From a virus, in the IMG/VR virus record IMGVR_UViG_3300017950_002300, positions 1 to 31,947 of that record: a DNA stretch of 31,947 nucleotides, one strand, 5' to 3'. Shown one piece after another: positions 1 to 31,947 of the stretch. The notes under the pieces were generated by a model. That model made no database searches, had not been told where the DNA came from, and saw only the letters and a list, made by a program, of their open reading frames with translations. How positions within the stretch are numbered: position 1 is the stretch's first letter; each line of letters opens with the position of its first letter. A program made the translations under genes and the position numbers.

Positions 1-417
1 GGTTGGCATTTAGGAAAAAATGGATCCCAACATATGCACACGCATTCAGTAGGTATAGAAGTAAATAATTTTGGTTATCTTAAAGATGGTAAAACATATG
101 CAGGTACTACAGCCCATGAATCACAAATTGTAGAATTAGATAAAGAATTTAGAGGATATAAACACTGGCACAGATATTCTGATGCCCAGATTGAAGCTTT
201 ACGTAAATGGATTTTATGGATTGCTGAAAGAGATGGTATCGATGTTAGAGCGGGATTACCTGCTTTAATTAAAGAAAAAGGTGCTGATGCTTTTGAATTT
301 AACGAAGATGCTTATTACGGAAGAGTAAAAGGTCTTTGGACTCATACTAATACAAGAAAAGATAAAGTCGATATGTTCCCACAACAAGAGTTGATGGACA
401 TGCTCACATCATTATGA
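1..417 (+). CDS. N-acetylmuramoyl-L-alanine amidase endolysin (5' end outside window)
   Basis: This is the C-terminal part of a peptidoglycan amidase of the Amidase_2/T7-lysozyme fold, which cuts the bond between muramic acid and L-alanine during lysis. The frame is open from base 1, so the true start lies upstream; the ATG at 34 is internal. Visible features are GWHLG near the fragment start (a typical zinc-ligand region), HTHSVGIEVNNFG (core strand) and the terminal THTNTRKDKVDMFPQ, which matches the H-x(n)-K-x-D zinc/catalytic end of the family. The stop overlaps the ATG of the following lipoprotein gene (ATGA). The holin-like gene downstream supports a lysis role. The family is clear; the full length is unknown. 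Confidence 0.85.
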   Translation, partial: GWHLGKNGSQHMHTHSVGIEVNNFGYLKDGKTYAGTTAHESQIVELDKEFRGYKHWHRYSDAQIEALRKWILWIAERDGIDVRAGLPALIKEKGADAFEFNEDAYYGRVKGLWTHTNTRKDKVDMFPQQELMDMLTSL

Positions 418-554
418 TAAAATATATTATATTAACTTTGGTATTATTAACTTCTTGTGCTCCTAAAAAGGATTACGAAACAGGATATGTTACAACTGGT
501 AACCCTGATAATAGTTATTTAGATACTACTAAAATTTATTGTTGTGGAGATTAA
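414..554 (+). CDS. small lipoprotein, candidate outer-membrane spanin
   Basis: A 46-residue protein. It starts with a hydrophobic signal peptide (MIKYIILTLVLLTSC) ending in a lipobox with Cys15, followed by the charged APKKDYE. Mature lipoproteins of this size encoded beside an endolysin are typical o-spanins, which join an inner-membrane partner to disrupt the outer membrane after peptidoglycan is cut. The start overlaps the endolysin stop by four bases, implying coupled translation. Two adjacent cysteines lie near the C-terminus (YCCGD). Lipidation is well supported by sequence; the spanin role is inferred from position. No obvious i-spanin with one membrane helix and a long periplasmic coiled coil is embedded in it. 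Confidence 0.65.
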   Translation: MIKYIILTLVLLTSCAPKKDYETGYVTTGNPDNSYLDTTKIYCCGD

Positions 555-663
555 AGAATTAGAAGATATTTATAAAACAAAAGAATTTAAATCATTATCT
601 TGGATACAAAGATTATGGATTCGTATTAAAGTTGCTTTTATACAAACTATAACCCTACACTAA
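544..663 (+). CDS. possible 39-residue small protein (GTG start)
   Basis: A short open frame from a GTG inside the end of the lipoprotein gene to a TAA three bases before the holin ATG. The product (MEIKELEDIYKTKEFKSL, then WIQRLWIRIKVAFIQTITLH) has a charged N-terminus and an amphipathic, weakly hydrophobic C-terminal half. It exactly fills the space between lipoprotein and holin genes, which argues for a real gene. I recognise no family, and the start codon is non-standard. The same DNA also carries a near match to the promoter motif (600-629). Confidence 0.35.
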   Translation: MEIKELEDIYKTKEFKSLSWIQRLWIRIKVAFIQTITLH

Positions 664-665
664 AG

Positions 666-1088
666 ATGATCAAATCGACATACATGAAGGTAACAATAGC
701 TGGATCAGCATCAATAGGATTCTTTTGCTCCTATTTTATGGAACTAACAATGGCCAATGCAGAACAGTATTTAGCAGTTGCTGCTGTGCTTTTATTAGAT
801 GGATTTTTCGGCGTAATAGCTGGAATTAAAAGAGAAGGGTTTAAAACATATAAAGCTCTTAAAGTATTAAAATCATTAGCAACCTGGGAGATAATCCTTA
901 CAGCTATATTAATGATTGAAAAAGGTTTTGCTGGTACAAGTTGGTTAAGTGAAACAGTTATTACCCCATTTATAGTTTTTCAATTAATGTCTGCTCTTAA
1001 AAACGCTTCTATGGCAGGTTTCATCAAAAATGAGTTATTAAACATTATTTTAGATAAAATCGATAAACATAAAGGCGATAGAGTATGA
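666..1088 (+). CDS. holin-like membrane protein
   Basis: A 140-residue protein with three to four hydrophobic segments: about 10-27, 35-55 (AVAAVLLLDGFFGVIAGIKREG), 72-86 and 100-115. The phrase LLLDGFFGVIAGIKREGFKTYK resembles the second helix of the phage_holin_4 group common in phages of Bacteroidota and Firmicutes. Holins form the timed inner-membrane lesion that releases the endolysin. Position between the endolysin/lipoprotein and further membrane proteins supports this. An alternative start is Met7 (base 684). The C-terminus is charged (LDKIDKHKGDRV), as expected for a cytoplasmic holin tail. The stop overlaps the next ATG. Not proved without functional data. Confidence 0.65.
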   Translation: MIKSTYMKVTIAGSASIGFFCSYFMELTMANAEQYLAVAAVLLLDGFFGVIAGIKREGFKTYKALKVLKSLATWEIILTAILMIEKGFAGTSWLSETVITPFIVFQLMSALKNASMAGFIKNELLNIILDKIDKHKGDRV

Positions 1089-1285
1089 AACAATTATTAA
1101 ATAGTATTACTGATACACGTATGGTGTATCTTTTAATGTCACTTGTATTACTTGCAGGATATTTTACACAATCTTGGGGTATAGTGATTTTTGTAACATT
1201 CATGTTGAACGTTGGAGTATGGACAGGTTTTTGTCCTTCTAAATGGTTCTTCGGTAAATGCGGATTTAAAAAATCTGACTTATAA
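1085..1285 (+). CDS. small two-helix membrane protein, DUF2892-like
   Basis: A 66-residue protein with two hydrophobic segments (about 13-28 and 32-47), then a Cys-containing end, GFCPSKWFFGKCGFKK. The pattern of two helices followed by a C-P-x(3-7)-C segment resembles the DUF2892 / YgaP membrane-domain group, small inner-membrane proteins without an agreed activity. It overlaps the holin gene by four bases and sits immediately before the histidine kinase, so it belongs to the same transcript. It might be an antiholin or a membrane partner of the kinase, but nothing in the sequence decides this. Confidence 0.55.
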   Translation: MKQLLNSITDTRMVYLLMSLVLLAGYFTQSWGIVIFVTFMLNVGVWTGFCPSKWFFGKCGFKKSDL

Positions 1286-1287
1286 AA

Positions 1288-2190
1288 ATGAGTGCTTTAG
1301 ATGGCATATCACTTAATGCCAAAATTTCCTTAGCAATTGCAGGCATTATTATGTTAACCTTCTTTTCAGTACAAACTTGTATTGTATTTGGGTTATGTGA
1401 ACCCTCTTTAGAATTAGCTAAATTTGGTTGGGGTTGTGTTGTATTCTTCATGCCTCCCTTCTTTAAAGTAGTACAAGAATTTTTACTGAACAAAGCTAAA
1501 ATTAAAGATGAATTAAGTAATAAAAATCTTTATCTAGAACATGCTGCTAAAATTATTAGACACGATATGCATAGTGGTATCAATACTTATATTCCTAGAG
1601 GTGTAAAATCCCTTAAAAGAAGATTGAGCGAAGAACAAATTAAAGAATTAAAAATTACATCTCCACTTAAACTGGTAGAAGATGGTGTTCACCATGCTCA
1701 AAAAGTATATGCTGGGGTATACGAATTTACAAATTTATTTAAAGCAAATGCTCATATGAATGTTAAGCCCCACAATATTAAAGCTATATTGGGGGACTAT
1801 TTAAAATTAACAGCCTATGTTCAACAGGTTATTTTAGATGATAATTTACCGGAAGAATTAATTGTAAATGAACCTTTATTCTGTACGGCTTTAGATAACT
1901 TGATTCGTAATGGATTAAAATATAACGATTCTAAAACAAAATTTGTAAAAATTTATCATGAGGGTAGTTATCACCAAGGAAGTTATATAGTTATAGAAGA
2001 TAATGGGAGAGGAATTACTCAAGAAGAATTTATTGAGTTAAGCAAACCCTATGTTAGGAAAAAAGATCAGAAAGAAGGTGGCACAGGATTAGGATTAAAC
2101 ATCTGTGTAGCTATCTTAAAAGAACACGGTTTTGGAATTACAGCAGAAAAACTAAAACAAGGTACTAAAATTAAAATTAAGATAGACTAA
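1288..2190 (+). CDS. membrane-bound sensor histidine kinase
   Basis: A 300-residue two-component kinase. Residues 13-35 and 46-63 form two membrane segments with almost no extracytoplasmic domain. A coiled linker (65-85) leads to a dimerisation/phosphotransfer helix with the H-box IIRHDMHSGIN (His92, Asp93). The ATPase domain shows the N-box LDNLIRNGLKYND (Asn204, Asn208), the G1 box VIEDNGRG (238-242) and the G2 box GGTGLGL (264-270). All residues needed for autophosphorylation are present. It ends TAATG, so the stop overlaps the start of the receiver gene, its obvious partner. With no large sensor domain, the signal is probably sensed within the membrane or through adjacent membrane proteins. 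Kinases of this kind are unusual in phage genomes. Confidence 0.9.
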   Translation: MSALDGISLNAKISLAIAGIIMLTFFSVQTCIVFGLCEPSLELAKFGWGCVVFFMPPFFKVVQEFLLNKAKIKDELSNKNLYLEHAAKIIRHDMHSGINTYIPRGVKSLKRRLSEEQIKELKITSPLKLVEDGVHHAQKVYAGVYEFTNLFKANAHMNVKPHNIKAILGDYLKLTAYVQQVILDDNLPEELIVNEPLFCTALDNLIRNGLKYNDSKTKFVKIYHEGSYHQGSYIVIEDNGRGITQEEFIELSKPYVRKKDQKEGGTGLGLNICVAILKEHGFGITAEKLKQGTKIKIKID

Positions 2191-2627
2191 TGATTAACAC
2201 ATTAATGTTAATAGATGATGAAAATTTATTTCATCTGGTATTTGAGGATGCATGTTCAATTCTAGATATGGCTTTATCATTTGAAGCTTTAGATAGCTCT
2301 GATGAGGCTGATGCTAAATTCAAAGCATGGTTCCCAGACGACCCAAATAAAGAACGCCCTGAATGTGTGTTTGTAGATTTAAATATTATAGGATCCTCTT
2401 ATGACGGGATCGAAATGATTAGAAAAATTAACTACGAATACGGAGATGGGGTAGTAATAGGAATTATATCATCATCGGAAGATGAAGAAGAAATAGAAAA
2501 AGCTAAAAAAGTAGGTGCACAATTCTGGATTATAAAATCAGATGACATCGAACCCCGTTTAGAGGAATTCATGGAGGATTATGATAATTATAAATCAAAA
2601 AGTGCCCCATTTAAGATTTATAGATAA
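2190..2627 (+). CDS. stand-alone response-regulator receiver
   Basis: A 145-residue CheY-like receiver and nothing else. The acidic pair Asp9/Asp10 (LMLIDDEN), phospho-acceptor Asp63 (CVFVDLNI), the Ser/Thr switch position (IISSS, 92-96) and the conserved Lys116 (WIIKSDD) are all in place. The insertion around 45-57 (KAWFPDDPNKERPE) is longer than in CheY. There is no DNA-binding or enzymatic output domain, so output must be by protein contact. It is coupled to the kinase upstream (TAATG) and to the coiled-coil membrane protein downstream (TAATG). The kinase-receiver pairing is nearly certain from arrangement; the output partner is inferred. Confidence 0.88.
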   Translation: MINTLMLIDDENLFHLVFEDACSILDMALSFEALDSSDEADAKFKAWFPDDPNKERPECVFVDLNIIGSSYDGIEMIRKINYEYGDGVVIGIISSSEDEEEIEKAKKVGAQFWIIKSDDIEPRLEEFMEDYDNYKSKSAPFKIYR

Positions 2628-3241
2628 TGGTCGAAATAACAGAACATACTAGAAATGTTCTACTAGAGGTTGCTAAAACAAAAAAAATCTATGTAGAAGG
2701 TAATTTCCTTAAAATTCTTAAAGCCCCAAAAGGTGATGTAGAATTTGAGGAATACCTTACATTATGTAAAGAAAAAGATATAACTACTAGAAAAAAACGA
2801 TTAACAGTTACAAAACAAGTACAATCACAAAATAAAGAACTTGAAGCCGCAGCTAAAGAAAACGATAGAGTAAATAAGCAACTATCAAAGGCTTTAGATG
2901 AAGCCAGTAAATCAGCAGAAGAAGCAATTTTAGCTGAAAAAGAAGCCCATAAGTTAAGAGCAGAAGCAGAAAAGCTTAGAGACGCGGCTGTGGAGGATTT
3001 AGATACTCTCCAAAAACGCACCCAATTTGAATTAATAGGTCTTATAGTAAAAACAGCACTTTGGATTATAGGAGGGGTTGGAATCCTAACTTCTTGTTTG
3101 TATCTATATGTATTATCGGCTGGCATTGATGCTAAAATAATTGAATCTACATGGTCCAACTTATTTGGTATCTTATTAACCAACTCATTCAGTATTATAG
3201 GTACTATAATGGGTGTTAAATATGCCACTGAAAAACAATAA
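2627..3241 (+). CDS. coiled-coil protein with two C-terminal membrane helices
   Basis: A 204-residue protein of unknown family. Residues 1-60 are a small globular region (EITEHTRNVLLEVAKTKKIYVE). Residues 65-130 form a long, Ala/Glu/Lys-rich coiled coil (heptads through KALDEASKSAEEAILAEKEAH). Two membrane helices follow at about 140-162 and 178-198. The predicted shape is a membrane-anchored cytoplasmic stalk. Translation is coupled to the receiver gene upstream. The coiled coil and soluble head make it the most obvious output or scaffold partner for the lone receiver, but that rests on gene order only. Confidence 0.75.
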   Translation: MVEITEHTRNVLLEVAKTKKIYVEGNFLKILKAPKGDVEFEEYLTLCKEKDITTRKKRLTVTKQVQSQNKELEAAAKENDRVNKQLSKALDEASKSAEEAILAEKEAHKLRAEAEKLRDAAVEDLDTLQKRTQFELIGLIVKTALWIIGGVGILTSCLYLYVLSAGIDAKIIESTWSNLFGILLTNSFSIIGTIMGVKYATEKQ

Positions 3242-3245
3242 GACA

Positions 3246-4205
3246 ATGTTAAAAAAAATACAAGAAAGGATATTTCCCTTTATAATCGCAACCTCTGCCC
3301 TGTCGGTATCTGCTTCGGCCGCTTTCTATTCAGTTAGCGGCCTTAGCAAACTCTTTGCAGGTGCAGCTTTTGCAGTCATTATTATGGCCGCATCTTTAGA
3401 AGTAGCTAAATTAGTAATTGCTTCTTTACTTTATCAATATCGTAAAACATTACCCCGAGGATTAAAAATATATTTAACCATAGCAGCATTTGTATTGGTA
3501 TTGATTACTTCAATGGGCATTTATGGTTTCTTATCATCAGCTTATCAAGAAACAGCTAATAAAGCCGGTACTATTGATGCTAAAGTAGCTTTAGTTGAAA
3601 CCAAAAGAGATAATGTGCAAAGTCAATTAGCGGTATATAATGCAGAAAAAGAAAATATCGACAAGGGTATTGCTGAACTAAGAAAGGGCTTATCAAACAA
3701 CGTTATACAGTATACTAACGCTGAAGGGCAGTTAATAACAACAACCTCAAGTGCAACCCGTAAGGCTTTAGAAAGACAATTAGATCAAGCTGTTAAACGT
3801 CAAGATGAGTTAAATAACAAAGTAGATGGTTTAAATACCCAAATATTTGAATATGAAACTGAAATAGTTGAAATCCAAACTAATAATGATTTAGCAGGTG
3901 AATTAGGCCCACTAAAATATCTTTCAGGCTTAACTGGTGTCCCTATGGATCAAATTATTAATTGGTTACTTTTAACTATTATTTTCGTATTTGATCCTCT
4001 AGCAATTGCTTTGGTTATTGCTGCTAACTATGCTTTTGAACAATTAAAAGGTAAAACAAAACAAAACCTTTATGGAGAAAAAGTACCTGTAAATGATGAC
4101 CCTGAAATGGGGTTATGGGATAATACCCTCAATGATGGTTTAGAAGAAGAAGTATTAGAAGAACCTAATGAAGCTCTAAAACAAGCAGCAGAATCTTATA
4201 AATAA
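3246..4205 (+). CDS. four-helix membrane protein with internal coiled coil
   Basis: A 319-residue product from the ATG at 3246, chosen because it lies four bases after the upstream stop in an A-rich context; in-frame ATGs at 3213 and 3222 would overlap the upstream gene. Membrane helices lie at about 10-30, 36-60 and 74-97, then a long coiled coil (about 108-215, rich in Q, E, K and N), then a fourth helix at about 238-262 (NWLLLTIIFVFDPLAIALVIAA). The tail is acidic (LEEEVLEEPNEA). The topology loosely recalls DUF4407-type proteins, but I cannot confirm that. The TAA stop is followed in the same frame by 78 more codons that have no start codon of their own (see 4206-4442). Confidence 0.78.
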   Translation: MLKKIQERIFPFIIATSALSVSASAAFYSVSGLSKLFAGAAFAVIIMAASLEVAKLVIASLLYQYRKTLPRGLKIYLTIAAFVLVLITSMGIYGFLSSAYQETANKAGTIDAKVALVETKRDNVQSQLAVYNAEKENIDKGIAELRKGLSNNVIQYTNAEGQLITTTSSATRKALERQLDQAVKRQDELNNKVDGLNTQIFEYETEIVEIQTNNDLAGELGPLKYLSGLTGVPMDQIINWLLLTIIFVFDPLAIALVIAANYAFEQLKGKTKQNLYGEKVPVNDDPEMGLWDNTLNDGLEEEVLEEPNEALKQAAESYK

Positions 4206-4442
4206 AAAAAAAAAACAGAAGAAAAATCATCCGAACAATTAGAAGAAGATTTCGAAAAATTAGAAAAAGAATACGACGAATTCGATTTAAATAAGGATGG
4301 GGTTTTAAGTGAAGAAGAAATAAGAGCCAGAGAAGATGCACTATTAAATATCTCATCAACCTCAGGATGGAAAAAGAGAAAAATATTAAGAGAAAGGGAA
4401 AAAAGAGAAAATAGAAACGATGATTTAACTATTCGTTACTAA
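4206..4442 (+). other. in-frame extension after TAA carrying an EF-hand
   Basis: The frame of the preceding membrane-protein gene continues past its TAA (4203-4205) for 78 codons to a second TAA at 4440-4442. This stretch has no in-frame ATG, GTG or TTG, so it can hardly be an independent gene. Its content is protein-like: acidic helix, then a textbook EF-hand loop DLNKDGVLSEEE (bases 4284-4319; D, N, D, S, E at positions 1, 3, 5, 9, 12), then a very basic tail (KKRKILREREKRE). A run of 12 A begins at the stop codon. Stop-codon readthrough, a recent nonsense mutation, or a sequence error at base 4203 could each explain it; one base change would join the two parts into a protein of about 398 residues from the 3246 start. 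Confidence 0.7.
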
Positions 4443-4465
4443 AGAATATTAAAAGATTTCCGCGA

Positions 4466-4490
4466 GGGGGGTTGGCTTAGCCAATCCCCC
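4466..4490 (+). terminator. strong GC-rich hairpin, probable transcription terminator
   Basis: Six G followed by TTGGCT (4466-4477) can pair with AGCCAATCCCCC (4479-4490) as an almost perfect inverted repeat with one G-T wobble. The innermost pairs must open to form a loop. It stands out sharply against the AT-rich background and lies between the EF-hand extension and the next gene. It is followed by TTCGTATATTTA rather than a pure T run, so termination may be imperfect. The hairpin also contains the TTGG box of the overlapping promoter element. Confidence 0.7.
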
Positions 4491-4502
4491 TTCGTATATT
4501 TA
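4472..4502 (+). promoter_or_regulatory. phage promoter motif, copy 1
   Basis: TTGG at 4472-4475, a 15-base spacer, then TTCGTATATTTA at 4491-4502. This is one of five copies in the window with identical spacing. It ends 23 bases before the ATG at 4526 and heads the block running to thyA. The spacer lies inside the hairpin at 4466-4490. Confidence 0.75.
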
Positions 4503-4525
4503 GGTGTAATAAAAAGATAAAGGTT

Positions 4526-4666
4526 ATGTATGTAGATATTGAAGTTCAAGCAGATCGTTACGAAGAAGAACAAGCAATTCTTCAAGAGCTAGCGCAAGAA
4601 GATTTTGAAAACGGGGAAATCGTTTGTATATTTACCCCGCAAGAAAATGATGATTTACCATTTTAA
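4526..4666 (+). CDS. small acidic protein of unknown function
   Basis: A 46-residue protein, MYVDIEVQADRYEEEQAILQ to NDDLPF. It follows directly after promoter copy 1, with an A-rich leader (AATAAAAAGATAAAGGTTATG) that matches other starts in the window, so I regard it as real despite its size. The C-terminal NDDLPF resembles the DDLPF tail of single-stranded DNA-binding proteins, a segment that contacts partner proteins. No other part resembles an SSB, so the likeness may be chance or mimicry. It is followed nine bases later by the next gene. Confidence 0.6.
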   Translation: MYVDIEVQADRYEEEQAILQELAQEDFENGEIVCIFTPQENDDLPF

Positions 4667-4675
4667 ATAAGAGTT

Positions 4676-5011
4676 ATGAAAAAGCATTTCGAAACAGCAA
4701 CAGAAAAATTTGAATTCACCGTTGATTTAGGTGGATGGAAAAAGAAAAAAGTACTAGAATTCAACCCACCAAATGGAGAATATTCAAGTGGGTTTATAAG
4801 TGAATTGAGTATGTTTGGTCAAAGTATGAATGTTAATTCTATTACAAAACAAGGATTAATGTTATATTCATTTGATATTCTAAACAATAAAACCACTGCT
4901 AAAATCAAGTGGGAAGATATTGAATTAGGAAACACATTAGATGTGCCTAAAGAAATTCCTGGGTTTGAGGGAACAAAAGCAGCATTAGATAGTCTTTCAA
5001 TTTTCCAATAA
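4676..5011 (+). CDS. hypothetical phage protein
   Basis: A 111-residue soluble protein that I do not recognise. It contains alternating short strands (KFEFTVDLGGWKKKKVLEFNPP; LMLYSFDILNNKTTAKIKWEDIEL), suggesting a small beta-rich fold. No signal peptide, membrane segment or metal motif is visible. It lies between the small NDDLPF protein and a 168-residue unknown, in the thyA transcript, with a start preceded by AAATAAGAGTT. Confidence 0.65.
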   Translation: MKKHFETATEKFEFTVDLGGWKKKKVLEFNPPNGEYSSGFISELSMFGQSMNVNSITKQGLMLYSFDILNNKTTAKIKWEDIELGNTLDVPKEIPGFEGTKAALDSLSIFQ

Positions 5012-5013
5012 AC

Positions 5014-5520
5014 ATGAAATCAAGCATGTATAATGTAGGGAATGAGGAACTTGTTCTTCAAGAAATAGCAAAACTGCAACCCTTAAATTACAATCAGTTT
5101 CGATGGTGGCGTCGTTATGACCAACCAAATAAGGCTTTAGATAAAAATGCCCCCTTATTAGATAAAATACAAAATGGTGATTTAGATTTTTCCCATTATT
5201 GGTGGCAAGCAAAATACACTGAGATGGAGTTAAATCAAAAATTAAATGAATCTATAGATTACCACCATTTCTTAGAGTCATGTCAAGTGGATAGAGCTCG
5301 AAGAAAAAGATTATACGAGGATTTTGATAAAACTGAAATTGAACTCCTTTCTTATATTCAAAAAGAATTTGAAAATGAGTTCCGTATGACTAAAGAAGAT
5401 TATGATAAAGAAGTATCTGAATTTGGGGGTTCATTAGAAGAATTATATCATCACTGCACTGTGGTGTATGGTAAAAAAATAAGAATTAAATCTAAAAGAG
5501 GAAGACCTAAAAAAATATGA
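5014..5520 (+). CDS. hypothetical protein with a basic AT-hook-like tail
   Basis: A 168-residue, mostly helical, charged protein (RWWRRYDQPNKALDKNAP; DYHHFLESCQVDRARRKRLYEDF). The C-terminus, KIRIKSKRGRPKKI, has the RGRP core of an AT-hook, which binds the minor groove of AT-rich DNA, so DNA contact is plausible. An alternative start is Met5 (base 5026). It overlaps thyA by four bases (ATGA). I recognise no catalytic family. Confidence 0.65.
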   Translation: MKSSMYNVGNEELVLQEIAKLQPLNYNQFRWWRRYDQPNKALDKNAPLLDKIQNGDLDFSHYWWQAKYTEMELNQKLNESIDYHHFLESCQVDRARRKRLYEDFDKTEIELLSYIQKEFENEFRMTKEDYDKEVSEFGGSLEELYHHCTVVYGKKIRIKSKRGRPKKI

Positions 5521-6560
5521 ATAAATTAGATAAAGACTATCAAGAACTTTTAAAGGATATTATTTACAGCGGTAGAGATAAGGAGGATAGAACTGGGACT
5601 GGGACAAGGTCTGTATTTGGAAGACAAATCAGACATAAGATGGCAGATGGTTTCCCTCTCCTCACCACAAAGAAGATGGCATTTAAAACTATGGTAACTG
5701 AGTTGCTATGGTTCTTAAAAGGAGATACCAACATTAAGTATTTGGTTGACAATGGGTGTAACATTTGGAATGGTGATGCTTATAAAAACTACAAAAATGG
5801 CATTGCGGAAGTTGGGTTATTTGACAACCTACTCACCCAAGAAGAATTCATTAACAGAATCAAAACCGATGATGAGTTTGCTAAGCAATGGGGTGAGTTA
5901 GGTCCTATTTATGGTAAGCAATGGAGACTTTGGGGAACGGATACAGTTAGTATTGATCAGATACAAGACTTAATAAGCGAGATAAGAACAAACCCAGATT
6001 CAAGACGATTGATGGTTAATGCTTGGAATGTAGGTGAGTTAGATCAGATGACTCTTCCTCCATGCCATTACGGCTTTCAAGTTTATACAAGAGAGCTACT
6101 ACCTAACGAACGTAAAGTAGAATGGGCAAAGAGTGTTGGTAAGGATGTAAGTTATGCTTACAAACTAACTCAAGAAGATTTAGATGAAAGAGGATTCCCA
6201 CGTAGAACAATCTCACTGATGTGGAATCAGAGAAGTGTAGATACTTTCTTAGGACTTCCTTTCAACATTGCTTCCTACGGACTATTACTACTAATTCTAG
6301 CCAAAGAGGTAAACATGCTTCCAGACGAATTAATTGGTAACTTAGGTGATGTGCATCTATATAAGAATCATATTACTCAAGCTAAAGAACAGATCAACCG
6401 AGAACCTATGCCATTAACCACGGTTAAATATATGGATCACTTATACAAATTTGAAAGTTGGTTATTTGATCCAACATATGGTATGGTTCTACGACCTAAG
6501 GATTTTATCTTAGACAATTATCAATCTCACCCCTCAATTAAAGCACCTTTAAGTAATTAA
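5517..6560 (+). CDS. thyA: thymidylate synthase
   Basis: Converts dUMP to dTMP with methylene-tetrahydrofolate, supplying dTTP for an AT-rich genome. Motifs in order: DRTGTGTRSVFGRQIR (24-39, folate/phosphate loop with Arg), ELLWFLKGDTN (62-72), LGPIYGKQWR (128-137), DSRRLMVNAWNV (161-172), catalytic Cys183 in LPPCHYGFQVY, RSVDTFLGLPFNIASY (239-254) and GDVHLYKNH (277-285). At 347 residues it is longer than the roughly 264-residue bacterial enzyme, with extra segments around 95-125 and a charged insertion at about 193-230 just after the catalytic Cys strand. All catalytic residues appear intact. Confidence 0.96.
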   Translation: MNKLDKDYQELLKDIIYSGRDKEDRTGTGTRSVFGRQIRHKMADGFPLLTTKKMAFKTMVTELLWFLKGDTNIKYLVDNGCNIWNGDAYKNYKNGIAEVGLFDNLLTQEEFINRIKTDDEFAKQWGELGPIYGKQWRLWGTDTVSIDQIQDLISEIRTNPDSRRLMVNAWNVGELDQMTLPPCHYGFQVYTRELLPNERKVEWAKSVGKDVSYAYKLTQEDLDERGFPRRTISLMWNQRSVDTFLGLPFNIASYGLLLLILAKEVNMLPDELIGNLGDVHLYKNHITQAKEQINREPMPLTTVKYMDHLYKFESWLFDPTYGMVLRPKDFILDNYQSHPSIKAPLSN

Positions 6561-6563
6561 GTT

Positions 6564-6710
6564 ATGATAGAAGTACTAAAACATAGTTTAGGTTTATGTG
6601 GGGAGCATTGGCACCCAAATATTTTTACATTTTTAATAAGTGGGCTTGGATTAGCACCTGCTTATTCGTATATTAAGTATAAATTGAAAAGTTATAAAAA
6701 TGAGAGTTAG
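6564..6710 (+). CDS. 48-residue single-helix membrane protein
   Basis: MIEVLKHSLGLCGEHWHPN leads into a hydrophobic segment (IFTFLISGLGLAPAYSYI) and a basic end (KYKLKSYK), giving a predicted N-out/C-in single-pass protein. The CGEHWH cluster (one Cys, two His) could bind a metal. The start follows AATTAAGTTATG, the local start context. Its last 11 bases overlap the next gene, and promoter copy 2 lies inside its coding sequence. Similar short proteins with a cysteine/histidine cluster before one helix occur in T4-like phages; I know no function. Confidence 0.65.
   Translation: MIEVLKHSLGLCGEHWHPNIFTFLISGLGLAPAYSYIKYKLKSYKNES
6646..6676 (+). promoter_or_regulatory. phage promoter motif, copy 2 (inside a coding sequence)
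   Basis: TTGG at 6646-6649, a 15-base spacer, TTCGTATATTAA at 6665-6676. It is embedded in the 48-residue membrane-protein gene and begins its TTCG box 35 bases before the ATG of the DpdA-like gene, the same distance as copy 1 to its gene. It would give the modification block its own transcript. Confidence 0.7.
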
Positions 6711-7485
6711 TCATGAAACACCAATGTGTTTACTAGAGAGAAGTGAAAATTTTAATGATTATGATTATTGTCTTCCCCATCTTTTAGATAAAGAACCAGC
6801 ATATCTAGATTATTTTCGCAGAGCTAAAGAAAAAGGAAGATATATTATAATGGACAATTCACTTCATGAGTTAGGTGAAGCCTATAACCATGAACGTTTA
6901 TTACATTGGATTGAAGAATTACAACCTAATGAATTTATTGTTCCTGATGTTTGGGAAAATATGGGAGAATCAATTCAAAATGCTGAAATATGGAACCTAT
7001 ATAATTTTCCAGAAGGAGTAGAGAAGGTAGCTGTAGTTCAAGCAAAAACCCTCCACGAAGCATTTGAATGTACTAAAATTTATAAAGAACTAGGTTATAA
7101 AAAGATATGCTACTCATATGGGGCTTCATATTATAATGATATTTGTACACACCCCAATAAAGATTTAGGTAAAGCATTGGGTAGAATTTTTGTTATTTCT
7201 ACTTTATATAACCAGGGGATATTAACAAAAACAGATAGAGTACACCTTTTAGGATGCTCAGTACCTCAAGAATTTAGATGGTATGAGGGAATAGATTGTA
7301 TTGAATCGATTGATACCTCAAACCCTGTAATGGCTGCTTTAGAAAATATTTTTTACACTCATACTGGGTTAAGTACAAAACCTAAAGCAAACATGAATGA
7401 TTTCTTCTACATAGATAGTAGTGAAATTAATGAAGAAAAATTACATTGGAATTTACAAAAATTTAGATTAATAAATAATATATAA
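6700..7485 (+). CDS. DpdA-like guanine transglycosylase (tRNA-guanine transglycosylase superfamily)
   Basis: A 261-residue TIM-barrel-like protein. Segments typical of phage DpdA/TGT relatives are IIMDNSLHELGE (Asp52), EFIVPDVWEN (Asp83), VAVVQAKT, KICYSYGA, HLLGCSVPQEFRWY and CIESIDTSNPVMAA. Asp52 and Asp83 are candidates for the catalytic pair of the superfamily, one of which attacks the glycosidic bond to exchange guanine for a 7-deazaguanine. It lacks the zinc-binding C-terminal segment of cellular TGT, which suits a DNA-acting DpdA. The other genes of the pathway (folE, queD, queE, queC-like) lie within 9 kb. I cannot tell which DpdA subfamily this is; fold recognition would settle it. 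Confidence 0.7.
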   Translation: MRVSHETPMCLLERSENFNDYDYCLPHLLDKEPAYLDYFRRAKEKGRYIIMDNSLHELGEAYNHERLLHWIEELQPNEFIVPDVWENMGESIQNAEIWNLYNFPEGVEKVAVVQAKTLHEAFECTKIYKELGYKKICYSYGASYYNDICTHPNKDLGKALGRIFVISTLYNQGILTKTDRVHLLGCSVPQEFRWYEGIDCIESIDTSNPVMAALENIFYTHTGLSTKPKANMNDFFYIDSSEINEEKLHWNLQKFRLINNI

Positions 7486-7486
7486 T

Positions 7487-7678
7487 ATGGAAATGATTAG
7501 TTTATACGACTACCTAGGCAAAGCTGGTGGTAAAGAATTAGGAGCAAAGGTAACAGCAACCGCAACATCAATGGGAATTCCTCTCGACACTCGCTATGTC
7601 TCAAACCCAGTATATGAGGGGAATGTGGTACTCTACCCATCAAACTTTTTAAAATTATACTTCCAAAAAAATGCCTAA
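7487..7678 (+). CDS. hypothetical small phage protein
   Basis: A 63-residue protein, MEMISLYDYLGKAGGKELGAKV and onward, ending FLKLYFQKNA. The SLYDYLGKAGG N-terminus and the RYVSNPVYEGNVVLYPSNFL core look like conserved phage protein rather than random frame, but I know no function. It starts one base after the DpdA-like gene and overlaps the next gene by eight bases, so it belongs to that transcript. Confidence 0.6.
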   Translation: MEMISLYDYLGKAGGKELGAKVTATATSMGIPLDTRYVSNPVYEGNVVLYPSNFLKLYFQKNA

Positions 7679-7880
7679 ACTAAGAAAATTGGTGACCTAT
7701 ACTGATTACAGGTGGGAAGAAACCGAGGAGTTAACTCCCGAACAAATAGAAAAATGGAAATCAGGTGATGAGGATTTACAAGAAGAAGTTTTAGACGAAG
7801 TTGAATTTGAATTAGCTCGTGATAAATGCCTTGAAGATTCAGAATATCCCGAATTAATAGAAGACGAAGATGGCGAATAG
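7671..7880 (+). CDS. hypothetical acidic protein
   Basis: A 69-residue, strongly acidic protein (YTDYRWEETEELTPEQIEKWKSG; then DLQEEVLDEVEFELARD). There are no membrane segments or metal motifs. It overlaps the preceding gene by eight and the following by eleven bases. Small acidic phage proteins can be DNA mimics or host-enzyme inhibitors, but nothing here shows that directly. Confidence 0.55.
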   Translation: MPKLRKLVTYTDYRWEETEELTPEQIEKWKSGDEDLQEEVLDEVEFELARDKCLEDSEYPELIEDEDGE

Positions 7881-8379
7881 TAACAGAACAGAGATCTATA
7901 TAGAAGGATCTAAAGAAGCAATTGACAATTTTGTAGAACGATTTGAAAAGTGTCATAGTGGACCTTACCCAAATCAAGAAGAAAATCCTCACATCATAGA
8001 TGAGTTTGGTGCTAAGGCAGAACTACTAATCGATAGAATTGGTTCAAAATGGGTTGAGATTTACGATGAAGGGTATTATCGTTCAAGTGATAATAGATGT
8101 GAAATCTATTTAGACTCAGCTTGGTACCCACCATCAGATATGATTTTAGAAATTTACAGACAAATGGCTGAAATTGATGATGAAATCAAAGTATCAGGTA
8201 AATATTGGGATGAAGGATACCAACCAATTGGGGTGTTTGAAGTGTATTATGGAGAAATAATTTCAGAAGAACAAGATATTGATGATGATGAAGATCAAGA
8301 ATATTTTTGGGATGATGTAATCGAACCAACTTTTGATAAACTTCAAGAGAAGTTAGATAAAGTAATGAGAGAAATATAA
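7870..8379 (+). CDS. protein with YubB/DUF1281-like ferredoxin fold
   Basis: A 169-residue acidic protein. The N-terminus NRTEIYIEGSKEAIDNFVERF and the central YLDSAWYPPSDMILEIYRQMAEI match the layout of YubB/DUF1281-type phage and plasmid proteins, in which a strand-helix-strand is followed by a conserved S-A-W-x-P-P segment. Function in that family is unknown. The C-terminus is very acidic (DIDDDEDQEYFWDD). It lies between the DpdA-like and QueC-like genes. The family call rests on the SAWYPP motif and general shape only. Confidence 0.55.
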   Translation: MANSNRTEIYIEGSKEAIDNFVERFEKCHSGPYPNQEENPHIIDEFGAKAELLIDRIGSKWVEIYDEGYYRSSDNRCEIYLDSAWYPPSDMILEIYRQMAEIDDEIKVSGKYWDEGYQPIGVFEVYYGEIISEEQDIDDDEDQEYFWDDVIEPTFDKLQEKLDKVMREI

Positions 8380-8380
8380 T

Positions 8381-8596
8381 ATGACATTAAAAAAACAATC
8401 AATCCGTGGTCTAGAAGCTATCCTATTAAATGGTGAATCTACCACAAAAGAAGAATTAATTACGTTAAGTGAATCTTGGAGTGAGAATGAAGAACTTACT
8501 GTGAGAAAAATTTTAAAGCAGGGTGGAAAGTGTAAAATTGGTAACGATATTATATCTGTAAAACGTCCTGATGAAATTTATAGTTTAGTACGATAA
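8381..8596 (+). CDS. hypothetical small basic protein
   Basis: A 71-residue helical protein (MTLKKQSIRGLEAILLNGEST; SWSENEELTVRKILKQGGKCK) with no recognisable motif. It starts one base after the preceding gene. It is the last gene before a 56-base gap carrying a short hairpin and then the QueC-like gene. Confidence 0.55.
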   Translation: MTLKKQSIRGLEAILLNGESTTKEELITLSESWSENEELTVRKILKQGGKCKIGNDIISVKRPDEIYSLVR

Positions 8597-8597
8597 A

Positions 8598-8615
8598 AGG
8601 ATTAGCCTATATCCT
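8598..8615 (+). promoter_or_regulatory. short stem-loop in the leader of the queC-like gene
   Basis: AGGAT (8598-8602) pairs with ATCCT (8611-8615) across an eight-base loop, TAGCCTAT. About a dozen bases on is CTGGCAAAAAT, whose GGC could pair with GCC of the loop as a pseudoknot before an A-rich stretch. The layout recalls a class I preQ1 aptamer, but the loop is shorter and pairing weaker than in known examples. It may be a simple hairpin. Confidence 0.3.
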
Positions 8616-8652
8616 CAAACATACCTGGCAAAAATAAAATTATATTAAAATT

Positions 8653-9579
8653 ATGTTATTTACTGAAGAACAATTAGGTAAAATGAATGCAAAACATGCA
8701 GTAGTATCACTATCAGGTGGTATGGATTCCACTACTGTGTTGTTGAAATGTTTAAAGGAATTCGATACTGTAACCGCTTTAAGTTTTGATTATGGTCAAA
8801 AACACCGAGTTGAACTGGACCGTGCCCAATCATTAGTTAATCACTTAAATGGTAAACTTTTAGATGATGTTTTTATTTTAGATAATGATCTTAAATATAA
8901 ACCTATCAAATATCAAGTAATTAAACTAGATGGTCTCCCAAATCTATTAAATTCAGCTTTAGTAGAAGGTGGTGATGAAGTACCAGAAGGACACTATGCT
9001 GAAGAAAACATGAAAGCAACAGTTGTTCCTAACCGTAACAAAATATTTGCTTCAATTACCCAGGCAGTGGCACTTTCAATTGCAGATAAAACGGAAGAAA
9101 ACACGGTAATTGCGATGGGGATCCACGCAGGTGACCATGCAATCTATCCTGACTGTAGACAAGAATTCCGTGATTTGGATTTTGAAGCATTCCGTTCTGG
9201 TAACTGGGGTTCTGAAAGAGTAATGGTTTATACACCTTATTTAGATGGTGATAAGTTTACTATTCTTCAAGATGGAGAAAATTTATGTAATGATCTAGAT
9301 TTAAACTTTGATGAAATTTATAAGCGTACAAATACTTCTTATAAACCAATCAAACATTATATCCAAAAGGAAGTAAGTGTAGGTCCTAATATGAAAGAAA
9401 TCCAACCAATCCCTGTATGGTATAGTGATTATAAATCAGCATCATCAGTAGAACGTGTTGAAGCATTTCTTAAGTTGGGACGACCAGATCCAGTAGCTTA
9501 TGCAAATGAAGAAGGTCCTGTAGATTGGGATACTGTAGTAGAGCATGTTGAACAAGTTTTAAAGGAATATAACCAATAA
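8653..9579 (+). CDS. QueC-like PP-loop protein lacking the zinc site
   Basis: QueC turns 7-carboxy-7-deazaguanine (CDG) into preQ0 using ATP and ammonia. The family signature is present: PP-loop SGGMDSTT (21-28), SFDYGQKH (44-51), VPNRNKIF (125-132), GIHAGDH (156-162) and YPDCRQEF (165-172). At 308 residues it is longer than the usual 220-230, with an insertion around 90-120. The C-terminal zinc motif of QueC (one Cys, then CxxCxxC before RxxAF) is replaced: residues 259-272 read DYKSASSVERVEAF and the only cysteines in the protein are 33, 168 and 212. Activity may therefore differ; a QueC-related CDG decarboxylase (DpdL) has been proposed in phages. It belongs to the 7-deazaguanine route with the nearby folE, queD and queE. 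Confidence 0.85.
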   Translation: MLFTEEQLGKMNAKHAVVSLSGGMDSTTVLLKCLKEFDTVTALSFDYGQKHRVELDRAQSLVNHLNGKLLDDVFILDNDLKYKPIKYQVIKLDGLPNLLNSALVEGGDEVPEGHYAEENMKATVVPNRNKIFASITQAVALSIADKTEENTVIAMGIHAGDHAIYPDCRQEFRDLDFEAFRSGNWGSERVMVYTPYLDGDKFTILQDGENLCNDLDLNFDEIYKRTNTSYKPIKHYIQKEVSVGPNMKEIQPIPVWYSDYKSASSVERVEAFLKLGRPDPVAYANEEGPVDWDTVVEHVEQVLKEYNQ

Positions 9580-9582
9580 AAT

Positions 9583-9885
9583 ATGAGTGATAGAGAAATA
9601 ATGAATGCTAAGGGTTTTAATAAGAATCAAGATCCATTTGGAGATAGATTTGAATCTCACCCCGCATCAGTAGATTGGAAACCTTCAAACCCTAAAACTA
9701 TAATTCAAGAAGGGTTAGAAATAAATGGACAAAAAGTTCCTGATCCAAAACTACATCAAACTATTTCATTTATTAAATCGGGTATTCGCATATTAGGTTA
9801 TGCGATTATCCCTTTTAATTTGGTATTGGCAGCTGGAGTTCTTATATTGAGCGAAGTAATAGGAATCGTCGAAGAATTAGTATGA
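9583..9885 (+). CDS. hypothetical protein with C-terminal membrane helix
   Basis: A 100-residue protein: a polar N-terminal half (MSDREIMNAKGFNKNQDPFGD; HPASVDWKPSNPKTI) and a hydrophobic C-terminal segment (about 68-96, LGYAIIPFNLVLAAGVLILSEVIGIV), suggesting a tail-anchored protein. No family recognised. It is three bases after the QueC-like gene and overlaps the next gene by four bases. Confidence 0.6.
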   Translation: MSDREIMNAKGFNKNQDPFGDRFESHPASVDWKPSNPKTIIQEGLEINGQKVPDPKLHQTISFIKSGIRILGYAIIPFNLVLAAGVLILSEVIGIVEELV

Positions 9886-10079
9886 ATAAAAGAAAAAAAT
9901 ATATCCCCTCTGAAGACTATGTAGTGGTTAACCAAGATGGGGAAGTATTTACAGGGTTAAGAGGTGGATATTTCCAATATTCCCATGATTGGTCTAAAGC
10001 AAAACCTTTAGATATTTCATCCACCTATTATTTAATGAGAGTAAAAGGAAACGAATTAATAAAAGAAAACGAATTATGA
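9882..10079 (+). CDS. hypothetical small protein
   Basis: A 65-residue protein with a basic N-terminus (MNKRKKYIPSEDYVVVNQDGEVFTGL) and short beta-like segments (GGYFQYSHDWSKAKPL). Similar short phage proteins with a VVxxDGEVFxGL opening exist, but I cannot give a function. It overlaps its neighbours by four bases on each side, in the transcript with thioredoxin, queD and queE. Confidence 0.55.
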   Translation: MNKRKKYIPSEDYVVVNQDGEVFTGLRGGYFQYSHDWSKAKPLDISSTYYLMRVKGNELIKENEL

Positions 10080-10324
10080 AATTAGTGTACATATCGGCCA
10101 CTTGGTGTGGTCCTTGCAAAATGTTTGCCCCAATAATGGCTAAAGTAGCAGAATCAGGTATTCCAGTAGAAAAGATGGATGCCGATAAAGACCAATCAAC
10201 TGTGATGAAGTATGGAGTTAGAAGTATTCCTACTGTAATTAAAGTAGACAATAGTGGAAATGAGATTGGTAGATTTGTAGGTGTTAAAAATTTAGAAGAA
10301 ATTAAATCATTTTATCATGGGTAA
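10076..10324 (+). CDS. thioredoxin
   Basis: An 82-residue minimal thioredoxin with the redox motif WCGPC at residues 10-14 (ISATWCGPCKMFAPIM) and the cis-proline segment RSIPTVI (57-63). It is shorter than bacterial TrxA (about 105), lacking the first strand and helix, as is common for phage thioredoxins. It can reduce disulfides, for example in a phage or host ribonucleotide reductase. It is cytoplasmic, with no signal peptide. It overlaps queD by eight bases. Confidence 0.88.
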   Translation: MKLVYISATWCGPCKMFAPIMAKVAESGIPVEKMDADKDQSTVMKYGVRSIPTVIKVDNSGNEIGRFVGVKNLEEIKSFYHG

Positions 10325-10781
10325 ATTTCAATCAAGTAAAGTATTTGATGGGTTCAGTACAGTATTCCGTCAACACTCAGCAGAAGAAACACATTGTAGA
10401 TTCCTCCACGGTTATGGTATTTCATTTAAAGTTTATTTTGAAGGTGAATTAGACCATAGAAATTGGGTTTGGGATTTTGGAGGTATGAAACGTGCAAAAA
10501 CCCAAATTGATGGTATGTCTCCTAAAGAATGGATGGATTACATGTTTGATCACACTTTAGTAGTTGCTGAAGATGATCCTTATTTAGAAGGGTTTAAAGC
10601 TATGGGGGTTCATGGTTTAGCCCAAACTCGTGTAATACCAGCTACCGGAGCAGAAAAATTTGCTGAATTTATTTTTAATAAACTCAACGAATTTGTTAAT
10701 ACCGAAACTGAAGGGAGAGTAAGAGTTACAAAAGTTAAATTTATGGAGCATGGTAAAAATGCTGCTTATTACGTAGAATAG
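10317..10781 (+). CDS. queD: 6-carboxy-5,6,7,8-tetrahydropterin synthase
   Basis: Second step of 7-deazaguanine synthesis: dihydroneopterin triphosphate to 6-carboxytetrahydropterin. The 154 residues show the PTPS/QueD fold: FRQHSAEETHCRFLHGYGISFKV (His20, catalytic Cys27, His31), LDHRNWVWDFGGMKRA, FDHTLVVAEDDP and a late KFMEHGKNAAYYVE carrying the conserved Glu. In many QueD proteins the zinc ligand motif is HGH; here it is HGY (Tyr33). The LHGY form, with LDxRNWVxDFG, is found in a QueD subgroup seen in proteobacteria and phages, so it probably still functions. It is followed two bases later by queE, consistent with consecutive steps. Confidence 0.9.
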   Translation: MGKFQSSKVFDGFSTVFRQHSAEETHCRFLHGYGISFKVYFEGELDHRNWVWDFGGMKRAKTQIDGMSPKEWMDYMFDHTLVVAEDDPYLEGFKAMGVHGLAQTRVIPATGAEKFAEFIFNKLNEFVNTETEGRVRVTKVKFMEHGKNAAYYVE

Positions 10782-10783
10782 AT

Positions 10784-11587
10784 ATGAACGAAAAATTGTG
10801 GAATAAAACGGCACCATTAGGTCGAATTGAAGATTATGATAAAGTATTACCGATTGTGGAACTGTATCGTTGTGTACAGTCGGAAGGCAGTCGTTTTGGC
10901 CGTCCTACTATTGCCGTTAGGACTACCGGTTGCACTCACCGTTGTTTTTTTGGTGAGGGTGGTTGGTGTGATTCTTGGTACACGTCAATCCATCCTGAAA
11001 AAGGAGGATTTACATTTAACGACATTATCAAAATCTATGATGAAAATCCTCACGTTGAAGAAATGATGTTAACTGGAGGATCACCAACAATGCATCCAGC
11101 ATTAGTAAACGAACTAACACATTTCGCTAATGAAAGAGGAATCCTCATTACGATCGAGACTGAAGGAAGTCATTTCCTCGAAACAGATTATCCGCTTGGT
11201 CTCCTTTCTATCTCACCTAAGTTTAGTAATAGTGTCCCTGTTGTTGGTGCCGTTACTCCTAACGGGTCAATCACAGATGAAAAGATGGTTAAGACGCACA
11301 ATCGTCTTCGCCTTAATACTGAAGCCATTAGAGCGAGTATTGCTTATCATACTGACTACCATTATAAGCCTGTGTGGGATGGCACTGATAGCGGACTCGC
11401 TGAAATCGAGGCTTACAGACAAGAGCTCGATATTCCTAAAAATAAAACCTTTATCATGCCAGCAGGAGATACTAGAGAAACATTAATTGAAATGTATCCA
11501 TTAGTATTTGAATTATGTGCAGAACATGGTTATAACATGACAGGACGTGATCACATTATTGCTTACGATACTAAAAGAGCTGTATAA
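10784..11587 (+). CDS. queE: 7-carboxy-7-deazaguanine synthase (radical SAM)
   Basis: Converts 6-carboxytetrahydropterin to CDG with a 4Fe-4S cluster and S-adenosylmethionine. The N-terminus carries the substrate segment EGSRFGRPTIAVRTTGC. The cluster cysteines are Cys50, Cys54 and Cys62, spaced C-x3-C-x7-C instead of the usual C-x3-C-x2-C; FGEGG is inserted before WCDSWYT. MLTGGSPTMHP (glycine-rich SAM segment), ITIETEGS and LLSISPKFS follow the QueE pattern. At 267 residues it is somewhat longer than E. coli QueE (223). QueE families with altered cluster spacing are known, so it is likely active. Confidence 0.9.
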   Translation: MNEKLWNKTAPLGRIEDYDKVLPIVELYRCVQSEGSRFGRPTIAVRTTGCTHRCFFGEGGWCDSWYTSIHPEKGGFTFNDIIKIYDENPHVEEMMLTGGSPTMHPALVNELTHFANERGILITIETEGSHFLETDYPLGLLSISPKFSNSVPVVGAVTPNGSITDEKMVKTHNRLRLNTEAIRASIAYHTDYHYKPVWDGTDSGLAEIEAYRQELDIPKNKTFIMPAGDTRETLIEMYPLVFELCAEHGYNMTGRDHIIAYDTKRAV

Positions 11588-11589
11588 CT

Positions 11590-12261
11590 ATGGATACTAG
11601 TAACTACACTTTCAGGGTTCACTATATAGATGGTCTCCAAGTTGAAGCTAGGGATTTAAAGGATAATGATGCTACATTTTTATGCCGGGTGTTTATCAAT
11701 AAAAAAGAAATAAACACCCGCTTAGAATACAACTATTCATCAGCAGGAAGTAAGTGGATTGAAGAAAAATTTATCAATGCTGAAGAATTCTTGATTCCAT
11801 GGAATGAGAATGAACTAAGAAGTGGACAATTTTATAAATACTTTTATAAAGGTTTAGTTCCTTATTATATTCAAATTTTTAAAATTATTCCTAATGGTGA
11901 GAATGAGTTAGTACATGAAGAAAATTTTGACCCTAGACACAAACTAGTTAATTTTACTCTTGATTCAGATGACCCTAAAGTTTTACACACATGGGCTTGT
12001 GTTATTGGAAAGTTTAAAAAAGAAAATAATTGTCAAGTATCAATTACAAATGAATATCTTAAGTTAAATCAAGATTATGATTTTGTAGATGCTTATTTTA
12101 ACCTTGAAGATAATTATGATAGGTTTTATGCCGGGTATAAAATAGGAAGATATGGAGGGGAAAGTACCCCAGATTTATATCATAACCCTGATGGAATTCA
12201 AGGTAAAAACGATTTAGAAATTATTGAGGATATTCTCTACCATTATAGTAGAAATTTATGA
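11590..12261 (+). CDS. hypothetical protein
   Basis: A 223-residue soluble protein. The N-terminal half is beta-rich (YTFRVHYIDGLQVEARDLKD; DATFLCRVFINKKEINTRLEYNY), the C-terminal half more acidic and aromatic (DYDFVDAYFNLEDNYDRFYAGYKIGRYGG). I recognise no family. It overlaps the following glycosyltransferase-like gene by four bases, so a role with sugar transfer is possible from context only. Base composition is more AT-rich than queE just upstream. Confidence 0.6.
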   Translation: MDTSNYTFRVHYIDGLQVEARDLKDNDATFLCRVFINKKEINTRLEYNYSSAGSKWIEEKFINAEEFLIPWNENELRSGQFYKYFYKGLVPYYIQIFKIIPNGENELVHEENFDPRHKLVNFTLDSDDPKVLHTWACVIGKFKKENNCQVSITNEYLKLNQDYDFVDAYFNLEDNYDRFYAGYKIGRYGGESTPDLYHNPDGIQGKNDLEIIEDILYHYSRNL

Positions 12262-12914
12262 ATAATGTAATAATGATAATGAATGCTCGAAATCAATCTG
12301 CATTTCGGGATTGTATGAATAAATTAAACATTTCAAAAGTTTGGTTTAAGGGGTTTACTGAGTTTGAGTTAAATGTAGAAATAAATAAATTCATCCAAGA
12401 AACCCAATTTGATAATTATTATATCGTTTCAGATGACCTTCTAATCCAACCTGAAGCATTTGATCTTCTTCAAGAAAAATTAGAAATATACCCCATTGTA
12501 ACAGGATGGGGGGTGTGGAGACAAAATTTTGAATGGACTACTATCCACAAACAAGACAAAATGCACATCTATAACCAGGGCCCTAAACTCCCTATGTTTA
12601 GAAAGCACTTTCAAACAGTTAGAACCTATGAAGTAGAAACCCTCCCAGATGAATTTGAAACCGCATTTACTGGTTGGTTTTATACAGGGATTAGGCGTGA
12701 TATTTGGTTAAAACACCCATACCAAACTATGTCTATTAATAATAGACAACCAGGCGCATCCACGGATGCTCATTGGAGTAAAAGAATATTAAAAGAAGGG
12801 AAATACAAGCAAATGTGTTTCAAACAGGCTCGTGTTCTTCATTTATCATACCTTGATAAAGATTACGGAGATTTAGATTTTAGTAAAAAGAAAATTATAA
12901 AAGAATTTATTTAA
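12258..12914 (+). CDS. glycosyltransferase-like protein (GT-A fold)
   Basis: A 218-residue protein. It begins with a strand-like VIMIMNARNQSAFRDCMNKL; NYYIVSDDLLIQPEAFDLL has the acidic pair (Asp74/Asp75) in the place of a GT-A DxD motif. The later segment GWFYTGIRRDIWL, then STDAHWSKRILKEGKY and ARVLHLSY, resembles the acceptor half of GT2-type enzymes, where an acidic residue acts as base and a late His binds metal. Donor and acceptor are unknown. It may decorate DNA bases, virion protein or host glycan. Confident of a GT-A-like fold, less so of activity. Confidence 0.6.
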   Translation: MNNVIMIMNARNQSAFRDCMNKLNISKVWFKGFTEFELNVEINKFIQETQFDNYYIVSDDLLIQPEAFDLLQEKLEIYPIVTGWGVWRQNFEWTTIHKQDKMHIYNQGPKLPMFRKHFQTVRTYEVETLPDEFETAFTGWFYTGIRRDIWLKHPYQTMSINNRQPGASTDAHWSKRILKEGKYKQMCFKQARVLHLSYLDKDYGDLDFSKKKIIKEFI

Positions 12915-12928
12915 AAAAAAGAAAAAAG

Positions 12929-14116
12929 ATGAAAAAGATGATGATTTTATTGGCATTTGTAGTAAGTTTAACTGCTAATGCTTCACACCTCTTAGGAGGT
13001 TACATGCAAGCATATCAACGTGGAACTACCGACACAGTTGATATTTACGTAACATTATTTACGGATCCACAAGGAATATCACAATCCACTATTGTAGTTA
13101 ATGAGTACAAAAAGGTAAATGGCACTTACCAACTTCAAGGAAACAGCACTATTACAAATCCACAAACTGGATACTTCCAGGGAATGAACGTCAGTCAGTA
13201 CCACTTGGTAGATGTTCTATCAAATGGTGATTACCGATTTGTATACAGTAACTGTTGTAGAGGAATGTTGAGTAATGCTTCATCCGCTATGAATAGTAAC
13301 TTTACCATTGGGTTAGATTACATGAAATCCTCTACACCCAATTCAGCTCCTATCTTATTAAACTTCCTACCTTCAACTTGGGTAACCGGAACACAACAAC
13401 AAACAGTAATATTTGCCTTCGATGCAGATGGAGACTCTATTTTTATTGAAAAAGACGATGCCTTAAATCAATATAGTACTACTGGAACATTTGTACCCCT
13501 ATCACCTTACAATCAACTAGATAGCTACGGAACATATAATGTAGCTGCAAGTGGAGTTGTTACCTGGACTCCTACTACACAAGGTAAATTTGGAACCGGA
13601 TATAAAATTAGCGAATACAGAAACGGTTCACTAATTGGTGTAAATAGAGTTCAACAAGTTTATAGTGTTGTACAAGGAAGTACACCAAGCATATCTGCTC
13701 CATTCAATATGACTCTAAACAGTGATAGTACTATAACTATTAATCACGATTTGGTAAATGGAGATTCTCTACAAGTTGGTTTTACAGGAAGTAACTTCAC
13801 AGCAGCACAGCTATTCATTTACGGAATTCCAGCTATTGATATGAGTAGTACATCATGGACATTAAAATCAATCACCCAACCAGGTGAGTACGAAGGGTTT
13901 TTAAGGCTTTATAATAGTACTTCAAATATGGACTTTCCAGTTACTTTAGTTGTAACCTCAACAATTGGTATTGAAGAACTTGAATTAGAACCTTTAACTT
14001 ATAAAGTATACGATTGGTATGGTCGTTATATCGGGGAAAATGTAAATTGGAGAGATCTTAAAGGACTTTATATAATCCATTACAGTAATGGGAAAGTAGA
14101 AAAAATATTTAGATAA
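12929..14116 (+). CDS. secreted beta-rich protein with a type IX secretion-like C-terminal tail
   Basis: A 395-residue exported protein. Residues 1-18 are a signal peptide (MKKMMILLAFVVSLTANA) leading to SHLLGGYMQAY. The body is Ser/Thr/Asn-rich beta sequence with repeated Ig- or PKD-like spacing (VFIFAFDADGD-like and VTWTPTTQGKFGTGY segments). The last 45 or so residues, KVYDWYGRYIGENV through DLKGLYIIHYSNG to KVEKIFR, match the pattern of type A sorting domains of the Bacteroidota type IX secretion system. Such tails send proteins across the outer membrane. The N-terminal HLLGGYMQAY resembles the opening of secreted gliding-type proteins. A phage copy could act at the infected cell surface, or be captured host coding sequence. 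Confidence 0.75.
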   Translation: MKKMMILLAFVVSLTANASHLLGGYMQAYQRGTTDTVDIYVTLFTDPQGISQSTIVVNEYKKVNGTYQLQGNSTITNPQTGYFQGMNVSQYHLVDVLSNGDYRFVYSNCCRGMLSNASSAMNSNFTIGLDYMKSSTPNSAPILLNFLPSTWVTGTQQQTVIFAFDADGDSIFIEKDDALNQYSTTGTFVPLSPYNQLDSYGTYNVAASGVVTWTPTTQGKFGTGYKISEYRNGSLIGVNRVQQVYSVVQGSTPSISAPFNMTLNSDSTITINHDLVNGDSLQVGFTGSNFTAAQLFIYGIPAIDMSSTSWTLKSITQPGEYEGFLRLYNSTSNMDFPVTLVVTSTIGIEELELEPLTYKVYDWYGRYIGENVNWRDLKGLYIIHYSNGKVEKIFR

Positions 14117-14457
14117 TGTATAGATATAACGCAAAATTAGAAAGAGTAGTAGACGGAGATACAGTTGATGCTTTAGTAGATTTAGGATTTGATACTTGGA
14201 AAAAAGTTAGAATTAGAATGCATGGTATGAATGCTCCTGAATCTCGTACTAAAGATTTAGAGGAAAAAGCACGAGGTTTAGCTGCTAAAGAAAGACTTAT
14301 AGAACTTTTGGGTGATGGAGATTTTATCTTACAATCACATGGGGTTGGAAAATATGGAAGGTGTTTAGGTACTTTATGGATAGATGAAACTGTTGATGTA
14401 AATAAAACTTTAATAAATGAAGGACACGCTGTTGAATATCATGGAGGTAAAAGATAA
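14116..14457 (+). CDS. staphylococcal-nuclease-like (SNase/thermonuclease) protein
   Basis: A 113-residue nuclease of the SNase fold. The order of motifs is AKLERVVDGDTVDALVDLG (calcium-binding region), VRIRMHGMNAPESRT (Arg34 and Glu42, matching the catalytic Arg and Glu of thermonuclease), GKYGRCLGTLW (Arg82, the second catalytic Arg) and VNKTLINEGHAVEYHGGKR (C-terminal helix). All catalytic residues appear present. There is no signal peptide, so it acts in the cytoplasm, perhaps on host DNA or RNA. Its ATG overlaps the stop of the secreted-protein gene by one base. Confidence 0.88.
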   Translation: MYRYNAKLERVVDGDTVDALVDLGFDTWKKVRIRMHGMNAPESRTKDLEEKARGLAAKERLIELLGDGDFILQSHGVGKYGRCLGTLWIDETVDVNKTLINEGHAVEYHGGKR

Positions 14458-14461
14458 TAAA

Positions 14462-14848
14462 ATGTATTATATAACCCAGCACCCTATAAAAAAATCCGAT
14501 TTGGGTTTTCATGGAAATTTATTTGGGGGAAAGTTACTAGCATGGTTAGATGCAGCTGCGGCTTCATATGCTTCTGAGTTTTGTGATACCCCACGAATGG
14601 TAACTAAATCAATTGATAAGTGTATTTTCAACAAACCAGCTAAGGAAGGACAATTGCTTAAAATATATGGTGATGTTAAAAAGATTGGAACCACTTCTTT
14701 AACACTGTATATGGAAGCTAGATCTCACAATGTTTATAATGGTAAACAAAATGTTATTTTAGCTACAAATATAACATTTGTTAGAATAGATGAAATGGGG
14801 GATGCTATCCCTATTAGTGATAGAGTAAAACAAAAATTAAATAAATGA
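14462..14848 (+). CDS. acyl-CoA thioesterase-like hotdog protein
   Basis: A 128-residue hotdog-fold protein. The ATG at 14462 is preferred because it follows the SNase stop with the AATAAA leader; a start at 14417 would overlap the nuclease by 41 bases. Key segments are LGFHGNLFGGKLLAWLDAAAASYA (thioesterase helix with catalytic-type acidic residue in WLD), TKSIDKCIFNKPAKEGQLLKIYG and NVILATNITFVRID, matching YciA/BACH-type acyl-CoA hydrolases. These release fatty acid from CoA. Phages rarely carry them; a role in altering host lipid or CoA pools is possible. It overlaps the next gene by four bases. Confidence 0.8.
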   Translation: MYYITQHPIKKSDLGFHGNLFGGKLLAWLDAAAASYASEFCDTPRMVTKSIDKCIFNKPAKEGQLLKIYGDVKKIGTTSLTLYMEARSHNVYNGKQNVILATNITFVRIDEMGDAIPISDRVKQKLNK

Positions 14849-15348
14849 GAGAATTAATTTCAGCTAAGGATATTGATATCCAAACAAAAATTATAGGTAA
14901 ACAGATTGCAGATGACCACAGGGGGGATAAGACCCCCGTGGTTATGGTTGGCTTACTCAACGGTGCATTCGCGTTTTACAGCGATTTAGTACGCGCTACA
15001 CCGATTGACATGGAATGCGATTTTATGCGCGTTAAATCGTATACAAAACGCAAACAAGGCGATATACAAATCACTAAAGACCTTGAGACATCTATTAAAG
15101 GTAAACATGTTTACTTAGTAGATGATATCCTAGACTCAGGCAATACAATGAAAGCCGTAGTAGAGTATTTAGAAGTAAAACACCCAGCATCCATTTCATC
15201 AGTTACCCTACTTACAAGAAAAGATTCTCCTTTCATAACACCAAAGTCCTATAGAGCATTTGATATTGATGATGAGTGGGTAATAGGTTATGGGATGGAT
15301 GATAGTAAAGGATTTAATAGAAATTTAAGTTCAGTTTGGGCTCTGTAA
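14845..15348 (+). CDS. purine (hypoxanthine-type) phosphoribosyltransferase
   Basis: A 167-residue type I phosphoribosyltransferase that would join PRPP to hypoxanthine or guanine. The N-terminal VVMVGLLNGAFAFYSDLVR (32-50) matches the HPRT strand-loop with a cis-peptide (LxxGA/S). The PRPP signature is VYLVDDILDSGNTM (89-102). The late WVIGYGMDD (about 148-156) matches the HPRT purine-binding segment (V-G-Y-x-x-D). It supplies purine nucleotides and, with FolE next door, links GTP to pterin formation. Bases 14940-15070 are richer in GC and use codons such as CGC and GCG that neighbours avoid. Confidence 0.88.
   Translation: MRELISAKDIDIQTKIIGKQIADDHRGDKTPVVMVGLLNGAFAFYSDLVRATPIDMECDFMRVKSYTKRKQGDIQITKDLETSIKGKHVYLVDDILDSGNTMKAVVEYLEVKHPASISSVTLLTRKDSPFITPKSYRAFDIDDEWVIGYGMDDSKGFNRNLSSVWAL
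14916..14941 (+). other. stable hairpin within the phosphoribosyltransferase coding sequence
   Basis: CCAC plus GGGGG (14916-14925, one A bulged at 14920) can pair with CCCCCGTGG (14933-14941) around a short loop, GATAAGA. A nine-pair GC-rich stem this close to the gene start (codons 24-33) is unusual in such AT-rich DNA. It could slow ribosomes or polymerase, or be coding coincidence. Confidence 0.45.
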
Positions 15349-15366
15349 TTTGGGTTCGTATATTAA
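15336..15366 (+). promoter_or_regulatory. phage promoter motif, copy 3
   Basis: TTGG at 15336-15339 (inside the last codons of the phosphoribosyltransferase gene), a 15-base spacer, TTCGTATATTAA at 15355-15366. The folE ATG is 34 bases after the start of the TTCG box. It would drive folE, the MazG-like gene and the split polymerase. Confidence 0.75.
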
Positions 15367-15388
15367 TCAAAATAAAAAGTTATAGTTA

Positions 15389-16084
15389 ATGGAAAATAAA
15401 CGAAGAAAAATCCACGAAGAATTAGAAGTGGTACAAACAGGTTTTGCTAATGGTGTAGCACCGGGTTTCCCATTTACCGAGAAGGAAAAATTATCAATGA
15501 TTGATGAGGCCGAAGAAGCATATGGTAAATTCTTAGATGCTCTAAAGTGTGATTGGAGAAATGATCCAAATTCAATGGAAACTCCTCGTAGAGTAGCTAA
15601 AGCATATGTAAACGATTTATGGGCTGGACGTTATACAGCAATGTCTCCAATTACCTCATTCCCTTCTGATGGTTATGATGGTGTTATTATTGAAAGAAAT
15701 ATTCCATTAACTTCAATGTGTTCACATCACCACCAAACTATTGGGGGTGTAGTTCATATTGGTTACATTGCTGGTATTGATGGTCAAGTAATTGGTTTGT
15801 CTAAATTAAATCGTATTGTAGAATTATTTGGTCGTAGAGGTGCTATCCAAGAACAACTTACCTCAGCAATTCACAATGCAGTTGATAAGATTACTGAAGG
15901 CAATTTGGGTGTAATTGTTACTATTGTAGGAACCCATAATTGTGTAAGCTGTAGAGGTGTTAAGCATCAAGGTGCTGCAATGGTTACTACTAAAGCATCA
16001 GGAGCATTTAGAGATGATACAAATAATGCACGTAAAGAATTTTTTGATAGTCTGAAGATTAATAACGGAGGACATAATATTTAA
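15389..16084 (+). CDS. folE: GTP cyclohydrolase I
   Basis: Converts GTP to dihydroneopterin triphosphate, the first step toward both folate and 7-deazaguanine. At 231 residues it has usual family length. Motifs: TPRRVAKAY (65-73), the zinc segment MCSHHHQT (Cys111, His113/His114), IGLSKLNRIVELFGRR (135-150), QEQLTSAI (155-161) and THNCVSCRGVKHQGAAMVT (Cys185 and Cys188, with the conserved catalytic-region His). All zinc ligands are present. It sits directly after promoter copy 3. Since queD, queE, the queC-like and the dpdA-like genes are all here, it probably feeds DNA base modification. Confidence 0.95.
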   Translation: MENKRRKIHEELEVVQTGFANGVAPGFPFTEKEKLSMIDEAEEAYGKFLDALKCDWRNDPNSMETPRRVAKAYVNDLWAGRYTAMSPITSFPSDGYDGVIIERNIPLTSMCSHHHQTIGGVVHIGYIAGIDGQVIGLSKLNRIVELFGRRGAIQEQLTSAIHNAVDKITEGNLGVIVTIVGTHNCVSCRGVKHQGAAMVTTKASGAFRDDTNNARKEFFDSLKINNGGHNI

Positions 16085-16097
16085 ATAAATAATAGTT

Positions 16098-16712
16098 ATG
16101 ACACAATTTGAACAAGAAATAGAAGTAATTCTAATGAACAGTTTAGGTACTCTTCAATCATTAAGAGATAGAGACCAACTTAGCATCATCCCGGATACTG
16201 AATGGGCTGAATATACTGCTAAAAAAATAGCAGATCAATTCAAGGGCAATTATGTCCCATTTGTGAGTGAAGTAGAAACATTTAATGCTACAATGGGTAA
16301 ACCCAACAATTATGAGCCAGTTATACCAGAAGAAAAAGAATGGATGTTTGTTTACAATTTCATCCTTGAAGAACTTGAAGAGTACAAACACGCCTGTGAG
16401 ACAGGGGACATTGTTGAAATTCTTGATGCTTTATGTGACATTGCCTACGTCTCGATTGGTAACGGAGCTATGCTACATGGTCTTAAGGATAAGTTATGGG
16501 AAGCCTATCAAGAAGTACAAGCGTCGAATATGTCAAAGGCTTGTAATAGTGAAGAGGAAGCACAACAAACGGTCGAAAGACGTTCCGCAGAACAAAATGA
16601 ACCGTGTCACTACGAAAAGGTTGGGGAATATTATATTGTCTATAGAAGCCGTGATCGTAAAGTAATGAAAAATGTAAATTATTTTAGACCGGACCTTAAA
16701 AAATTCTTTTAA
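16098..16712 (+). CDS. MazG-like nucleotide pyrophosphohydrolase
   Basis: A 204-residue protein with an all-alpha NTP pyrophosphatase core. FILEELEEYKHACETGD (Glu91, Glu92, Glu94, Glu95) and VEILDALCDIAYVSIG (Asp110, Asp114) form the metal-binding EExxE...DxxxD pattern, followed by WEAYQEVQASNMSKAC as in phosphoribosyl-ATP pyrophosphohydrolase-type members. The C-terminal part (HYEKVGEYYIVYRSRDRKVMKN) matches the usual substrate loop. It would hydrolyse non-canonical or excess (d)NTPs or an alarmone; substrate unknown. Its stop overlaps the first polymerase gene by one base. Confidence 0.85.
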   Translation: MTQFEQEIEVILMNSLGTLQSLRDRDQLSIIPDTEWAEYTAKKIADQFKGNYVPFVSEVETFNATMGKPNNYEPVIPEEKEWMFVYNFILEELEEYKHACETGDIVEILDALCDIAYVSIGNGAMLHGLKDKLWEAYQEVQASNMSKACNSEEEAQQTVERRSAEQNEPCHYEKVGEYYIVYRSRDRKVMKNVNYFRPDLKKFF

Positions 16713-18394
16713 TGTATAAAAAAGCATTTGCTCAAAAGATAGGTGATAATAAACATTTGATCCATCTTTGGGAAGATACAGGTTACTCTAAAGTAGAATG
16801 GATTAATAAGTCATACATTGAATGTGGTGAAGCTGATGCTACGCATGTTGGGTTGAATGGTGAACCTCTTAGAAGGATTTCTAATTGGAAGCCTGACAAC
16901 CCAAAACTTCACTTCCATGATATCCCCCCTTATCAAAAATTCCTTATTGAAAAATATGGTATTAATGATGAACCTTCAATCTCACATCGGGAAGTATTTT
17001 TCGATATTGAGATTGAAATGGGTGAGGCTTTGACTGAAGAATACATTAAAAGTGCCCCTAAGAAAGTAACTTCAATTGCCTGGTACGATAAGCAATTAGA
17101 TGAATGGGCTATTTTAATCCTGGATGTTAAGGGTAAACTTAATAGAACTAAAGCAAAAAACAAAGAAATCATCCCAGTAGCAACTGAGGATGAATTGCTA
17201 ATGAAATTTATTGAGAGATTTAGAGAAATTGATCCTGACATTATTGTAGGTTGGAATAGTGATTATTTCGATATCCCTTATCTTTACTACAGAATATGTA
17301 ACGTGTTAGGTGAAGATATTGCTCGTTATTTATCTCCTATAGGTTATGTTAGAGAAACTCCATGGTTTAAAGATCAATTTATCCAAATAGCCGGAGTTGA
17401 ATCTTTGGATTATATGCGATTACATAAGAAGTTTAGTTGGGCTGATGAACCGTCATTTAAATTAGATGCTATTGGGGAAAAGTATGCTGGTCTTAATAAG
17501 ATTGAATATGATGGAAATTTAGATAAATTATTTGAAGATGATCCACTTAAATTTGCTCAATACAATTTCCGTGATGTTGAAATTTTAAAAGTATTAGATG
17601 AAAAGTTAGAGTATTTATCACTTGTTAAAAATCTATCTCATAAAGGTAAACACAATTATAGTGAAGTATATGCTAATACCAAAACACAAGATGGAGCAAT
17701 TTCAGCTTACTTACTAAGTGAAGGTATTGTACCCCCAGCTAAAGATCGTAATCCTTTATCTAAAAAGAACTATGCAGGTGGATATTTATTTTGTCCTAAA
17801 GCCGGTATCTATAATTATGTATTTGATGAAGATTTAACTTCACTATACCCTTCAATTATTATGACTATTAATATTGGTAAGGAAACAATGGTTGGAAGGA
17901 TTATAGATGCTGATGATAGAAATAATCGTTTAGGTTTAAATGATTTACTACGAAGAGATCCTGAAGAAGAGCTTATAATTGAAAACGTAAAAAGAAAACG
18001 TACTAAGATTAAAGTTGGGGGGTTAATTAACCTAATCCAGGACATGGAAATGTCTATTTCAGCTAACGGTGTTTTCTTTAGGACTGATAAAGAATCGGTA
18101 TTGTCTACTATTCTTAAAAAATGGTTTGATGAACGTGTGTTGTATAAAAATGAAATGAAAAAAGCATATAAAGCTGGTGATAAAGAATTAGGTGCCGCTT
18201 TCCATATGAAGCAGTATACTATGAAGATTTTGCTAAACAGTTTGTATGGTGCAACAGCTCTTGGTAGTTTCCGCTATGGTAATGTTATTTTATCTGAATC
18301 TATTACTCTGAGTGGTCAGCGTATTATTCAAGAGAGTGCATTAACTGCAAATCGTCATATTAACAAGGTTATAAAAGAGAATATAGAATTATGA
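16712..18394 (+). CDS. 43A: family B DNA polymerase, N-terminal part (T4 gp43-like, split)
   Basis: A 560-residue protein carrying the N-terminal, exonuclease, part of the palm and fingers domains of the replicative polymerase. Proofreading motifs: Exo I FFDIEIEMG (Asp98, Glu100), Exo II VGWNSDYFDIPYL, Exo III YNFRDVEIL. Polymerase motif A is DLTSLYPSI and motif B is KILLNSLYGATALGSFRYGN. Chain ends about 50 residues after motif B at KVIKENIEL. Motif C and the thumb are in the next gene, in another frame, starting with a four-base ATGA overlap. The two products must associate to form a working enzyme, as in other split gp43 polymerases. Confidence 0.94.
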   Translation: MYKKAFAQKIGDNKHLIHLWEDTGYSKVEWINKSYIECGEADATHVGLNGEPLRRISNWKPDNPKLHFHDIPPYQKFLIEKYGINDEPSISHREVFFDIEIEMGEALTEEYIKSAPKKVTSIAWYDKQLDEWAILILDVKGKLNRTKAKNKEIIPVATEDELLMKFIERFREIDPDIIVGWNSDYFDIPYLYYRICNVLGEDIARYLSPIGYVRETPWFKDQFIQIAGVESLDYMRLHKKFSWADEPSFKLDAIGEKYAGLNKIEYDGNLDKLFEDDPLKFAQYNFRDVEILKVLDEKLEYLSLVKNLSHKGKHNYSEVYANTKTQDGAISAYLLSEGIVPPAKDRNPLSKKNYAGGYLFCPKAGIYNYVFDEDLTSLYPSIIMTINIGKETMVGRIIDADDRNNRLGLNDLLRRDPEEELIIENVKRKRTKIKVGGLINLIQDMEMSISANGVFFRTDKESVLSTILKKWFDERVLYKNEMKKAYKAGDKELGAAFHMKQYTMKILLNSLYGATALGSFRYGNVILSESITLSGQRIIQESALTANRHINKVIKENIEL

Positions 18395-19323
18395 AGCATA
18401 TAGAAGATACTCCTTGGTGGATTTGTGATCCTGAAGATACTAACTATGTAGCTTATTCCGATACTGATTCTATTTACATCCACGCAGAACCTTTACTTAG
18501 ACATTTGTATTCTAATTTTGATGAAATGCCTAGTGAAGAAAAAGATGATAAGCTAGAAGAAATTGCCTTAAAGTATCAGGATATTATTACTGATTCCTAT
18601 GATGTGCTAGCTTCAGATTGTTTCAATGCTAAGGGGAAACATAGATTAGAAATGAAAACTGAATGTGTTATCCGCTCAGCTTATTTTAGAGCTACTCGTC
18701 GTTATGCTCAGTGGATTACTAAACAGGAAGGTATTGTAAAAGAATCCCTTGATGTAAAAGGTTTAGAGTTTAAAAAAGCAAATTTCCCACCAGTGTTAGG
18801 TAAATTTTTCCATAAAACGTTAGTTGACGTCTTAAAAGGTGCGCAGCAACCTGAGATAGACACCCGTGTGAAGGAATTTAAACAGCAAATATTAGACGGT
18901 AGTATACCGCTAACAGAACTAGGTAACCCCACATCAGTTAAAACATTAAACAAATATACTGAACGTAAAGCTCGTGCTGGGGAAATGTTTTCTACAATTG
19001 CTAAGGGTGCTCCAGCAGCAGTTAAATCGGTTATTATATATAATGACTTACTTAGGTTTTGGGGATTAAGTAAAGACCATAGTTATATTACTCAAGGTGA
19101 AAAAGTAAAATGGATCTACTTAAAACCAAATGCATACCAGATTGATGCAATTGCATTTTTAGAATGGGATATGCCCCCTAAGATCCGTACATTTATAGAA
19201 CAGAATGCTGATAGGAAGAAGATTTTTGATTCTATTCTACTAAATAAATTAGAGGGTTTTTATAATGACCTTGGTTGGACTTTGAATTTAAACCCTTATA
19301 AAGAAATGTTTTTTAATCTATAA
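18391..19323 (+). CDS. 43B: family B DNA polymerase, C-terminal part (T4 gp43-like, split)
   Basis: A 310-residue protein beginning about 20 residues before polymerase motif C, VAYSDTDSIYIH (catalytic Asp24 and Asp26), followed by MKTECVIRSAYFRATRRYA (KxY-type palm/thumb region) and the thumb. The C-terminus, YKEMFFNL, ends in a hydrophobic tail of the kind that binds the clamp in T4 gp43. Frame is shifted from the first part and no in-frame fusion is possible without frameshifting, so two polypeptides are expected. Its stop overlaps the carbamoyltransferase start by one base. Confidence 0.94.
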   Translation: MKHIEDTPWWICDPEDTNYVAYSDTDSIYIHAEPLLRHLYSNFDEMPSEEKDDKLEEIALKYQDIITDSYDVLASDCFNAKGKHRLEMKTECVIRSAYFRATRRYAQWITKQEGIVKESLDVKGLEFKKANFPPVLGKFFHKTLVDVLKGAQQPEIDTRVKEFKQQILDGSIPLTELGNPTSVKTLNKYTERKARAGEMFSTIAKGAPAAVKSVIIYNDLLRFWGLSKDHSYITQGEKVKWIYLKPNAYQIDAIAFLEWDMPPKIRTFIEQNADRKKIFDSILLNKLEGFYNDLGWTLNLNPYKEMFFNL

Positions 19324-20951
19324 TGAAAGTACTAGGAATTACAGGAGGAATCCATAGTTGTGGTTTAGCGTTAGTTGAAGATGGTAAACCTATATTTGCC
19401 TTTGAAGAAGAAAGATTTACTAGAATCAAATCATATAAAGATTTTCAAAGAGATTATCATAGATACCCTCTAGAGTCACTACATAATGCTCTAAAATACT
19501 TCCCAGAGCATATGAAAGGTATTGATTATATAGCAGGATTTTTACCAAAAGATAGATTTGCAGATCCTATGTTTGGTGCTATTGGGTTGCGAGAAAGAAC
19601 AAATGCCCCCTATATAGAAGTTAGCCACCATGAATCCCACTGTAATTTGGCTTATTATCTTAGTGGGTTTGAAGAAGATACCTTAGTAGTTTCTATTGAT
19701 GCTAGTGGTAATTACCACAGTGCTAAGTACTACATTGGTAAGGAAGGTAATCTGAATTATATAGATGGTATAGGCATTTATAATAAATCTTTGGGACATT
19801 ATTACAGTATGCTTACCGAATTTTTAGGGTTTAAACGTCTTAAAGATGAGGGGAAAGTAGTTGGGATGGCTTCTCATGGTAATTTTAACCAAGATCTTTA
19901 TGATGTGTTTAATGACTCAATTACTATAGAAGGTCTCCACACAGACCCGGATTACAATCATGGTGAAGGAGTACCTATGGGGAAGTTATATGAAGATTTT
20001 TATAAAAACTATTATAAAAAGTTTGGTAGTATCTATAAAGGTGAAACCCACCATTTACAAGATATAGCCTATAACGGGCAGTTAGTATTTGAAGAAAAAG
20101 TACTATCAAGTTTCAACCACCTCCATTCACTATATCCTGAAATTAAACACATAGCATTAGCTGGAGGAATTTTTGCTAATATCAAATTAAATAGAAGGAT
20201 TAATGAGTTAGATTGGGTAAAGGAGATATTTGTTGCTCCTCCTATGGGTGATGAAGGTTTACCCTTAGGTAGCGCTCTTACAGTATACAAGAAGTATAAC
20301 CCCGATTTTAAACCTTTCAAATTAGATAACATATTCTTAGGAACAGAATATTCAGATAGTGATTTTGAATATGATAAAACCAAATTTAATAAACGTCCCC
20401 TTAATTTTAAAGAATTAGCATATGATCTAAAAGAAGGTACCATTGTAGGATGGTTCCAGGGACGTTATGAGCATGGACCTAGAGCTTTGTGTAATCGAAG
20501 TATTATAGCTGATCCTAGTGTACCTGGAACTTATAAAAATGTAAATGACAGATTACAAAGGAATGATTTTATGCCTTTTGCTCCAGTAGTAATGGAGGAA
20601 AGAGCTAATGAAGTGTTCGATATTACTAAATCCCCATATACAGCTGAGTTTATGACTATGCTCTATGATACTAGGGGAGAATGGCAGGAAAAAATCCCAG
20701 CAGTAGTTCACCCTATAGACAAAACAGCCAGGATTCAAATTGTTACTAAGGAAAATAACCCACCATTCCATAACCTAATATCTGAATTCAATAATCTCAC
20801 AAACATCCCAGTATTATTGAATACAAGCTTTAATGTGCATGGTGAACCTATAGTTTGTCATCCCCAAGAAGCGTTCGTACATTTGGAAAATGGAATTGTA
20901 GATAAACTAGTTGTAAATAATAACATCTATACTAAAAAATATGATAAATAA
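19323..20951 (+). CDS. NodU/CmcH-type carbamoyltransferase
   Basis: A 542-residue enzyme of the family that transfers a carbamoyl group from carbamoyl phosphate, via carbamoyl-AMP, to a hydroxyl. The N-terminal ASKHA domain shows VLGITGGIHSCGLALVEDG, EEERFTRIK, the metal motif HHESHCNLAYY and VVSIDASGNYHS. LAGGIFANIKLN and MGDEGLPLGSAL follow. The C-terminal segment GWFQGRYEHGPRALCNRSI and the later NTSFNVHGEPIVCHP fit the carbamoyl-phosphate domain. Acceptor unknown: sugar, glycan or modified nucleotide. It lies between polymerase and clamp genes, which suggests a link to DNA synthesis or modification; related genes occur in cyanophages. Confidence 0.9.
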   Translation: MKVLGITGGIHSCGLALVEDGKPIFAFEEERFTRIKSYKDFQRDYHRYPLESLHNALKYFPEHMKGIDYIAGFLPKDRFADPMFGAIGLRERTNAPYIEVSHHESHCNLAYYLSGFEEDTLVVSIDASGNYHSAKYYIGKEGNLNYIDGIGIYNKSLGHYYSMLTEFLGFKRLKDEGKVVGMASHGNFNQDLYDVFNDSITIEGLHTDPDYNHGEGVPMGKLYEDFYKNYYKKFGSIYKGETHHLQDIAYNGQLVFEEKVLSSFNHLHSLYPEIKHIALAGGIFANIKLNRRINELDWVKEIFVAPPMGDEGLPLGSALTVYKKYNPDFKPFKLDNIFLGTEYSDSDFEYDKTKFNKRPLNFKELAYDLKEGTIVGWFQGRYEHGPRALCNRSIIADPSVPGTYKNVNDRLQRNDFMPFAPVVMEERANEVFDITKSPYTAEFMTMLYDTRGEWQEKIPAVVHPIDKTARIQIVTKENNPPFHNLISEFNNLTNIPVLLNTSFNVHGEPIVCHPQEAFVHLENGIVDKLVVNNNIYTKKYDK

Positions 20952-21675
20952 ATCAATTATACAAAGCGTAATTAATAAATACTATTTGGGGCTTAATGAG
21001 TCTGTAAAGTGGAATATTCAAAACAATAATCTTGAAATTGATTTTATGACACCTACTAAGGATGTTATAGGAAGTATTTCATGTGAAAATTTTCAATTAG
21101 AAGATAGTAAATTAGCTATTTATGATACTAAAAAGTTACAAAATCTTATTTCAATTTGTAATGGTGATCTATTACTAGAACTAGAAAAAACCAACCAAGT
21201 ATTTACTAAGTTGAAAATATCAGATATGAATTTTAACTTAAATTATGCTTTATCAGACCCATTACTTATAGATAAGGTAGGTACTGTGAATGTCCCTGAA
21301 TGGGTAGTCGAATTAAACCTAACACCAGAGGATATTGAGAATATTATCAAAGCTAAAAGTGCATTGGCTCAAATTGATAATATGTTAGTTACAACATCAA
21401 CCAATTTAGATGGTGAAGACGTTGTTGAGTTTGTATTTGGTGATGAATCAGGTCATAATAATAAAATTACATATCAAATTTTAGGAGATATTAAAGAAAC
21501 CAATCTTAAACTCCCATTTAATTCAGATATGTTAAAAACTATCCTCCAGGCTAATAAAGATATGGATGGGGGTAAATTATATTTAAGTACTATGGGGCTT
21601 ATGAGGTTACAATTTTCAAATAATGGAATTTCTAGTGACTATTTTATGGTTCGTCGCGCAGAAACATCCTTTTAA
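20941..21675 (+). CDS. 45: sliding clamp (T4 gp45-like)
   Basis: A 244-residue protein with the T4 gp45 layout. The trimeric ring holds polymerase on DNA and in T4 also activates late transcription. Recognisable segments: LAIYDTKKLQNLISICNGD, ILGDIKETNLKLPFNSDMLKTILQANKDM and the terminal GLMRLQFSNNGISSDYFMVRR, a typical end of the gp45 C-terminal domain. Clamp-loader genes lie 3 kb downstream. It starts within the last codons of the carbamoyltransferase gene (11-base overlap). Sequence divergence from T4 is large, but context makes the call firm. Confidence 0.85.
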   Translation: MINKSIIQSVINKYYLGLNESVKWNIQNNNLEIDFMTPTKDVIGSISCENFQLEDSKLAIYDTKKLQNLISICNGDLLLELEKTNQVFTKLKISDMNFNLNYALSDPLLIDKVGTVNVPEWVVELNLTPEDIENIIKAKSALAQIDNMLVTTSTNLDGEDVVEFVFGDESGHNNKITYQILGDIKETNLKLPFNSDMLKTILQANKDMDGGKLYLSTMGLMRLQFSNNGISSDYFMVRRAETSF

Positions 21676-21768
21676 TATATGTATATTCAACAAAACCACA
21701 ACTTTAGGGAGCAAGTTTTGTTAAGTTTAACCCGCTGATCTTCGGACAGCATAAATTTTATTAATGAT
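21674..21768 (+). promoter_or_regulatory. hsp20 leader with hairpin and possible promoter
   Basis: About 93 noncoding bases. ATATATGTATA near the start (about 21676-21686) recurs at 27935 before another gene and may be a second promoter type. The left arm of an inverted repeat lies at 21693-21713. A hairpin with a C(TTCG)G tetraloop spans 21734-21750: GCTGATC, TTCG, GACAGC with one bulged A. Such UUCG loops are exceptionally stable in RNA. Possible roles are temperature sensing or protection of the heat-shock mRNA; neither is shown. Confidence 0.45.
21693..21713 (+). repeat. inverted repeat flanking hsp20, left arm
   Basis: AAACCA, one extra C, then AACTTTAGGGAGCA. It is the reverse complement of 22194-22213 apart from that one inserted base. 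The arms enclose the whole hsp20 gene with its leader. Confidence 0.8.
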
Positions 21769-22188
21769 ATGAGTACATTATTTAACGAGACATACGTCTC
21801 ACCATTTGATTTATTGTTTAGAGACTTTTTTAAGTCTGAACTAGACTTCCAACCGGCTATCAATGCCAAAATCACCCACCCTGTAGACATTTTAGAGACA
21901 GAAGACGGACTGCATTTCGAAATTGCATGTACCGGTCTTACTAAAAAGGACATCGAGATCAATGTTGAAGGAGACATTCTAAGAATTTCTTACAACAAAG
22001 GTGAAGATAACATACCAGAAGGCACTTGGATCCATAGAGGGATTGCAAGGCGTTCTTTCAATTTAGGTTATAAGATTGCTCCAAAGTTCAGCTTAGCCAA
22101 CGCTGATGCTGAGATGAATGATGGATTGTTAAAGATTACAATCCCTTACGCTGATGAAGCAAAACCAAAAGTTTTAAAAATTAAGTAA
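21769..22188 (+). CDS. small heat-shock protein Hsp20
   Basis: A 139-residue chaperone of the alpha-crystallin family, which holds unfolded proteins for refolding by other chaperones. The core starts at HPVDILETEDGLHFEIACTGL, continues KKDIEINVEGDILRISYN and ends with MNDGLLKITIPYADE, the conserved G-L-L-x-I-x-x-P. The C-terminal extension is PKVLKIK, with the I/V-x-I/V anchor motif present as VLKI. Hsp20 genes are common in T4-like cyanophages, where they are thought to help virion assembly. Here the gene has its own leader and is flanked by an inverted repeat, directly upstream of GroES/GroEL genes. Confidence 0.93.
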   Translation: MSTLFNETYVSPFDLLFRDFFKSELDFQPAINAKITHPVDILETEDGLHFEIACTGLTKKDIEINVEGDILRISYNKGEDNIPEGTWIHRGIARRSFNLGYKIAPKFSLANADAEMNDGLLKITIPYADEAKPKVLKIK

Positions 22189-22193
22189 CTAAA

Positions 22194-22213
22194 TGCTCCC
22201 TAAAGTTTGGTTT
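22194..22213 (+). repeat. inverted repeat flanking hsp20, right arm
   Basis: TGCTCCCTAAAGTT followed by TGGTTT, the reverse complement of 21693-21713 with one base missing. It contains the TTGG box of promoter copy 4 (22207-22210). Confidence 0.8.
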
Positions 22214-22237
22214 ACTGAATAAGGATTCGTATATTCA
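22207..22237 (+). promoter_or_regulatory. phage promoter motif, copy 4
   Basis: TTGG at 22207-22210, a 15-base spacer, TTCGTATATTCA at 22226-22237. The next ATG (22257) is 31 bases after the start of the TTCG box. It heads the block with GroES and GroEL. The TTGG box lies within the right arm of the hsp20 inverted repeat. Confidence 0.75.
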
Positions 22238-22256
22238 CGTTATAAAATATAAAAAA

Positions 22257-22556
22257 ATGAGTTATACTATTATTAAAGACCCGGTACTAGGGCAATTTCA
22301 CATTTCTAAAGATGCCTACTGCTATACAGTAGTTGAAACCATCACTCCTGATGAAAAGAACCTTGAAAAGGGATCTAAAGGGAAAAATTATGAAAAGCCT
22401 GTAGGTCATTACGGTAAACTATCACACGCATTAGCTAAAATAGCTAAGTTTAAAACTGATAGAAAACCTGAATATACCTCAGTTATGTCTTATATTAAAG
22501 AATACGAAAAAGAAAGAGAATTAATGAATGAATTATTAAACAAAATCGGAATATGA
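22257..22556 (+). CDS. hypothetical protein
   Basis: A 99-residue soluble protein. The opening YTIIKDPVLGQFHISKDAYCYTVVETI, then GHYGKLSHALAKIAKFKT, fits a common small phage family in which a short beta-hairpin binding domain is followed by a helix (a G-Y-Y-x-x-L-x-x-A-L-x-x-I pattern). Function unknown. First gene after promoter copy 4; its stop overlaps groES by four bases. Confidence 0.6.
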   Translation: MSYTIIKDPVLGQFHISKDAYCYTVVETITPDEKNLEKGSKGKNYEKPVGHYGKLSHALAKIAKFKTDRKPEYTSVMSYIKEYEKERELMNELLNKIGI

Positions 22557-22849
22557 AATTAGAAGCAATGTTCGATGCGGTTATCGTAAAACCGTTTGAA
22601 GAAGAAGAAACAATGTACGGTAACATTGTTGTCCCTGATCTTGGGAAAGACAGAAACGAAAAGGGGACAGTTATAGCTGTAGGCCCTGGTAAACCAACCA
22701 TTACTGGAGAATTCATCAGTACAACGGTTCAAGTAGGAGATGTAGTAATTTTACCTACTATGGGATTCACAAAACTTGAATACGATAGTGAAGAATACTT
22801 TATTGGTCCTGAAAATCAAATTTTAGCAAAAATCAAAAACGAAAAATAG
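22553..22849 (+). CDS. groES: GroES-like co-chaperonin
   Basis: A 98-residue Cpn10 protein that caps GroEL. The N-terminal strand LEAMFDAVIVKPFEEEET leads to the mobile-loop region MYGNIVVPDLGKDRNEKG, then TVIAVGPGK, VQVGDVVILP and YFIGPENQILAKI, following the family order. The mobile loop has the hydrophobic tripeptide IVV in the place that contacts GroEL. Adjacent to and one base before groEL, the usual order in bacteria. In T4 the phage gp31 replaces GroES to fold the capsid protein; here both subunits are phage-encoded. Confidence 0.92.
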   Translation: MKLEAMFDAVIVKPFEEEETMYGNIVVPDLGKDRNEKGTVIAVGPGKPTITGEFISTTVQVGDVVILPTMGFTKLEYDSEEYFIGPENQILAKIKNEK

Positions 22850-22850
22850 T

Positions 22851-24491
22851 ATGCCTGTAGACATGAGAAAACAAGTCACTCTAGGGAGTGAAGCGAGAGA
22901 AAAACTTATGGAGGGAATCGACATCTTAGCGGATGCCGTAGTATCTACCATGGGTCCTAATGGACGTAATGTCTTAATCGAAAATAATGGAGCTTGGCCT
23001 CTATCAACTAAGGATGGAGTAACAGTTGCTGAATCTATTTGGGTAGATGGTCATATTCAAGACACGGGTGCTCAGATGGTAAAGCAAGCATCTGTAAAAA
23101 CTGCTAAAAAAGCAGGTGATGGTACAACTACTTCTACTTTATTGGCACGTGAGATGGTTAAAGCCGGATTGCAACACCTCAATAATGGAGAAAATGCAGT
23201 TGAAATTAAAAGAGGTATTGATGCTGCTGTTAAGCAAGTAATCCAAATCCTTCAATCAAACTCAGAAGATATTTCATCTGAAGAACAACTAGAACAAGTT
23301 GCTACAATCTCAGCTAATAATGATGTTGAAATTGGTAAATTGATTGCTACTGCTATTGAAAAGGTAGGTCGTGATGGTGTGGTTCATATTGAAGAAAGCA
23401 AATCAGGTGAGACATATCTTGAAACAGTAGAAGGAATGCAGTTTGACAGAGGATACAAGTCCCACTTCTTTGTTACGGATAATGCTTCAATGACCTGTAA
23501 TTTGGAAGATGTTTATATCTTGATTGCTGATCATAGATTTACTCAAGTTAAAGAACTACTCCCAGTCCTAGAAGGAGTATCAGCAACTAACAAATCATTA
23601 TTGATCATTGCAGAAGATGTTGATAACGAAGCACTTGCAACCCTAATTGTAAACAAAGCACGTGGTACTCTAAAAGTAGCTGCTGTTAAAGCTCCTGATT
23701 TCGGTGATCGTCGTAAACTTATTCTAGAAGATATTGCTACATTAACTGGTGGTCAGGTATTTGACAAGGATAAAGGAATGAAACTTGATAAATTCAGTTG
23801 GGATTGGTTTGGTCAAGCTCGTGCTATTACCATTGATAAAGAACAAACAACTATTGTTGATGGTAAAGGTAGTGAAGAAGCTATTAATAACCGTGTTGCT
23901 GATCTTCAATCTCAAATTGATAAATCAACAACCCCATATGCCACAGAACAACTTCAAAACCGTTTAGCTAAAATGGTAGGTGGTGTTTCTATTATCCACG
24001 TTGGTGGTGCTACTGAAACTGAAATGTTGGAGAAAAAAGATCGTGTTGACGATGCTTTAAATGCTACTAAAGCTGCTCTTGAAGAAGGGATTGTTCCTGG
24101 TGGTGGTGCTGCTTTACTATATGCTCGTGAAGGTATTGAAACTATAGACAGTATTGGTTCTCAGATTGTATATAAAGCTTGTGGTAAACCATTTGAACAG
24201 ATTCTAGTTAATGCTGGGTACGGTGTTGTAGATGCTCAAATGATTGGAAAATATCAACTAATAGACTCCGGTAATGGTGTTTGGGCTGGTTATGATCTTA
24301 AATCAGAAAAGGTTGTTAACATGAAGGATGCTGGTATTATTGATCCCACCAAAGTAACTCGTTCAGCGTTGGAAAATGCAGCATCAGTTGCAGGTACAAT
24401 TCTACTTACAGAATGTGTGATCTCAACCCATCCAGAATCTAAAGGTAATTCCGCAGATGGTTCTATGACCACTTCAATGCCTATGATGTAA
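22851..24491 (+). CDS. groEL: GroEL chaperonin
   Basis: A 546-residue Cpn60, full length. ATPase residues are intact: TMGPNGRNVLIE (33-44), AGDGTTTSTLLA (88-99, with the conserved Asp90) and VDDALNATKAALEEGIVPGGGAALL including the distal ATPase Asp. Apical segment: KAPDFGDRRK. The C-terminal tail reads SADGSMTTSMPMM, in place of the GGM repeats of bacterial GroEL. Complete phage-encoded GroEL with GroES is uncommon. It probably folds phage capsid or other proteins that the host chaperonin handles badly. Codon use is like the neighbouring phage genes, not obviously a recent host gene. Confidence 0.97.
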   Translation: MPVDMRKQVTLGSEAREKLMEGIDILADAVVSTMGPNGRNVLIENNGAWPLSTKDGVTVAESIWVDGHIQDTGAQMVKQASVKTAKKAGDGTTTSTLLAREMVKAGLQHLNNGENAVEIKRGIDAAVKQVIQILQSNSEDISSEEQLEQVATISANNDVEIGKLIATAIEKVGRDGVVHIEESKSGETYLETVEGMQFDRGYKSHFFVTDNASMTCNLEDVYILIADHRFTQVKELLPVLEGVSATNKSLLIIAEDVDNEALATLIVNKARGTLKVAAVKAPDFGDRRKLILEDIATLTGGQVFDKDKGMKLDKFSWDWFGQARAITIDKEQTTIVDGKGSEEAINNRVADLQSQIDKSTTPYATEQLQNRLAKMVGGVSIIHVGGATETEMLEKKDRVDDALNATKAALEEGIVPGGGAALLYAREGIETIDSIGSQIVYKACGKPFEQILVNAGYGVVDAQMIGKYQLIDSGNGVWAGYDLKSEKVVNMKDAGIIDPTKVTRSALENAASVAGTILLTECVISTHPESKGNSADGSMTTSMPMM

Positions 24492-24492
24492 T

Positions 24493-24765
24493 ATGGAAAC
24501 AAAAGTTATTGAACATAATGAACTTATTGCCACTAGAGTGCCACCTGGAGACAGGTGGACTCTTGTTGGTGATCCTAAAAAAGAAGTTTTTAAAACTCTA
24601 ACAGATGCTTTAGAAGCATTTCTGCAAGAAACAGGTTTTAAAGGAGCTTATAGGTTGGATCCAATGGATAGTAAATTATATGCTATTCAGGCCCATGAAG
24701 AAGAGATTAAGAAAGAAGAACCCAAAATGTATTCATTATATGGGGAATTTAGACAGGGAATTTAA
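24493..24765 (+). CDS. hypothetical protein
   Basis: A 90-residue protein (METKVIEHNELIATRVPPGDRW; TDALEAFLQETGFKGAYRLDPMDSK) with no recognised domain, ending in a charged helix. It begins one base after groEL and ends 47 bases before the gp44 gene, with promoter copy 5 in the gap. It is the last gene of the GroESL transcript. Confidence 0.6.
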   Translation: METKVIEHNELIATRVPPGDRWTLVGDPKKEVFKTLTDALEAFLQETGFKGAYRLDPMDSKLYAIQAHEEEIKKEEPKMYSLYGEFRQGI

Positions 24766-24766
24766 T

Positions 24767-24797
24767 TTGGATTATCTAAAAATAATTCGTATATTTA
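24767..24797 (+). promoter_or_regulatory. phage promoter motif, copy 5
   Basis: TTGG at 24767-24770, a 15-base spacer, TTCGTATATTTA at 24786-24797. The gp44-like ATG (24813) is 27 bases after the start of the TTCG box and follows AAATAAAAAGTT, the local start context. Confidence 0.75.
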
Positions 24798-24812
24798 AGT
24801 AAATAAAAAGTT

Positions 24813-25724
24813 ATGAATCACAAACATAGTCTCCTTGTTGAGAAATACCGACCAGTTAATTTATCAAATTATGTTGGAAATGAACATATCAAAAAGACAA
24901 TTTCTCAGTATCTAGCTAATAATGATATTCAAAATCTAATATTCTATGGACCCGCTGGAACAGGGAAAACAACTCTTGCTAAGCTCATTGTTAAAAATCT
25001 CGATTGTGATTTTCTTTATATTAATGCCTCGGATGAACGTGGCATTGAAACGATTAGGGATAAAGTATCAGGATTTGCGTCAGCGGCTAGCTTTAAATCT
25101 ATTAAAGTGGTCATTTTGGATGAAGCTGATTTTCTTACTATCCAAGCGCAAGCTTCGCTCCGTAATGTTATCGAAACTTTCTCGCGTACGACAAGGTTTA
25201 TTTTAACTTGTAACTATGTAGAACGTATTATTGATCCACTTCAATCACGTTGTCAAACACTTAAAATAGTACCCCCATCAAAACAAGATATAGCATACCA
25301 TCTTATTGATGTATTTAAAGAAGAGAAAGTTGATTGTAGTGCTGATGATTTGAAAAGCATTATTAACCAATACTACCCAGATATTCGTAAAATGCTTAAT
25401 ACTATTCAATTATCGATCCAAGGTGATGAGGTAGTAGTAGATAAATCAGTACTTGTATCATCTAATTATATGTCACAGGTAATTAAAGAATTAAAGAATG
25501 CTAAACCGAATTGGAGAAATATTAGACAGATTATCGCTAATGCAAATATTAATGATTTTGAGGAATTCTATCGTTATTTGTATGATAATGCTTCTGTATA
25601 CGCAGATGGAAATGAAGGAATGGTTGCTGTTTACATCAACGAGTATAGCTATCAGTCTAATTTCCGTATTGATAAAGAGATTAATGCAATGGCGCTCATC
25701 TCAAAACTAATAGAATTAAAATAA
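24813..25724 (+). CDS. 44: clamp-loader ATPase subunit (T4 gp44-like)
   Basis: A 303-residue AAA+ protein that opens and loads the gp45 clamp. Motifs: LLVEKYRPVNLSNYVGNE (7-24, the typical clamp-loader start), Walker A GPAGTGKT (46-53), NASDERGIETIR (71-82), Walker B VVILDEAD (99-106), sensor 1 FILTCNY (129-135) and the arginine-finger SRC (145-147). Length is close to T4 gp44 (319). The partner gp62-like gene lies 249 bases downstream, separated by a small unknown gene. Confidence 0.95.
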   Translation: MNHKHSLLVEKYRPVNLSNYVGNEHIKKTISQYLANNDIQNLIFYGPAGTGKTTLAKLIVKNLDCDFLYINASDERGIETIRDKVSGFASAASFKSIKVVILDEADFLTIQAQASLRNVIETFSRTTRFILTCNYVERIIDPLQSRCQTLKIVPPSKQDIAYHLIDVFKEEKVDCSADDLKSIINQYYPDIRKMLNTIQLSIQGDEVVVDKSVLVSSNYMSQVIKELKNAKPNWRNIRQIIANANINDFEEFYRYLYDNASVYADGNEGMVAVYINEYSYQSNFRIDKEINAMALISKLIELK

Positions 25725-25743
25725 TAAATAAATAAATAAACAA

Positions 25744-25986
25744 ATGGAACAACAAAACCCACAACTCAACATTGATTTGAAAAGTACAACATCAGTTGAA
25801 ACCCCTGAAGGGAACAAAGTATTTAGTCAAGGTGTTTTACTTCGTAAAGTATCTAAATTTGTAGTAGGAGCTGATGAAGATGCAGTTATGCCAATTCCTG
25901 TATTTTATGATCCAGCAACCGGAAAAATCTTAGAAAGTACTATTCCAGTTGAACTACGAGAAGAATACAAGAATGACGTTATTTGA
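25744..25986 (+). CDS. hypothetical protein between gp44 and gp62
   Basis: An 80-residue protein: MEQQNPQLNIDLKSTTSVETPEGNK, then VFSQGVLLRKVSKFVVG and MPIPVFYDPATGKILESTIP. The regular, conserved-looking core is typical of small phage proteins in replication clusters, but I know no function. It is preceded by a TAAATAAATAAATAAA run (25725-25740), and overlaps the gp62-like gene by 14 bases. Confidence 0.65.
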   Translation: MEQQNPQLNIDLKSTTSVETPEGNKVFSQGVLLRKVSKFVVGADEDAVMPIPVFYDPATGKILESTIPVELREEYKNDVI

Positions 25987-26392
25987 TTGGTTAAATGAGA
26001 TAACTGTCAAAAAGACATCCCCTGAGGAATTTTCACAAGAATCGTGGGATAAATGGAATTCTTACATGATACATAGATATTTATCTATGAATATGGATTA
26101 CATTGATATTGTAAATTATGTTCAAAAGATAAATCCACAAAGTAAGAAACAAATTTATTCCATTTACCGAGAAATGATACCAAAAAAGAAACTCTGGCTT
26201 AAGTACATTAAAAACGAAAACAAGAAAAATTATCAAGAATTAGCAGAATACATTGCTGAGTATTTTGAATGCTCTCTAGGAGAAGCAGATCATTATATTG
26301 ATATTATACCTAAGTCAATTGAGGGAATTTTATGGGAAATGGGGGTTTCTGAAGAAGAAGCACAAAAGTTAATTAAAAAAGCAAAGTTATGA
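25973..26392 (+). CDS. 62: clamp-loader small subunit (T4 gp62-like)
   Basis: A 139-residue protein from the ATG at 25973; an upstream in-frame ATG at 25949 would add eight residues (MNYEKNTR) and greater overlap. The N-terminal MTLFDWLNEITVKKTSPEEF resembles the start of gp62 of T4-like phages. The body is helical with aromatic and acidic residues (LSMNMDYIDIVNYVQK; IYREMIPKKKLWLKYIKNE). gp62 forms the A-position subunit of the loader with four gp44. Low sequence conservation is normal in this family; context with gp44 makes the call reasonable. It overlaps the next ATG by four bases. Confidence 0.78.
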   Translation: MTLFDWLNEITVKKTSPEEFSQESWDKWNSYMIHRYLSMNMDYIDIVNYVQKINPQSKKQIYSIYREMIPKKKLWLKYIKNENKKNYQELAEYIAEYFECSLGEADHYIDIIPKSIEGILWEMGVSEEEAQKLIKKAKL

Positions 26393-26607
26393 GCCGATTA
26401 AAAGAAATGCTTTACACCTCAGCTATTGCTGATAAAGCTAAAGCATTATTAACTCTAGAATTACTAGAAACCCATCCTGCGGGTATTGGAGATCACTCAA
26501 CAGAGGATTTCTATAAAAACGCTGAAGAAGCACTTGCTATGTTAGCTGATGCTGATGATCGTTTAGAAGCGATTGAAAAATATTTAAACAAAAAACAAGT
26601 TATATAA
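26389..26607 (+). CDS. hypothetical small helical protein
   Basis: A 72-residue, all-helical protein (MSRLKEMLYTSAIADKAKALLTLELLE; EEALAMLADADDRLEAIEKYL). No motif that I recognise. It lies between the gp62-like and DUF1599-like genes, with overlaps or one-base gaps, so it is in the same transcript. Confidence 0.6.
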   Translation: MSRLKEMLYTSAIADKAKALLTLELLETHPAGIGDHSTEDFYKNAEEALAMLADADDRLEAIEKYLNKKQVI

Positions 26608-26608
26608 A

Positions 26609-26983
26609 ATGTCAGAACCAGTTGTAGAATATGAAATTAATGGTATAAATAAAACCGTTAATGATTTTGAAAGATTATACCCAGAATTAGCAGAGGAATT
26701 TCAAGCAGTTCAAAAAGAACAGTATGAATTATTTGCTGCTAAGATGTTAGATTATGGTTTATCTAATATTTCTTTAGGTTCAAATTTAGATACTAAAGAA
26801 GATAGAGATTTATCACTTACGGGGATTTGGTTACGTTGTAATGATAAAATCAATCGTTTGAAAAATATGTTAAAACGTAAAGGTCACAATTACGTTGTTA
26901 ATGAACCAATGATTGATAGTTTTATTGATATCGCTAATTACGGGATTATAGCAATGCTCGTACTTAGAGGAAAATGGAAATAA
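26609..26983 (+). CDS. DUF1599-type (nucleotide modification associated) protein
   Basis: A 124-residue protein with the conserved segments FAAKMLDYGLSNISLGSNL, LTGIWLRCNDKINRLKNML and EPMIDSFIDIANYGIIAMLVLRGKW. These match the DUF1599 family, annotated as nucleotide modification associated domain 1 (Nmad1), found in phages next to DNA-modification or nucleotide genes. Its reaction is not established. The acidic/Asn residues (NDK, DxxNY) suggest a nucleotide-metal site like all-alpha NTP pyrophosphatases. It is consistent with the 7-deazaguanine genes elsewhere in the window. Confidence 0.7.
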   Translation: MSEPVVEYEINGINKTVNDFERLYPELAEEFQAVQKEQYELFAAKMLDYGLSNISLGSNLDTKEDRDLSLTGIWLRCNDKINRLKNMLKRKGHNYVVNEPMIDSFIDIANYGIIAMLVLRGKWK

Positions 26984-26986
26984 GTT

Positions 26987-27934
26987 TTGGCTAAAAAGAA
27001 GATACCACAAGTAGTAAAGGATATACAAAGAAACCCTCCTATCCCTGTTGATTTTGCATATGAGAAAAATGTTTCATATTCTCAAGCATCCATGTATTGG
27101 CAATGTCCTAAAAAATGGGCATTGAATTACAGGGATGGGCATAAGGTAATTGAACAGTCTATCCATATGACATTCGGTACAGCCCTACACGAAACACTCC
27201 AGATGTACTTAGATGTTATGTATAACGAAAGTGGTGCTTCAGCTGATAGAATAGATTTAGAAGAAGACTTTGAAAACCGGTTAAGAGATGAGTATAAAAA
27301 AGCTTATAAGAAAAATAAAGGTGAACATTTTGCTGATTCACAAACACTTCAAGAATTCTATTCCGACGGAATTGAAATTATAAATTACCTTAAAAAGAAT
27401 AGAGGTAAATATTTTTCAAAACGTGGGTGGTGGTTAGTTGGATGTGAGGTACCTATTGTATTGGCGCCTAATCCGCGTTTACCACGTGTTAAATACATGG
27501 GGTTTTTGGATGTCGTGTTATATAATGAGAACACAGAAAAATTCACTATTATAGACATAAAAACATCAACCCGTGGTTGGAATGATAAAGCAAAAAAGGA
27601 TAAACTAAAACAATTCCAGCTAGTCTTATATAAAAAATTCTTCTCGGAACAATACAATATCCCAATTGATAATATTGATATTGAATTCTTCATTGTAAAG
27701 AGGAAATTATATGAGTCTGAAGATTTTGTAATAAAAAGAATCCAACAATTCAAACCCCCATCAGGGAAAACATCAGTAAATAAAGCAACTAAAATGCTTA
27801 CTGAATTTTTAGATAATTGTTTTACTAAAGAAGGTTTTAGTGAAAAGGAAATGCCTGAAACTATTAATAATAATTGTAAATGGTGTCCTTTCTTTAAAAC
27901 TCATTTATGTAAATCAACTTTCCAAGAATCCTGA
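26987..27934 (+). CDS. PD-(D/E)XK nuclease with 4Fe-4S cluster (RecB/Cas4-like)
   Basis: A 315-residue nuclease with a TTG start at 26987, chosen because AAATAAGTT precedes it and no in-frame ATG occurs before residue 37. SYSQASMYWQCPKKWALNYRDG (30-51) is the RecB/AddB-type opening with Cys40; GTALHET (64-70) has the motif His-Glu; GFLDVVLYN (Asp175) and IIDIKTS (Asp190, Lys192) form the catalytic centre. Cys297, Cys300 and Cys308 (C-x2-C-x7-C) close the iron-sulfur cluster with Cys40. It is probably an exonuclease in recombination or DNA processing. It begins three bases after the DUF1599 stop. Confidence 0.9.
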   Translation: MAKKKIPQVVKDIQRNPPIPVDFAYEKNVSYSQASMYWQCPKKWALNYRDGHKVIEQSIHMTFGTALHETLQMYLDVMYNESGASADRIDLEEDFENRLRDEYKKAYKKNKGEHFADSQTLQEFYSDGIEIINYLKKNRGKYFSKRGWWLVGCEVPIVLAPNPRLPRVKYMGFLDVVLYNENTEKFTIIDIKTSTRGWNDKAKKDKLKQFQLVLYKKFFSEQYNIPIDNIDIEFFIVKRKLYESEDFVIKRIQQFKPPSGKTSVNKATKMLTEFLDNCFTKEGFSEKEMPETINNNCKWCPFFKTHLCKSTFQES

Positions 27935-27963
27935 TATATGTATAGACAAAAATAATTAAGATT
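27935..27963 (+). promoter_or_regulatory. possible promoter of a second type
   Basis: The 29-base gap contains ATATATGTATA (about 27935-27945), followed by an A-rich stretch to the ATG at 27964. The same 11 bases precede the hsp20 leader at about 21676. No TTGG box lies upstream at the spacing seen in the other promoter motif. Confidence 0.3.
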
Positions 27964-28155
27964 ATGGCAAACAGAGACATGACATTAACAAGCGTAAAAA
28001 TTCAAAGCGACTTGTTCGAAAATTTTAAAATTGAGTGTGTAAAACGTAAGTTTTCTTTTCAAAAGCTTGCTGATCGAGCAATTCATTTGTATCTTACAGA
28101 TGAAGAATTTAGAAAGCAAGTTACATCTCATATGGATTTAACAATAGAAGAGTAA
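27964..28155 (+). CDS. ribbon-helix-helix DNA-binding protein
   Basis: A 63-residue protein. TLTSVKIQSDLFENFKIECVKR forms a beta strand (SVKI) and first helix; KFSFQKLADRAIHLYL the second helix. This fits Arc/MetJ-type ribbon-helix-helix regulators, which bind as dimers with the strand in the DNA major groove. The acidic C-terminus follows. It is a candidate regulator of the glycosyltransferase genes just downstream or of the promoter class described here. No operator could be identified. Confidence 0.7.
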   Translation: MANRDMTLTSVKIQSDLFENFKIECVKRKFSFQKLADRAIHLYLTDEEFRKQVTSHMDLTIEE

Positions 28156-28168
28156 ATTAAAAAATTTT

Positions 28169-29608
28169 ATGGTAAAAGAAGGTTACATTAAAAAAGAAGA
28201 TAGAAAAAAAATTCTACTTCTTACGGATGATATTCGTGTTCATTCCGGAGTTGCACAAATTGGTCGTGAGATGGTATTAAATACCTGTCATAGATACAAT
28301 TGGGTTCAAATAGCAGGAGCTATCAAACATCCTGATAAAGGGAAAAGAATTGATATGTCTGAGTCTATTTCAAAAGAAACCAATGTAGAAGACTCAAATG
28401 TTATATTATACCCTACTGATGGGTATGGCACTCCAGATATGGTTAGGATGATGATTAGGGAAGAAAAAATAGATGCTATTTTCCTTATTACTGATCCTAG
28501 ATACTTTACATGGTTGTTCCAAATGGAAAATGAAATTCGTAAACAGGTTCCTATTGCATACCTTAACATTTGGGATGATTATCCGGCACCTGCATATAAT
28601 AAAGAATTTTATAATTCATGTGATGCTCTATTCGGCATTTCAAAACAAACTGTAAACATCAATGAATTGGTGTTAGGAGAAGATGGTAATACTAAAGTTA
28701 TCAAATATGTACCTCATGGTTTAAATGATAAAATGTTCTTCCCTATTAAAGAAGATAATAATGAGGTAGAGGAATTTAGAAAGCAATTAACTCAGGGGAG
28801 AGATAAAGAATTTATTCTATTATTCAATTCTAGAAACATTAGACGTAAATCAATCCCAGATGCATTATTAGCTTGGAGGTATTTTATTGATCAATTAACT
28901 CCTGAACAGGCTTCTAAATGCTTATTTGCTCTTCACACACAACCTGTAGACCAAAATGGTACTGATCTCCCAGCAATCATTGACTATTTATTTCCAACTA
29001 AGGAGGAACAGCAAACATTGATTATTTCAAATAACAAGCTATCCACCCCACAAATGAATATGTTGTATAATTGTGCTGATGGTGTCATTTTGTTAAGTTC
29101 AAATGAAGGTTGGGGGTTATCATTAACAGAAGCATTATTAACTGGTACTCCGATTATTGCAAATGTAACAGGTGGTATGCAGGATCAAATGCGATTTGTA
29201 GATGAAAGTGGTAATTGGTTTAAACCAGATGCTGAAATTCCTTCTAACCATACAGGTAGATACAAAGAATGTGGTGAATGGGCTCTACCAGTTTTCCCAA
29301 CAAATAGATCTTTAGTTGGTTCTGTACCTACACCTTATATTTGGGATGATAGGTGTAATGCTGAAGATGCAACTGAACAAATTATGGCTCTTTATCAAAT
29401 GGGTAAGGAAGAACGCCAACATAGAGGTGAAGAAGGTAGGAAATGGGCTACTGGAGATGAGGCAGGTTTCACATCTGAAAAGATGTCTAATCGAATTATT
29501 GAAGGTATGGAAGAGTTATTTGAAACTTGGACTCCCAGAAAAAAATACACATTTTCCACAGATGAAGAATACGAACCAAGAGTTTTAAAGCATAAATTGT
29601 TATATTAA
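28169..29608 (+). CDS. GT4-type glycosyltransferase
   Basis: A 479-residue GT-B enzyme. The N-terminal LLLTDDIRVHSGVAQIGREMV matches the first Rossmann domain of GT4 enzymes. The nucleotide-sugar end is SSNEGWGLSLTEALLTGTPIIANVTGGMQDQ, the E-x7-E pattern (EGWGLSLTEAL) that contacts the donor. FNSRNIRRKSIPDAL and YKECGEWALPVFP lie between. Likely transfers a sugar from a nucleotide donor to glycan, virion protein or DNA base. Its stop overlaps the second glycosyltransferase by one base, suggesting joint action. Confidence 0.88.
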   Translation: MVKEGYIKKEDRKKILLLTDDIRVHSGVAQIGREMVLNTCHRYNWVQIAGAIKHPDKGKRIDMSESISKETNVEDSNVILYPTDGYGTPDMVRMMIREEKIDAIFLITDPRYFTWLFQMENEIRKQVPIAYLNIWDDYPAPAYNKEFYNSCDALFGISKQTVNINELVLGEDGNTKVIKYVPHGLNDKMFFPIKEDNNEVEEFRKQLTQGRDKEFILLFNSRNIRRKSIPDALLAWRYFIDQLTPEQASKCLFALHTQPVDQNGTDLPAIIDYLFPTKEEQQTLIISNNKLSTPQMNMLYNCADGVILLSSNEGWGLSLTEALLTGTPIIANVTGGMQDQMRFVDESGNWFKPDAEIPSNHTGRYKECGEWALPVFPTNRSLVGSVPTPYIWDDRCNAEDATEQIMALYQMGKEERQHRGEEGRKWATGDEAGFTSEKMSNRIIEGMEELFETWTPRKKYTFSTDEEYEPRVLKHKLLY

Positions 29609-30870
29609 TGAAGAATACATTTTACGTAAGTTGCCCAGTAGACACTTATTCAGGATATGGAGCTCGATCTAGAGATTTTATTAAAGCTCTTGTTGAACTG
29701 GATGAATATGATGTTAAAGTCATTCCCCAAAGATGGGGTAGTACTCCTTCCGGGTTTATAGAAGATCATATTGAGGAGTGGGGATTTATAAACCCTCTAT
29801 TAACATTAGGTCAGTTAACCCAAAAACCAGATGTTTGGTGTCAAATCACAGTTCCAAATGAATTCCAACCTGTAGGGAAGTATAATATTGGTTTAACAGC
29901 AGGTATTGAAACTACAGCGTGTGCTCACCCTTGGATTGAAGGTTGTAATAGAATGGATATTGTATTAACATCATCAACCCATTCTAAAAATGTATTTGAA
30001 AATACTAAATATAGTACAGATAATGGGGGTGAGGTAAAACTTACTAAACCAATCCAAGTACTCATTGAGGGAGCTAATTTAGATGTCTATAAACCTATTA
30101 AAAAGGATGAATTTGAATCTTTAGATTTGTTTGAAGATATCAACTCTATTAAAGAATCTTTTGCTTATCTATTTGTAGGACATTGGATGCAAGGTAATAT
30201 TAATGAAGATAGAAAAAACGTTGGTTTATTAATTAAAGCATTCTACGAATTGTTTAAAAACAAACCTAAACAACCAGCATTAATTCTAAAAACCAGTGGG
30301 GCTGGATCATCACTTATAGATAAGAGAGACATCCAAACCCGAATTGAGGCTATTAGAAAATCTGTTCCTGGGGGTAAGTTACCTAAAATCTACTTATTGC
30401 ATGGTGAATTTACTAATAAGGAAATGAACGAACTATACAACCATCCAAAGGTAAAAGCCATGGTTAGTTTAACTAAGGGAGAAGGATTTGGTAGACCACT
30501 ACTTGAATTTTCACTTACAAACAAACCAATAATCGCCTCAGGTTGGTCGGGTCATGTTGATTTCCTAAACAATGAATTTACAGCATTGTTGGGGGGTGAA
30601 TTAAAACCTATTGACAAATCATCTCAAATAAAGGATATGTTAATTGAAGGCTCTCAATGGTTTAGTCCTGACCATGGTCACATAGGTCATTTCTTTAATG
30701 ATGTTTATAAAAACTATAAAGATTGGTCTGTAAGAGGTAAAAGACAAGGACACCATAGTAGAAAAAACTTTAGTTTTGAAGTTATGGTTAATCAATTAAA
30801 AGAAATTTTAGATACTAATGTACCTGAATTTCCAAAAGAAATAAAATTAGAACTCCCTAAATTGAAATAA
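29608..30870 (+). CDS. GT4-type glycosyltransferase
   Basis: A 420-residue GT-B protein. The N-terminus YVSCPVDTYSGYGARSRDFIKAL is the donor/acceptor glycine loop, VGHWMQGNINEDRKNVGLLIKAF marks the start of the second domain, and SLTKGEGFGRPLLEFSLTNKPIIASGWSG is the GT4 donor motif with EGFGRPLLE. It is distinct in sequence from the preceding enzyme but in the same class. Substrate unknown. The segment CAHPWIEGCNRMDIVLTSSTHSKNVFENT is typical of phage GT4 enzymes in T4-like genomes. Confidence 0.87.
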   Translation: MKNTFYVSCPVDTYSGYGARSRDFIKALVELDEYDVKVIPQRWGSTPSGFIEDHIEEWGFINPLLTLGQLTQKPDVWCQITVPNEFQPVGKYNIGLTAGIETTACAHPWIEGCNRMDIVLTSSTHSKNVFENTKYSTDNGGEVKLTKPIQVLIEGANLDVYKPIKKDEFESLDLFEDINSIKESFAYLFVGHWMQGNINEDRKNVGLLIKAFYELFKNKPKQPALILKTSGAGSSLIDKRDIQTRIEAIRKSVPGGKLPKIYLLHGEFTNKEMNELYNHPKVKAMVSLTKGEGFGRPLLEFSLTNKPIIASGWSGHVDFLNNEFTALLGGELKPIDKSSQIKDMLIEGSQWFSPDHGHIGHFFNDVYKNYKDWSVRGKRQGHHSRKNFSFEVMVNQLKEILDTNVPEFPKEIKLELPKLK

Positions 30871-30871
30871 A

Positions 30872-31333
30872 ATGGATAATTTAAAAATTTGTGATAGGTG
30901 TGGTAGCGATGCTTGCTATGTGCAAGAAGTAAACCAAGATATTAAAAACTACCAATGTATGGGGTGTGGTTTCCAAACTAACTCCCTAATGAAAAAAGAT
31001 AGTGACTTTTTCGAAGAACAGATGGAAATTCTCCCTAATTTATATAAAGAATTAATGGGTGAAGATGAAGATGGAAAAATCTGGATGCCCACAACAATTA
31101 ATTTACCCCAAAAGGGAATGATTTTTGCAAACGGGAAAAGTGTTGATGATTGGAGATGGGCTGCTGTAAAAGCAGTTCCAGTAACTGATGAAGACAAAGA
31201 AAAATACCCAATCCCAGGTAAAAAAGATGAATATTATGAGTGGAGAATGGATATGACCACACTTAATGAATACGGGGAGAAGGATTTCATCGATGCTATG
31301 GATTACATAGGGGTTTTTAATGGAGATCAATAA
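30872..31333 (+). CDS. zinc-ribbon phage protein of unknown function
   Basis: A 153-residue protein. The N-terminal CDRCGSDACYVQEVNQDIKN then YQCMGCGFQ forms two CxxC-type knuckles (about Cys7/Cys10 and Cys27/Cys30), a zinc ribbon. The remainder (MPTTINLPQKGMIFANGKSVDDWRW; EYYEWRMDMTTLNEYGEKDF) is a conserved-looking region I have seen associated with T4-like phage hypothetical proteins, without known function. It starts one base after the glycosyltransferase and overlaps the small ORF at 31320. Confidence 0.7.
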   Translation: MDNLKICDRCGSDACYVQEVNQDIKNYQCMGCGFQTNSLMKKDSDFFEEQMEILPNLYKELMGEDEDGKIWMPTTINLPQKGMIFANGKSVDDWRWAAVKAVPVTDEDKEKYPIPGKKDEYYEWRMDMTTLNEYGEKDFIDAMDYIGVFNGDQ

Positions 31334-31460
31334 ATTACTAGAAGCGCTAGAGTTACTAGATTCCAAAAATGTTAGAACGTTTAAAATAACGTTCTACGAC
31401 AATAATATTAATGTAAAAAAGTTATTAAATGAAGTTAAGTTACGGTCTAACAGTTTGTGA
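31320..31460 (+). CDS. 46-residue hypothetical protein
   Basis: A short helical protein, MEINKLLEALELLDSKNVRTF to LRSNSL, starting inside the end of the zinc-ribbon gene (14-base overlap) and overlapping the next glycosyltransferase gene by 32 bases. The first half forms a Leu-rich amphipathic helix. Its presence between two coupled genes supports translation, but evidence is limited to position and composition. Confidence 0.45.
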   Translation: MEINKLLEALELLDSKNVRTFKITFYDNNINVKKLLNEVKLRSNSL

Positions 31461-31947
31461 TGAACATGAGGATATCAAAAACCTTATTGAATATTTAATT
31501 GGTAAAATTGATAGTGAAGACGAAATTGTAGTTGTCTATGATTCAAATAGAGTTACAGATGAGGTGTTGGATGTTTTAAATATCTACCCCTCAGTAAATT
31601 ATCACCCATTCAACTTCCAACAAAATTTCCTAGAAAATAAAAATTTTCTAAATAGTAAATGTACTGGGGATTATATTTTCCAATTAGATGCTGATGAATT
31701 ACCTCATGAAGTATTATTAACTAATCTTAAAGCAATTCTAGAACCAAACCCTGTAGATATTTTGATTACACCCCGTAAAAATCTGGTTGAAGGTCTTACC
31801 CAAGATCATATTAATAAATGGGGGTGGAAAGTAAATAATCAAGGATGGGTAAACTGGCCAGATCAACAAAAACGTATTTATAAAAATGATCCTAGTATCC
31901 AATGGTCAGGCCATCAGGTACATGGGATGGTATCAGGGTATAAAACA
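31429..31947 (+). CDS. GT2-type glycosyltransferase, N-terminal part (3' end outside window)
   Basis: An open frame of 173 codons running off the window end. The opening SYGLTVCDEHEDIKNLIEYLI is the GT2 donor-domain start, DEIVVVYDSN the second strand, and DYIFQLDADELPHEVL has the DxD metal/donor motif (LDADE). ITPRKNLVEG and WPDQQKRIYKN follow the pattern of GT2 enzymes acting on glycans. It forms a third glycosyltransferase in a row with the two GT4 enzymes upstream. Total length and acceptor are unknown. Confidence 0.8.
   Translation, partial: MKLSYGLTVCDEHEDIKNLIEYLIGKIDSEDEIVVVYDSNRVTDEVLDVLNIYPSVNYHPFNFQQNFLENKNFLNSKCTGDYIFQLDADELPHEVLLTNLKAILEPNPVDILITPRKNLVEGLTQDHINKWGWKVNNQGWVNWPDQQKRIYKNDPSIQWSGHQVHGMVSGYKT

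Follow-up and report, generated by a model that had tools for sequence, protein, structure and literature searches.

A histidine kinase, a stand-alone receiver and a membrane protein form a conserved gene triad, often near lysis genes, in uncultured phages

Results

Gene Content of the Window

The window, which is the whole stretch of DNA analysed here, comprises the 31,947 bases of the IMG/VR virus record IMGVR_UViG_3300017950_002300. It encodes thymidylate synthase, QueC/D/E, GTP cyclohydrolase, a clamp loader, GroEL and a carbamoyltransferase, and the match to DNA polymerase was split over two adjacent ORFs. Among the deposited phages, Flavobacterium phage immuto was the closest for both the GroEL and the holin of the window, which suggests that the host of the window phage belongs to the Bacteroidota. 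The genes of interest and their neighbors are as follows.

34..417, + strand: endolysin, C-terminal part (PG_binding_1 and Amidase_2); context; the full-length homologue in a related locus (L002) has 293 aa
About 414-554: small lipoprotein, identified by eye
666..1088, + strand: holin, Phage_holin_4_1-like; context, outside the signalling unit
1085..1285, + strand: 66-aa membrane protein; context, just 5' of the kinase gene
1288..2190, + strand: membrane sensor histidine kinase, 300 aa; two TM helices, short loop, DHp (His92) and CA
2190..2627, + strand: stand-alone receiver (Asp63) without an output domain, 145 aa
2627..3241, + strand: CC1, 204 aa; N-terminal domain (EGN..K motif), long coiled coil and two-helix C-terminal membrane hairpin; proposed effector
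3246..4205, + strand: CC2, a separate coiled-coil membrane protein outside the conserved unit

The Pfam/PHROG match of the holin was weak, and the protein shared 62% identity with the annotated holin of phage immuto. The initial annotation had placed the signalling genes beside an endolysin, a lipoprotein and a holin, and all three were located upstream, the endolysin only as its C-terminal part. It had also described a set of four genes coupled by TAATG at 2190 and 2627. These overlaps, which lie at 2188-2192 and 2625-2629, join the kinase, the receiver and CC1, while the fourth gene, CC2, stands apart. The CC2 ORF was listed from GTG 3213; the ATG at 3246 was preferred and is probably the start. 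Its end had been put at 4442, which had to be corrected, since an in-frame TAA at 4203-4205 terminates CC2 earlier. Beyond this codon, another 78 codons up to 4441 are free of stops, and the CC2 genes of relatives have no in-frame stop matching the TAA of the window.

The Kinase and the Receiver

The kinase matched HATPase_c above the Pfam cut-off (1.7e-15), and its DHp domain gave no Pfam HisKA match. The H-box (R91-H92-D93), the N-box (N204/N208), G1 (D238-N239-G240-G242) and G2 (G267-L268-G269) were invariant across 29 relatives. The structural model showed a DHp/CA fold as in HK853, ZraS and CpxA, and it also matched BceS from the BceAB-S complex. With invariant boxes, a domain match and a fold match, the gene bears out the earlier description of a full membrane histidine kinase with His92, N, G1 and G2 boxes.

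The receiver matched Response_reg at 1.9e-7, barely above the Pfam cut-off. Its acidic pocket, Asp, Ser and Lys (D9, D10, D63, S94 and K116) were constant in 23 relatives, in agreement with its annotation as a lone receiver with Asp63. The 145-aa protein is a receiver domain alone; no DNA-binding output domain was found in it, as had been noted, and it does not class as a transcriptional response regulator. Single-domain receivers often work via other proteins. Within the close group, the distances of kinase and receiver were correlated with a rho of 0.75, compared to 0.18-0.31 for the kinase with other genes, so the two behave as expected of a cognate pair. These results indicated a two-component system: the kinase boxes and the receiver residues are in place, and the two proteins are encoded together and co-evolve. 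The covariation of the receiver with the N-terminal domain of CC1 (CC1-N) was no stronger than that with the lysin.

The front end of the kinase was variable. In the window copy, TM helices were predicted at 9-33 and from 41 onward, with a loop of about 7 residues. Two TM helices, a very short extracytoplasmic loop and the absence of any other sensor domain are the layout of an intramembrane-sensing kinase. The statement that there is no large sensor domain is thus true of the window copy and does not extend to the relatives, which bear PAS and GAF domains. Across the relatives, the front end ranged from none (the bare membrane hairpin of the window) to PAS, PAS-PAS and GAF-PAS-PAS in front of a constant kinase core, and some kinases had no TM helix at all. 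These sensor types were interleaved on the unrooted tree of the kinase core, which indicates repeated gain, loss or exchange of the sensor. In a relative with two PAS domains (L080), the first PAS matched MmoS (1.2e-26), Aer (6.6e-15) and NifL (2.6e-12), all three among its five best matches. MmoS, Aer and NifL are FAD redox sensors. By sequence, the FAD-PAS assignment applies to relatives only, as in L080, and the window kinase carries no PAS. In eight loci, one receiver was preceded by two kinases.

Conservation and Spread of the Triad

Conservation of the four-gene order in relatives had been set beforehand as the test of the proposed unit, and its outcome divided the set. The order kinase, receiver, CC1 was kept in 128 of the 131 loci that were testable, that is, with both sides in reach and with identical receivers removed. 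Of the three exceptions, one was the bacterial contig L084 and the others were viral loci in which the kinase was not in reach. Counted separately, a kinase lay at most 1.5 kb upstream of the receiver in 151 of 153 loci, and of 144 loci testable for CC1, 143 had it 3' of the receiver. CC2 was near the triad in just 21 of the first 81 loci examined; it also occurs in immuto, which lacks the triad, and was matched in other phages as well. The four-gene unit including CC2 was ruled out by these observations.

The triad was recovered separately by four queries (kinase, CC1 N-domain, CC1 hairpin and receiver), each of which returned many viral loci. At least 588 viral stretches were confirmed by the CC1 hairpin query and at least 557 by the receiver query, and contigs bearing the triad reached 322 kb. 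A tblastn search of 50,697 deposited phage records with the receiver and CC1 sequences from two divergent triads gave no match. The dN/dS of all three triad genes was about 0.01-0.2, which corresponds to purifying selection. The triad is therefore a real conserved module. It is carried by uncultured phages of a large family, whose hosts are probably Bacteroidota.

CC1 and the Bacterial Relatives

CC1 consists of a coiled coil and a two-helix hairpin, and this C-terminal hairpin is highly conserved. No relation to holin families was found by Pfam, PHROG or PDB, so CC1 does not class as a holin relative, and its fold has no solved relative. The match in BFVD was one uncultured-phage protein of unknown function. 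CC1 may still work as a holin does, or as a regulator of holins.

A genome scan yielded four loci. L082 is a Bacteroidota contig whose remaining genes look bacterial. Downstream of its kinase and receiver, L082 encodes a protein of 349 aa, of which residues 1-81 are the CC1 N-domain (2.3e-30); after this domain, the protein carries HisKA (slightly below the cut-off) and HATPase_c in place of the hairpin. L083 holds the complete triad with phage-like genes alongside. L084, a 967-kb contig, has the kinase and the receiver without CC1, which indicates that the pair can have another target. The N-domain is thus common to two outputs, a kinase in L082 and a hairpin in phage, which suggests that the N-domain and the coiled coil are the input and the hairpin the output. 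Judging from this domain arrangement, the N-terminus of CC1 is probably the target of the receiver, and the membrane hairpin would be the output in phage.

The receiver profile and the CC1-N profile were each found in 1 of 395 Bacteroidota genomes, and no wide bacterial family was seen in this set. The profile of the CC1 hairpin, for which there was no positive control, was found in none of the 395. In the kinase tree, which is unrooted, the bacterial copies clustered with phage L094; transfer may have run from phage to bacterium or the other way.

Linkage to Lysis Genes

Apart from the triad itself, the genes met most often around 110 loci with non-identical receivers encoded peptidoglycan hydrolases, the holin, the 66-aa membrane protein and a further small protein with two helices. 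In 34 of these loci, the 66-aa membrane protein directly preceded the kinase. The hydrolases belonged to several families, namely PG-binding with Amidase_2 or GH19, phage lysozyme, peptidase M15 and an unnamed domain, which in L080 comes after a PG-binding-like segment. Further recurrent neighbors were YceI-like, metallophosphoesterase, DnaK and ribonucleotide-reductase-like genes.

A hydrolase was nearby in 27 of 34 loci of the close group and in 27 of 72 distant loci; in the other 45 distant loci, no recognised hydrolase was found nearby. Within 1.5 kb of the triad in the distant loci, 28 of 361 genes encoded hydrolases, compared to 8 of 509 beyond. The loci behind these counts cannot be treated as independent, and the list of hydrolases is not exhaustive. 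A GH19-type lysin was strongly matched in 10 long contigs, at most 2.3 kb from the triad in six and 11-58 kb off in four. The lysis role that had been suggested from the position of the genes is supported by this linkage, which holds in many lineages and not in all.

The lysis locus of the cultured phage immuto (Immutovirus immuto, MW353175, L303) resembles that of the window: it has a chitinase-type endolysin, a holin, a 67-aa two-helix protein and CC2, and the phage also has a GroEL like that of the window. In contrast, three unrelated genes occupy the place of the kinase, the receiver and CC1. Since immuto has the lysis locus and CC2 without the triad, the triad is an optional accessory to the lysis locus. 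These three genes (83-85) were considered as a diverged triad, which was rejected because there was no profile support. The 67-aa product of gene 82 matched the CC1 hairpin with a profile E of 3e-5, in an 8-protein set only, and the two have no PHROG in common.

Discussion

Proposed Mechanism and Alternatives

We propose that the triad is a phage phosphorelay with a membrane-protein output that senses the state of the cell, its most likely purpose being to advance or delay lysis; we give this reading about an even chance of being right. The kinase would sense the condition of the infected host cell, by its membrane hairpin in the window copy and by cytoplasmic PAS/GAF domains in many relatives, of which the best matched is of the redox type. 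By analogy with the kinase and receiver families, it would autophosphorylate on His92 and pass the phosphate to Asp63 of the receiver. The receiver may then act on the N-terminal domain and the coiled coil of CC1 and so alter the two-helix membrane hairpin. CC1 could thereby serve as an accessory holin-like or antiholin-like regulator, and lysis would be advanced or delayed by the energy or membrane state of the host. Several observations speak against this reading: CC1 matches no holin and no solved structure, the lysin is distant in four of the 10 long contigs, most distant loci have no recognised hydrolase nearby, the receiver covaries with CC1-N no more than with the lysin, L084 lacks CC1, and the redox-type PAS is found in relatives and not in the window.

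More specifically, and only tentatively, the phosphorelay may dispense with transcription, so that receiver phosphorylation, set by the redox or membrane state of the host, would directly open or close CC1 as a membrane effector that times lysis. The output of such a two-component system would resemble a pore or a holin. The system may have originated when a bacterial protein with the CC1 N-domain had its kinase output replaced by a membrane hairpin, or by the reverse exchange.

A possible, if somewhat unlikely, alternative is that the triad rewires host physiology, with CC1 acting on the host membrane or on a membrane complex (respiration, transport, envelope stress) and the proximity of lysis genes reflecting a shared late operon. 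The 45 distant loci without a recognised hydrolase, the YceI-like, metallophosphoesterase, DnaK and ribonucleotide-reductase-like neighbors and the redox-type PAS of L080 would fit such a role, whereas the concentration of hydrolases within 1.5 kb of the triad, from several unrelated lysin families, speaks against it. A role in superinfection exclusion, or in lysis inhibition like that of T4 RI/RIII, is unlikely; here the triad would detect a superinfecting phage or damage to the membrane and respond by sealing or de-energising the envelope. The two helices and very short outside loop of the window kinase, as in intramembrane-sensing kinases, its model match to BceS and the adjoining holin and endolysin are all consistent with this idea, but the cytoplasmic PAS/GAF domains of many relatives and the kinases without a TM helix favor a cytoplasmic cue.

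The receiver might instead control a host or phage partner encoded elsewhere, such as a protein of transcription or motility, with CC1 as a membrane anchor or other accessory. Both L084 and the general habit of single-domain receivers to work via other proteins are compatible with such a partner, yet the near-constant position of CC1 after the receiver and the joining of its N-domain to a kinase in L082 make it improbable. We consider it highly improbable that the genes are a host two-component pair acquired by chance (a moron) and serve no function in infection that selection maintains. Relatives do occur in Bacteroidota contigs (L082 and L084), but the gene order is conserved under purifying selection, the bacterial copies cluster with phage L094, and the receiver, encoded in at least 557 viral stretches, was detected by its profile in a single Bacteroidota genome.

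Phage lysis time is thought to be set chiefly by holin build-up, and few cellular inputs are known. If lysis control by a phosphorelay is correct, a kinase, a receiver and a membrane protein kept across many large-phage lineages would represent real-time signalling of the phages' own. The triad offers a concrete three-protein system for testing, as well as a natural case in which one input domain, CC1-N, has different outputs, a kinase in a bacterium and a membrane hairpin in phage.

Comparison With Known Systems

In T4 lysis inhibition, RI, RIII and the T holin tune lysis time to the state of the cell. To our knowledge, it uses no phosphorelay; it is comparable in how it works, and no homologous protein was found in the triad loci. 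In LytST-LrgAB and in SrrAB-dependent programmed lysis, oxygen or respiratory state is described as controlling holin-like functions or lysis via two-component systems (PMC3507848, PMC5380435). Here too the likeness is one of working only, since these are host systems acting on host genes and the triad has no DNA-binding output. The FAD-PAS sensors MmoS, Aer and NifL align with the first PAS of L080, but their kinase core and output differ from those of the triad, and the window copy has no PAS.

The Clostridioides difficile phage phiCDHM1 carries the agr genes AgrD, AgrB and AgrC and so also encodes a histidine kinase (AgrC), and its abstract names no phage response regulator (PMC3901668). 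As far as that abstract describes phiCDHM1, the triad differs in that its kinase has its own receiver and a proposed effector and that autoinducer genes were not seen. No AgrB or AgrD was recognised among the triad neighbors examined, where a short peptide gene could escape detection.

No description of the triad was found in the open-access literature that was searched. Its constituent parts are known; the phage-borne combination of a kinase and a receiver with a dedicated membrane protein is new. Like the classical two-component systems of the HK853-RR468, CpxA and ZraS type, the triad has a DHp and CA kinase with all boxes, a separate receiver and a cognate gene pair. It differs from them in being phage-borne, in a DHp without a Pfam HisKA match, in an output-less receiver and in a third gene that encodes a membrane hairpin.

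Genes Beside and Within the Triad

YceI-like proteins were recurrent neighbors of the triad, which consists of the kinase, the receiver and CC1, a coiled-coil protein with a C-terminal two-helix membrane hairpin. Among the related loci, they were encoded upstream of the kinase in L094, L097, L112, L146, L148 and L156, and between kinase and receiver in L099 and L164. The L148 copy matched Pfam YceI at 5.5e-28. Also located between kinase and receiver were a 330-aa protein in L112 and L120 (6600-7592), patatin-like by eye (GGGLRG, GTSTGG), and a protein in L093 (3144-3866) resembling, by eye, a GIY-YIG homing endonuclease. In L034 (3006-3497) and 13 other loci, receiver and CC1 were separated by an inserted gene, whose 163-aa coiled-coil membrane product is of unknown family.

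The kinases of L005 and L024 were 91% identical, compared to 79% for the receivers and 64% for CC1. This closer relationship of the kinases suggests that phages exchanged them.

Weak likeness to the CC1 hairpin was found in a protein of Flavobacterium phage immuto (MW353175), whose lysis locus, L303, does not contain the triad:
L303 6780-6983: immuto gene 82, 67-aa two-helix protein, after the holin

Reading Frames of CC2 and the DNA Polymerase in the Window

In the window copy of CC2, the coiled-coil membrane protein encoded after CC1, an in-frame TAA at 4203-4205 adjoins a long A run, and the following 78 codons are open, to 4441. The tail of this open frame, which includes the EF-hand-like DLNKDGVLSEEE, resembles the tail of the relatives, in which the stop is absent. 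The TAA may be a variant, an error or a readthrough site.

Two overlapping consecutive ORFs covered successive parts of the phrog_262 profile:
16712-18394 and 18391-19323: DNA polymerase (phrog_262), profile match
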